In this document: one piece after another, positions 1 to 42,389 of the stretch
Position numbering within the stretch: the first letter of the stretch is position 1
Layout: each line of letters begins with the position of its first letter
IMG/VR virus record: IMGVR_UViG_3300023222_000089
Coordinates: 1 to 42,389 of that record
From: a virus
Direction: 5' to 3' (one strand)
Length of the DNA stretch: 42,389 nucleotides
The notes under the pieces: generated by a model
What the model was told of the DNA's origin: nothing
The model's input: only the letters and a program-made list of their open reading frames with translations
Databases searched by the model: none
Program-made: the position numbers and the translations under genes

Positions 1-144
1 GGGATTACATGTTTATGGTATTTAAAAAACCAAGAATTAGAGTGAAGACAAGGAAGGAAATAAACAAAACTGTACGGTGGATATATGCCACCATTACAAT
101 TACCAACCCTCTGAATGGAGCCGTTGAAGTTGATGGTTTTTTAT
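1..144. repeat. Terminal direct repeat (left copy) of a circular genome
   Basis: Bases 1-144 are identical to 42246-42389. The reading frame of the gene starting at 42167 continues without break across the repeat into 1-227, so this is the overlap of a circular or circularly permuted molecule written out linearly, not two genes. The length of the overlap is probably an assembly property. A P22-like headful-packaging phage would give such a circular assembly. The true unit is 42,245 bp. Confidence 0.95.
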
Positions 145-227
145 GTGGTGATGATACTTATGTTTACCAAGTATCTTTAAGAGAGGCTATTGAAAGGTTA
201 CTTTTTAAGATTAAGCCCTTTAACTAG
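1..227 (+). CDS. Hypothetical protein, C-terminal part (gene starts at 42167)
   Basis: This is the 3' part of a 101-residue protein whose start lies at 42167, across the circular join. An internal ATG at 9 is only the first one visible on this side and is not the real start. The protein is basic (KKPRIRVKTRKEINK) and otherwise unrecognised. It is the last of four plus-strand genes (helix-turn-helix regulator, two unknowns, this one) that run opposite to the late operon. Its stop codon lies in the loop of a perfect 11-bp hairpin at 208-237, facing the converging 482-residue gene. Confidence 0.8.
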   Translation, partial: DYMFMVFKKPRIRVKTRKEINKTVRWIYATITITNPLNGAVEVDGFLCGDDTYVYQVSLREAIERLLFKIKPFN

Positions 228-237
228 GGCTTAATCT
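208..237. terminator. Strong hairpin at convergent gene ends, possible bidirectional terminator
   Basis: A perfect 11-bp stem (AGATTAAGCCC at 208-218 with GGGCTTAATCT at 227-237) encloses an 8-base loop that holds most of the plus-strand stop codon. Neither side has a clear T-run, so intrinsic termination is uncertain. The position between two converging genes suggests transcript-end formation. Confidence 0.5.
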
Positions 238-258
238 AGTTACAATTACATTATCATC

Positions 259-282
259 GAGTCTCTTTTTAAATGGAGACTC
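259..282. terminator. Second hairpin at convergent gene ends
   Basis: A 7-bp stem (GAGTCTC 259-265 with GAGACTC 276-282) carries the minus-strand stop codon (269-271) in its loop. It mirrors the hairpin at 208-237. There is no good T-run on the minus strand, so it is a weak or factor-dependent terminator candidate. Confidence 0.4.
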
Positions 283-1717
283 TGTAATACCCCTTTGAAA
301 CCGTAATATCAACAGCATCGTCTAAATTCTCAATTACTATGAAAGTCTTATCATCCTTATTGGCACTTTCTAGCGCTTGAGGTACTAAATCACGAGGGCT
401 ATTTGCTGCGATTGTGTTAGATGGTGTAGACCCATGCAAATCGGCATTAGCATAACTATTGGTTCCAGAGCCATCATCGCTAAATGTAATAGCCGAGCCA
501 CCTGCCGTGTAAGAAACTTGAAAACTGTTTACCAGCTTACTCACAACAGAATATACTATGTCTTCTCTTAATTCAGCAGGCAATGTTCCACCGTTGTCAT
601 TAAATGTTAATGTGTCGCCATCAACTAGCGCAGTAGCTGTTTCATTAATTAGATTCGTCCCGTTAGTAAACGTAACCACCACACGCGCACTGTGTTGACC
701 AGCAAAGCTACAAGATAATTCTTTAGTCGATGATGCTGGCTCAAGGGTTATATTCCCATCTAACCTTAACGACGCCTCAAAATTACCGTTATAAGTCGAT
801 GTACCGTCTGGATTGACTGTCATTCTACTTTCTTCACTTCCTGTCCAAGTAGATGCTGCAATAATTACTTTTGCATTTGCGGCAGGAATATCAGTCACGG
901 TCACGTTATTTATAAGGGTTGCTTCAGCTTTAATGGTGCTTATTGGAACGGCTTTATTGTTGCTAGAAAGAATCCGCCCGTCATTTTCCGTTAGTGACCC
1001 TGTCGCAAAGAAATTGGCGGGTGTTGCGGTATTATTGCCAATCAGATTTACAGCGTTATCGATTGGGAATGTTGCGCCATCAATATCGATAAATGAAGCT
1101 GATGAGTCATTATCAAAGATGTTATCATACAATTGAAATTCACCTGAGCTAGCGCCGCTTATATCAAATAAAGTAAGGGTATTACCGTCTTGTGCAATGA
1201 ATAAACTATCAACTATTGTTCCTCCCCCACAATCTATCAACGAAAGTCCTGAAGAAATAATTTCTGCGAATACCCCCGGAGCAAAGAAGTCTACCAAGTT
1301 TTGAATCGTCCCAAGGCTGTCATATCTGTTAAAGTCTGGAAACTTGAGGCTGATAGTTCCGCCATCAATATTAAAAAGAACTGCATTTTCACTGCCATTA
1401 AAGATCACGTCAAATATAGCCAAAGTTCCAATATTTGTGCCTGCAAATTGAGGTGCGGTATTTGTATAGGTCAACGTGTTTACGAGTCTGCTAGTCGTTC
1501 TTATTTCCATGTCTGCGCCAGTAGCTTGTAAAAAGGGTAGCGTTTGTGTAATTGGCTTCATTAATTTAAATGTGACATTCGGAGTTACATCAATTCTAGT
1601 GGCGGGAACAATAGTACCGAAATCAGATTCACTGAAAACCTCAACGACATTTGATGCTGGTGTTCCGCCACCTCCACCACTGCCAAAGGTTGGGTCAAAT
1701 GGTTTAAATCCACTCAT
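269..1717 (-). CDS. Probable virion structural or fibre-like protein, 482 aa
   Basis: The N-terminus has a Gly-rich linker (GSGGGGG, residues 13-19). The rest is low-charge, Ser/Thr/Asn/Gly-rich and predicted all-beta, with repeated isoleucine/aspartate rungs around residues 75-260 that suggest a beta-helix fold. No catalytic motif is recognised. It lies 1 nt downstream of an 88-residue gene and in the same operon direction as portal and terminase, so a late virion role (fibre, spike or decoration) is likely. The end of the gene converges on the plus-strand cassette. P22 has no gene at this position, between portal and scaffold. The functional class is inferred from composition and context only. 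Confidence 0.7.
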   Translation of the reverse strand: MSGFKPFDPTFGSGGGGGTPASNVVEVFSESDFGTIVPATRIDVTPNVTFKLMKPITQTLPFLQATGADMEIRTTSRLVNTLTYTNTAPQFAGTNIGTLAIFDVIFNGSENAVLFNIDGGTISLKFPDFNRYDSLGTIQNLVDFFAPGVFAEIISSGLSLIDCGGGTIVDSLFIAQDGNTLTLFDISGASSGEFQLYDNIFDNDSSASFIDIDGATFPIDNAVNLIGNNTATPANFFATGSLTENDGRILSSNNKAVPISTIKAEATLINNVTVTDIPAANAKVIIAASTWTGSEESRMTVNPDGTSTYNGNFEASLRLDGNITLEPASSTKELSCSFAGQHSARVVVTFTNGTNLINETATALVDGDTLTFNDNGGTLPAELREDIVYSVVSKLVNSFQVSYTAGGSAITFSDDGSGTNSYANADLHGSTPSNTIAANSPRDLVPQALESANKDDKTFIVIENLDDAVDITVSKGYYRVSI

Positions 1718-1718
1718 G

Positions 1719-1985
1719 TTAAAACTCCTCCACTTGAAGGGTTGTTCCTAATCTGGATATAGCCCAAACACCAACTGGAGTGGTTGCGCTAGATATGAAT
1801 TTATCAATATTTAGGTTGTTGCTGCCAGTAGTAGATATAGGCTCAGCTAGTGACTCTGAGACTCTAGCGTGGTCTTTACCTGTGTTTTGTATTGTTAGCT
1901 GTACGCCAATAGTTATAGATGTGGCATCGTATAAATCTACCCAGGTATTGGCTGGTAATGTGACAGGTGTTAATGAGGTTGCCAT
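1719..1985 (-). CDS. Small structural-type phage protein, 88 aa
   Basis: This is a short beta-rich protein with the pattern TLPANTWVDLYDATSI followed by IGVQLTIQNTG, resembling small phage proteins that sit next to fibre or head genes. No motif assigns a precise role. It is separated from the portal gene by a 140-base structured intergenic region and directly precedes the 482-residue fibre-like gene, with which it is probably co-expressed. Confidence 0.7.
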   Translation of the reverse strand: MATSLTPVTLPANTWVDLYDATSITIGVQLTIQNTGKDHARVSESLAEPISTTGSNNLNIDKFISSATTPVGVWAISRLGTTLQVEEF

Positions 1986-1994
1986 AATTTAATT

Positions 1995-2103
1995 ATCCTA
2001 TGGTTTTAGCGTCCTTGCTCGTCGGGATAAATTATGTCGGGTCGGTGTGTCGGGTGGGTCGGTAGCGCTACCTCGTCTAACCCCGACAGCTAGACAATAG
2101 GAT
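1995..2103. other. GC-rich structured intergenic element with five GTCGG(G) repeats
   Basis: Between the portal stop and the 88-residue gene lies a non-coding stretch unlike its AT-rich surroundings. GTCGG or GTCGGG occurs at 2021, 2036, 2041, 2049 and 2058 (GTCGG). It is followed by the perfect palindrome GGTAGCGCTACC (2061-2072) and a complementary CCCCGAC (2081-2087). The whole is bracketed by ATCCTAT (1995-2001) and ATAGGAT (2097-2103), which can pair. Several alternative hairpins between the G-rich repeats and CCCCGAC are possible. The function is unknown: a regulatory RNA fold, a protein-binding iteron array or a packaging-related site. Confidence 0.55.
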
Positions 2104-2125
2104 TATAGCAGTATTTATAACCTAA

Positions 2126-4309
2126 TCAAACAGCAATAGGTTGAGTTAGCATTTTGGCAAACGAATCTTGCTCTTTCACTCGTGAGTCCCTTACTCTGAC
2201 CATGTCCTCAACATCCTTAGACTGTATTTCACGCATTGTTTTAGCAGTGTTAGCGTTCTTGTTTTGTATGTTGGCTTGTGACTCTTCGAATGTTACACCT
2301 AAATGTTTCGCTTTTAAATTAACTTCCATCCTATCCGTTTCCGCCTTAAACATTTCTATTTGAGCTTTGAATGCGTCTGTTTCTTCACCTTTCATCTGAG
2401 CATCGGCTTTGGTTTGCTCTGCGTTTGCTGCAATAGTCATAGCTTCAGCTTGTGGGTCTGGTGGTGGTGGTTGGTTAGCTGCTTGTTGTAACATTTGCTT
2501 TTCTTCTTCGGTCAAATCCTCTTGTTCTATAAAGCCAGCCTTTACCATTGATTTTCTAGCGTTCTTTCTCATTGGCTCGTAAGCTGAGCCCTCAAGGTTC
2601 ATTATGTAAGTCCACTGTGCTATTTTTTGATCTTGTGGATCAATAGGCTTTTCAAGTAATGCCATCATCTCATTACGAACCATGTCCTTTTGATCTTTAA
2701 ATGAACGCCCAACGTCTGTGAAAACATCCATATCTGCATTGGACATATCTATTCCAATTGACATAGACATAGATTTAAGATCAGTTTCAACCTTGTTTAC
2801 ATCAACAGATTCTTCAGTCCCATCAACTTTAATGGTTGTCAATGTTCTTTCTGTGTCGATAATTTCAGACCAAATAGAAGCACATATTTGCCCTTCTCTT
2901 CTAAATGAGTATTCTAAATGTTCCTTGTAAAGCTGGGATTGTATATCTAATTGTTCTTGTATTATTAATAACTGATCATCGGTAACTTGCGGGTTTATCA
3001 TTTGCTCGGGTGATATGCCTCCTCCAACAGATTGACTAACTGCTTGGTCGGCTGCTTGAAGTAAAAACTGAGCGGCTGGCGGTATGCTGGGGCCACCTTT
3101 TTTCCCTACTGGACCAGGTGGCAAAATTGCACCATCATAATCAACCATATTCTGTAAATAGTACGGATGTTTATATTTGTTTTGTTCCTCGTACATTTCC
3201 TCATACCCGTCAATCTGCTCTTGAAAATAAATATCTTTTTCTATCGGGCCCTTAGCCAACAAGTCAAATATGTATGACATGGTGGTGTTTTTAATTTGCT
3301 GCGGATCGCGAAGCATTCTTACTAAACCTTCCCATGATTCAGTTGATTGGTTTATTGACCACTCACCGAACACAGGAACAACCGGAATGTGACGACCAGC
3401 TATTTTCTTTTTATACAGGATGTGAGCACCAGTTAATAAAGTTTTCCATACTGAACACTTGATAACTGTTTTAGTTGCTTCCTTTGTGAACCCTTGACCT
3501 TTTAGTGCATCACCTTTCTTCTTTAGCTCGCCAGTTGTCAACGCTATTACGTTTTCACCATCAGACATTATCGTCATTTTTTGCTTTATTTCTTTTATAC
3601 TGTAGTGCTCGGCAATGGTATAATTTTCTGCTTGCCTCCAACATAGGGTTGAGCGTGATAGATAATCAGGTAATTCAAACTCTGACTCACTTGGATCCAA
3701 ACCGTGTTCAATCATCAGTTCAGACCATGCATCTCTGGCCAGGGCAAAAACAATGGTACATGTCTTAGAGTCAGACTTATCTATCTTCTTGCTGTTAGCA
3801 TCCCAAACAACTTTGTTATTACCTTCATGTATTACAGTTCTAATAACCTTTTTATCTGTGTTTAGTGGGTCCCTAACATCCTCATCAACTACTTCTATTC
3901 TCCATGCACCAACACCACAATCAATAGCTTCACTAATAGCCACCTCAGCCGCCATCCGAGCATCATTAGTTCTTACTGTTGCCCGGTAAAGGTTCTGCAA
4001 AACCTCTGCTAACTTCTCATCTTCCTTGGATTTAGCCCTGTAACGGTTGTTGAATTCATTCTTCATTAAAGAAGCTAGTATTCTTCTGCGTTCAGGCTTG
4101 ACTATATCAAACTGTCCACGGTATTCAGTCTCCACATTCTCGTCTAATTCATCATCCCATTGAGTGCGGCGAGCAAATATTAAATCTCTCGATCCATTAT
4201 CACGGGCATATTCTGAATGCTCCCAATCTCTAAGTATTCGAAGCGTAATCTCTTGATGAGACCCGTCCTCTTTCCTTTGACCCGAGGGTTGTTGATATTG
4301 ATAAGCCAT
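2126..4309 (-). CDS. Portal protein (P22 gp1-like), 727 aa
   Basis: Portal subunit: it forms the dodecameric ring at the capsid vertex through which DNA is packaged and ejected. The length (727) matches P22 gp1 (about 725). The N-terminal region (IVKPERRRILASLMKNEFNNRYRAK, read in short pieces) and the middle (residues about 320-350, with VPVFGEWSIN and EGLVRMLRDPQQIKN) are typical of the P22-like portal family. The C-terminal 130 residues are charged, Gln/Ala-rich and helical (QQAANQPPPPDPQAEAMTIA), as in the extended barrel of that family. It is translationally coupled to terL (1-base overlap at 4309) and follows the canonical order terS-terL-portal. Confidence 0.93.
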   Translation of the reverse strand: MAYQYQQPSGQRKEDGSHQEITLRILRDWEHSEYARDNGSRDLIFARRTQWDDELDENVETEYRGQFDIVKPERRRILASLMKNEFNNRYRAKSKEDEKLAEVLQNLYRATVRTNDARMAAEVAISEAIDCGVGAWRIEVVDEDVRDPLNTDKKVIRTVIHEGNNKVVWDANSKKIDKSDSKTCTIVFALARDAWSELMIEHGLDPSESEFELPDYLSRSTLCWRQAENYTIAEHYSIKEIKQKMTIMSDGENVIALTTGELKKKGDALKGQGFTKEATKTVIKCSVWKTLLTGAHILYKKKIAGRHIPVVPVFGEWSINQSTESWEGLVRMLRDPQQIKNTTMSYIFDLLAKGPIEKDIYFQEQIDGYEEMYEEQNKYKHPYYLQNMVDYDGAILPPGPVGKKGGPSIPPAAQFLLQAADQAVSQSVGGGISPEQMINPQVTDDQLLIIQEQLDIQSQLYKEHLEYSFRREGQICASIWSEIIDTERTLTTIKVDGTEESVDVNKVETDLKSMSMSIGIDMSNADMDVFTDVGRSFKDQKDMVRNEMMALLEKPIDPQDQKIAQWTYIMNLEGSAYEPMRKNARKSMVKAGFIEQEDLTEEEKQMLQQAANQPPPPDPQAEAMTIAANAEQTKADAQMKGEETDAFKAQIEMFKAETDRMEVNLKAKHLGVTFEESQANIQNKNANTAKTMREIQSKDVEDMVRVRDSRVKEQDSFAKMLTQPIAV

Positions 4310-5769
4310 TAGTTTCTTCTACCCCATGATTGTTTTGATGTTGGTATTCTTTTAGGTTTAGTTGTTCCTATTAAACCATATTGTACAGCATAACGCCTCA
4401 TCATGTACGCGTAACGAATGGCGTCTAATAAATCATCCCTAACCTTAACTATCTTGCCTTTGTCGTCCCTGTGGTATTGGAGTATCTCATCGAACACACA
4501 CCTGAGGCCTGCGAAGACTTTGAACTTTCCTTTTTGCATCAATGATATTATCTCAAGTATTCCAGCTTCAACACCATTACTTCCGTCTGGCCAAGTCGCG
4601 CGATCTTTTAGCAATTTAAATCCAGCCTTTTTATAAAATTCCTTTTGAGGCTCACCGCTTCCCTTTTCATGCTGAAGCCCATCGTGAGGCCAAGCAACGG
4701 GGACATCTTTATTCCATGACTTAACAGCGCCCCAAGCAACTTCTGGCAATGTCTTGCTCTGCTTCCACCCTTGAGCTAAGTAGAATGTTTCTGACTCTCT
4801 ATCTTCTAATAATAGCACGTGTGATTGCGGGTGGTCCCAGCCAAAATCCATACCAGCAATAACAAAGAAATGATCTGGTATCTCAAATGCAGGGCAGGTT
4901 ATAAACTCTTCACTTAAGTCATATATCCTGCCATGACCTAACATCGGTATACCTTTTGATCTCATGTCTCTTTGATGCTCGGGATACCCGGCCAACATCC
5001 TTGTTCTTTTCTCTTCTGTCATGTGTGGAGCATCAACCCAGCCTTTCATCATAAAGAACTGGTCCGGTGATGCATCTTCCATAAACTTCAATACTAAACT
5101 TGTCCTTCCATTTTCAGGTGTAAAAGTATAAATACCTCGCCCACCTCTACCCTTATCACCGTTAATCGTCCTGGTTAAAACTTGCGGCCTTATTGTTTGA
5201 TCTTTTGGCTCTTCATCTACATGGAACCAGTCAACAACATCACCCATTATTGCGTGTTGCCCTTGAGAGTAAGACCAGAATTGTATTGATGAAGTACCGC
5301 CCGTCTCATGCTTAACTCTTACCGTACGCATTGCATTCGGCGTACCTGTTGCAGACTCCCAGCTTAATATCCTATCCTTTGGAATAAGTCCACCATCAAA
5401 CACACCGTTAATGTATTTACCAAACAATGCGGTTTGAAGTAGATCTCTAGTCTTCTCCATTGAGTAACCAAGGCCCCAACACAAAGGAGGAAAGCTAAAT
5501 TTGTGTCCTTCCCAATTGTCAGGGTATTCGCCGAGTAAGTGGAAAGCATCTATATCGGTTCCTAGGAATGTCTTCCCAATCTGATTAGCAGCACAAAGAC
5601 AACATTCATAATGATCTTTGGTTGCCTTTATAAACTCTAACTGCCAATCATAAAGCTGATCATACGTGGTTAAGTATAAAATATTTCTTTCTCTGCGATG
5701 CTGTTCTTCCATTAAACCTATTAGCTCAATCTTTTCAGACCTTGACAACTCAGATATATTTAAACCCAT
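4309..5769 (-). CDS. terL: Terminase large subunit, 486 aa
   Basis: DNA-packaging motor ATPase and headful nuclease. The Walker A-like motif AANQIGKT is near residue 60 and the Walker B-like WFHVDEEP near residue 187. The C-terminal RNase-H-type nuclease shows GMDFGWDHP near residue 306 and DDLLDAIRYAY near residue 450, supplying acidic metal ligands. The length is close to P22 gp2 (499). It is immediately downstream of terS (adjacent, no gap) and overlaps the portal start by one base. Headful packaging is expected from the family and fits the circular assembly. Confidence 0.95.
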   Translation of the reverse strand: MGLNISELSRSEKIELIGLMEEQHRRERNILYLTTYDQLYDWQLEFIKATKDHYECCLCAANQIGKTFLGTDIDAFHLLGEYPDNWEGHKFSFPPLCWGLGYSMEKTRDLLQTALFGKYINGVFDGGLIPKDRILSWESATGTPNAMRTVRVKHETGGTSSIQFWSYSQGQHAIMGDVVDWFHVDEEPKDQTIRPQVLTRTINGDKGRGGRGIYTFTPENGRTSLVLKFMEDASPDQFFMMKGWVDAPHMTEEKRTRMLAGYPEHQRDMRSKGIPMLGHGRIYDLSEEFITCPAFEIPDHFFVIAGMDFGWDHPQSHVLLLEDRESETFYLAQGWKQSKTLPEVAWGAVKSWNKDVPVAWPHDGLQHEKGSGEPQKEFYKKAGFKLLKDRATWPDGSNGVEAGILEIISLMQKGKFKVFAGLRCVFDEILQYHRDDKGKIVKVRDDLLDAIRYAYMMRRYAVQYGLIGTTKPKRIPTSKQSWGRRN

Positions 5770-6180
5770 CTACTTGTTCTTATTCATAAGCGATAGTATT
5801 TTATTACCTAACTCTTCGTCGCTAATATCATCAGTAGTGTCTTTAGTTTCAATGAACTGCTTATCGCCGTATTTCTTAGCATTAAACCTAGAAGCAATCC
5901 ACTTCCTGGTGTCAACTCTTATTCTTTTATCTGCCGGTTCAATACTTACATCATCAGCTATTTCAAGGGCTTCCTCGACCAAATAATCTGCTTGATCTTC
6001 TTTTGCGCGTGTGTAGTTATGACAGAACTCTGTGTGAGTTCTTAACCATCTATACACAGTTCTAGGTGATGGAAGCTTATCATTCCCATCACATAGTTTT
6101 GCTAAAGGGGATTTTCTTGATACACCCTCACATATTAAATCACCTAATTCTTCGGTGTAATTTGTTGGCCTTCCTGTCAT
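5770..6180 (-). CDS. terS: Terminase small subunit, 136 aa
   Basis: DNA-recognition subunit of the packaging terminase. The N-terminal helix-turn-helix region includes LPSPRTVYRWLRTH (about residues 36-49). The segment RIRVDTRKWIASRFNAKKYGD (in pieces, about residues 86-106) is characteristic of the phage terminase small-subunit-like family. It sits directly upstream of terL, as gene 3 precedes gene 2 in P22. In P22 the pac site lies within this gene. No pac sequence can be proposed here from sequence alone. A promoter overlapping a terminator lies just upstream (6217-6256). Confidence 0.9.
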   Translation of the reverse strand: MTGRPTNYTEELGDLICEGVSRKSPLAKLCDGNDKLPSPRTVYRWLRTHTEFCHNYTRAKEDQADYLVEEALEIADDVSIEPADKRIRVDTRKWIASRFNAKKYGDKQFIETKDTTDDISDEELGNKILSLMNKNK

Positions 6181-6216
6181 AATTCTCTCTACATTGTCGG
6201 GATGTATTTAATTATC

Positions 6217-6245
6217 AGTATACCAAAAATAACAAAAGCCGTCTA
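6217..6245 (-). promoter_or_regulatory. Minus-strand promoter upstream of terS
   Basis: On the minus strand, TAGACG (plus 6240-6245; 4 of 6 to the -35 consensus), a 17-base spacer and TATACT (plus 6217-6222; 5 of 6 to the -10). The -35 lies inside the terminator hairpin at 6235-6256, so upstream transcription would end just where late transcription could begin. This is a sequence match only. Confidence 0.55.
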
Positions 6246-6256
6246 ATGACAGCTTT
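6235..6256 (-). terminator. Intrinsic terminator of the leftward region before terS
   Basis: On the minus strand a 9-bp stem (AAAGCTGTC with GACGGCTTT) closes an ATTA loop and is followed by a T-rich tract (TTGTTATTTTT). The single imperfect pair is a G-U wobble only in minus-strand RNA and would be a C-A mismatch on the plus strand, which supports the strand assignment. Confidence 0.7.
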
Positions 6257-6290
6257 ACTTGATAATTTATATGGTTTATGTAACTATAGT

Positions 6291-6358
6291 GACAAATAAC
6301 TCTTCCTTTGTTGTTTGTCACATTGCCCGCTATTCATTCCTTGTAGTGGGCTTTTTTT
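6291..6358 (+). ncRNA. Candidate small two-hairpin RNA, plus strand, ending in a T-run
   Basis: Hairpin 1: a 10-bp stem (6291-6300 with 6310-6319) closing the pyrimidine loop TCTTCCTTT. Hairpin 2: an 8-bp stem (6325-6332 with 6344-6351) with an 11-base loop, followed at once by seven T (6352-6358), which is a standard intrinsic terminator on the plus strand. Each stem has one non-Watson-Crick pair, and both are G-U in plus-strand RNA but would be A-C in minus-strand RNA. No plus-strand gene precedes it, so it is not an ordinary gene terminator. A weak upstream promoter (TTGATA at 6259, TATAGT at 6285, long spacing) is the only start signal seen. It overlaps the end of the 36-residue minus-strand gene. 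Confidence 0.55.
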
Positions 6359-6467
6359 ATTTGTACTCTTTACTCTTATACGGCTTCTTCATTGGTTTTT
6401 TCTTTCTCATTGGTTTGGTTTTCTTGTTAGTCTTTGCTCTTTCACCGCGCATAATCTTATGTGCCAT
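6357..6467 (-). CDS. Small highly basic protein, 36 aa
   Basis: This is an ORF with a good ribosome-binding site (TTAGGAG, 7 bases before ATG). The product begins MAHKIMRGERAKTNKKTK and about half of its residues are Lys or Arg. Nothing more can be assigned; nucleic-acid binding or a virion-packaged basic peptide is possible. It follows the 78-residue gene closely and is the last gene before the terminator and terS promoter. Its stop codon overlaps the T-run of the plus-strand two-hairpin RNA. Confidence 0.6.
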   Translation of the reverse strand: MAHKIMRGERAKTNKKTKPMRKKKPMKKPYKSKEYK

Positions 6468-6476
6468 TTTATTCTC

Positions 6477-6713
6477 CTAACTTAGTGCTTTGGTTTTAAG
6501 GTTCTTGTATGATATTGATGTTCTCTTCAGCTCTTCAGATAACGAAAGCCTTTCCTCATCACTGAAAGTTATTATGCAATAATACTTATCCTCTCCTTTG
6601 ATGAAATTAAAATGCAAATCTTTCCTTGATATACCGCTAGAGTTTATTACCTGGAGAACTTGACGTTGATTCATTTTGTGATCTTCGTGGTCTAGTTTTA
6701 TCTTTTTCATCAC
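6477..6713 (-). CDS. Hypothetical protein, 78 aa
   Basis: Unrecognised charged protein with a probable alpha/beta fold. It overlaps the upstream 65-residue gene by 4 bases (ATGA), a sign of coupled translation in the accessory structural cluster before terS. No motif is seen. Confidence 0.65.
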   Translation of the reverse strand: MMKKIKLDHEDHKMNQRQVLQVINSSGISRKDLHFNFIKGEDKYYCIITFSDEERLSLSEELKRTSISYKNLKTKALS

Positions 6714-6907
6714 TTAACCCTTGTTATATTTATTTTTGCATTGATTCTAGTCCCTGAAGTTACAGCGTTTATATCTGTTGCTTTTGTTACTGCATTAACT
6801 CGGGATACAAACTTGTTATTCACTTTTATTTTTGGCGGATCACCAAGATCGAAAGCGTTAACATCAAATGAGTCCTCACTAAATGCTAGGTTACTAAAGC
6901 TTGTCAT
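6710..6907 (-). CDS. Small protein next to fibre-like gene, 65 aa
   Basis: The start at 6907 is preferred over an in-frame ATG at 6937 because GGAGGG lies 6 bases before it and it directly follows the stop of the 249-residue gene (TAATATG). The product begins MTSFSNLAFSEDSFDVNAFD and ends in a repetitive valine/asparagine/alanine beta-type stretch (TKATDINAVTSGTRINAKI). It resembles small phage structural proteins found beside fibre or head-decoration genes. The role is inferred from context only. Confidence 0.6.
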   Translation of the reverse strand: MTSFSNLAFSEDSFDVNAFDLGDPPKIKVNNKFVSRVNAVTKATDINAVTSGTRINAKINITRVK

Positions 6908-6908
6908 A

Positions 6909-7658
6909 TTAAGCCCTCCATAAATCGAATGATACACCTGTACCTATTACGGTTATGCTGTTTATTTTGTTTACATCTGAATTAACATCACCAGTAGCAC
7001 TTATTATCATATTGTCAAAGTTACCCGGGAACGTTTGCGTTAATGTGTAATCTGTCTTGCCTATGTTCCAGTCGCCTTTTCCGTTAAGTGCGCCTGAAGC
7101 TATTGTTGATGCCATTATAGCACCATCATCAATAGTGTTTAGGTTTTGCACTATCCCAACGTTAACAACAACACCAACAGCGGTTTGAATTGCGCCAGAA
7201 GTGACAACATCGGTTTGTGCCAAGTTCTCTAAATCATCTAAAGTATTTAAAGTTCCAGATATGCTGTAACCAGTCTTATCGTTGTTAGTTCCAACCTGAA
7301 CAAAGTCAGATGTAAAATCGAAGTTATTAAATGTGCCGGTATTTATCGAGTCATAAGCTGTCTGAGTAATAACTTTATATGTTTTAAAGAAAGGTAATGC
7401 AGTTGCAACAGTAACCTCGAATTCTAATATCCCAGTTGTCGCCGTATCTGTTGAATCAAATGTAGTTGAATACCAACCATTTGAATCATGTATAGCATTC
7501 CCGGCGGTATTCTTTTGACCGAATGCAGCGCCGTCTTTTGATAGCCTCATATCTGATTGAGCGATAGTCAGTGTGGTTAATGGTGTAAAACCATCGTTTT
7601 GATCAAGGAATGGACCAAACCTAATAATTTGTGACGTGCTCTGTCTTAAATCAGCCAT
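6909..7658 (-). CDS. Probable phage fibre or virion-associated protein, 249 aa
   Basis: The N-terminus contains the motif set QSTSQIIRFGPFLD, LTIAQSDMRLSKDGAAF and HDSNGWYSTTFD, which recurs in a family of phage structural-module proteins of unknown exact role, often placed beside fibres. After about residue 110 there is a helical linker and a beta-rich C-terminus (TQTFPGNFDNMIIS). It overlaps the 205-residue gene by 8 bases. The family is recognised from memory of related phage proteins; no enzymatic motif is seen. Confidence 0.7.
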   Translation of the reverse strand: MADLRQSTSQIIRFGPFLDQNDGFTPLTTLTIAQSDMRLSKDGAAFGQKNTAGNAIHDSNGWYSTTFDSTDTATTGILEFEVTVATALPFFKTYKVITQTAYDSINTGTFNNFDFTSDFVQVGTNNDKTGYSISGTLNTLDDLENLAQTDVVTSGAIQTAVGVVVNVGIVQNLNTIDDGAIMASTIASGALNGKGDWNIGKTDYTLTQTFPGNFDNMIISATGDVNSDVNKINSITVIGTGVSFDLWRA

Positions 7659-8268
7659 TTCTTAACCTTCTATTGTATTGTGCAGCTTGTATTATACCAC
7701 CTAAGTCAATCCATGCACTACCATCTGTAGGCATGTTAAACCCGGTAGCATCATTAGTCCCGACTATATCGACTAGAACTGGGGTTCCTGGTCCGTGATT
7801 TGATGCATTAGCATCCAATGTAAGGTTATTTGCTGGCGTTGCTCCGTCGATTAGCTCAACGCTCTTAACCTCGATGTTAGCAAAGAACGCAGAATTAAAA
7901 GCTCCTACAGTGTCAAAGCTAACTGTGCCGACATGATTTTTCGTGTTAGAAAGGTTGCCATCCAGGTCGAGAACAAAATCATTACTAATATCTCTTGATA
8001 ATGTAGCTACGTAATCAACACCCGCTTGCAATACTACTGCCGGGACTTCTATTCTATTTGCCATCAGCCCGCCAACTTCAGCCCCGAGCCTGTTAGTTGT
8101 TAATATGTTCCCTATCCATAGGTTGGCGTCACCTCCGAGTATAGTTCTCAGAGAAAGCAAAGTTACAAATTTGAATTTTATTTTTATAGAGAAAACACCA
8201 GTAAGTAAAACTGTTGATGCAGTTAAAGCGATATCATTTTGGCCATCGAACCTTAATGCAAATGCCAT
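7651..8268 (-). CDS. Concanavalin/LamG-like structural protein, 205 aa
   Basis: A beta-sandwich-like pattern (LRFDGQNDIALTAS, FSIKIKFKF, YVATLSRD, FVLDLDGNL) is typical of LamG or concanavalin-type domains in phage surface proteins, which often bind carbohydrate. The full length is one such domain. It sits between a 109-residue unknown and the 249-residue fibre-type protein, a layout consistent with virion surface or receptor-related accessory proteins. Confidence 0.65.
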   Translation of the reverse strand: MAFALRFDGQNDIALTASTVLLTGVFSIKIKFKFVTLLSLRTILGGDANLWIGNILTTNRLGAEVGGLMANRIEVPAVVLQAGVDYVATLSRDISNDFVLDLDGNLSNTKNHVGTVSFDTVGAFNSAFFANIEVKSVELIDGATPANNLTLDANASNHGPGTPVLVDIVGTNDATGFNMPTDGSAWIDLGGIIQAAQYNRRLRNG

Positions 8269-8270
8269 CG

Positions 8271-8600
8271 TTACATGCCCTCTTCATACCAAATAGAGTT
8301 AATATCAGTTTTTTCTAAAGTGAGTTCTTCATGGGTGTATTGTATTATATTGTCAGGGTGCATGATTATGGCAATTATTCCTGATGGGTTATTCTCCCAC
8401 TGCAACCAGTTATCTATTATTTCCTGAGCCTGAACTAATTGGTTTAAGTTGTTATATCCGTCGATTAAAACCCTTGATGGCTCACCACCGTTAGCAACTG
8501 AGTCATTACTAAATAGACATTTACCGTACTCTGACAGGTTGTCTTTTGTTGATTGAGGTATTAAAGATGTTTTCAATGATAAAAAAGTATGTGGTGACAT
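8271..8600 (-). CDS. Hypothetical protein, 109 aa
   Basis: Unrecognised soluble protein with a helical centre (NLNQLVQAQEIIDNWLQW) and acidic C-terminus. Its start overlaps the holin-like gene's stop at base 8600. Position between a holin-like gene and structural accessory genes gives no firm function. Confidence 0.65.
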   Translation of the reverse strand: MSPHTFLSLKTSLIPQSTKDNLSEYGKCLFSNDSVANGGEPSRVLIDGYNNLNQLVQAQEIIDNWLQWENNPSGIIAIIMHPDNIIQYTHEELTLEKTDINSIWYEEGM

Positions 8601-8854
8601 TACTTATCCTTGTCCTTTTTACCCAATATGGAAAATATTAAATCAATATCTTTCTTGTTTTCATCTGTTTTGTTTAATTTTACATGCTGAAGTATTTGAA
8701 AAAAGATATAAACAACGAGTGTAAGTATAGCGCATATAGCGCCTATTCCTTTAGCTTCGGCTTCAAGATATGCCATAACGCTGGCTGCTATACCTGTACT
8801 CCCTGCTACTGCTGCACTAATGCTTACCAAGTCTTTCGCTGTTTCTATCTGCAT
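8600..8854 (-). CDS. Probable holin, 84 aa
   Basis: Two hydrophobic segments (about residues 9-27, AAVAGSTGIAASVMAYLEA; and 35-55, GAICAILTLVVYIFFQILQ) are followed by a charged, lysine-rich C-terminus, the usual shape of a small class II holin that permeabilises the inner membrane. It is next to a 173-residue multi-pass membrane protein. The endolysin gene is unusually far away (15.7-16.1 kb). The assignment rests on topology and size, so it could be another small membrane protein. Confidence 0.55.
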   Translation of the reverse strand: MQIETAKDLVSISAAVAGSTGIAASVMAYLEAEAKGIGAICAILTLVVYIFFQILQHVKLNKTDENKKDIDLIFSILGKKDKDK

Positions 8855-8862
8855 TTTTTTTC

Positions 8863-9384
8863 TTATTCCTCTTCCAGCTCAAGTAAACTCTTACTGTTAC
8901 CGCTACTATTGTCAAGGAACCTACGTATATATTGCTGCAAGCCACTAAGTGCTCCCATAAATCCATTGTAAGACACCGCCATTTGTAACATTCCCACTAA
9001 AATTATTAGTTCAACATACCAGTTGTAAAAGAAATAAGTAAAATAATATGACTGAACGGTTAAATCATATACTATCATAATGTGGCATAACACGGCAAAA
9101 GATAAGAGTAAAGCCTGCTTTCCTGATGCTTGATTGAAGAATTTAGACGTTATTAGGATTAAGGAGATTGCAGAATCCCATAAAATAGCAATATTAGTTT
9201 CTAAAATAAATAACCGTAATTTTTCATTGTCGCTAAGAGTTTGATCTATAGGTTCATCGATGATTATATTTAATATGCAAGATATAAATATTAAAAATGA
9301 CGATGACTTATATTTTCTTTCACCAAAAATTAGCAATATAAAAAAGAACGGTACCATTAAATAAACAATATTTATGCTAGTCAT
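8863..9384 (-). CDS. Multi-pass membrane protein, 173 aa
   Basis: Four to five transmembrane segments are visible, among them VYLMVPFFFILLIF near residue 7, FLIFISCILNIII near 31, SAISLILIT near 73, LLLSFAVLCHIMIVY near 92 and YVELIILVGMLQMAV near 128. Only the C-terminal tail is strongly charged (SLLELEEE). No transporter or enzyme motif is seen. Next to the holin-like gene it could be a lysis-timing or superinfection-exclusion protein; this is inference. Confidence 0.65.
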   Translation of the reverse strand: MTSINIVYLMVPFFFILLIFGERKYKSSSFLIFISCILNIIIDEPIDQTLSDNEKLRLFILETNIAILWDSAISLILITSKFFNQASGKQALLLSFAVLCHIMIVYDLTVQSYYFTYFFYNWYVELIILVGMLQMAVSYNGFMGALSGLQQYIRRFLDNSSGNSKSLLELEEE

Positions 9385-9451
9385 TTATTTTGACTTTTTC
9401 ATTTTTTTTATTGATTTTCTTTGGTGGTTTATTTGATGAGCCTTTAGCCAT
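9377..9451 (-). CDS. Tiny basic peptide, 24 aa
   Basis: The ORF has an AAGG ribosome-binding site 9 bases before ATG and overlaps the start of the 173-residue membrane protein by 8 bases. The product is Lys/Asn-rich (MAKGSSNKPPKKINKKNEK). Similar in character to the 36-residue basic ORF before terS. It could instead act as a leader that couples translation to the membrane protein. Confidence 0.45.
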   Translation of the reverse strand: MAKGSSNKPPKKINKKNEKVKIND

Positions 9452-9499
9452 GGTATTTACCTTGTTAGTTTGTTTGATTGATGTTTATTGTACCAAATT

Positions 9500-9838
9500 T
9501 CATTTACTATTTAAACCTAGCTCTTTTATACTCCACTCTATGAACTCTTTCCCCTTCCTAACTTTCTCTGTCTCAACGAGTAAACGCTTTATTTTATTAT
9601 CGTTAAACCCATACTTTTTTTGTAAGCAGTCTATAAATGGCTTTAATGGGTTGTCTATATCGCTGCCGTAGCTACTAAAGCCAAATTTTACATTTAGTTC
9701 AATATCACAATCTGGTATTTTACATGGCTTTAATAAGAGCAAAACGTCTCTAATGTATTTATTATAAGAATCAGTTCGGAACCTTCTGCCTTTCCATGCA
9801 TCATTTACAGATAATGGCTTTATATCTATTTTATGCAA
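9500..9838 (-). CDS. rusA: RusA-type Holliday junction endonuclease, 112 aa
   Basis: RusA resolves Holliday junctions and branched DNA. The family signature is clear: YGSDIDNPLKPFIDCLQ (about residues 54-70), holding the metal-binding aspartates and the catalytic-type lysine, then KKYGFNDNKIKRL with the third acidic position. The length is close to the usual 115-120. It overlaps the upstream DUF1364 gene by 13 bases, a common pairing in lambdoid phages, and probably debranches DNA before packaging or during recombination. Confidence 0.93.
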   Translation of the reverse strand: MHKIDIKPLSVNDAWKGRRFRTDSYNKYIRDVLLLLKPCKIPDCDIELNVKFGFSSYGSDIDNPLKPFIDCLQKKYGFNDNKIKRLLVETEKVRKGKEFIEWSIKELGLNSK

Positions 9839-10122
9839 AGCAACCCCTTTTCAATTAGTTTAAGTTGAGTTTCTTCAAGGGCCCTTAATTTTTCTCGCTC
9901 AATTTCAACGCGACTAAATACTGAATGAACTCTTCCATCTATTTCATCATGACAGTGATTGCAGGCATAAACAGCAAAGTGATCACTGCACTTTATTCCC
10001 ATACCTCTATTTTTTCCGATATGACATAGAACTACAGCACCATACTCATCTGTGCAATTTGGTGAAACTCTCAATGAGCACGATTCACCTTTGGCTGAAT
10101 TCCTTATTTTTCTATTTGCCAT
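9826..10122 (-). CDS. DUF1364 (HNH-like) phage protein, 98 aa
   Basis: The full-length match to DUF1364 is visible: start MANRKIRNSAKGESCSLRV, then CHIGKNRGMGIKCSDHF, and YACNHCHDEIDGR (about residues 53-65). Paired cysteines and histidines suggest a zinc-binding HNH-like nuclease fold. It is located directly upstream of rusA and overlaps it, as in many lambdoid phages, so a role in DNA recombination or processing is likely, but the biochemical activity of the family is not firmly established. Confidence 0.85.
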   Translation of the reverse strand: MANRKIRNSAKGESCSLRVSPNCTDEYGAVVLCHIGKNRGMGIKCSDHFAVYACNHCHDEIDGRVHSVFSRVEIEREKLRALEETQLKLIEKGLLCIK

Positions 10123-10124
10123 TA

Positions 10125-10343
10125 TTAATAACCACCCATAACATCACGAGCTTTCATAAGTCCGGATCTCCATTCTGTTACTTCTTTTATTTTTCTGTCC
10201 AATGCTTCCATTGTCATTACCTCTCGCGAGTCGTGATTTGTTGTGATTAATTCCAGGGTTCCATTGTTATCTTCAATCCATCCTTGATTATCCATCTCCC
10301 AACCTACATGAGGTATTTCGAACTCCCATATCTTACTTACCAT
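10125..10343 (-). CDS. Hypothetical protein, 72 aa
   Basis: Acidic Trp-rich N-terminus (VSKIWEFEIPHVGWEMDNQGW) followed by a basic helix (EALDRKIKEVTEWRSGLMKA). Two ATG codons are adjacent. The second (10343) is chosen because AGAGG is 5 bases upstream; the first (10346) is too close to it. The gene is 2 bases from the DUF1364 gene. No family is recognised. Confidence 0.65.
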   Translation of the reverse strand: MVSKIWEFEIPHVGWEMDNQGWIEDNNGTLELITTNHDSREVMTMEALDRKIKEVTEWRSGLMKARDVMGGY

Positions 10344-10376
10344 CATTTCCTCTCTCTATATCTGGCATGTTTCTTT

Positions 10377-10586
10377 TTAGTTTCGGTTTTTGATTTCATT
10401 ATTTACCATACGTTCTAAAATTTTAAATATCCAAGTTGACTTCTCTATAAATCGATTATTGACCACGCAATACGTATACATAAGAAGTGCGAATAAAGCT
10501 GTATATATACCTGTTTCACTATAAACCCCGTAGATTAAAAGCATAATAATCATAAAGTTTAAAAATTTAATTGTTTTAGATTTCAT
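10377..10586 (-). CDS. Small membrane protein, 69 aa
   Basis: Two transmembrane segments are evident: about residues 8-22 (LNFMIIMLLIYGVYS) and 26-42 (GIYTALFALLMYTYCVV). A basic/polar tail follows. It starts at TAATG, overlapping the stop of the 53-residue gene by one base. No function can be assigned. Confidence 0.6.
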   Translation of the reverse strand: MKSKTIKFLNFMIIMLLIYGVYSETGIYTALFALLMYTYCVVNNRFIEKSTWIFKILERMVNNEIKNRN

Positions 10587-10747
10587 TATTTGCCCTTTAT
10601 CATTTTAACTATTGCATTATTTGCAACAGTTGAGGCGATCGCACTATCTCTAGCATATCTACTTAATGAGTAATTTATCAACTTATCAATCCAAGGTCTG
10701 TGACTTTCAAATATATAAGCTATTATATCTAAACCTTTATCATTCAT
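10586..10747 (-). CDS. Small hypothetical protein, 53 aa
   Basis: MNDKGLDIIAYIFESHRPW begins a helical, mildly basic peptide. It is placed by overlaps on both sides: ATGAATGA with the upstream 57-residue gene and TAATG with the downstream membrane gene. Such chain-like overlaps argue that it is translated. No family is recognised. Confidence 0.55.
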   Translation of the reverse strand: MNDKGLDIIAYIFESHRPWIDKLINYSLSRYARDSAIASTVANNAIVKMIKGK

Positions 10748-10913
10748 ACTTTTCACCCCAAGAAACGCTGCCTAAACTTGTCACTTTACAAAGACTGTGC
10801 TCAAATTCAATTTTTGTGTAAAATTCATTTTCAATTACAACTTTTATAAAATCCTCCCTTTCTTTTAATGTTTTTATTTTCTTTTTTGCTACTGAATTGT
10901 AGTCATTCCTCAT
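10740..10913 (-). CDS. Small hypothetical protein, 57 aa
   Basis: The basic N-terminus (MRNDYNSVAKKKIKTLKERE) precedes a beta-type stretch. It overlaps the end of the 161-residue gene by 11 bases and the start of the 53-residue gene by 8 bases. There is no recognised domain; coding status rests on the overlap chain and a complete frame. Confidence 0.55.
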   Translation of the reverse strand: MRNDYNSVAKKKIKTLKEREDFIKVVIENEFYTKIEFEHSLCKVTSLGSVSWGEKYE

Positions 10914-11388
10914 AGCCAATATTAACGCCCATAGTTTGATAGTGATGCAATATGTTATCTCGCATTTGATTGTGCTGTTTAGTGCTCATTAAGCTTGTTA
11001 TTGGTAACCATTCAATCTCGCCGTGAACCCATTTTCCATTATCATCGTGATAACCTACGATTTCATAATACGGAAGTTCAAAAAAGCCTTTTTTGTTTAA
11101 ACTTTTTCTCAATGGCTCACCGATATCTTTATCAGAAAGTACGATAGGTAAACCAAAGTCATATTTAATTACATTTCTAATTTCAAGTAGCGTATATCCT
11201 GTGTGGTCACTTATTGCAGGTAACCATGCATAGTAAATGTTATTAGCTGGTATTGACCGTTTTTCCTCTTTCTTACTTAAATTTAAAAAGTAACCCTGTC
11301 TAGGATTTTTAGCCAGTAACTCGTTAATTTTATCAAACGCAAACCGTTTTGTTGATAATGATAACGATAGGTTTTTTATATCGCTCAT
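10903..11388 (-). CDS. Possible NinB/Orf-like recombination protein, 161 aa
   Basis: The central segment NNIYYAWLPAISDHTGYTLLEI and the C-terminal TSLMSTKQHNQMRDNILHHY resemble the layout of NinB/Orf-type phage recombination mediators: a YYW-type strand-helix, then a Ser-Thr-Lys helix ending in an alpha-helical tail. The length is close to theirs (about 140-160). The context with rusA and DUF1364 supports a recombination role. The match is by general pattern and tentative. Start ATGA overlaps the stop of the 34-residue ORF. Confidence 0.5.
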   Translation of the reverse strand: MSDIKNLSLSLSTKRFAFDKINELLAKNPRQGYFLNLSKKEEKRSIPANNIYYAWLPAISDHTGYTLLEIRNVIKYDFGLPIVLSDKDIGEPLRKSLNKKGFFELPYYEIVGYHDDNGKWVHGEIEWLPITSLMSTKQHNQMRDNILHHYQTMGVNIGYEE

Positions 11389-11489
11389 ATAGAACTAAAA
11401 ACAACAGCAATAAACGAAAATGAAAAACTGGCAGATAGAGACAAACCAACCAAAAACTTAACCCTTTCTAAATATGTTAAATTGCGCAT
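11385..11489 (-). CDS. Small single-pass membrane peptide, 34 aa
   Basis: MRNLTYLERVKFLVGLSLSA begins a 34-residue peptide with one hydrophobic helix (about residues 11-32) after a basic N-terminus. It starts at TAATG over the stop of the 76-residue gene, with AAGGGG 12 bases upstream, and ends in a 4-base ATGA overlap with the 161-residue gene. Short, but the tight coupling on both sides supports translation. Confidence 0.5.
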   Translation of the reverse strand: MRNLTYLERVKFLVGLSLSASFSFSFIAVVFSSI

Positions 11490-11719
11490 TATTCATCTAG
11501 CCCCTTTAACAATCCATCGGCGTAATTAACAGCGCAACAGGAAATAACATAATCATTCATTGTTTCAATTGCACCACCTGATAACAATCCCTGCATAGCT
11601 GCCATTGCAAACACTTCACGCTTTGTTAATCCTGTGGTGTAGTGGTTTGTGTGCTCAAAATGCTCAGAATTATGTTTTGTTGGACTTGCTGGAGTATCTC
11701 CATTATTTACTTCGTGCAT
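11489..11719 (-). CDS. Conserved-type phage protein, 76 aa
   Basis: The middle and end follow a pattern frequent in phage early genes: GLTKREVFAMAAMQGLLSGG, then a C-terminal helix YADGLLKGLDE. The N-terminus is polar and His-rich. The function of this group is unknown. It overlaps the upstream ribbon-helix-helix-like gene by 13 bases. Confidence 0.7.
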   Translation of the reverse strand: MHEVNNGDTPASPTKHNSEHFEHTNHYTTGLTKREVFAMAAMQGLLSGGAIETMNDYVISCCAVNYADGLLKGLDE

Positions 11720-11976
11720 AATTTATCTACCTTATTTTCAACTCGCTCTAATAGTTTCCGCATATCACCATGAGCACCTAAACAGTTATTGTTATTTCTT
11801 TCTTCTAATTTTTTAACTTGGGTGCTTTTTAATTTACCGATAGCCAATAACTCGACTAATCTAGTTATATTTCCATCACAATAATAGGTAGCCACACTCT
11901 GTAATTTTCTTTTATTTTCAACAGATATTTTCATACTAACCTGCGTCATCTCTACAATTTCAATATTATCTTCCAT
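11707..11976 (-). CDS. Possible ribbon-helix-helix regulator with coiled-coil tail, 89 aa
   Basis: A short beta strand (TQVSMKISVENKRKLQSVA) followed by helices (NITRLVELLAIGKLK) suggests an Arc/MetJ-type ribbon-helix-helix fold. Residues about 55-88 are a charged helix likely to self-associate. It is the first gene after a promoter whose -10 lies in an inverted repeat (12000-12014), so autoregulation is plausible. The assignment is based on pattern and not secure. Confidence 0.5.
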   Translation of the reverse strand: MEDNIEIVEMTQVSMKISVENKRKLQSVATYYCDGNITRLVELLAIGKLKSTQVKKLEERNNNNCLGAHGDMRKLLERVENKVDKLCTK

Positions 11977-11999
11977 TTTTCTGCTCGGTTATTTAACTT

Positions 12000-12034
12000 A
12001 CTATAAAGTATAGTTACAATATAAAATATAGCAA
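12000..12034 (-). promoter_or_regulatory. Minus-strand promoter with overlapping inverted repeat
   Basis: Minus strand: TTGCTA (plus 12029-12034), 16-base spacer, TATACT (plus 12007-12012). The -10 is embedded in a perfect 6-bp inverted repeat, ACTATA-AAG-TATAGT (12000-12014), a good operator shape for the downstream ribbon-helix-helix-like protein. Confidence 0.55.
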
Positions 12035-12041
12035 GCTTATT

Positions 12042-12185
12042 TCAAAACAATTTCAAACCTAACTTTACCCGGGCTTCATTACACTTTTTAACTATGCGCT
12101 TTGCATCAGCTAAGTTTTTTACGTCTCCACTTTCTATTGCTATCTGGTTAGCTGTTGTTTGTTCAAACTCAGTTAAGTTATTCAT
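12042..12185 (-). CDS. Small protein sharing a peptide with an ejection protein, 47 aa
   Basis: The product starts MNNLTEFEQTTANQ and contains AIESGDVKNLADAK (residues about 16-29), which is also present in the 390-residue ejection protein, encoded by an identical 39-base DNA segment in the same frame. The rest (RIVKKCNEARVKLGLKLF) is basic and differs. It overlaps the 78-residue gene by 8 bases (ATGAATAA). No other function is visible; it may be a decayed fragment of a recombination event or a real small gene that acquired the segment. Confidence 0.55.
   Translation of the reverse strand: MNNLTEFEQTTANQIAIESGDVKNLADAKRIVKKCNEARVKLGLKLF
12103..12141. repeat. 39-bp exact repeat, copy 1
   Basis: Identical to 31936-31974, in the same orientation and same reading frame in both genes. 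Flanks diverge immediately on both sides. Confidence 0.95.
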
Positions 12186-12414
12186 ATTCAATTTCTACAT
12201 CTTGGCTAACTTCATCATCACCAGGATCACCACCCCCATTATCAATGCCATTTATGCTACCGACAACAAGAGAGTAATCTTGATCATCTTTTTTAAATAC
12301 ATGCAAAGATCCAGACCAACTAAATAACTCTAAAGTATCTGGCCATTTATTTGCTAGCCTTTGCAATGATTTAATTGCTTTCTGCTCTTCTTTAGTTAAA
12401 GTTATTTTATTCAC
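12178..12414 (-). CDS. Conserved-type phage protein, 78 aa
   Basis: The helical N-terminus (EEQKAIKSLQRLANKWPDTL) followed by LFSWSGSLHVFK matches a pattern often seen in small phage early proteins of unknown function. The C-terminus is strongly acidic with a Gly-rich stretch (NGGGDPGDDEVSQDVEIEYE). No role is known. Confidence 0.7.
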   Translation of the reverse strand: MNKITLTKEEQKAIKSLQRLANKWPDTLELFSWSGSLHVFKKDDQDYSLVVGSINGIDNGGGDPGDDEVSQDVEIEYE

Positions 12415-12440
12415 TATACACTCTCCCTTTATTAAATTAA

Positions 12441-12590
12441 TTACCTAAGCTCAGCAGTTGCATACCAACCAACACTGAATACATGGTCGCAATGGCTGCA
12501 TTCAATATCTGTATCATCACATGCTAGATTAGGTAGTTCATAGTTATCTAAATCAATATTTTTTCCGCATTCCGGACATTTTATATTCAT
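12441..12590 (-). CDS. Zinc-ribbon protein, 49 aa
   Basis: Two Cys pairs (CPEC near residue 5 and CSHC near residue 31, the latter followed by D-H) form a likely zinc ribbon. The start MNIKCPECGKNIDL is typical of small phage zinc-ribbon proteins. The ATG at 12590 has no strong ribosome-binding site. A DNA- or protein-binding role is inferred from the zinc motif. Confidence 0.65.
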   Translation of the reverse strand: MNIKCPECGKNIDLDNYELPNLACDDTDIECSHCDHVFSVGWYATAELR

Positions 12591-12611
12591 TTGTTTAATT
12601 ACCTTTAGTTG

Positions 12612-12917
12612 TTAAAATGGCGGGTTATTAATTGATTGTCCTCGACTACCATTAATTGACCATTTAAACATGGGTTCATTAATTATTTTCACATCTTCGT
12701 AATTGGTTTCGTTTAAGCACTCTTGGTCTTCTTCGTTATAATACGAACACTTATAATAATTGTTTTTAACAAGTTGCCATTTTAAGCCCGATTCAACCAG
12801 AACTAATCTACAAAGCCTGGTTACCTCCGTATCTTCATCAAATATAAAACCTAAGTCTGTGCCGATACCTGGTCGCAATGACCAAAACTTTATTTTTTTA
12901 ATTGTTCTTACTTTCAT
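12612..12917 (-). CDS. Hypothetical protein, 101 aa
   Basis: The central part contains a Cys-containing acidic segment (CSYYNEEDQECLNETNYEDV), and the C-terminus is Trp/Asn-rich. The start is MKVRTIKKIKFWSLRPGIGT. No known family is recognised. It lies 3 bases downstream of the Lar-like gene. Confidence 0.65.
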   Translation of the reverse strand: MKVRTIKKIKFWSLRPGIGTDLGFIFDEDTEVTRLCRLVLVESGLKWQLVKNNYYKCSYYNEEDQECLNETNYEDVKIINEPMFKWSINGSRGQSINNPPF

Positions 12918-12920
12918 TGT

Positions 12921-13109
12921 TTACTGTTCCTTAATAACTCGTTTATTCCAAATCCTAACCGCTGCATCTTGAGTCCAATCACTTGACCCAATTCTAATTT
13001 GACAATCAAAATTAGTACATTCAACGTAACACCCTTTTTCAGTATCATGGAATTCAGGCTCCGATCCACAGTGAGCACAGGTTTTTAATTTTAAATCTAA
13101 AAAATGCAT
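12921..13109 (-). CDS. Lar-like zinc-ribbon (restriction alleviation family) protein, 62 aa
   Basis: The motif order fits the Lar restriction-alleviation family: CAHC at about residue 11, V-E-C-x4-C (ECTNFDC) near 30, and the C-terminal signature DAAVRIWNKR. Family members are reported to modulate type I restriction (Rac prophage Lar), but many family proteins have no tested role. As an early gene an anti-restriction role is reasonable and unproven. Confidence 0.65.
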   Translation of the reverse strand: MHFLDLKLKTCAHCGSEPEFHDTEKGCYVECTNFDCQIRIGSSDWTQDAAVRIWNKRVIKEQ

Positions 13110-13113
13110 ATTT

Positions 13114-13359
13114 CTATTTACCTTTTAATCTGTGTTGTTTAAGTTGCTCAAACCTTCTAGCTTTCTCATGATTAATTGTTTCAAATTCAGATTTGCAATC
13201 AAAACAAATAAAAAACGCTGTTGTCGCATCTTCAGTAGGAAGCCCGTATTTTTCAGCAATACATTTAGTACTAACCGCAATATCAAGCATTGTTATATTT
13301 CTTTTTAATATTTTTGATATTTCTATAAAATCAATTTCTTTTAAATCTTCGAATATCAC
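13114..13359 (-). CDS. Hypothetical protein with a Cys pair, 81 aa
   Basis: The acidic N-terminus (MIFEDLKEIDFIEISKILKR) is followed by a CFDC pair near residue 53 and a basic end (KARRFEQLKQHRLKGK). One Cys pair alone does not define a zinc fold. Four bases separate it from the Lar-like gene. Confidence 0.6.
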   Translation of the reverse strand: MIFEDLKEIDFIEISKILKRNITMLDIAVSTKCIAEKYGLPTEDATTAFFICFDCKSEFETINHEKARRFEQLKQHRLKGK

Positions 13360-13390
13360 TTTGTATTTTCCTTTAGTGTTTATTGGTTAA

Positions 13391-13579
13391 TTAAAAAACA
13401 GCTTTATCCACAATTTCAACGCAGACATTATTTGCAGGCAGTTCCATTTCATCATTAATCAACTCTAAAAACTCACCAGCTAAGTGATTTTCTCTTAGCC
13501 GATCTCCAATATCGCTAGTTATGTTGTAGTCATAAATCTGGTCAAGCTCTTCTTTTGTAACCTGTATATTGATCTTCAT
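13391..13579 (-). CDS. Hypothetical acidic protein, 62 aa
   Basis: MKINIQVTKEELDQIYDYNI begins a strand followed by acidic helices, the general shape of small phage regulators or inhibitors. No match is recognised. Confidence 0.6.
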   Translation of the reverse strand: MKINIQVTKEELDQIYDYNITSDIGDRLRENHLAGEFLELINDEMELPANNVCVEIVDKAVF

Positions 13580-13594
13580 TACTCACCCCTTTTA

Positions 13595-14344
13595 TTAGTT
13601 AATTAAATCTTGTTTTTTACGATAATTATCAATCCCACTCTGGATTTTTTCAAACGACTCGTTCGTTTCTTTTTTGTGGTTTTGTAAATCAACTAGCCCG
13701 GGCAAAGAGCTTGGCAACATATCAATCGGGCTAATTAAGTAATTCTTATGCTCCTCAAGCGCTTTAATTACGATATCATCCGACTGTGCAGATATGACGA
13801 AATCTATAACCTTTACCTTTTCAATAATGTATTTACTGTACGCTTCACTCTCTGTATCAAAAAGCCCTAGGTAAACTTGTTTTCCCAACCTCCCAACTGA
13901 AGCTTGAAACCTGCCGCTTTTATGAAGTGACACCCCTAGCTTGAACGCCCCTCTTGTGTTCTTATTTTCATGAAGTAACGAATTAACCAATGAACTTATA
14001 AATACACACGTATCAGCCGAGTAAATTTTATTACCTTTAACAACTAAATCTTTATCCAGCTCCTTACCTTTCCAATTCCTCTTAATCATCCACGATTTAA
14101 AGTTAGAGAAAACCAACCACTCTTCACATACAGAACAGCCAGTATATGAAGGTCTTGATTTTTGTATTTTTTCTGAGTAGCACCTACTCACCATACTCTT
14201 CCATGTTAGATAGAACGGGCAACACAACCTCTTACCATCAACCACTGGTTGTACAATGTAATCAGCATCATTTAATCCGACACCGCAAATCAGCCTTCTT
14301 TTACCTAACGATTTATTACTTGCTTTTATCTTTCTAAACGTCAT
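13595..14344 (-). CDS. Homing-endonuclease-like protein with AP2-type domain, 249 aa
   Basis: Residues about 45-85 (TWKSMVSRCYSEK, then YTGCSVCEEWLVFSNFKSW) and 92-116 (KELDKDLVVKGNKIYSADTC) follow the layout of phage HNH/AP2 endonuclease-type genes. Residues about 135-170 (LGVSLHKSGRFQASVG, then VYLGLFDTESEAYSKY) form an AP2-like DNA-binding module. A full HNH active site is not obvious. The last 45 residues (MLPSSLPGLVDLQNHKKE) copy the C-terminal tail of the neighbouring replication-type protein, which suggests insertion into or beside that gene. A related gene lies at 20417-21391. Confidence 0.75.
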   Translation of the reverse strand: MTFRKIKASNKSLGKRRLICGVGLNDADYIVQPVVDGKRLCCPFYLTWKSMVSRCYSEKIQKSRPSYTGCSVCEEWLVFSNFKSWMIKRNWKGKELDKDLVVKGNKIYSADTCVFISSLVNSLLHENKNTRGAFKLGVSLHKSGRFQASVGRLGKQVYLGLFDTESEAYSKYIIEKVKVIDFVISAQSDDIVIKALEEHKNYLISPIDMLPSSLPGLVDLQNHKKETNESFEKIQSGIDNYRKKQDLIN

Positions 14345-14356
14345 GTATCAAACCTC

Positions 14357-14932
14357 TTAGTGACCACTCTTCAATTGTATGTTTTTCACAATGGATTGTA
14401 AAGAACTACTTGTATTGTTGTTTTCTTTTTTGTGGGTTTTTAGCTCCACCAATCCAGGTAAGGAAGATGGGAGCATGCATTCATGTGTGTTTTCATAGGT
14501 TTGGTATATTTGCATGAACTCCTTTTTCTTCCACGTCATATCGGTTTCAGTCGAGCCACATAGTTGCTGCCATGAACCAAGAGCCTTTACTGATGCCATC
14601 GCTTGCTTATCGTCTAGCTTTAACGTTCCGTAGCTGCCAGTAGTTCTTATTTCACGTATTACTTGTGACCATGCTAATTCAGACTTGTCTTCCGTGCTAA
14701 TTTGACTTAACTGTAAGTGCCTAACAATATCAGCAGGCTTCGGGAAAAAAGAACCGTGGTTTGTATCCATTAAATGCTTAGATATCCCCTCGTTAACTTC
14801 TTTAATTGAGTAACTAGACAAGGCAGTAAAATATAATCTCATTAAAGGCTTTGTTACTTCTTTACTGTATGTTTCACATATACCAACCATAACTAATTCA
14901 AAATTATCTTTATCTGACTCAATCACTACCAA
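14357..14932 (-). CDS. Replication-type protein (DUF6475-like), 191 aa
   Basis: Helical segments with FFPKPADIVRHL (residues about 60-71), AWSQVIREIRTTGSYGTLKLDD (in pieces) and LGSWQQLCGSTETDMTWKKKEF follow the pattern of phage replication-module proteins annotated as DUF6475, which sit beside replication initiators. The C-terminal tail contains MLPSSLPGLVELKTHKKE, repeated in divergent form at the end of the next gene. Overlap with the upstream 137-residue gene is 7 bases. The biochemical function is not known; a helicase-loader-like role is one possibility. Confidence 0.65.
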   Translation of the reverse strand: MVVIESDKDNFELVMVGICETYSKEVTKPLMRLYFTALSSYSIKEVNEGISKHLMDTNHGSFFPKPADIVRHLQLSQISTEDKSELAWSQVIREIRTTGSYGTLKLDDKQAMASVKALGSWQQLCGSTETDMTWKKKEFMQIYQTYENTHECMLPSSLPGLVELKTHKKENNNTSSSLQSIVKNIQLKSGH

Positions 14933-15339
14933 CCCCCCTCTAAGTTATTCATGTTTTTTTGAGTTATCTTTGAGACTCCTGAATTATTACTTTTACTATT
15001 TTTTTCCCAAGTACGAACACAAGCTTTCCAGTCTTTAACTTTATTTTTACCAACAAGCCAACCGTTGGAAGTATAGTGATCAACAAAGTTTTGAGCATCT
15101 ACGTTATTACACCTCTCATTACAATAATTAAAAACCTCCTCCACTGTTGGAGGTATAAACCTTTTAACAGGTTTTTTTGTTGGTGATTTTGGTTTTTCTT
15201 CAACAGGAGAATCAGCGCAAAACTTTCTAATCATCTTTTCTAAAAGAAAACCTTTAGATCGATCATGCTTTATACATGCATCGTCTAACATTTTCTTTGC
15301 GTCCGGAGTTATATCCGCACTTATTTTTTTATTTCTCAT
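14926..15339 (-). CDS. Probable replication/DNA-binding protein, 137 aa
   Basis: The N-terminus (KKISADITPDAKKMLDDACI) looks like a ribbon-helix-helix-type DNA-binding segment. The C-terminal part has FVDHYTSNGWLVGKNKVKDW followed by KACVRTWEKN, a motif shared by phage replication-initiator and replisome-organiser proteins that bind DNA. A basic Pro/Lys linker (SPTKKPVKRFIPP) joins them. It is the first gene after a TTGACA promoter and a terminator, and overlaps the DUF6475-like gene, so it is likely part of the replication module. Confidence 0.6.
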   Translation of the reverse strand: MRNKKISADITPDAKKMLDDACIKHDRSKGFLLEKMIRKFCADSPVEEKPKSPTKKPVKRFIPPTVEEVFNYCNERCNNVDAQNFVDHYTSNGWLVGKNKVKDWKACVRTWEKNSKSNNSGVSKITQKNMNNLEGGW

Positions 15340-15385
15340 ATAAAACCTTGTTTCAATTATTTATAATACTTTCTAATAGAATTTA

Positions 15386-15414
15386 ATAGTAAATAATAAT
15401 ACAGTTCCTGTCAA
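15386..15414 (-). promoter_or_regulatory. Minus-strand promoter of the replication genes
   Basis: Perfect -35 TTGACA (plus 15409-15414), 17-base spacer, -10 TACTAT (plus 15386-15391; 4 of 6). It lies directly after the terminator at 15426-15448, so replication genes start a new transcript. Confidence 0.65.
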
Positions 15415-15425
15415 GCTTTACACAT

Positions 15426-15448
15426 AAAAAAAGAGCGTTAAGCTCTTT
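15426..15448 (-). terminator. Intrinsic terminator
   Basis: Minus-strand 7-bp stem (AAAGAGC with GCTCTTT), 5-base loop, followed by a run of T reading outwards. It ends the endolysin-containing transcript downstream of the 56-residue gene. Confidence 0.85.
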
Positions 15449-15468
15449 AGTAAGTCAATGACTGTCTG

Positions 15469-15639
15469 TTATCTGTCTGAAGAAAAGACAGGCTCCATGT
15501 CTGCCATGATAGAAATACAAGAACCGTTTTCTTTTACCTCTCCTATGTTTGCCCATCCGGTTATGTTGTCGCCAATAATAACAACATCATCAGATTTAAA
15601 TTCTTTAATTAATTTAATTACCAATTCATCTCTAGTCAT
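15469..15639 (-). CDS. Hypothetical protein, 56 aa
   Basis: Complete small frame: N-terminal helix MTRDELVIKLIKEFKS, then a beta-type region (DDVVIIGDNITGWANIGEV). It follows the endolysin gene by 17 bases and precedes a terminator, so it is the last gene of that transcript. Possible roles near an endolysin include a lysis accessory, but nothing in the sequence shows this. Confidence 0.6.
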   Translation of the reverse strand: MTRDELVIKLIKEFKSDDVVIIGDNITGWANIGEVKENGSCISIMADMEPVFSSDR

Positions 15640-15656
15640 AATATTTACCTTTTAGT

Positions 15657-16079
15657 TTATTTCCACTCACCAGTACGCATTTGCTCTGATAGTACGTATG
15701 CTCGTTGACCTTTATCTTTACCTACTTGAATAGCCCATTTACTATCGAGCATTTCTATTGCTGCTAGTTCGTAATCTAGGTCTGAAATAGCTTTAATTGT
15801 TTTTTTGAATTTTTTAAATCCCACATAGCCCATATTTAAAGTCATGCTAATTAATACAGCTTGCCTAGCTGCGTTAAGCTCACACCAAAATACAAAGCTA
15901 TACAAGTTATTAACTACCTCCTTAATGTCGTTGTTTAGCAGGTGTTCTGCTTCTTCTGTGGATATTCCTTTTGTATCCAGACATCGACCGAAGCCGATAG
16001 TTAATTTATCCTCTTTGCATTTGTAAGGTTTTAAACTTAACCCTTCGTGCTCTTTTAACTGTTCAATTAGTTTGTTCAT
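15657..16079 (-). CDS. Endolysin, GH24 lysozyme (T4/P22 gp19 type), 140 aa
   Basis: Cleaves peptidoglycan glycan strands at lysis. The catalytic Glu is in LKEHEGLSLKPY (E near residue 12), followed by the family's C/D and T positions in CKEDKLTIGFGRCLD. The C-terminal half has the AARQAVLISMTLNMGY helix typical of the fold. The length (140) fits a minimal lysozyme. There is no signal peptide or membrane anchor, so export depends on a holin (candidate at 8600-8854). The gene sits in the middle region rather than beside the holin. Confidence 0.9.
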   Translation of the reverse strand: MNKLIEQLKEHEGLSLKPYKCKEDKLTIGFGRCLDTKGISTEEAEHLLNNDIKEVVNNLYSFVFWCELNAARQAVLISMTLNMGYVGFKKFKKTIKAISDLDYELAAIEMLDSKWAIQVGKDKGQRAYVLSEQMRTGEWK

Positions 16080-16082
16080 TTT

Positions 16083-16448
16083 TTACTGTTCCTTATCTTT
16101 TAATTTATCCGTTGAAGGGCAAATAAAACCCAAAGGCTGTATTTTATAAGAGCATTTGTAATCAAAATCAGGGTCCCAATATTCACCATGTTCGTCGCAT
16201 AACTCTTCGTCAACATTTCCCTGTGGCACTTCTATATCTACCATAGATGCTTGCCCTGTTAACTTACCAACGACAACACCGGTCACTTGTTCATCCCACT
16301 CATCAACAAGATAACCTTGAATTGCATCATCAGCGGCTGAGTCCCGGTCGTTTTCACTCTCAAAGTAAACAAATCCGTCACCTTCTGGATCGAACAAAAA
16401 ATAAGGTTGTTTTTTGTCCGGGTTGTACTTGCTAATTTCTTTTTTCAT
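16083..16448 (-). CDS. Conserved-type acidic phage protein, 121 aa
   Basis: The pattern PYFLFDPEGDGFVYFESEND followed by AADDAIQGYLVDEWDEQVTG and VVVGKLTGQASMVDI recurs in a family of phage early proteins without known role. The C-terminus has two Cys near YKCSYKIQPLGF. It lies 3 bases upstream of the endolysin start and is likely co-translated with it. Confidence 0.75.
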   Translation of the reverse strand: MKKEISKYNPDKKQPYFLFDPEGDGFVYFESENDRDSAADDAIQGYLVDEWDEQVTGVVVGKLTGQASMVDIEVPQGNVDEELCDEHGEYWDPDFDYKCSYKIQPLGFICPSTDKLKDKEQ

Positions 16449-16474
16449 TATCTTATTCCTCTTTGTGTTTTGAA

Positions 16475-16804
16475 TTACTTTTCGAACATAGGATCAATAA
16501 ATGTTTTCATAAGCTCATCATGCTGTCCAACAGTTATTTCATCTCTATTTTTAGTTAGGTATTCAATGCATTTGTCTATTGTGAGATTGTGTGTATTTTT
16601 TATTTGTTCTTCTGCAAATTCAGCAAAAAGGTAAAAATCATCCGCTAAAGTCGTAATAGAACCTTCGACATCTATCATTATCTCTTGATAACGACCAGAG
16701 GAAAAATCAACTTTGTTATTAAGCTTTTCTATAACGACTGGTACGGAATTTATTTTCTTTCTAAATTCATCAACAGATTTGTAATATTCGTTTAGTCCAC
16801 TCAT
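16475..16804 (-). CDS. Hypothetical helical protein, 109 aa
   Basis: Alpha-helical throughout, with heptad-like hydrophobic spacing (SVDEFRKKINSVPVVIEKLN). It overlaps the upstream gene by 4 bases (ATGA). Not recognised. Confidence 0.65.
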   Translation of the reverse strand: MSGLNEYYKSVDEFRKKINSVPVVIEKLNNKVDFSSGRYQEIMIDVEGSITTLADDFYLFAEFAEEQIKNTHNLTIDKCIEYLTKNRDEITVGQHDELMKTFIDPMFEK

Positions 16805-17085
16805 TTTGATTCCTCATGATTGCGCGTTTCTGTTGCCATTTCCTCGCCCCATTTTTCAGTCATGGATTCTACCTCAATATTGTAATTGTCCATTACATGT
16901 AGCTGTGCGAAACGATAGAGACTATACAAACTTACCTCGTTTGATTCTGCAAAGTTAGCCTGGAATGCGCCAATTTGAATATTTACGAATTCCATAATTG
17001 CTTGTGCTTTTAATTCGTCACCCTCTTTGGTTCCAATATTTAATTGAACTTTTACGTTTTGGTTTTCTTGGTTGAAATTTGCCAT
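16801..17085 (-). CDS. Hypothetical protein, 94 aa
   Basis: The start MANFNQENQNVKVQLNIGTK is followed by a helical region and an acidic tail (MATETRNHEESK). Not recognised. Coupled to the next gene by the 4-base ATGA overlap. Confidence 0.65.
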   Translation of the reverse strand: MANFNQENQNVKVQLNIGTKEGDELKAQAIMEFVNIQIGAFQANFAESNEVSLYSLYRFAQLHVMDNYNIEVESMTEKWGEEMATETRNHEESK

Positions 17086-17113
17086 CTTTGTTTGTCCTTG
17101 TGTTTAGTGGTTG

Positions 17114-17329
17114 TTAAAATAGAGGCTCTTCTTGTTCTTCGCAATCTAATTTGTCAGCAAGTATTGCATGTACTTCTTCATATTCAACATCAAGGTTACT
17201 AAGATAACCCTCTAATACGCTGGCGAATATAACTTGTAACTCATTAGTTAACTTATGCATAGTTGGGAGTTTATCTAATTGATCAGTTGTAAAGCTTAAA
17301 TAAAATTGCCCTGATATTGTGCTCTTCAT
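17114..17329 (-). CDS. Hypothetical acidic protein, 71 aa
   Basis: Helical and acidic, ending in KLDCEEQEEPLF. No known motif is seen. Separated from neighbours by 9 and 28 bases. Confidence 0.6.
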   Translation of the reverse strand: MKSTISGQFYLSFTTDQLDKLPTMHKLTNELQVIFASVLEGYLSNLDVEYEEVHAILADKLDCEEQEEPLF

Positions 17330-17338
17330 CTTTGTTTA

Positions 17339-17656
17339 TTAAACTTCTTTCCAGTACTTTTTAATAATACTTAAATAGTTAGACCTTTTACTTTTATACA
17401 TTTTAACATTCACCCTAATCTTGTTTGATGTACCATTGCATCTAGGACATGACTTACTGCTATGTCTAACATAGTCAGAGTAAATAACATTACATTCTGT
17501 GCATTTATTTACAGTTTCACCATATTCAGGGTCATACATCACAACATCGTTAAAGTATTTCAATATTGAATTCTGCGTATTACCTATAAAGCTACCACGC
17601 CTATTTATTATGAAAATTACGACAGTAATCGTTATTAGCGCAACAAAAATACTCAT
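17339..17656 (-). CDS. Membrane-anchored zinc-ribbon protein, 105 aa
   Basis: N-terminal hydrophobic helix (about residues 3-18, IFVALITITVVIFIIN) followed by a zinc ribbon with CTEC near residue 52 and CPRC near residue 70. The C-terminus is basic. The combination suggests an inner-membrane protein with a cytoplasmic zinc domain; its partner is unknown. Confidence 0.6.
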   Translation of the reverse strand: MSIFVALITITVVIFIINRRGSFIGNTQNSILKYFNDVVMYDPEYGETVNKCTECNVIYSDYVRHSSKSCPRCNGTSNKIRVNVKMYKSKRSNYLSIIKKYWKEV

Positions 17657-17706
17657 TTTGTTTTCTCCTTAGTATTAAAAATTAAAGTTAAGTGTCACTA
17701 GATACG

Positions 17707-18111
17707 TTAAAGTTTTTTATGCTTTTCAATGTAATCAAAAATTGGCTGAAGAACTAGTTCATAAACCTCATCGTAATATTCACCTGTATAATTAGCACCA
17801 ATACCGCAACGGATCATATCCAAAGCATCAGGGCACGAATGATCTTTATTGGGTCTTACTCCTACTCGTTTTATAGTTAAAAGTTTTATTAGTTCGCTAT
17901 CTGCGTTTTTAACCTTTTTAGTTTTGCACGTTATATTTGCAGCTGATTCGAATTTTATTCGGTCTGACTGCAGGATGGAGCACCCTGTAATGCCCTTCTT
18001 CCAATTCTTTCTAAGTGGCCACGACAAACCAAGAACATTTACTTGTTCACGAGTCCATCCTCCGTTTTTAGTTCTGTGCTTGTCTAACCATTCGTTTGTT
18101 ATTTTGAACAT
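17707..18111 (-). CDS. Phage protein with GGWT-LGLSWP motif, 134 aa
   Basis: The N-terminal motif LDKHRTKNGGWTREQVNVLG followed by LSWPLRKNWKKGITG is shared by a group of phage proteins of unknown role, sometimes found attached to nuclease domains. The C-terminal half is helical, with one Cys near CPDALDMIRCGIG. It overlaps the upstream 63-residue gene by 13 bases. The activity is not evident. Confidence 0.65.
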   Translation of the reverse strand: MFKITNEWLDKHRTKNGGWTREQVNVLGLSWPLRKNWKKGITGCSILQSDRIKFESAANITCKTKKVKNADSELIKLLTIKRVGVRPNKDHSCPDALDMIRCGIGANYTGEYYDEVYELVLQPIFDYIEKHKKL

Positions 18112-18290
18112 TTAATATCCTCTGTTTTGTTTTTATTGATTTCATGTAAAATATCAAGAATTCTTTTAGCTCCATTTTCTAAATATACAAAATCTATAAG
18201 TGGCATTCCGTTCTCGTAAGAGGTTAAATCCTTAGTGATCATTTTAAGGCCCCTACATATCCCTTCTAATTCTGCGTGTTCTACTTTCAT
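18099..18290 (-). CDS. Hypothetical protein, 63 aa
   Basis: Helical, with an internal YENGMPLIDFVYLENGAKRI segment. It is the first coding gene after the 0.97-kb protein-free block. AAGGAA precedes the ATG by 6 bases, a good ribosome-binding site. Not recognised. Confidence 0.6.
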   Translation of the reverse strand: MKVEHAELEGICRGLKMITKDLTSYENGMPLIDFVYLENGAKRILDILHEINKNKTEDIKCSK

Positions 18291-18344
18291 TTTAATTCCT
18301 TGTTGTTAATAGTCAGTTCTAAATTATGTTGTATCTTAATGTAT

Positions 18345-19237
18345 AGTTAGCCTAAAGAGAGTTAAAAACTCAACTAAAGGCTTCATATTTACTCAGTACC
18401 AAACTAGAGGTTTGTAGAGCTTATATGCCATAGGCGCAACCTATGATTGACAACTTATTATCTAAACTAGCAGAGCTTGTCACAATCAATGTGAGTATCA
18501 GCCAAGGTTCCCCAATATAGCTTCTCGTATTGAATGCTGCCGCACTGTCTGATTGTACTAGTAACTCAGTATCAGATTTACATTATAACGCCCGAATCGG
18601 CTTTACAGCGCTATACAATGATTAACTGCTGAGTGATGAACACCTGACCAAAATTAATCAAAGGCGCAGTGTAGGTAAGTATATTTAAAGAAAGAGCCAG
18701 TAATCAGTGAGAGTGTCTAGAATCTCACCTTGTCCTGTATAACTGGCATTTCATCCCTGTGGGTGCGCCTAACATTAAACCTGGCTCTTTATCTAAATAT
18801 ACTAGTGATATAATCTGTATAAAAGAATGAGCTAGGAAAACAAGGGGTGGACTTGAACCAACCTTACCGTGCTTGTTTTTAATGGCATCCTTTATCGTTC
18901 TGAGTTGCAACTCTTAATAAATAAATTATAACCACTCTTGCGCAAGAACTAACCCACTCTTTTATACAGACTATATAAGATGCTTTTGAAAGGAATTGTG
19001 TCCACTTGCTTTGTCATGCTCAACGCCGTGACCAGTGGTAAGTTAAAGTTAATCTATAAAAACTACCTGTAACGATTAACTAATAGACACAAAAAAGGTT
19101 TTTACAACTGCGAACCTCGTTAGTAGAGGGTGAGAATTCGGTGAGAAAAACCCATCGAAGCCGCATGTGTAAAAACCCTGTACCAAACTCTCTTCTAAAG
19201 CAGCTACTAAACTGCTATCAATCAAACTTCGATCGAT
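18345..19237 (-). ncRNA. Large structured noncoding RNA candidate (GOLLD/ROOL-like size and setting)
   Basis: Between genes ending at 19256 and starting at 18290 there are about 965 bases without a credible gene, in a genome that otherwise leaves almost no gaps. It is packed with long-range complementary arms: 18679-18687 plus 18691-18700 with 18781-18790 plus 18794-18802 (9 + 10 bp, 3x3 internal loop); 19097-19106 plus 19109-19112 with 19162-19165 plus 19168-19177 (10 + 4 bp), enclosing two smaller hairpins (19115-19129, 19137-19159); 19047-19054 with 19074-19081 (8 bp); 18837-18844 with 18872-18879 (8 bp); 18619-18625 with 18654-18660 (7 bp); 18429-18434 with 18440-18445 (6 bp); 18551-area TCTGAT with ATCAGA; 19199-19203 with 19212-19216; 18349-18353 with 18378-18382. 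A promoter sits at its minus-strand upstream edge (19244-19272). The strand is inferred from that promoter, co-direction with neighbours and a T-loop motif. A 61-residue minus-strand ORF within it (18725-18910) is probably spurious. Confidence 0.7.
18837..18879 (-). other. tRNA T-arm-like minihelix inside the structured RNA
   Basis: On the minus strand an 8-bp stem (AAAACAAG with CTTGTTTT) is stacked, one base away, on a 5-bp arm (GGTTGG with CCACC, one bulged T) closing the 7-base loop TTCAAGT, which matches the tRNA T-loop consensus. No D-arm or anticodon arm can be found, so this is not a tRNA but an acceptor/T-arm mimic. Confidence 0.6.
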
Positions 19238-19243
19238 TTACTA

Positions 19244-19272
19244 ATTATCTTACATTTACTCTGTTTTATCAA
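19244..19272 (-). promoter_or_regulatory. Promoter at the upstream edge of the structured RNA
   Basis: Minus strand: TTGATA (plus 19267-19272; 5 of 6), 17-base spacer, GATAAT (plus 19244-19249; 5 of 6). Predicted start near 19237. It overlaps the 3' end of the 54-residue gene, so its product would be the noncoding block. Confidence 0.65.
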
Positions 19273-19420
19273 GTTTAATAAAATCTTTCGCGTGATATTT
19301 GACGTCTATCATGTAAATATCATTCCATTTCTTTCTTGTTTTAATATCTCCTGAATTATGATAATGCTTGCTAAAATTAGCTTTGTATTTTGTTTGATCA
19401 TTAAATACTTTTTCTTCCAT
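19256..19420 (-). CDS. Hypothetical basic protein, 54 aa
   Basis: Start MEEKVFNDQTKYKANFSKHY, Lys/His-rich. It lies 3 bases after the 64-residue gene's stop with a GAAGGTAAG ribosome-binding region. It is the last coding gene before the structured RNA. Not recognised. Confidence 0.6.
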   Translation of the reverse strand: MEEKVFNDQTKYKANFSKHYHNSGDIKTRKKWNDIYMIDVKYHAKDFIKLDKTE

Positions 19421-19423
19421 TGT

Positions 19424-19618
19424 TTACTTACCTTCTTTGTTATAGATCCCATCATCTAAATGGCACTTATCAAGTATGAATTCACGCGGTGTATTACATC
19501 CTATTGCAAGAACCATTCTTTGAGTTTTAGTTAATGACGTCCATGCTTTGCATTTACCTTCATACGGGCAAGATTGGCAGCTTTCTATTTTTATGATTTT
19601 TACGGGTTTTGTCGCCAT
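19424..19618 (-). CDS. Cys-rich small protein, 64 aa
   Basis: Four Cys in a likely metal site (CQSCPYEGKC near residue 14, C near residue 41 and C near 52), followed by an acidic end. The pattern CxxCPYxxxC suggests a zinc or iron-sulphur knot, as in small phage proteins of unknown role. It overlaps the upstream gene by one base. Confidence 0.65.
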   Translation of the reverse strand: MATKPVKIIKIESCQSCPYEGKCKAWTSLTKTQRMVLAIGCNTPREFILDKCHLDDGIYNKEGK

Positions 19619-19932
19619 TACTGTTTATCTCCTTTATTAACCAAGATCGCATCGTTTTCAAATATAATATGCGTTTCTCCGTCCTTTCTTGGCTTTAGTT
19701 TTTTGGTTAAGATTTTCCCGTAATAAACTGGTTGAGGGTTGTTTCCATCACTTCCTGATGTCCATTGAATTTTTTCCATGGCAATCGTCGTTGCTCTATT
19801 TGTGACAACCTCGCCTATTTTATATTTTGCATTTTTTATAGCGTAATCAAACATAAGTTTATTCTTTTGTTTTTTTGCTAAAGAATCTATTTCTGACAGT
19901 TTATCTTGAAGTTGTTTTAATTCATCACTCAT
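19618..19932 (-). CDS. Hypothetical protein, 104 aa
   Basis: The N-terminal coiled-coil-like helix (LKQLQDKLSEIDSLAKKQKN) is followed by a small beta domain (KIGEVVTNRATTIAMEKIQW, YYGKILTKKLKP). It may be a phage SH3-like or CarD-like small domain, but no confident match can be made. Confidence 0.65.
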   Translation of the reverse strand: MSDELKQLQDKLSEIDSLAKKQKNKLMFDYAIKNAKYKIGEVVTNRATTIAMEKIQWTSGSDGNNPQPVYYGKILTKKLKPRKDGETHIIFENDAILVNKGDKQ

Positions 19933-19933
19933 A

Positions 19934-20317
19934 CTATTTATTCTCCTGTTCTAACCTGTCAGCGTAGTCGTCTAGTGATTTAACACTGCAAGCATGCCAG
20001 TAGTTGCCGTGAATATCGTCAAAGCTAATAGAGCACTTAATTGTAGCTTCCCTTATGGCGCTTGCTTTAATGTCGTTTAAGCACTGCTCTGGTGAATTAT
20101 TTAATTGTTCACGAATAGATGATGCTCTTGCATCTAATTCAATATTTGGATGCACTTGATCGTCTAGTGCGTCAAATAGGATTTGGTCGTCGTTGAGTAA
20201 TTCACGATATAATTCAACCTGAGCTTTCAACTCTGCAATCTCTTGTTCTAAATCACAAGTGTTACAACTTCCTTTTTTACTGCCGTGTTCGCAGTCTCTT
20301 TTGTTTGGGTAATTCAT
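19934..20317 (-). CDS. Hypothetical coiled-coil protein, 127 aa
   Basis: Begins with a Cys-rich start (CEHGSKKGSCNTCDLEQEIA), then a coiled coil (ELKAQVELYRELLNDDQILF) and a C-terminal helix common to phage Ead/Ea22-like proteins (ADRLEQENK). Composite layouts like this are frequent in phage early regions; the function is not known. It overlaps the upstream 33-residue gene by 4 bases (ATGA). Confidence 0.65.
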   Translation of the reverse strand: MNYPNKRDCEHGSKKGSCNTCDLEQEIAELKAQVELYRELLNDDQILFDALDDQVHPNIELDARASSIREQLNNSPEQCLNDIKASAIREATIKCSISFDDIHGNYWHACSVKSLDDYADRLEQENK

Positions 20318-20415
20318 GCGAGCACCATATCTGTTAATCTTTTAATTTCAGCGTTAAACTCTAATTCATCCTTGCGTTTTTTTTGATTGATTTTTTGAAT
20401 CTGCCTTATTTCCAT
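20314..20415 (-). CDS. Small charged helical peptide, 33 aa
   Basis: Product MEIRQIQKINQKKRKDELEF and onward, a single charged helix. A strong GGGAG ribosome-binding site lies 8 bases before ATG, and there is a 4-base ATGA overlap with the 127-residue gene. Possibly a translational coupler. Confidence 0.55.
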   Translation of the reverse strand: MEIRQIQKINQKKRKDELEFNAEIKRLTDMVLA

Positions 20416-20416
20416 G

Positions 20417-21391
20417 TTATTTACTCCCTTTAAAGTCAATACCTATACCATCAAGGTAATCAAGTGCGTATTCAATACCTACTTGTGTATCGTCGTTTAC
20501 GATATAATCATCATGACTGTTCGATAGGTTATTTCTAATGACGAATGCGCAAATTATTTTATCTTTTATTTTTTCAAAATCTGTTCTGGTGTCTAAATTT
20601 ATAACCCATGAATGAAGTGCACCGTGTATTTCTTCGCATATCAGTCCTTTTTTAAAGTAATCATCAGCAACATCCTTAACATGCCTCTCCTTGACTTCTT
20701 TGTATTTATTGAATGCCTCTTCCGGGGCCTTAAAGCTGCCAAGATACAATTGAGTTCCCTTTATGCTGATACTGGCCGCGTATGCATTTCTATCTTTGCA
20801 TACTCCTTGCGGACAATCTCCCTTATCTACCCTCTTACCGGTGAATAGATTATTTATCTCCCTAGGTACAAATCTACAGTTTTCTTTTGAATATATTTTA
20901 TTTCCTTCGTTTATTATATCTTTGTCTAAGTGCAATCCTTGTGCGTAGTTTTCATTAAACCACAAAGAGAAATTCTTTAGGTTAAGCCATTCATCACTTA
21001 CGGTGCAGCCTATATATGTAGGATTTTTTCGTTGGCACTTTTCAGAATAGCACCTTTCTAGCATTCCACTCCAAACAGAATAGCACTTGGTTTTCTTTCC
21101 GTTTTTATCTATGGTTTTTACTCCCTCCCTGCATCCAACCCCGTAAAGCTTGCTCTTCCTTTTTTTATTATCCTCTTGCGTATACACTGGCTTTGTTTCT
21201 TCTACTACTGGTCTTTCGTGTAAAGTCCATTTTTTACATGAGAAATTATTTACCTCTCCATTATTATCAACAACGTAAATATCACCCATCAATCTATCTG
21301 GTTTGGATAAAAGGTATTTTCTTTCTTCACCGTCAGTTAAAACGTAATTAATCTCTAACTCTATTTCTTCCCATTTAATTTCAATACTCAT
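20417..21391 (-). CDS. Homing-endonuclease-like domain embedded in a phage protein, 324 aa
   Basis: Residues about 85-235 match the neighbouring-type endonuclease gene at 13595: YSVWSGMLERCYSEK, then PTYIGCTVSDEWLNLKNFSL, LDKDIINEGNKIYSKENCRF, and an AP2-like part (AASISIKGTQLYLGSFKAPE). Residues 1-75 (DGEERKYLLSKPDRLMGDIY) and the last 75 (RTDFEKIKDKIICAFVIRNN, ending in YALDYLDGIGIDF) look like pieces of ordinary phage proteins, so the endonuclease module appears inserted in a host frame without breaking it. Whether cleavage activity survives cannot be told. Confidence 0.7.
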   Translation of the reverse strand: MSIEIKWEEIELEINYVLTDGEERKYLLSKPDRLMGDIYVVDNNGEVNNFSCKKWTLHERPVVEETKPVYTQEDNKKRKSKLYGVGCREGVKTIDKNGKKTKCYSVWSGMLERCYSEKCQRKNPTYIGCTVSDEWLNLKNFSLWFNENYAQGLHLDKDIINEGNKIYSKENCRFVPREINNLFTGKRVDKGDCPQGVCKDRNAYAASISIKGTQLYLGSFKAPEEAFNKYKEVKERHVKDVADDYFKKGLICEEIHGALHSWVINLDTRTDFEKIKDKIICAFVIRNNLSNSHDDYIVNDDTQVGIEYALDYLDGIGIDFKGSK

Positions 21392-21411
21392 TGTTATTCC
21401 TTAGTTGTTGG

Positions 21412-21774
21412 TTATTTTAAATCGTCAGGTGTTAGTTTGAAGTGCTTAGATATAGCCTGAAGTTTATTCGCTGCTCTCATTGCAGCACCTGCTACTTTTT
21501 TAGGGTATTTTCCTGCGTTTTGTATTACTCTAAGTTCAACTATTGAATCATTTATATTTAACGCCTCAATGTTGAATTTTCCTGTAGGTATAGGGTTTGA
21601 GTTTTTATATAACGGCCTATTAATGAGAAGAATAAATTTTTCTCTATCCTTTCCCCACATGCCTATTCTTTCCATTCCGTTCATGTAGCAAACATCACCT
21701 CTTGCAGTGTTGGTGTTATATCTAACTGCCCAATCTGGAGCATGGTCGATTTCTTTTTGTGTTAAGTCTCTCAT
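21412..21774 (-). CDS. Hypothetical phage protein, 120 aa
   Basis: N-terminal MRDLTQKEIDHAPDWAVRYN, a beta region with GDVCYMNGMERIGMW, then a basic helical C-terminus (AMRAANKLQAISKHFKLTPDD). The start resembles small phage proteins of the form LTQEEIDNAPDWA, known but uncharacterised. Coupled by ATGA to the upstream 59-residue gene. Confidence 0.7.
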   Translation of the reverse strand: MRDLTQKEIDHAPDWAVRYNTNTARGDVCYMNGMERIGMWGKDREKFILLINRPLYKNSNPIPTGKFNIEALNINDSIVELRVIQNAGKYPKKVAGAAMRAANKLQAISKHFKLTPDDLK

Positions 21775-21950
21775 TGTTGGTTGTCCTCAAGCTTTACTTT
21801 TAATATGTAAGGTTTTACAGAAAGAAAGCAGTCTTCAAAAATAACGAGCGGAGCTTTACATTTTGGTCCGACATCTGAAATATTATTGTAATAGCAACCT
21901 TTGCAGGTAACAGTTTCCTTACCTGTAATTACCTTTTCTAGTTCTGGCAT
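21771..21950 (-). CDS. Small Cys-containing protein, 59 aa
   Basis: Cys at about 16, 19, 31 and 41 (VTCKGCYYN, KCKAP, EDCFLSV) form a plausible metal-binding site. Start MPELEKVITGKETVTCKGC. A 4-base overlap (ATGA) with the 120-residue gene supports translation. Function unknown. Confidence 0.6.
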   Translation of the reverse strand: MPELEKVITGKETVTCKGCYYNNISDVGPKCKAPLVIFEDCFLSVKPYILKVKLEDNQQ

Positions 21951-21961
21951 TATTGGTTATC

Positions 21962-22069
21962 CTATTGTATGTTCAATAAATAATTACCAAGATCTGCAAT
22001 AGACTCAGCGAATAATAAGATAGTGAATGCAAATGCAATTTTTATTGAGTTTTTAGTTTCTTCTTTCAT
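21962..22069 (-). CDS. Small membrane peptide, 35 aa
   Basis: MKEETKNSIKIAFAFTILLF begins a peptide with one hydrophobic helix (about residues 9-22). It follows the repeat-protein stop by 1 base, with GGTGG upstream. No function assigned. Confidence 0.45.
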   Translation of the reverse strand: MKEETKNSIKIAFAFTILLFAESIADLGNYLLNIQ

Positions 22070-22070
22070 T

Positions 22071-22727
22071 TTAACCACCATTACTATCGAATTCAGATAA
22101 AAGTTTAATTAAAAGTTTTGACTCTGCTGACCATGCTGCTGACCTTGCTGCTGACTCTGCTGACCATGCTGCTGACCATGCTGCTGACTCTGCTGACCAT
22201 GCTGCTGACTCTGCTGCTGACTCTGTTGACCATGCTGCTGACCTTGCTGCTGACTCTGCTGACCATGCTGCTGACTCTGCTGACCATGCTGCTGACCTTG
22301 CTGCTGACCAGTCACTGTTTTGAGGTGATTCATGGCAAGATATAACATTTCTTATTGAATCATTTACATCTTCACCATTATCAGAGTTAATCAAACCATT
22401 TAAACGAGATATTGCCATAGCGTGTCTAACTGATGTTATATCTATATCTATTGGTATTGATTTTAATAGTTTTACAGGAAAATCCAAATATTCATTATTC
22501 GGCAATCCCTCATAAATTTTCTCTGCAAGATAAATCAACCAAGATGGGAGGCTCATATCGGTAATTGCTTTCTCTAAAGGCGATTCTTCTGTTTGCATTG
22601 CACAACCAAAAAAGCAACCTTGGTTTGATTCGTTTAACCACTCACCTCGAATTAATCGATCTGCTTCTTGGTGCTCTTGCATTTCACTAACCCATTTTTG
22701 TTTTTTTTCTTTATTCCAAGTTTTCAT
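22071..22727 (-). CDS. Repeat protein with Ser-Ala-Ala-Trp tail, 218 aa
   Basis: The N-terminal 140 residues are a folded-looking domain (NQGCFFGCAMQTEESPLEKA; LPSWLIYLAEKIYEGLP; SIPIDIDITSVRHAMA). Residues about 140-205 are a low-complexity array of WSAESAA, RSAAWS and similar units, followed by a short non-repeated end (LLIKLLSEFDSNGG). The same architecture occurs in phage and plasmid proteins with Ala/Ser/Trp arrays; the role is not known. It is second in the leftward early transcript, overlapping the ribbon-helix-helix gene by 4 bases (ATGA). Confidence 0.75.
   Translation of the reverse strand: MKTWNKEKKQKWVSEMQEHQEADRLIRGEWLNESNQGCFFGCAMQTEESPLEKAITDMSLPSWLIYLAEKIYEGLPNNEYLDFPVKLLKSIPIDIDITSVRHAMAISRLNGLINSDNGEDVNDSIRNVISCHESPQNSDWSAARSAAWSAESAAWSAESAARSAAWSTESAAESAAWSAESAAWSAAWSAESAARSAAWSAESKLLIKLLSEFDSNGG
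22105..22320. repeat. Short tandem repeats encoding the Ser-Ala-Ala-Trp array
   Basis: Variants of CTGCTGACCATG, CTGCTGACTCTG and CTGCTGACCTTG alternate in 9- to 12-base units. They open long frames on both strands (for example 22118-22345 plus and 22109-22348 minus), which are by-products of the periodicity and not genes. Copy number is likely to vary by slippage in multiples of 3. Confidence 0.85.
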
Positions 22728-22882
22728 TTTTTAGCCCTGTTAAGTTTTGTTTTTATAACGGAGAACAAATAAGCGCTTTGCGTCATACCTTCTAATATTG
22801 CCGCTGTTTGTATTTGCTTTAACCAATCATCAGTAACGTACATCTTTATATGCTTTTTAATTTCTTTCTTTTCTTTTGTCAT
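22724..22882 (-). CDS. Ribbon-helix-helix (Arc/CopG-like) repressor, 52 aa
   Basis: The product has a lysine-rich start, a short strand (HIKMYVTDDWLKQIQ) and two helices (TAAILEGMTQSAYLFSVI), the size and layout of Arc/CopG-type DNA-binding proteins, which bind as dimers of dimers to short palindromes. It is the first gene of the leftward early transcript and is followed by the repeat protein with an ATGA overlap. Two TAGTACTA palindromes lie just upstream within the divergent promoters, plausible operators for it. Too short for a CI-type repressor. Confidence 0.7.
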   Translation of the reverse strand: MTKEKKEIKKHIKMYVTDDWLKQIQTAAILEGMTQSAYLFSVIKTKLNRAKK

Positions 22883-22910
22883 TCTATGCCCCTGTATTTG
22901 TTTTATTAAT

Positions 22911-22926
22911 ATTAGTACTATATAAG
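22911..22926. promoter_or_regulatory. Putative operator, copy 1
   Basis: 16-base sequence ATTAGTACTATATAAG, with the perfect palindrome TAGTACTA at 22913-22920. It overlaps a possible minus-strand -10 (TAATAT) of a downstream promoter. Exact copy at 22967-22982, 56 bases away. Confidence 0.6.
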
Positions 22927-22961
22927 AACTAATGCAAGAAAAACTTTAATACCATTTAAAT

Positions 22962-22990
22962 ATTAAATTAGTACTATATAAGGTTGACAA
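22962..22990 (-). promoter_or_regulatory. Leftward early promoter
   Basis: Minus strand: TTGTCA (plus 22985-22990; 5 of 6), 17-base spacer, TTTAAT (plus 22962-22967; 5 of 6). Operator copy 2 lies in its spacer. The -35 overlaps the rightward promoter's -35. Confidence 0.6.
22967..22982. promoter_or_regulatory. Putative operator, copy 2
   Basis: Identical 16-base copy of 22911-22926, with TAGTACTA at 22969-22976. Placed between the -10 and -35 of the leftward promoter and immediately upstream of the rightward -35, so one bound repressor could act on both. Confidence 0.6.
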
Positions 22991-23012
22991 TACTTTTAAC
23001 TTAATCTAATAT
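22984..23012 (+). promoter_or_regulatory. Rightward early promoter
   Basis: Perfect -35 TTGACA (22984-22989), 17-base spacer, -10 TAATAT (23007-23012; 4 of 6). Predicted start near 23019, 25 bases before the first rightward gene. Confidence 0.7.
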
Positions 23013-23043
23013 TAATTGCATACCAACAACGAGATAATTTAAA

Positions 23044-23220
23044 ATGTTCAAAGTAACCATAGAGAAATTTAACGGAGAAGAAATTCACACAATGTCATTA
23101 CCGACAAAAAAAGAAGCAAAGAAATATAGAGGTGACGTGATGAAATTAAACGGAATGGTTAAACACGCTGGTCGCTTTGTTAATTATTCTGATGGTATTG
23201 AGCTTTTTACTAATTTTTAA
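23044..23220 (+). CDS. First rightward early protein, 58 aa
   Basis: Product MFKVTIEKFNGEEIHTMSLP and onward, basic, with a strand-strand-helix pattern. It occupies the position of a Cro-type gene but no helix-turn-helix is visible. It lies 25 bases after the predicted transcription start, with only a weak GAGA ribosome-binding site. Unrecognised. Confidence 0.65.
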   Translation: MFKVTIEKFNGEEIHTMSLPTKKEAKKYRGDVMKLNGMVKHAGRFVNYSDGIELFTNF

Positions 23221-23294
23221 AATCTTGTTTAATTAACGTGACAGTTTTAAACAAACAGCCCACCAGGGCATCATAAATAATTAAAGGAAATGTA

Positions 23295-23576
23295 ATGGCA
23301 GATAACAAATATAAAGAATTTAGAAACTACATGGTTAACGAGCTCGGCATAACAAGGCAAGATATAGAGGCATGGACAAAGCAAAGTACAGCTAACGAAA
23401 TAGAAAAAATACTTTCTGGTTTGGATGTTAAAGAAATGGTTTCTGGTGCTATCAAACGTTGTGCTTATGATGCTGTTAACTCTGGTGGGTATGGTAGAGG
23501 CGTTGAACTTAGAAATGCTTTAGCAAAAGAGATAGCAGATAAAATGCTACTTGAAATAAAATTTAAAGCTAGCTAA
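23295..23576 (+). CDS. Hypothetical protein, 93 aa
   Basis: Helical protein with an N-terminal NYMVNELGITRQDIEAWTKQ segment reminiscent of a helix-turn-helix, but this is weak. AAAGGAAA before the ATG is a good ribosome-binding site. The 74-base gap before it holds only a 4-bp hairpin (GCCC-ACCA-GGGC). Function unknown. Confidence 0.65.
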   Translation: MADNKYKEFRNYMVNELGITRQDIEAWTKQSTANEIEKILSGLDVKEMVSGAIKRCAYDAVNSGGYGRGVELRNALAKEIADKMLLEIKFKAS

Positions 23577-23577
23577 C

Positions 23578-23603
23578 AACTCTATCTTTACAACTAAAGA
23601 GTT
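23578..23603 (+). terminator. Weak intercistronic hairpin (possible attenuator)
   Basis: AACTCT (23578-23583) can pair with AGAGTT (23598-23603), or an inner CTTTA-CAAC-TAAAG hairpin can form instead. Followed by TTATAAATT. Too weak for a firm terminator call. Confidence 0.35.
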
Positions 23604-23626
23604 TTATAAATTAAATAGGAATGAAT

Positions 23627-23962
23627 ATGAAATCTTATGACTATAAAAATGCAAAAAGGTTTATAGAGGAGAATAAAAGCCAAATAAAGATCGCCTCGTT
23701 GGGAATGAAAGAAGATTGGTTTTGGACCGCAGAAACTGTTTTTGAAGATGGTGAATTCAAAGTTGATTTTGATGACGATAAATTAACGATAGGTGGGATA
23801 TCATCAAGCCAATGGGGTACACCTTCACTTATGATAGAGATGGATGGTGATGTTGAGTATTTTAAAGATTGTTTTGTTGGCGAATCTGATGGAGCTAAAC
23901 CAGAGTGGATTAGTTTAGGCTGCCTATCTGAGCCCGTTCAGAATGATATCGATAAAATGTAA
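23627..23962 (+). CDS. Hypothetical acidic protein, 111 aa
   Basis: Start at 23627 preferred over 23621 because AGGA is 6 bases before it. The product is acidic, with paired Trp (KEDWFWTAETVFEDGEF) and a beta-rich centre. A DNA-mimic or inhibitor role is possible from charge alone, which is speculation. Not recognised. Confidence 0.65.
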   Translation: MKSYDYKNAKRFIEENKSQIKIASLGMKEDWFWTAETVFEDGEFKVDFDDDKLTIGGISSSQWGTPSLMIEMDGDVEYFKDCFVGESDGAKPEWISLGCLSEPVQNDIDKM

Positions 23963-23987
23963 ACGTAGATTAAACACCTAACCTATC

Positions 23988-24010
23988 AAGTCGCTTAATT
24001 GCGACTTTTC
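23988..24010 (+). terminator. Intrinsic terminator/attenuator in rightward operon
   Basis: 7-bp stem AAGTCGC (23988-23994) with GCGACTT (24001-24007), 6-base loop, short T-run. A further weak pairing (AAGGC with GCCTT, 24018-24055 area) follows. The 139-base gap 23963-24101 holds no gene; it may attenuate or restart transcription towards the recombination genes. Confidence 0.5.
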
Positions 24011-24101
24011 CGGTGCAAGGCGTGGATAAGTTCTCAATTCAACAGGTAATGCCTTAGAACCAATAAACATATGAATTATTCAAATTAAATAAGGAATGGT
24101 T

Positions 24102-24272
24102 ATGGAAATTACACCAGGAGTAAAGATTCATTTAAATTCAAAGCTAGAAGCTTTAATCGATTTGGAAAATGAAATAAAAAACGAAAATTACGAAACGGTA
24201 AGTCAGATTATGGGTCACATATATAGCGCGATCGAGTGGCAGAAGAAATACAATAAGGAAAAAGTCGTATGA
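24102..24272 (+). CDS. Small hypothetical protein, 56 aa
   Basis: MEITPGVKIHLNSKLEALID begins a mostly helical peptide. AAGGAA is 7 bases before the ATG, and the 4-base ATGA overlap with the next gene implies coupling. Unrecognised. Confidence 0.65.
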   Translation: MEITPGVKIHLNSKLEALIDLENEIKNENYETVSQIMGHIYSAIEWQKKYNKEKVV

Positions 24273-24787
24273 ACAGCGAAAATAAAACACATTACAGAAA
24301 GGCTTTTAAATCACCATATTTGAGTAGCGCCGACATAGTTGGGCCGACAATATTAACTATTAGTCATGTTGTTCTAGCTAAAGATCAAACAAAGAAAACA
24401 AAGGATTCATTTAATACGGCTCATTTTGTTGAAAAACAATTAAGACAGGGTGAACAGTTAAAGCCTATGGTGTTGAATGCTATAAACTCTAGAACACTGT
24501 ATCAACTCACTGGCTCACACTTTATTGAAGACTGGCAAAACATACCAGTAACTATTTTTGTTGATAGTAACGTTCGTTTTGGGCGTGATACGGTAGAAGG
24601 TTTACGCATCAGCATTCAACCACCAGCTTTAACAAGGGCAGTAATTAATCGTGACAGTAACATGTGGAAAAATGCGATTTCAGCATACAAGCGTGATGGG
24701 AATTTTAATGCAGTACTTGAACGCGCCGATATGTCACAAGAGGATATGCAGTTTATAGTTGACGAGGTGGCAGCTAACAATGTTTAA
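24269..24787 (+). CDS. Recombination-module protein upstream of YqaJ, 172 aa
   Basis: Start MNSENKTHYRKAFKSPYLSS then DIVGPTILTISHVVL, KKTKDSFNTAHFVEKQ. This is a pattern I associate with a phage protein that regularly precedes YqaJ-type exonucleases; its role is undefined. It overlaps both neighbours (4 bases before, 8 bases after). It may bind or modify single-stranded DNA or act as partner of the nuclease, by analogy with exonuclease-annealase pairs. Confidence 0.6.
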   Translation: MNSENKTHYRKAFKSPYLSSADIVGPTILTISHVVLAKDQTKKTKDSFNTAHFVEKQLRQGEQLKPMVLNAINSRTLYQLTGSHFIEDWQNIPVTIFVDSNVRFGRDTVEGLRISIQPPALTRAVINRDSNMWKNAISAYKRDGNFNAVLERADMSQEDMQFIVDEVAANNV

Positions 24788-25556
24788 ATTCTATGATATA
24801 GAGCAAAATACCGACATATGGCTTAATCACCGCGGCGGAAAGCTGACAAGCTCTAAGCTCGGCGTAATAATGGCAACAAATAACGATTATTCAATATTTA
24901 CTCTCGGTAAGGAATCTTTTGCGATAGCTGATAATAAAGTTAAAAAACTGCTGAAATCTAGGTTTTCATTAAAAATTGATGCTGAGCATGAACTTAAAAC
25001 CATGGAGGAAAAAGGCTTAAAGAAAGCATTCACAGCAGTGGCTAGTAAATACGCAAGTAACATAGCTCTTGAGCAAGTTACGGGCAAGCCAATTATCAGT
25101 GGATATTCAAATGACCATATGCAAAGAGGGCACGAACAAGAGCCGCAAGCTGTAATGTTATACGAGGAACAAACTTTTTGCACTGTTAGTAATGGTGGTT
25201 TCTTTGGCTCTGATTTTGTTGGTTCTTCTCCTGACGGCCTAGTTTATGATGATGGCGTTATTGAGGTTAAGTCAGTTATATCTAATATCCATTATGATAA
25301 CGTAAAGCGACAAGGAGTTGACCCAGCTTATAAATGGCAACACATAGGCAACCTTAAATTTACTGGTAGAAAATGGATAGATTTTGTTAGTTATTGCGAA
25401 GACTACCCACCAGGAAAGCAGTTATTTATCCACCGATTAAACAAGAATGATTTAACAAAAGAATTCGAAATGATTGATATTCGTGTGGCTGAATTTAAAA
25501 AGCTTGTGGATAAATGTCGCATTAACATTTTAGAAAGCAAATATGATAATTATTAA
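24780..25556 (+). CDS. YqaJ-type recombination exonuclease, 258 aa
   Basis: Lambda-exonuclease-like enzyme that resects DNA ends for recombination. Motifs: LTSSKLGVIMA near residue 25, MQRGHEQEPQAVMLYEE (Gly-His-Glu box, near residue 115), GSDFVGSSPDGLVY (metal-binding Asp, near 145) and GVIEVKS (Glu-Val-Lys, near 160), which together form the PD-(D/E)XK active site. The ATG at 24780 is chosen over an upstream in-frame ATG at 24759 because GAGGTGG lies 9 bases before it. No RecT/Erf annealase is recognisable next to it. Confidence 0.9.
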   Translation: MFKFYDIEQNTDIWLNHRGGKLTSSKLGVIMATNNDYSIFTLGKESFAIADNKVKKLLKSRFSLKIDAEHELKTMEEKGLKKAFTAVASKYASNIALEQVTGKPIISGYSNDHMQRGHEQEPQAVMLYEEQTFCTVSNGGFFGSDFVGSSPDGLVYDDGVIEVKSVISNIHYDNVKRQGVDPAYKWQHIGNLKFTGRKWIDFVSYCEDYPPGKQLFIHRLNKNDLTKEFEMIDIRVAEFKKLVDKCRINILESKYDNY

Positions 25557-25580
25557 TTTAACAACATAGGAATATAAAAG

Positions 25581-25784
25581 ATGAATAAAGAAGCAGTTAG
25601 ACAACAAATACTAGGCATGCTGATTGAAGAGAGTCCGGAAATGCTAGATATAGCAAGACAGGCTGAAAAAGAAATCTTGGAAGCAGTGATAAAAGCAACA
25701 AATGACGAAGACAAAGACAAAAAAGCGGCAAAGTTTCTCGGTGTGACTTTAGCGTCACTTGAATTTGAAGATATGTGTGATTGA
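25581..25784 (+). CDS. Hypothetical acidic helical protein, 67 aa
   Basis: Highly helical and charged (MNKEAVRQQILGMLIEESPE; NDEDKDKKAAKFLGV). TAGGAA lies before the ATG. It sits between the exonuclease and the probable ssDNA-binding protein. Unrecognised. Confidence 0.65.
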   Translation: MNKEAVRQQILGMLIEESPEMLDIARQAEKEILEAVIKATNDEDKDKKAAKFLGVTLASLEFEDMCD

Positions 25785-25836
25785 TTATAATTAAACCATT
25801 CGTTAATACAGAATGGCTCAACAAGGATTAAATAAA

Positions 25837-26136
25837 ATGTCAAAAAGAATATCAGCGGTAATTGATGAGTATAAAAAAGACGGCCAAGACAAAGCGAAAT
25901 GGATTGATATCGGCGCAATATTAACTAACAACAATGGTAAGGAATATATTCTGCTAAACCCTGAAGTTAATCTTGCTGGTGTTTTGGCTAAACAGAACGC
26001 GCTAGAGTTCGCCAAAGGTGGCCAGATGAGAAGTAATGTCATGTGCTCCATAGTTGAAGATTCAAACCAAAACAATCAGCAACAAGGTGGTTTTTCACAA
26101 CAAAACCCTCAACAGAGCGGATATAATCAAAGATAA
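25837..26136 (+). CDS. Probable single-stranded-DNA-binding-type protein, 99 aa
   Basis: A beta-rich core (KRISAVIDEYKKDGQDKAKW; IGAILTNNNGKEYILLNPEV; AGVLAKQNALE) is followed by a Gln/Asn/Gly-rich flexible tail (QNNQQQGGFSQQNPQQSGYN), the layout of small phage ssDNA-binding proteins. The usual acidic C-terminal tip is absent (it ends NQR). The start at 25837 is preferred over 25813 because AAGGA is 9 bases upstream. Placement beside the exonuclease supports the call. Confidence 0.55.
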   Translation: MSKRISAVIDEYKKDGQDKAKWIDIGAILTNNNGKEYILLNPEVNLAGVLAKQNALEFAKGGQMRSNVMCSIVEDSNQNNQQQGGFSQQNPQQSGYNQR

Positions 26137-26180
26137 ATCTTAACCAGGTGAAAGGACTCGCCATTTTTTAGGGGGATAAA

Positions 26181-26441
26181 ATGAAATACGACGACTGGTT
26201 TATACTAGATCAATACATACTTTACGGATTTATAGTTTTTACTTTTGTAGGTTCGTATTTTGAAACTAACCCTGTTGATTTTAAACACCCGACTAATCAG
26301 TTTTTAACATTCTTTGTATTGCCTATTGCTGTTATAGCTTTACTTGTAGTGTTAACTCTTTATTTGTCGGGTGATATTTATAAATTAAATTGTGATGACG
26401 TAGATTGTAAAATTAATAGCTTTTACCACATCGAATCATAA
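26181..26441 (+). CDS. Small membrane protein, 86 aa
   Basis: Two transmembrane segments (YILYGFIVFTFVGSYF about residues 12-27; FFVLPIAVIALLVVLTLYL about 45-63), then a short tail with two Cys (NCDDVDC). AGGGGG lies 8 bases before the ATG. It is the last rightward gene and overlaps the converging fibre-assembly gene by 19 bases. Unknown role. Confidence 0.65.
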   Translation: MKYDDWFILDQYILYGFIVFTFVGSYFETNPVDFKHPTNQFLTFFVLPIAVIALLVVLTLYLSGDIYKLNCDDVDCKINSFYHIES

Positions 26442-26959
26442 TATGTTTTAAGCTCATCAACAGTCGTCATTGCATTAACTAAATCATATTGCTCCATCTC
26501 CCAGTCAAAAGATGGTTGAACATACAGGTCTAAAGATGTTTTAAAAGGTTCTATATCCGCAGGGGTTAGCGTTATCCAGTCATATTCACCTATTTTAAAT
26601 ATTCTATTTCCTACTATTGTTCTTATATTGTTTATGTTATTTGCATCGTCCCTGTCTATTAAATTAATAGTCGAACCATTAAAGTCAAAGCTGCCTAATT
26701 GCATTTTACATCTTTTAACTTGATTCATTCCATAGATTGAACTTTTAATTTGCTCTATCGGTTTTAAGGTAAAATCCCACATTTCATGAGCATTACCATC
26801 TATTACTGTATAAATAGGAGCGGATGTTTTATTGTTATAAAAAAAATACGGGTATGCTGTAGGAAACTCCCAGTCCTTAATAGAATCAACATAACCATCA
26901 GGCTTTAAACCGTTCACAGTATCTATTACTTCTTCATCTTTAATTTTTACAAATGTCAT
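26423..26959 (-). CDS. Tail-fibre-associated protein (assembly type), 178 aa
   Basis: Directly downstream of the tail fibre gene. The N-terminus (DEEVIDTVNGLKPDGYVDSI) and C-terminal helices (DWEMEQYDLVNAMTTVDELK) resemble phage fibre-assembly or fibre-module proteins of the DUF4376 type. Position and size support a chaperone or fibre-tip role, which remains an inference. Confidence 0.55.
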   Translation of the reverse strand: MTFVKIKDEEVIDTVNGLKPDGYVDSIKDWEFPTAYPYFFYNNKTSAPIYTVIDGNAHEMWDFTLKPIEQIKSSIYGMNQVKRCKMQLGSFDFNGSTINLIDRDDANNINNIRTIVGNRIFKIGEYDWITLTPADIEPFKTSLDLYVQPSFDWEMEQYDLVNAMTTVDELKTYYDSMW

Positions 26960-26971
26960 TACTTTTCCCTT

Positions 26972-28963
26972 TTAAAATAAAACGCCATCGGCCCATGCGA
27001 AAAATGCATATGATTCACCAGATGCGTTGCCGCTAATATCACCCGTTAAAGTTATTCCGTCACTATCAAACGATAAAGGACCACCAGCAGTTGATTGGCA
27101 ATTGCTTGTAAATACAATGCGGGAAGCTGTCCCCAGGTTCGAATCATATATTATTACATCTCTATCAACAGTGTTTGATAGTAATAAAAATACACCTACA
27201 GGGAAGCCTGTTACAATTTTATTGCCAGGACTGCCAGTCCCTGTATATGTGCCAGCAAATAAACCAGCAGCAGGATTGTGTGCAAACAAATAAGCCTCGT
27301 AATTTCTACCAGATCCATTAACCCTTTCATCTGTCCCGAGACTAAATACTGATGATGTTGGCTGGGTTGAGTTCCAAATTCCTGAACTTACCAATCTATC
27401 AACAATAGTACTACACCAAGCATAAGATATAGCACCACCTTGAGGTTTCAACCAAAATCTAGTTGCAGGTGAAGCACCAGGAGCAGCACCAGAAGTTTGC
27501 ACCACTAAAAGAAGCCCTATATCTTCCGTCACATTATGCGCAATAGTTCTATTAGTGCCATTTCCGGAGTATGTAACAATATCGCATATTCCGGGTTCTA
27601 TTTTGAATGCAAGTGAATATATATTATTTCCTGAGCCGTTATAATTAGCATCAGCACCTACAGTAAAACCAGCAGTATCAAAAGAGGTTAACCCTGTAGC
27701 TTCTGTAACCGTGTTAAATGCGGAACCGTCAAATATCCTTGCATCACCAGCGCCCCTAATAGTATTTACGGTTCTCATTGACCCCGTTGTTGTTAAATTT
27801 GCAATCCAAACACCACCAGCGTTCGTGTTTAAATCAACAGAAGATGAAACACTTAATGTTGCACCTGTTCCTGTGAATGTAATGTTGTCGAATACTTTGG
27901 TAAAATCAATTGTTGTTGTAAAACTTGTCGCATCTGAAAACTCACTTAAATCTGTTCTCGTTCCTTTATGTAACGTATGCCAGAAGAATTGTGTTGCTGC
28001 TTCAAGCTTTACTGGAACTAAGTTACTTTCTAAATCAGTGGTTATTTGTGAATCATAGACTAAGTTGGTTAATCCTACATCGTCAAATACCTGGTATCTG
28101 GAATATTCATGAGCGGCTGCACTCCCGGAAATTACATAAGCCTCACTTGTTAGTGTTGGTGTTCTTGATACACCAGTCGCCAAATCTGCTGGCAAATCAT
28201 TAACAGGTTTTTTTACAATACCATCAATAGGTAACCAATTAGTGGCATCAGCGCTAGGCTCATTACCCGATTGCAACAACTGAGATGCATACCTTCTTAA
28301 ATCCACTTTACTGTATGATTGTTCGTCTATTTCATATGTTCTACCAATCACCCAATCCAATACCGGGTTATCTAATACCCAATTAGAACCAGTATCTACC
28401 GATGGATCATTACCAATATTTGAGCTTACAACTGATATGTAATAATTTGAGTCACCTGAAAATATTACACGGTCTTTATCACTATAAGTTTTAAAAGAAG
28501 ACCAGAATTCATTAAAGAATACGCGCTCCCAATTCTCCCCGCCAGAGGCGAAATCAACAACCGGATCTATACCTGTGCTATTTTGCTTTGCTTTGTAGTA
28601 ATTATCATCACTTCCGGTAACAACTGAATTAGTGGTTTTGTAATTTACAGAAGGGTTCCAGTCGTCAAAGGAATTACCAGATGACAAGCCACCACGAGGG
28701 CTAACGTCGTCGAATGAATCAACCTGAGAATCGGCAGAATTAAACAGTTTAACTGTACACAATACCGAAGCATATGCATTTAATGTCATTTTTCCTTCGC
28801 CATCTAATGGCAAATCTACAGGATTTAATATTGTTTGTTCAGGATCGTTAAATGTCTCTTGAGGTATTGCCGTTTTATTCTGAAAGAAATTTAACTTACC
28901 ATTAGATAATGGTTGTCCATTTCCGTCAAAAAATTGTGAAAATGCATCTAGTATTCTAGTCAT
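26972..28963 (-). CDS. Tail fibre/receptor-binding protein, 663 aa
   Basis: Modular. Residues 1-80 form an N-terminal virion-attachment-type region (DAFSQFFDGNGQPLSNGKLN; FQNKTAIPQETF; DGEGKMTLNAYASVL). Residues about 98-247 carry three tandem repeats of a carbohydrate-binding-like unit with Trp/Tyr-Tyr motifs (DDWNPSVNYKTTNS, NYYKAKQNSTGIDP, ENWERV and two divergent copies). Residues about 255-350 look fibronectin-III-like. The C-terminal 200 residues carry a DUF7483-type beta domain (DIVTYSGNGTNRTIAHN; NYEAYLFAHNPAA; GFPVGVFLLLSN). Takes the place of the P22 tailspike gp9 at the end of the late operon. No endoglycosidase site is seen. Confidence 0.85.
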   Translation of the reverse strand: MTRILDAFSQFFDGNGQPLSNGKLNFFQNKTAIPQETFNDPEQTILNPVDLPLDGEGKMTLNAYASVLCTVKLFNSADSQVDSFDDVSPRGGLSSGNSFDDWNPSVNYKTTNSVVTGSDDNYYKAKQNSTGIDPVVDFASGGENWERVFFNEFWSSFKTYSDKDRVIFSGDSNYYISVVSSNIGNDPSVDTGSNWVLDNPVLDWVIGRTYEIDEQSYSKVDLRRYASQLLQSGNEPSADATNWLPIDGIVKKPVNDLPADLATGVSRTPTLTSEAYVISGSAAAHEYSRYQVFDDVGLTNLVYDSQITTDLESNLVPVKLEAATQFFWHTLHKGTRTDLSEFSDATSFTTTIDFTKVFDNITFTGTGATLSVSSSVDLNTNAGGVWIANLTTTGSMRTVNTIRGAGDARIFDGSAFNTVTEATGLTSFDTAGFTVGADANYNGSGNNIYSLAFKIEPGICDIVTYSGNGTNRTIAHNVTEDIGLLLVVQTSGAAPGASPATRFWLKPQGGAISYAWCSTIVDRLVSSGIWNSTQPTSSVFSLGTDERVNGSGRNYEAYLFAHNPAAGLFAGTYTGTGSPGNKIVTGFPVGVFLLLSNTVDRDVIIYDSNLGTASRIVFTSNCQSTAGGPLSFDSDGITLTGDISGNASGESYAFFAWADGVLF

Positions 28964-28973
28964 CGTTAATACC

Positions 28974-28982
28974 TGTTATAAT
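28974..28982 (+). promoter_or_regulatory. Extended -10 promoter for the 43-residue gene
   Basis: TGTTATAAT matches the extended -10 consensus (TGnTATAAT) exactly. No -35 is evident. The start would be near 28989, 43 bases before the ATG, and just upstream of the tail-fibre gene's start on the other strand. Confidence 0.55.
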
Positions 28983-29031
28983 GTTTATCATATTGTAACA
29001 TAAATTATGTTTTTACTTTTAAGGGTGACTT

Positions 29032-29163
29032 ATGGAATATCTTATTGTTATCCCCATTATTTGGTATTTATCAAAAAACACATTCCCAAGATTAAGCAAT
29101 TTATGCGGTACTATATCATTACTTGGAGTTACAGGTATTTTAATAATCGCTCTATTCTACTGA
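29032..29163 (+). CDS. Plus-strand small membrane protein inside the late operon, 43 aa
   Basis: MEYLIVIPIIWYLSKNTFPR begins a peptide with two hydrophobic segments (residues about 3-14 and 27-43). It has an AGGGTG ribosome-binding site 5-6 bases before ATG and its own extended -10 promoter. It is oriented against the late genes, lying between tail fibre and ejection gene, and overlaps the latter's 3' end by 12 bases. Features fit a moron-type host-modifying gene such as superinfection exclusion; function is unproven. Confidence 0.55.
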   Translation: MEYLIVIPIIWYLSKNTFPRLSNLCGTISLLGVTGILIIALFY

Positions 29164-31350
29164 TTCGTCACCGAACAAATACCCCAAAAGACCACCACCC
29201 AACATAAACGCATCTTGTGTAGGTAGCCCTTCCACCCACTTTTGATATTTTTGTGTTTTTTCTAGGTTTTTCTCAAGAGACTCTAGCTTTCTTGATACTT
29301 TACCACCCTCAATGACACCGTCTTTTGTTGCTTGTCTAATTATGTTTTGAAATTGAGGTGACCCCATTAAATCAGAAGCTCTTTTTGCACCATCAGTTGA
29401 TTGTTTCAAAAACTGTTCCGTAACATTGCTTGCTATTGCAGACGCCACAGGACTTTTAGTTGCAAAAGCTACAGCTACCGGAACAACCCTACCAACCATT
29501 TTTCTTATAAACCCTGTTTTTTCATTGAACATAGCGTTAATTCTACCTGTTGGTACTTTTTGACCTAGAGCTCTACTCACACCTTCTGACACTTTAAATA
29601 AATTATCTATAGCTCTTTTACTTTCTTTAGGTAACACTCCAAACAAAGCTCTTTTAGCTGATGGTGACCTATTTATTGTGTTGTACCACTTTACAAATTG
29701 TGTAGGGTTTAAAGACTGCTGATTAACTCCTGAGCCCTTAAATACATCGTTCATTGCTGACAATGCCACCTCTCCCCGTTTGTTTTCTGGTATGGAATTC
29801 ATCACCCGGTTGAATTTATCTATTTCACCTTTTTGAAGTCCTTTTATTGCACCAGATACATTCACGTTTAAAGCTTGATTTAAGTCCTTTCCTAATAATG
29901 TTTTTAGATTATCTTCTATTTGTTTTCTTTGTTTAACAAGAGATTTTCCTGCATCACTAATAGCTAACGCTTCACCTCCAACACCTTCTGCGATCGCGTC
30001 TTGATCTCTTGTTAATCTTGCATATAACGCTTTGTTAAGCCCAGTTTCCATGTCTTTAAATTGACCGCTTCCTCTATTTATTGCTTGCCCTATTTCTTTT
30101 CTAATTAAATCAATCCTACCTAATGTGGGGTTTATAGTCTCCCCGGTGGTTCTTGGTATCATTGTTACAGGATCAACTCTAACCGGTCCTTTTTTAGTTT
30201 TAGTTTTTAATTGATTTAACATTCTTGCGAATTTTGGAGGTAACTTATCCTTACTCGCTAAGTCTTCTAAAAATGAAACTGTATTTGGTGCAGGGAATTT
30301 ACTTGCTTCCGGTATTACTTGCCTTAATGCACTATAAGCTTCATCAGCCTGTTGAAATAAATCATCTACATTTTTTAATGAGTCTGCTTTAAAGTCCAAG
30401 CCTAATTGGGCTTTATCTATTGTTCCTCCATATTGTTGAATTAGCTCATCAGCTTTTCTTGATGTCTCTTTGATGAAGTTTACTGCTTGTGGAACTAATA
30501 CACTTCCAGGGATTGAAGACAGAGCCATTTCTACATCCCTATACTGTGGGTTTTTACTAGCATAACTAGCTAAAGGTTCAGAGCTGATATTTAACTCATC
30601 CATAGCCCTAAAGAATTCAGGATCTGCATCAATCATAGCTGATATATCTTCTGTATCACCTTTTTTTATGGTTTCAGCGACGTTTTCAACAGTTGATGTT
30701 TTAACATCACCCGACATTAAATCATCTATTGCTGTTTTTGCTTCTGTTGTTTTTGCTCTTGCGCTTGCTAGTTTTCCTTGGCCTAAGATCCTTCCAGATA
30801 AACCACCGCCAAATTCTGCCATTAATGTTGGTGCAATATCAAAAGCTGTTGCGACTGCAGGGCTTCCAGTTAATTCAAGTGCTTGCTCTCCTGCCGATCT
30901 CCCTAATCCTTTTTCACGAACAGATCTTACCGTCCCTCTTGCTTGCTCTACACCAGTTAATAATTGTGAAGGTTGTAATGCGATATCTACTAAACCAGCA
31001 GTTCCAGCAAGAGCAGGTCTTATTACGCTTTCTTCAACTGATTTTATACCACTTCCTATAGCCTCTAATTGCCTTCTTGATGCTTCTCCACCTTCATAGG
31101 TTAGACTCTCTTCTACACCTCTTCTTACCGCCTCCCCTGCTGTTGGGTCACCAGTTAATAATGCGGTTGTTGCACCAGTGACTCCACCTGCAATAGTGGC
31201 TGGTATAGCGCTGGCTATTGTGCCAATTGTTTCTAATGCACCAAAAGCTTGTTCGCCAAAAGATGGTTCTTTCTTTTCAGTTATCTGATCAACTGCTTTA
31301 TATTGATCCCATGGCTTTGGTGCTTGGTATTGCTCCCACGGTTTGGCCAT
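29152..31350 (-). CDS. DNA ejection protein E3 (P22 gp16 position), 732 aa
   Basis: Virion-internal protein injected with the genome. The N-terminus has a repeated WEQY/WDQY module (KPWEQYQAPKPWDQYKAV), then a Gly/Ala-rich hydrophobic region (TIASAIPATIAGGVTGATTA, about residues 40-62) and long helices. Such layout is typical of podoviral ejection proteins that form a trans-envelope channel. It is third in the row of three large late genes (639, 390, 732), matching P22 gp7-gp20-gp16 order. The sequence does not allow more than the group assignment. Confidence 0.75.
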   Translation of the reverse strand: MAKPWEQYQAPKPWDQYKAVDQITEKKEPSFGEQAFGALETIGTIASAIPATIAGGVTGATTALLTGDPTAGEAVRRGVEESLTYEGGEASRRQLEAIGSGIKSVEESVIRPALAGTAGLVDIALQPSQLLTGVEQARGTVRSVREKGLGRSAGEQALELTGSPAVATAFDIAPTLMAEFGGGLSGRILGQGKLASARAKTTEAKTAIDDLMSGDVKTSTVENVAETIKKGDTEDISAMIDADPEFFRAMDELNISSEPLASYASKNPQYRDVEMALSSIPGSVLVPQAVNFIKETSRKADELIQQYGGTIDKAQLGLDFKADSLKNVDDLFQQADEAYSALRQVIPEASKFPAPNTVSFLEDLASKDKLPPKFARMLNQLKTKTKKGPVRVDPVTMIPRTTGETINPTLGRIDLIRKEIGQAINRGSGQFKDMETGLNKALYARLTRDQDAIAEGVGGEALAISDAGKSLVKQRKQIEDNLKTLLGKDLNQALNVNVSGAIKGLQKGEIDKFNRVMNSIPENKRGEVALSAMNDVFKGSGVNQQSLNPTQFVKWYNTINRSPSAKRALFGVLPKESKRAIDNLFKVSEGVSRALGQKVPTGRINAMFNEKTGFIRKMVGRVVPVAVAFATKSPVASAIASNVTEQFLKQSTDGAKRASDLMGSPQFQNIIRQATKDGVIEGGKVSRKLESLEKNLEKTQKYQKWVEGLPTQDAFMLGGGLLGYLFGDESVE

Positions 31351-32522
31351 TACTTTTTGCTCCAGCTTGATTGTAAGGACGGATCACCACCGTTATATAT
31401 GTAACCGTCTGATACCTGACCTATAGGTGGAGCACCAGGAAAAGTTTGATCTTGTGCTGTTGATGGTGGTTGTTGCCCGCCTCTTTCTTTCATTCTTAGG
31501 AATCCTGCAACCGTGCCGCCTTGGTCTAAAAACTGTATTTGTTCATTGTAATAATTTCTAAGTTTTCCTTGAGCTTCTTTTTTTCTTAATAAGTATGTCT
31601 TCAATTCAGCAGTATCTAATCCTGTTGGTAATGCAACGTCTTTAGCTAAATCTAACTCACCCTTTGATAGTGCCCCAAAAGATACGGCACCTACCACATC
31701 TAAAGCCATTCTTCCGCGAATATTATCAAGCTCAACTGATGCAGATTTAATTGAAGGCCATAATTTCTCTATCGCACCTACGCCAGCGCCAGAATCTAAA
31801 ACTCTAATGGCGTCATCTATATTTTTCATGCCAGCATCTATTTTTTGTATGGACTCAAATCCTTTATCTATTGTGTTACCTCTTGAAATTGCTGTCATTT
31901 CAGAAAACTTTTCAGCCTGCTTAATTTCTGCTTTCGCATCAGCTAAGTTTTTTACGTCTCCACTTTCTATTGCTGATAAAAGCGCATTACTTACCGCTCT
32001 ACCCTTTAATCCAGCTTTTACCATCCTGGCTGTGTTTTGTTGTTTAGGAGTAAAGTCTTTTATTAGTTCATTAAAAGCTAAAGTCTCTGATGGTAACCCT
32101 TTTGATTTTTGTGTGTCCTGCTGAGCATTAATCATCAACATCATAGTTTCTAACTGCTCTTGGTCACCCAGTGTTTGTAAATGAGAAAGAGCAGCCTTAG
32201 CATCAGGGTTTTGCTTTGTTGCTTCTAGTTCAGCAAATAACTCTTGCCGTTTTTCATAAGGAAGATTTAATGCGGTGATCATCTCACCCATACCGCTAAC
32301 TCTTTCTTGTTGACTTACATCTTGCTGGCCTGACTGTAACCTTTGCTCTCCCAATTGCATTTTTTGGCCAAACAATTGTTGTTGCTGCTGGTCTAATGCT
32401 GATTGTCTTTGGTTTTCAAGTTCAACCTGTCTGTTTTGTTGTATAATTCCGCCAATACCTAACCCTGTATTTAATGCGTTTATACCTTGTTGCTGAAAGT
32501 CTGTTCTTACTAAATCAACCAT
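31350..32522 (-). CDS. DNA ejection protein E2 (P22 gp20 position), 390 aa
   Basis: Begins MVDLVRTDFQQQGINALNTG then a Gln-rich coiled-coil stretch (RQSALDQQQQQLFGQKMQLG), the rest mostly helical. It resembles podoviral ejection/transfer proteins in size, composition and place. Residues about 183-196 (AIESGDVKNLADAK) are encoded by the exact 39-base segment repeated in a small early gene at 12.1 kb. It overlaps the next gene by one base. Confidence 0.75.
   Translation of the reverse strand: MVDLVRTDFQQQGINALNTGLGIGGIIQQNRQVELENQRQSALDQQQQQLFGQKMQLGEQRLQSGQQDVSQQERVSGMGEMITALNLPYEKRQELFAELEATKQNPDAKAALSHLQTLGDQEQLETMMLMINAQQDTQKSKGLPSETLAFNELIKDFTPKQQNTARMVKAGLKGRAVSNALLSAIESGDVKNLADAKAEIKQAEKFSEMTAISRGNTIDKGFESIQKIDAGMKNIDDAIRVLDSGAGVGAIEKLWPSIKSASVELDNIRGRMALDVVGAVSFGALSKGELDLAKDVALPTGLDTAELKTYLLRKKEAQGKLRNYYNEQIQFLDQGGTVAGFLRMKERGGQQPPSTAQDQTFPGAPPIGQVSDGYIYNGGDPSLQSSWSKK
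31936..31974. repeat. 39-bp exact repeat, copy 2
   Basis: Identical to 12103-12141, same orientation and frame; here inside the 390-residue ejection-protein gene. Flanks differ at the first base on both sides. Confidence 0.95.
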
Positions 32523-32531
32523 TTTAATTAC

Positions 32532-34433
32532 CTACGAATAAGGACCAGTCATAGCTGGTATTTGGCTTAAATTTAAATTTAAATTACTAGGTGGTGCGTA
32601 TGCTGTCTGTGGTTGGTTAAATGCACCACTAGCATATAAACCGATACCTGTATTTAATGCATTTCCTATAGGATTAGTTACTCCAGCCGCTTGAGCTTGT
32701 CCTAGGTTTATGGCTGTTTGCTGTCCTGATGTTCCAGCTCCCACACCCATATTTGCCATTATTTGAGCTAATTGCTGTTGAGATTGTAAGGTTGTACCAG
32801 CACCAGATTGCATTGAATTTATAATGTTATTCAATGTTTGCTGATCAAGGTTTGCTAAATTTTGCGATAGACCTTGCTCTGCACCTATTTGCTGACCTGT
32901 TACACCTTGAAGTATATTGGCTGCATTTATACCGGCAGTTTCTCTAAGCTGACTTTCAGTCATTCCTTGTTGCTGGGCTAATTGAGAAAGCTGTTGGGCT
33001 GACATCGTACCTACATCACCCATTCTTCCAAATTGTCCAGCCTCGAATTCACCGCCTCTTTGTTGCATTTGACCCGCAGAAATACCACCCTGTGTAGTAA
33101 ATGCGCCAGCCTGACCTGCTGCACCTTGACCGCCACTAATTATTGGCAAATACCTTCCTAGCTGCCTATCAATATTAGCGGCCGCTTGTTGTTGTGCATT
33201 TAGTTGAAATCTACCTTTTACATTACCTGATCCAATACCACCAGTAACAGCCGCTTGACGACCCAAAGCCCTTTCACTTTCTTGTAATGCTAAATTATAA
33301 GCAGGATCATTAATTAAAGCTGCGTCAAAAGCTTCTTGCCCTCTGGCTCCACTTAATCCCATGTAAGGATTTAAAGCTTCCGCTCCCGCTGAAATATAAG
33401 GATTTAAAAAACCTACAGCTCTGTCTACTCCCTGACCAATAGATCCAACCCCCGCTTGTGTTCCTGCTCTTCCTGCTTGTATTCCTTGCTGTATTTGGTT
33501 TAAAGCGAAGTCTCTGCCGCCAGTTATATCTCCCCTGGCAATCCCTGTACTTTCTCGGATAGCTTGCTCTGCACCAAGTAATCCCGCTTGTGTGCCTTGT
33601 GGCATACCTAATGGTTGTTGCTGGAAACTATAATCTCTAGGTATAAACTCCCCCTCTAACGGCGTTTGAGGTTGAAATACATCTGTTGGTGTTCCTTGAT
33701 TAATAGGGTTGGTGAACCTGTTTGGCGCCATCAAGTTAGGATCTTGCTGAAACTTTAATGGTAAATTTTCATTTAATGCGCCTTGAGGAAATTGACCTGC
33801 CTGCTGTTGACCTGGTATCTGATCAGCAATAGGGTTTATTCCTTGTGGAGGTGACTGTGCAACAGGTTGTGTATTTAATTGTTGCGGCGCAGATATGCCC
33901 TGCTGCGTTGGCGCGGGTCTTGGATAATTAAACCCTTGTTGAACGCCAGGTCTAACTGTTCCGTCAGGTTGTATATTTAATTGATCCTGTCCACCTTGAC
34001 CTATACCTTGTGGAGTTGCCTGTGCAATAGGTTGTTGCTGGGGAGCTTGACCAATAGGTGCTGTAGATACTGTTTCAGGTGATGGTAGACCAAGCATAGC
34101 ATTAAGGGCGTTCTGCCCTCCTTGCTGTGATATTTGGCTAACATTATTGGCTGACTGTGTTAACAGCTCACCCGTAGAAACACGGCCTTGATTAAATAAG
34201 TCAATACTGTCTTGCATTGATTCATTAAACTGCGCTAGTGACGGTCCAAATATCCCCAACACTTGAGATATAGCTCTATTTCTAGCCGCCTGATCTATCT
34301 GTCCACCCTCTCTAATCGAGTTAGCTTGCAATTCCGCTTGTTTTTTTGTAGATTTGCTAGTTAAATAAGATGAAGTAAGGGCCGTACCTGCACTTATCAA
34401 ACCAATAGTTGCCGCTGATAATCCAAAACTCAT
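32532..34433 (-). CDS. DNA ejection protein E1 (P22 gp7 position), 633 aa
   Basis: N-terminal hydrophobic segment (SFGLSAATIGLISAGTALTS) followed by a basic helix and very Gln/Gly/Ala-rich sequence with repeated QQGI, GAQ and QG units (residues about 120-620). Low-complexity, helical internal-virion proteins of this type are ejected first into the host envelope. The start at 34433 (ATGA overlap with the upstream gene, GAGGGGG 6 bases before) is preferred to 34451. No enzymatic motif is seen. Confidence 0.75.
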   Translation of the reverse strand: MSFGLSAATIGLISAGTALTSSYLTSKSTKKQAELQANSIREGGQIDQAARNRAISQVLGIFGPSLAQFNESMQDSIDLFNQGRVSTGELLTQSANNVSQISQQGGQNALNAMLGLPSPETVSTAPIGQAPQQQPIAQATPQGIGQGGQDQLNIQPDGTVRPGVQQGFNYPRPAPTQQGISAPQQLNTQPVAQSPPQGINPIADQIPGQQQAGQFPQGALNENLPLKFQQDPNLMAPNRFTNPINQGTPTDVFQPQTPLEGEFIPRDYSFQQQPLGMPQGTQAGLLGAEQAIRESTGIARGDITGGRDFALNQIQQGIQAGRAGTQAGVGSIGQGVDRAVGFLNPYISAGAEALNPYMGLSGARGQEAFDAALINDPAYNLALQESERALGRQAAVTGGIGSGNVKGRFQLNAQQQAAANIDRQLGRYLPIISGGQGAAGQAGAFTTQGGISAGQMQQRGGEFEAGQFGRMGDVGTMSAQQLSQLAQQQGMTESQLRETAGINAANILQGVTGQQIGAEQGLSQNLANLDQQTLNNIINSMQSGAGTTLQSQQQLAQIMANMGVGAGTSGQQTAINLGQAQAAGVTNPIGNALNTGIGLYASGAFNQPQTAYAPPSNLNLNLSQIPAMTGPYS

Positions 34434-34885
34434 GACTTCCCCCTCAAACATCTGATTTTTTCAATAGTTTTAATGCCTTCTCTATCGGAAATTATTGCCT
34501 CTTCTTCTATTTCGTCAAGATCAGTTTTATTCGTAGCGTGAATACACAGCCAAATAGTATCTTCATTAACAAGTGCGGCCTTCTGTGTTCCTACTGGTGC
34601 CACTCCAATGTAGTGATCTATAAATCTTTCCTGATCACCATCTGCATAAATTGTTATATCACCCTTAATCATTATATTTATGCATCTATACCTGTGCTTC
34701 TTCCCTACGATTACAGTACCTTTAGGTAGAAACATCTCTCTAACGTAAACACCGTCAGCAAAATGATGGGTGAGTTTTGTTTTTGGTACGCCCATCGAAC
34801 CTTCACTTATGCTTTCCTCTATCGATATAGCAAGAGACATAAGATCGCGTTCTTTAAGATCTTGTATTAATTCAGTGTAACCCAT
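34430..34885 (-). CDS. Cupin-like phage protein, 151 aa
   Basis: A beta-barrel pattern (MFLPKGTVIVGKKHRYRCIN; IMIKGDITIYADGD; VAPVGTQKAALVNEDTIWLC) resembles cupin-fold proteins seen in podoviral late operons near gp10/gp14. In cupins a His/Glu cluster binds metal; here only part is visible (KKHRYR). It overlaps both neighbours (19 bases before, 4 after). A role in virion assembly is implied by position only. Confidence 0.65.
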   Translation of the reverse strand: MGYTELIQDLKERDLMSLAISIEESISEGSMGVPKTKLTHHFADGVYVREMFLPKGTVIVGKKHRYRCINIMIKGDITIYADGDQERFIDHYIGVAPVGTQKAALVNEDTIWLCIHATNKTDLDEIEEEAIISDREGIKTIEKIRCLRGKS

Positions 34886-35118
34886 CCGGTATTCCCCGTA
34901 GTCGTACTTTTAAAATAAAGCTTGCTGTTAACTGTATCCCAGCATTGATCTTTAAATCTTCCGTTTAAACTTCCTTCTGGGCTACCAGCAAAATCCAGTA
35001 TAATTGGTTGTTTGTTGGAAAAATCAATCAAGGAAGAAAGTAACCTGTAAAATACCTGTGTAGGTTGCCTTGTTTCTTCTACTAATTTTGCCCCTATATT
35101 AGGTATATTAATTGCCAT
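34867..35118 (-). CDS. Small late protein (tail- or head-associated), 83 aa
   Basis: Two-part pattern: QPTQVFYRLLSSLIDF, then FAGSPEGSLNGRFKDQCWDT and LYFKSTTTGNTGWVTLN. The second part is a motif found at the N-termini of fibre and spike-attaching proteins of marine podoviruses. It occupies the position of the P22 tail needle gp26 but is much smaller, so it is either a reduced attachment module or something else. It overlaps the gp10-like gene by 11 bases. Confidence 0.65.
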   Translation of the reverse strand: MAINIPNIGAKLVEETRQPTQVFYRLLSSLIDFSNKQPIILDFAGSPEGSLNGRFKDQCWDTVNSKLYFKSTTTGNTGWVTLN

Positions 35119-36592
35119 CTACACCCACCCACGCTCTAATTATCACATATTTGCCAGGTTTGGTCATTCTAAACCTGAACACCCTCGGAGTTCTACTTTT
35201 ACCTAAGTTAGACCAGTTCAATATTCTCCTGTATTCTCCTGACAAACCTAACCCCCTAGTTCGCCATCCATAATCAGGAAAAACCTTTGCGTCATCTGAG
35301 TAGTTCATTTCTACATCTAATTCATCTGTTCCGGTAGCTAATCCAGCTTCAACCTCTAGCCTAAAGTACCTAAACCTTAAGTTTTTGTTTTTGTCGCTAA
35401 TTGGAGGTAAAGAAAATTCATACCTTATAAGCTCTCCATAATCAGAATCAGCGTCACTGGTAAACTCCCCTATCCTCCCGGATTCGCTGTCGCCACATAT
35501 CAACCTGTCATAAGCTGTTACTAGTCCGTTTATTCTAAGCCTGCTTTTATCTTCTAAATTTTCAGATCTATCTTCGGCCCATATCTTTTTTCCACTTAAT
35601 CTAGATGCCTTCATGCAGTATTTAAATGTGTTGTTTTTTAAATTGAATACCGCGAAAGTCTCGCCTCTAAAAGTATAGTTATAACCAAAAGACTCTTCTA
35701 TTTCTTCTATTGTATGTTGCTCTAATAGGAATTCTATTGATGTTGTTGATATTGGTTCAAACTCGTTGCCCGTGTACATGTATATTTTAGGTGTTTCATT
35801 AAAGCCCTGCCCCATCATAACGAAAGTTTCACCAAGATCGTAAATCGCGAACTGACTAGACAAACCTTTTGTAAATTCATAACCATCTACTTTTGTAAAT
35901 AACGCACCTAATTCAGTTATGTTTGTCGGAGCGTAAACGGCGCTATTTATATCTGAAAATACATATAATTGCTCGTTGTACTCATGAAGACCAACGACAT
36001 TATTTCTTGCGTTTCCATAAATAAAGCTATTGGCTGAGTCATAACTTAATGCATCGTTTACATCTGATTCAAATATTATAGCTTGGTCAGCCGAGAACAC
36101 GAAAACACCTGAAGCAAATACCACGTGATTCACTATTGTCGCGGGCGATGGTATAAACTCAGGATCTGTTATTGGTAAAAGACCTGCTGATTCAGAAAAC
36201 ACAAACGCAGTTGCGGTACCAGGTATAACAATAACTAATTGAACCCCGCTGTCAGCAAGGACAACCCGACCTAAGCCCGGTATAGTTCCCAAATTCTCCA
36301 AAGTAAAGGTTTCAGCACCGAAAGCATCGACCGTTCTTATTAATCGCCATAAAGTATTAGCATTAACAAAATAAGGAATAGAAGATAAAACCCTTATGCC
36401 ACGATTAATTGCACTGCCTCCAGTGCTGTCGATCTCTCTAAGCCCAAGTCTTATAAATAACTGCGATGTAGAGCTAGCATCTGACTCTGGGTAATTTGGG
36501 AATAAGTTTTGACAAAGCTGATGTGAAACTGGAAGTGATTCACTAACATAAAACCCATTACCTAAAGGGATTTCTACAGGTTCTAGTTTCAT
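35108..36592 (-). CDS. Packaged-DNA stabilisation/tail hub protein (P22 gp10-like), 494 aa
   Basis: Plugs the portal and builds the tail hub in P22. The match is by length (494 versus 472), position, and a repeated beta-propeller-like pattern (SSIPYFVNANTLWRL; FSDINSAVYAPTN; FVMMGQGFNETPKIYMYTGN; FRYFRLEVEAGLATG; RVFRFRMTKPGKYVIIRAWV). The C-terminal region aligns in character with gp10. It overlaps the downstream 83-residue and upstream 305-residue genes by 11 and 4 bases. Confidence 0.85.
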   Translation of the reverse strand: MKLEPVEIPLGNGFYVSESLPVSHQLCQNLFPNYPESDASSTSQLFIRLGLREIDSTGGSAINRGIRVLSSIPYFVNANTLWRLIRTVDAFGAETFTLENLGTIPGLGRVVLADSGVQLVIVIPGTATAFVFSESAGLLPITDPEFIPSPATIVNHVVFASGVFVFSADQAIIFESDVNDALSYDSANSFIYGNARNNVVGLHEYNEQLYVFSDINSAVYAPTNITELGALFTKVDGYEFTKGLSSQFAIYDLGETFVMMGQGFNETPKIYMYTGNEFEPISTTSIEFLLEQHTIEEIEESFGYNYTFRGETFAVFNLKNNTFKYCMKASRLSGKKIWAEDRSENLEDKSRLRINGLVTAYDRLICGDSESGRIGEFTSDADSDYGELIRYEFSLPPISDKNKNLRFRYFRLEVEAGLATGTDELDVEMNYSDDAKVFPDYGWRTRGLGLSGEYRRILNWSNLGKSRTPRVFRFRMTKPGKYVIIRAWVGVDGN

Positions 36593-37506
36593 GATCCTGC
36601 CTCGGGTATTGGCTTTAATTTACCAAGAGGAAATACACCGACCATTGAAGAATACTTTTCAGCTAATTGATTTATAGCTTGAGTAGCCTGATCCGGAGTG
36701 TCAACTTCAGGAGCCATTTGTTGTGCTAGCATATAAGATAAAGGTAAAAACCATTCACTAGGGAAATCAATATTATCACCATTGTCGCTAGTTATATTAA
36801 TTGGCCTTACATAGGTTATATTTAAAAGGGAATTATTATTTGCTGGGGATTTAAAAACGGACAACACACCATCAACAAGTTGAGGTGAATAGTACCACGC
36901 CTGTACAGAACCAGTGGCGGTTTTGTCCCCGGATTCATAATACTGCGTTGAGTTCCATTTGGTTGTTGGAACATCTCCTGATATTGAACTTGATTGATAC
37001 CTACTATTCACCACTTTAACCGGTCTTTCTAAGAAATTAGTAAATACATAAACTGTACTAGAAGTAGGCACTGAAAAATTAAGAGTGTCATCAAGTATAG
37101 CGGCGCCAGCGGTATAACTTGCAACAGTTGTCCACTGTATTGAACCGTTAGTATGTATGATACCGATGTTGTCACCCGTATTTATATCACCGGTAACATT
37201 TAGTGTAGTTCCTGAAGATACAGAATCGGTTAACAGGCTTAAGAATTCATCTTTATTAGCTGCAAAATCCCCGTTGGGACCTAGTTTATATTCTATCTTT
37301 CCAGTTTGTAAAGGTAAAACAGCTTGTGTTTCAGTCCACAGGTGATAATTAACTTGTAAAGATTTAACTAGGAAGTTTAAAGATGTGAATCCTGCCTCTC
37401 TATCTTCTGCTGATAATGGTAATACTCGATCAGTCTCACCTAGAATATCAAGTGCTTTCTTAACTATATCAAATCCTGTTGCCGTTAATACGGGGCTTAT
37501 AGCCAT
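36589..37506 (-). CDS. Adaptor-like virion protein, 305 aa
   Basis: The N-terminal helix pair (GFDIVKKALDILGETDRVLP; EDREAGFTSLNFLVKSLQVN) is the layout of podoviral head-tail adaptor proteins; P22 has no separate gene here. A beta domain follows (residues about 85-200; SGTTLNVTGDINTGDNIGII), then a helical end. It sits between gp4-like and gp10-like genes, so a tail-ring role is likely. A duplicated/expanded gp4-type module is one explanation. Confidence 0.75.
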   Translation of the reverse strand: MAISPVLTATGFDIVKKALDILGETDRVLPLSAEDREAGFTSLNFLVKSLQVNYHLWTETQAVLPLQTGKIEYKLGPNGDFAANKDEFLSLLTDSVSSGTTLNVTGDINTGDNIGIIHTNGSIQWTTVASYTAGAAILDDTLNFSVPTSSTVYVFTNFLERPVKVVNSRYQSSSISGDVPTTKWNSTQYYESGDKTATGSVQAWYYSPQLVDGVLSVFKSPANNNSLLNITYVRPINITSDNGDNIDFPSEWFLPLSYMLAQQMAPEVDTPDQATQAINQLAEKYSSMVGVFPLGKLKPIPEAGS

Positions 37507-37509
37507 ACC

Positions 37510-38223
37510 TTATTGCTCCAATTTTTTATTAACAGCAAAGTTTATAGTTGTGACCACCTGACCATTAGCTGTGGTTCCTGTCACCTCTACCCTATAAACT
37601 CCAACGTTATTAAACGTTAACTTTGCCGAAGCAATTTGATTATCAAAGGTTTCATTTTCTATTTTTATCTTTCCATCTTCAGCAACCCATACAACATCGG
37701 TAAGCGTGTCACCTAACAACCAAGATGTAAAATCTACAGGCCAATTTATAAATGAATCAACCTTGAATTGATGTGCTTCAGATGATGCCTTTAAATTCCT
37801 AAAGAAAGTATTTTGATACCTGTAACAATCATTAACTATGTTACCTAATCCGCGAGGTATTCTGTTGTGATATTTAACAATAGGAAGTGTGGCGCCTCGT
37901 TTCATCATGTTAGATATACCAGCCCTAGCTTGCATCATAACCGATTGAGGTATTTCTATTCCATAATCTGCGCCTATCCTCATAGCCAACCCTGAAGATA
38001 TAGCGTCAAGATCACCCAATGTTAACCCAGACTCTTCTTCTAACGTCGCGTTATCACCAGTTGAATTATAACCAGTATTTATAGAAGGTCTATCGTCCAA
38101 CTCCGCCATAAAAGATTCTAAATCAATAAGCGCGTCAGGGTATTGAGGTATAGAGGGATCTGAACTAGCACCTTTAACCTTTAATTTTCTAAATGCTTTT
38201 TCAATTATGTTTAATTTTATCAT
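37510..38223 (-). CDS. Tail accessory factor/head completion protein (P22 gp4-like), 237 aa
   Basis: P22 gp4 seals the portal ring. Residues about 5-40 (IEKAFRKLKVKG; ALIDLESFMAELDDR) and 78-110 (GLAMRIGADYGIEIP; QARAGISNMMKRG; LPIVKYHNRIPRGLGN) follow the gp4 pattern, ending with the YR(Y) motif region. An extra C-terminal beta domain (about residues 140-235, IENETFDNQIASAKLTFNNV) is absent from the 166-residue P22 protein. Follows a terminator behind the coat gene block, so it has a lower transcription level or own start. Confidence 0.85.
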   Translation of the reverse strand: MIKLNIIEKAFRKLKVKGASSDPSIPQYPDALIDLESFMAELDDRPSINTGYNSTGDNATLEEESGLTLGDLDAISSGLAMRIGADYGIEIPQSVMMQARAGISNMMKRGATLPIVKYHNRIPRGLGNIVNDCYRYQNTFFRNLKASSEAHQFKVDSFINWPVDFTSWLLGDTLTDVVWVAEDGKIKIENETFDNQIASAKLTFNNVGVYRVEVTGTTANGQVVTTINFAVNKKLEQ

Positions 38224-38234
38224 ATAACACCAAT

Positions 38235-38260
38235 AAAAAAGGGAGTTGCGACACTCCCTT
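38235..38260 (-). terminator. Intrinsic terminator after the coat-gene block
   Basis: Minus-strand stem of 8 bp (AAGGGAGT with ACTCCCTT) with a 6-base loop, followed by six T. Placed between the 89-residue gene and the gp4-like gene, so scaffold, coat and the 89-residue protein can be made in excess over tail proteins. Confidence 0.85.
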
Positions 38261-38277
38261 ATTATATCACAAAACTT

Positions 38278-38547
38278 TTAACCTTCAGATTCTTTTGTTT
38301 GTGACTCTAAATCATCAATCTCTGCCTCGGGCTCTGCCTCGGGCTCTGCCTTTTTCTTGGGCTTTTCCTTGGTCTTTTTCTTAGTCTTTAATGCACCGCC
38401 AAGACTATCAGACCAGCCTTCTTTTAAAAGCTGATTTTCATGATCCTCATCGACAGCCTTGGTTACATCATAACTAACCCTGACTCCTTTAAAGCGGGTT
38501 GAAAATATCCCACCTTTCTTGTGAAGTGTCTTTGGATAATCAGTCAT
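38278..38547 (-). CDS. Small late protein with Lys/Glu-rich tail, 89 aa
   Basis: N-terminal 50 residues have a compact shape (YPKTLHKKGGIFSTRFKGVR; HENQLLKEGWSD). The tail has Lys-rich then EPEAEPEAE repeats, encoded by a 12-base tandem DNA repeat. It lies at the coat gene stop (1-base overlap), as small decoration or coat-associated genes often do. Possibly a minor capsid or decoration protein; not recognised. Confidence 0.7.
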   Translation of the reverse strand: MTDYPKTLHKKGGIFSTRFKGVRVSYDVTKAVDEDHENQLLKEGWSDSLGGALKTKKKTKEKPKKKAEPEAEPEAEIDDLESQTKESEG

Positions 38548-39863
38548 TAGGTTTGACCCCCCATAAATATTCCTACCTCTTCAGGTTTTTCAACTTGCCA
38601 ATCATACCAAATAGCAATACGTGTCGAACCATCAAGGCTTCCTAGTCTACCTTGCCAACCTATAATCCCGTTAATTCGACCAGCGGTGAAAGCTTCTGTC
38701 TTCATTCCCGAGAATAAATCTGAACTCGTAGGAATAGGGCTTGATGCCAATACCATCGAGTCTTCAGTCATAATGACGTTAGTTCGACCAGTAACAGTGT
38801 TTAAAAAGTTAATGGTGTCACCAGCGCCAAATGCGGTGATCACGTTTGCGTAAGCAGACTCATCTCTGGTTAGAACGCCCGAGCCACCATCAGCAATAGG
38901 GCGCTCATCCCATGCGTAAGGTCTAGGCGATATAGTTAACACTTGAGCGTTTACATTAACAACAGTAAATGTCAGTAAATCACTGGTTGTTATTTTACCA
39001 TCACGAGATACAGCAAACATTCCGGCAACATCGAACTTATCGCCAACATTAACACCGGTAGTTACACCCGTTACTGTTAATTGTGCGAATCGATTATCAA
39101 AAGGAACGTTAGAACCGTTTGGAGAGGATTCAGTTGCTATTGGTGCAAAGGTTTGAGCGCCGTTAACTGTTAATGCTGCGGCTTGCCCGGTTATAACAGG
39201 TAATTTATTATGTCGATAAACCTCACTAACACCAGCAACTTGATTTTGAAGCTTTCCTTTTTCGTAAGCATCCGATGGTATCTGTCCTTGATAGTTTGCG
39301 GTTGACTGCGTTAACTCTCGGCCTGATGCTTTGTAATCAGTAGCATTCATATAGGCATACATACCTTTCATTTTCGCATACTCAAGATCAAACATCTTTG
39401 TTTCTGTTGCTGCTAGTGCATCCCAACCATTGAAATTAGTCGATCCAATCGCATCAGCATCAGCAACCATGAACGCGCCTTGATTAACAGCTTTTCGCAG
39501 ACCTCGCTCTTCCACTTCACCAGCTAAACGCAAAGCATTTGCCCTGATGCGTCTACGGTATGAACGCTCGTCACGCATATCATCAGCACGTAAACTGAAA
39601 AATGTGTTACTAGGCTCACCAAGTGAACCGCCAACGGATAGCTCTAAAACACCGCCTTCTTGACCTGTTATATCCCAACCGTCAAGACTACGCGCTTGCT
39701 GCTCTATTGGTTTAAACCAACTGTTAGCAGAGCGCTGCAAATCTGCGCCAGGCGGATTGTACAATTGAGCCATACTAGTAAACGTGTCTAATACCTCAAA
39801 TGTTTCTATAATTTCATCTAGCGCATACGTTACTAATGCGCCTTCACTTAATTGACTACTCAT
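38547..39863 (-). CDS. Major coat protein (P22 gp5-like), 438 aa
   Basis: Forms the T=7-type icosahedral shell with the HK97 fold plus P22-type insertion domain. Residues align in order with gp5 (430 aa): YALDEIIETFEVL, NPPGADLQRSANSWFKP, FFSLRADDMRDERSYRRRI, DADAIGS, a Y-K-x-x-G region, DNRFAQLTVTGVT (insertion domain start), YANVITAFGAGD, LFSGMKTEAF and the end IAIWYDWQVEKPEEVGIFMG followed by GQT. Preceded by scaffold with a 12-base gap. Confidence 0.95.
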   Translation of the reverse strand: MSSQLSEGALVTYALDEIIETFEVLDTFTSMAQLYNPPGADLQRSANSWFKPIEQQARSLDGWDITGQEGGVLELSVGGSLGEPSNTFFSLRADDMRDERSYRRRIRANALRLAGEVEERGLRKAVNQGAFMVADADAIGSTNFNGWDALAATETKMFDLEYAKMKGMYAYMNATDYKASGRELTQSTANYQGQIPSDAYEKGKLQNQVAGVSEVYRHNKLPVITGQAAALTVNGAQTFAPIATESSPNGSNVPFDNRFAQLTVTGVTTGVNVGDKFDVAGMFAVSRDGKITTSDLLTFTVVNVNAQVLTISPRPYAWDERPIADGGSGVLTRDESAYANVITAFGAGDTINFLNTVTGRTNVIMTEDSMVLASSPIPTSSDLFSGMKTEAFTAGRINGIIGWQGRLGSLDGSTRIAIWYDWQVEKPEEVGIFMGGQT

Positions 39864-39875
39864 TTCAATGTGCCC

Positions 39876-40802
39876 TTATTTTTTATTTTGAGCTTTTAGT
39901 TTTCTATACAATGCGTGATCACCTTTATTGGCTGCGGCATCCATTCTTGATTGAATGGAGTTTCCCGGTGAACTGCTGTTATCAACAGACTGATCACCTG
40001 GTGCCTTACTTATAGCCTTGTGTTTTCGCCTTGCTTTACCTTCAAGCTCGTTAATAGCCGTTTCCAGCTTACCAATTGCGTAAACAAAACCTTTTTCATT
40101 TGTATGCGCTAAATCAGCGTACTCAGCCATTTTTTCAGGGTTGTGTGAAAGATGATAAATAATCTTAGGTGTTGCTTTAGGGGTAAGACTAAGCATGTAA
40201 GTTAATATACCTTCAGGCATTGAATCAACAAAGTTATCCTCTGCATCATCGTAATCAGAAAGCTTTAAACTATCCACATCATCAGAATATGAAATCATAT
40301 CCTTTTCTTGAGTCGCTAGATTATCATTAGCTTGTTGGACTCTTTGCTGATGTTGTTGGCCAGCGGTGTTTTGCTGTTGCTGGTGATGTAAAGCATATTG
40401 AGTTCGTCTAAACTCAAACTGATCATCACTTTCATTATCATAATCACGCTCAGGTATTTGCGGTTTTATATGTTCGACTTGCTGCTTATTTAGTTGCTCA
40501 ACTTTTTTCTGTGAAGCTTCTAACTCTTTAGCTAACCGTTTACTTTTCCGTTTATACTTATGAGACCTGTTCGACTGTTTTTTGGTTTTGTCTTCTTCTG
40601 GCTCGGTACCACCAGTTAGAGCATCACTTAAATTAAATTCTTCTTCCGTTTCACCAGTTTGCTCAGTTTCTACGCTTTCGGCTGCGACACCTTGACTTTC
40701 TTCTGACTCGGACTGTTCGCTTGTTACTTCTTCAGATACTTGATTTAAGTTATTTTCTAAATCGGTTGAATCATCAACCACCGCTTCATTTTCTAAGGAC
40801 AC
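39876..40802 (-). CDS. Scaffolding protein (P22 gp8-like), 308 aa
   Basis: Internal assembly chaperone that leaves the head before maturation. Length 308 versus 303 for P22 gp8. Very acidic N-terminus (VDDSTDLENNLNQVSEEVTS), charged helical middle and a basic C-terminal helix (MDAAANKGDHALYRKLKAQN), the part that binds coat in P22. The start is a GTG at 40802, with AGGTGA 6 bases upstream. First gene of the capsid transcript, after the promoter and 5' hairpin at 40836-40890. Confidence 0.88.
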   Translation of the reverse strand: MSLENEAVVDDSTDLENNLNQVSEEVTSEQSESEESQGVAAESVETEQTGETEEEFNLSDALTGGTEPEEDKTKKQSNRSHKYKRKSKRLAKELEASQKKVEQLNKQQVEHIKPQIPERDYDNESDDQFEFRRTQYALHHQQQQNTAGQQHQQRVQQANDNLATQEKDMISYSDDVDSLKLSDYDDAEDNFVDSMPEGILTYMLSLTPKATPKIIYHLSHNPEKMAEYADLAHTNEKGFVYAIGKLETAINELEGKARRKHKAISKAPGDQSVDNSSSPGNSIQSRMDAAANKGDHALYRKLKAQNKK

Positions 40803-40835
40803 TGTTTTTCACCTATTCAGTTAGTGCGTCTGGTA

Positions 40836-40849
40836 CACGTAAAGACGTG
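40836..40849 (-). promoter_or_regulatory. 5' leader hairpin of the scaffold-coat transcript
   Basis: CACGT (40836-40840) and ACGTG (40845-40849) pair around a 4-base loop. It would lie within 20 bases of the predicted 5' end and may stabilise the capsid transcript. Confidence 0.45.
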
Positions 40850-40860
40850 CTGCTTGTTAT

Positions 40861-40890
40861 ATTATAAATGTTTTGCTGTTTTATTATCAG
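40861..40890 (-). promoter_or_regulatory. Late promoter for scaffold and coat genes
   Basis: Minus strand: CTGATA (plus 40885-40890; 4 of 6), 18-base spacer, perfect TATAAT (plus 40861-40866). Predicted start near 40854. Diverges from the cassette promoter at 40894-40921. Confidence 0.55.
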
Positions 40891-40893
40891 TCG

Positions 40894-40921
40894 TTGCGTA
40901 TAGTTAAACATCTGCTATACT
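40894..40921 (+). promoter_or_regulatory. Promoter of the inverted regulator cassette
   Basis: Extended -10 TGCTATACT (TATACT at 40916-40921) with a poor -35 (TTGCGT at 40894-40899). Inverted half-sites GTTAAAC (40903-40909) and GTTTAAC (40944-40950) flank the start region and could be an operator of the following helix-turn-helix protein. Confidence 0.55.
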
Positions 40922-40961
40922 TACCGTTGATTAGTTTAATATTGTTTAACACGGGGTTAGT

Positions 40962-41162
40962 ATGAATTTAGGGGAAGCTATATTGGTTATGCTTGCAAGA
41001 AGAAGGAAGAGCCAGACATGGTTAGCTAAAGAGGTTAGCGTAACAAGGTGCTATATGAGCAGCTTGTGTAATAATAATCGTGAACCATCATGGGGGCTGG
41101 TTAATAGAATTAGTAATGCGCTTGGTTGTAAATTGTCCGAACTAATTAGAGAGGGTGAGTGA
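40962..41162 (+). CDS. XRE/Cro-type helix-turn-helix regulator, 66 aa
   Basis: The five-helix XRE fold is clear: LGEAILVMLARRRKSQTWLA, then KEVSVTRCYMSSLCNNNREP and LVNRISNALGCKLSELIRE. Single-domain Cro-sized repressor. First gene of a plus-strand cassette placed against the late operon, with its own promoter and inverted half-sites just upstream, so autoregulation is likely. Can also affect the divergent scaffold-coat promoter 70 bases away. Confidence 0.85.
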   Translation: MNLGEAILVMLARRRKSQTWLAKEVSVTRCYMSSLCNNNREPSWGLVNRISNALGCKLSELIREGE

Positions 41163-41163
41163 T

Positions 41164-41619
41164 ATGAATTATAAAAGATACATGGTATTCACTAGTGATG
41201 AGTACGATAATCCTGGTCCGTTTGAGTGTCTATCTTTTAATACAGACAATAAACGTAATGCTTTAACATTTAATGATGGGAGCTATAGCACGATTGTGTT
41301 TGATAGGGTTGATGGTTGTATGATAAAGCAGGAGTATTTAGTTGGAACTGAAGAGGCACTAAAAAAGATAAGTAAACATAAACGAGAATCAAACGCAACA
41401 GATTACAGTGTAATTCCACCATGGGTTTATAAGAGTCTAAGCACTTGGGATGATAAGTTAAATCAAAATATAGAAGAACAGCACAAGTATTTAAAATATG
41501 AAGAATCTCAGCGTATTCAGTTACAGTCAAATCAGGCTCCTTTAGTCTTTCCGTTTGATCATCACTGTGAAGGCATAAGACTTATGATGTTGAGGAAGCG
41601 TTTAAAGGGGGGTGAGTAA
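41164..41619 (+). CDS. Hypothetical protein of regulator cassette, 151 aa
   Basis: Begins MNYKRYMVFTSDEYDNPGPF, with an acidic beta-type first half and helical second half (LSTWDDKLNQNIEEQHKYLK). The ATG at 41164 is preferred to a GTG at 41155 because GAGGG is 8 bases upstream. It overlaps the next gene by one base. The fold resembles small immunity- or inhibitor-type proteins only in size; no function assigned. Confidence 0.65.
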   Translation: MNYKRYMVFTSDEYDNPGPFECLSFNTDNKRNALTFNDGSYSTIVFDRVDGCMIKQEYLVGTEEALKKISKHKRESNATDYSVIPPWVYKSLSTWDDKLNQNIEEQHKYLKYEESQRIQLQSNQAPLVFPFDHHCEGIRLMMLRKRLKGGE

Positions 41620-42170
41620 TGTGTAATTGCGAGAAACTACTGAGAGCTTTTATTGAGGCTCAGGGTTATGAGGTTGAAGAAAGGTACGATATTTATGTTT
41701 CTGGCGTTTACATTAAAACTCAAGATGTAAAAGAGCAAGAGGTCAAAGGCAATCAATTCGCCATTATTAACAAGCCTAATTACAAAGTAACCAAGAAGGT
41801 CAAAGATAACCCGGTAGGTTTTTTGTTTGACCATGACGGTAAAGGTATAGTAACTGAACTCACTAATCGCAGTGAATGGGTTATTCATAATTATACTGGC
41901 GATGGTACAAGCTCAATACCTACTTGTGAAGGCATGCGGTTTACAGTTAATGGAAATACAAGAGGTTTTGAAGACACCACTTTTCATCCTGGTGATAACA
42001 AAAATGACGCAACGGATTTTTGTCTTGATCACGAATCACTAAAGGTGGTAGCGAGAAATAATTCTGCTAGATGTGCAGATGCAATGTTTCCAGAAAGAAA
42101 CAAGGCTTGGCAGGATGAGTATGAAAGGATGTGGCGTAGAGAATTCGCTGAAATGATAGGTGATTTATGA
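41619..42170 (+). CDS. Hypothetical protein of regulator cassette, 183 aa
   Basis: Cys near the start (MCNCEKLLRAFIEAQGYEVE), a central beta region (YIKTQDVKEQEVKG; PVGFLFDHDGKGIVTELTNR), and an end with DHESLKVVARNNS. Also a helical C-terminus (WQDEYERMWRREFAEMIGDL). No family recognised. ATGA overlap with the fourth cassette gene. Confidence 0.65.
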   Translation: MCNCEKLLRAFIEAQGYEVEERYDIYVSGVYIKTQDVKEQEVKGNQFAIINKPNYKVTKKVKDNPVGFLFDHDGKGIVTELTNRSEWVIHNYTGDGTSSIPTCEGMRFTVNGNTRGFEDTTFHPGDNKNDATDFCLDHESLKVVARNNSARCADAMFPERNKAWQDEYERMWRREFAEMIGDL

Positions 42171-42389
42171 GTAAACATATAGATATCACAGACCCTTATT
42201 ACTCCATGGATAATGATGGCTTTACTGTTGGTAAATTACCGAACAGGGATTACATGTTTATGGTATTTAAAAAACCAAGAATTAGAGTGAAGACAAGGAA
42301 GGAAATAAACAAAACTGTACGGTGGATATATGCCACCATTACAATTACCAACCCTCTGAATGGAGCCGTTGAAGTTGATGGTTTTTTAT
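42167..42389 (+). CDS. Hypothetical protein, N-terminal part (continues at 1-227)
   Basis: Fourth gene of the cassette; starts by ATGA overlap with the 183-residue gene. The first 29 residues (MSKHIDITDPYYSMDNDGFT; VGKLPNRDY) precede the part repeated at the window start. Full protein 101 residues once the circle is closed. The window end truncates it. Confidence 0.8.
   Translation, partial: MSKHIDITDPYYSMDNDGFTVGKLPNRDYMFMVFKKPRIRVKTRKEINKTVRWIYATITITNPLNGAVEVDGFL
42246..42389. repeat. Terminal direct repeat (right copy)
   Basis: Exact duplicate of 1-144; marks the closure of the circular sequence. See the left copy. Confidence 0.95.

Follow-up and report, generated by a model that had tools for sequence, protein, structure and literature searches.

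A putative undescribed class of large modular phage RNAs headed by a conserved pseudoknotted 5′ domain

The window, by which we mean the whole 42,389-nt stretch of DNA analysed here, comes from a P22-like phage; its head-closure protein has its nearest match in Pseudoalteromonas virus H6/1 (31% identity). We consider it rather probable that its block at positions 18345-19237 is a minus-strand RNA gene of about 890 nt with its own promoter, and that its product represents a class of large modular phage RNAs not described so far. These RNAs would act in trans and share as their head a conserved pseudoknotted 5′ domain of about 130 nt, here called D1. Because the D1 fold recurs in well over 100 environmental phages and no RNA family catalogue contains a match, the D1-headed RNAs look like a widespread class of phage RNA that has so far escaped description.

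That this block is free of credible genes and strongly structured had been proposed from the letters of the DNA, and both claims are borne out: its largest ORF has 61 aa or less, and the minus-strand RNA of 18330-19240 folds at −264.6 kcal/mol, with a z of −7.8 against dinucleotide shuffles (−2.96 for the plus strand). The 3′ 736 nt taken alone (18345-19080) give z values of −4.7 on the minus and −1.0 on the plus strand, the former beyond the range of five control stretches of equal length elsewhere in the window (−1.5 to +0.7). Folding energy, the G-U wobbles that fit the minus strand and the U-run described below place the RNA on that strand, as the original prediction had preferred; pair 43-126 of D1, for instance, is UG in 16 of 35 members. 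We delimit the gene to 18345-19236 (minus), both ends of which have counterparts in relatives of the Pseudoalteromonas group, and the entire 890-nt block is likely to be one transcript. No terminator was found at the proposed 3′ end; transcription could stop at 19091, at the U-run.

The D1 domain

D1 occupies 19084-19215 of the minus strand and consists, from 5′ to 3′, of a hairpin (H1), a linker, the stem P2, inner helices, the partner strand of the H1 loop, the 3′ strand of P2 and a U-run. H1, which has 4-5 bp and an 8-nt loop across the family, is GCAG-UUUAGUAG-CUGC in the window (19200-19215), and the equivalent stem covaries in 35 relatives. Within its loop, UUAGUAG (19204-19210) pairs with CUACUAA (19120-19126) to form a 7-bp pseudoknot; this pairing, of 6-9 bp and in 24 sequence versions, is found in 70/70 non-redundant members, and scores 17.6 for their own pairs against 12.5 for swapped and 12.6 for shuffled ones. 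The strands of P2 lie at 19162-19177, with the invariant UUUACACAUGC, and at 19097-19112, with the invariant GCAGUUGUAA; the former is also backed by altered-pattern controls. P2 carries a 2×2 internal loop (CA/GU), encloses some 35-65 nt that hold further helices and the pseudoknot, and corresponds to the closed domain 19097-19177 recognised originally. Directly after P2 stands a terminator-like run of six U (19091-19096), with at least five U in 69/70 members. All four features that define the family, namely H1, the loop pseudoknot, P2 with UACACAUGC/GCAGUUGUA and the U-run, are found in the window.

Covariation was assessed on 35 aligned members, all from the other of two groups, so that the group to which the window belongs was left out. 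Over the full D1 structure 97.7% of the cells are paired and 18/31 pairs show two-sided change, a result reached by none of 500 shuffles, and slid controls are 36-51% paired. The homologues thus conserve helices with extensive compensatory change; a lack of covariation, named beforehand as grounds for rejecting the original prediction, was looked for and not observed. A second pseudoknot, GGGGUU/AACCCC, picked by eye in the Pseudoalteromonas group, was discarded because it conflicts with helix P4 and fails in the window.

The window's group, which comprises the window, three cultured phages and six metagenome loci, is set apart by an extra helix, P5, that joins the linker to the loop inside P2. 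Its 11 bp are formed in the window by GAGAGUUUGGU (19182-19192) and ACCGAAUUCUC (19132-19142), and in 8/8 of the members tabulated it lies in the same place with a different sequence, for example GACGUUGGGU/ACCUAACGUC in Pq0 and GAUAAUUGGU/ACCAAUUAUC in BS5. Both P5 and the 7-bp pseudoknot were missing from the original prediction, and the inner helix proposed there (19137-19159) is probably not real, since the relatives pair 19132-19142 with 19182-19192. Copies of AGTTTGGTAC lie close to each end of the RNA on the minus strand (about 19182-19192 and 18395-18420); possibly the 3′ copy competes with the P5 strand for one partner, through long-range or intermolecular pairing.

How widespread is this domain? 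BLASTN revealed a core of 100-130 nt common to the Pseudoalteromonas phages HS2, BS5 and Pq0 (best E 3e-8), which adjoins the major capsid gene in Pq0 and follows a divergent gene in HS2 and BS5. The pattern TTTACACATGC-N35-65-GCAGTTGTAA returned at least 119 stretches from IMG/VR, and the same architecture was recognised by eye in all but one (L106) of the 119 listed; D1 is present in at least 118 IMG/VR contigs besides the three cultured Pseudoalteromonas phages, and further scans added 12 stretches. The bases fixed by the pattern itself are no proof of conservation. When the invariant U next to ACACAUGC was exchanged in the pattern as a negative control, the 24 stretches retrieved included no true member, which shows that the matches of the original pattern are not due to chance and that this U is truly fixed. 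The covariance model R2, from which the window's group was excluded, gives the window 45.9 bits (E 6e-9) and also detects all members of its group, at 41.7-45.4 bits; chance matches reached at most 14.6 bits in the same search and 17.7 in a negative-control set. A model that includes the window's group scores the window at 73.5 bits, a value high by construction. A weak second D1-like match in the L039 record (G009:C1:4238-4298, 13.6 bits) is probably due to chance.

Among 84,980 bacterial and archaeal species genomes the D1 pattern gave four stretches, all chance matches. Relatives sought through the neighbouring protein (19934-20317) were not found, and the major head protein led to short fragments only. 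D1 was also absent from the stretches examined of the closest cultured phages by protein, H6/1, MEP301 and AP1 (for AP1, 30 kb of 55.7 kb). Protein similarity links one locus of the other group most closely to Methylophilales phage MEP301 and a second locus to Acidovorax phage AP1 together with an uncultivated phage, and these two proteins suggest betaproteobacterial hosts for that group.

Promoter, 3′ modules and extent of the window's RNA

The sigma-70 type promoter TTGATA-17-GATAAT that had been placed at the upstream edge of the block is indeed there (19272-19244, minus; 10/12 matches). Promoter-like sites across the whole region number five, with 6.0 expected by chance, and the position in the window is credible because the promoters of the relatives stand at a fixed distance before D1. 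Of the members, 61% have a sigma-70-like promoter of at least 10/12 matches ahead of D1, versus 4% of mononucleotide-shuffled sequences, and in 48/70 members the −10 box ends 36-43 nt upstream of ACACATGC, placing the start site at H1. The window's promoter is about 30 nt further out than those of the relatives, and a small extra hairpin lies in between (19217-19238, minus), identified from the sequence and the predicted fold and found in none of the relatives; the RNA is expected to start near 19236.

Beyond the U-run of D1, members continue with 200-700 nt of structured RNA. Downstream of D1 in the other group are 200-500 nt without clear genes, which fall into several families. Several architectures can be told apart among these 3′ modules, each supported by compensatory changes of its own: the type A module has 46 pairs, 94% paired, 26 of them with two-sided change, and in types B, C and D and three further module sets pairing amounts to 89-97% and 12-26 pairs show two-sided change, with slid controls mostly at 33-53% pairing. 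Support is weaker for the Pseudoalteromonas module set, at 80% pairing and 23 two-sided pairs against up to 12 such pairs in slid controls, because its alignment has few and gapped sequences. The next structured module begins 5-30 nt past the U-run, leaving no space for a promoter. In L007, L010, L021, L034, L038 and others, a helix-bounded domain of about 100 nt (GAGACTGGG...CCCAGTCTC) stands just after the U-run, between D1 and the next module; it is absent from some members. In L025, L033 and L065 the downstream RNAs are 92-95% identical and the genes that come next differ, suggesting a free-standing cassette.

In the window, the helix P6 starts right after the U-run and pairs GUGUC (19086-19090) with GACAC (18998-19002); 7/8 group members have it, L039 as GUAUC/GAUAC. 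At the other end, a hairpin (18349-18382) precedes UAACUAU. L019, L025 and L033 have counterparts of it that use different pairs and lead into AACUAU, and L002 and L003 show a similar hairpin at the 3′ edge of the RNA. The two ends of the block match the two ends of relatives of about 480 nt, and the window's RNA is longer by inserted domains, themselves with no known relative. In the predicted fold these include a long helix closing a domain (18955-18969 with 18815-18829) and the 19-bp arm with an internal loop that had been described before and is present at 18680-18700 with 18781-18801; neither has a homologue in which covariation could be sought. Because homologues of the 3′ 736 nt are confined to P6 and the 3′-end hairpin, structure in this part is argued from its folding energy.

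Comparison with known RNA families

The block had been read as a member of the GOLLD or ROOL class or, alternatively, of an undescribed one, and it is the latter that the compensatory change in D1 supports. None of 4227 Rfam 15 families, among them group I and II introns, 6S RNA, riboswitches and ribozymes, reached its gathering cut-off in the window. At the same cut-offs nothing was found over the RNA in 20 relatives, which gave two ordinary tRNAs only, upstream in L027, and relaxed scans of the window and six relatives yielded chance-level matches. In a targeted search the best GOLLD (RF02032) score was 4.9 bits, at 14792-14849 on the plus strand and thus outside the block, with a cut-off of 150. 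For ROOL (RF03087), a search of 12 records with E allowed up to 10 found nothing, a weaker test in that control genomes gave no match either.

GOLLD is a homo-oligomeric RNA cage. The D1-headed RNAs resemble it as large structured noncoding RNAs of phages and prophages with variable parts and with tRNAs sometimes embedded or adjacent, and they resemble ROOL in being large, pseudoknotted, phage-borne and in some cases close to tRNAs. Might the block then be a diverged GOLLD or ROOL RNA that the Rfam models missed? Size, phage setting and the occasional tRNA in the RNA region (L039) are in favour of this, but neither model scores in the block or in many relatives (for ROOL with the silent controls just mentioned), the conserved elements differ from those of ROOL, and the universally conserved region of GOLLD is the 3′ one, with a variable 5′ region (PMC12286853), whereas here the constant part is the 5′ pseudoknot domain with its U-run and the 3′ part varies. 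We regard this origin as highly improbable.

The suggested link to tRNAs is real in L039, which has an intact tRNA-Arg inside its RNA region, and weak in the window, where neither ARAGORN nor Rfam detected a tRNA or tmRNA in the block. By eye, the sequence at 18838-18878 (minus), in the region comparable to that of the L039 tRNA, resembles an acceptor and T-arm minihelix (GGUUCAAGUCC), which may be a tRNA relic in view of the tRNA-Arg of L039. A tRNA-His and a tRNA-Pro lie directly upstream of D1 on the same strand in L027 (4498-4663).

Two other kinds of RNA invite comparison. HK022 put RNA and the EAR element of Bacilli bring about processive antitermination, acting in cis on RNA polymerase so that downstream terminators are suppressed. 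Like them, D1 is a promoter-proximal structured RNA, and EAR also has a pseudoknot; in contrast, the D1 family has a long structured and variable 3′ part (the comparison was made through the whole-Rfam scan). Bacterial small RNAs with intrinsic terminators share with D1 their own sigma-70 promoter and the framing by a stem and U-run; the stem of D1, however, has a pseudoknot and additional helices inside it and is followed by structured RNA. No published description of a D1-type RNA was found in the literature covered, which holds few subscription papers. On this comparative evidence the D1-headed RNA would represent a new RNA class, similar to GOLLD and ROOL in habit and with none of their tested defining features.

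Possible modes of action

Sequence comparison shows the D1 fold, P5 as a helix locking the linker in the window's group, covarying 3′ modules, the position of the promoter and mobility between gene neighbourhoods. From these we infer a single long transcript, partial termination at the U-run and action in trans. Host RNA polymerase would read the window's RNA from the promoter at 19272-19244, and D1 would fold first at the 5′ end, hiding that end and stabilising the RNA. P2 and the U-run would stop some transcripts, giving a head-only RNA of roughly 145 nt, and read-through past the U-run would give the long form, which would act in trans as a structural RNA, in analogy with the self-standing large phage RNAs GOLLD and ROOL. 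D1, as the constant part, would contact something common, which could be host machinery or a further copy of D1, and variation between phages would reside in the exchangeable 3′ module. The likeliest contact site would be the invariant paired bases of P2 with their 2×2 internal loop.

The main rival is a cis-acting leader, in which D1 would be an attenuator or a put/EAR-like antiterminator gating read-through of the U-run into downstream genes, and the 3′ structured RNA would be leader sequence. A terminator-like P2 and U-run do follow the pseudoknot, beside a promoter, in nearly all members, and by crude mechanical ORF calls the first downstream ORF of at least 100 aa is on the same strand in 42/57 cases, the window's downstream gene being also co-directional with the RNA. 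Nevertheless, the downstream genes differ and 15/57 of these ORFs are on the opposite strand, which argues against a leader, for which the 200-500 nt of covarying 3′ structure would also be superfluous. We also looked for a conserved alternative pairing able to release D1, in the form of a terminator/antiterminator switch in which the H1 strand pairs downstream of the U-run, and found none: long pairings of this kind occur in some members (L051, L072, L068), but overall the members' own score is 16.1 versus 15.2 for swapped pairs. Orientation, 3′ covariation and the switch test thus count against a leader, which we hold to be unlikely although worth serious attention. Somewhat more doubtful still is that a short RNA of about 110-145 nt, from promoter to U-run, is the only product of D1, the rest being one or more separate RNAs. 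The promoter and U-run frame D1 neatly, but the lack of promoter space before the next module requires read-through, and P6 starts at the very edge of the U-run in 7/8 group members. The last alternative, that the block is decayed intergenic DNA whose hairpins arose by chance, has in its favour only the lack of homologues for part of the 3′ module; all the covariation and energy evidence speaks against it, it is already refuted for D1, and we assign it next to no probability overall.

The genes near D1 RNAs encode replication initiation proteins, RusA resolvases, nucleases and HNH endonucleases, and also head proteins. In the window, two HNH endonuclease genes of one family (phrog_953; 20417-21391 and 13595-14344, minus) flank the early region that contains the RNA.

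To our knowledge, few large structured RNA classes are known in phages and their functions are open. The class proposed here spans more than 100 environmental phages and, by inference, at least two bacterial host groups. It is quite possible, if short of probable, that its members are built on a fixed handle, a constant head recognised in every host to which large RNA bodies are attached and swapped as cassettes, and that during infection they act in trans, as RNA machines or as assemblies made of RNA only. The three cultured Pseudoalteromonas phages that carry D1 make the class testable in the laboratory, and the combination of a constant head with exchangeable, independently structured bodies offers an unusually good comparative handle on the roles of large phage RNAs.
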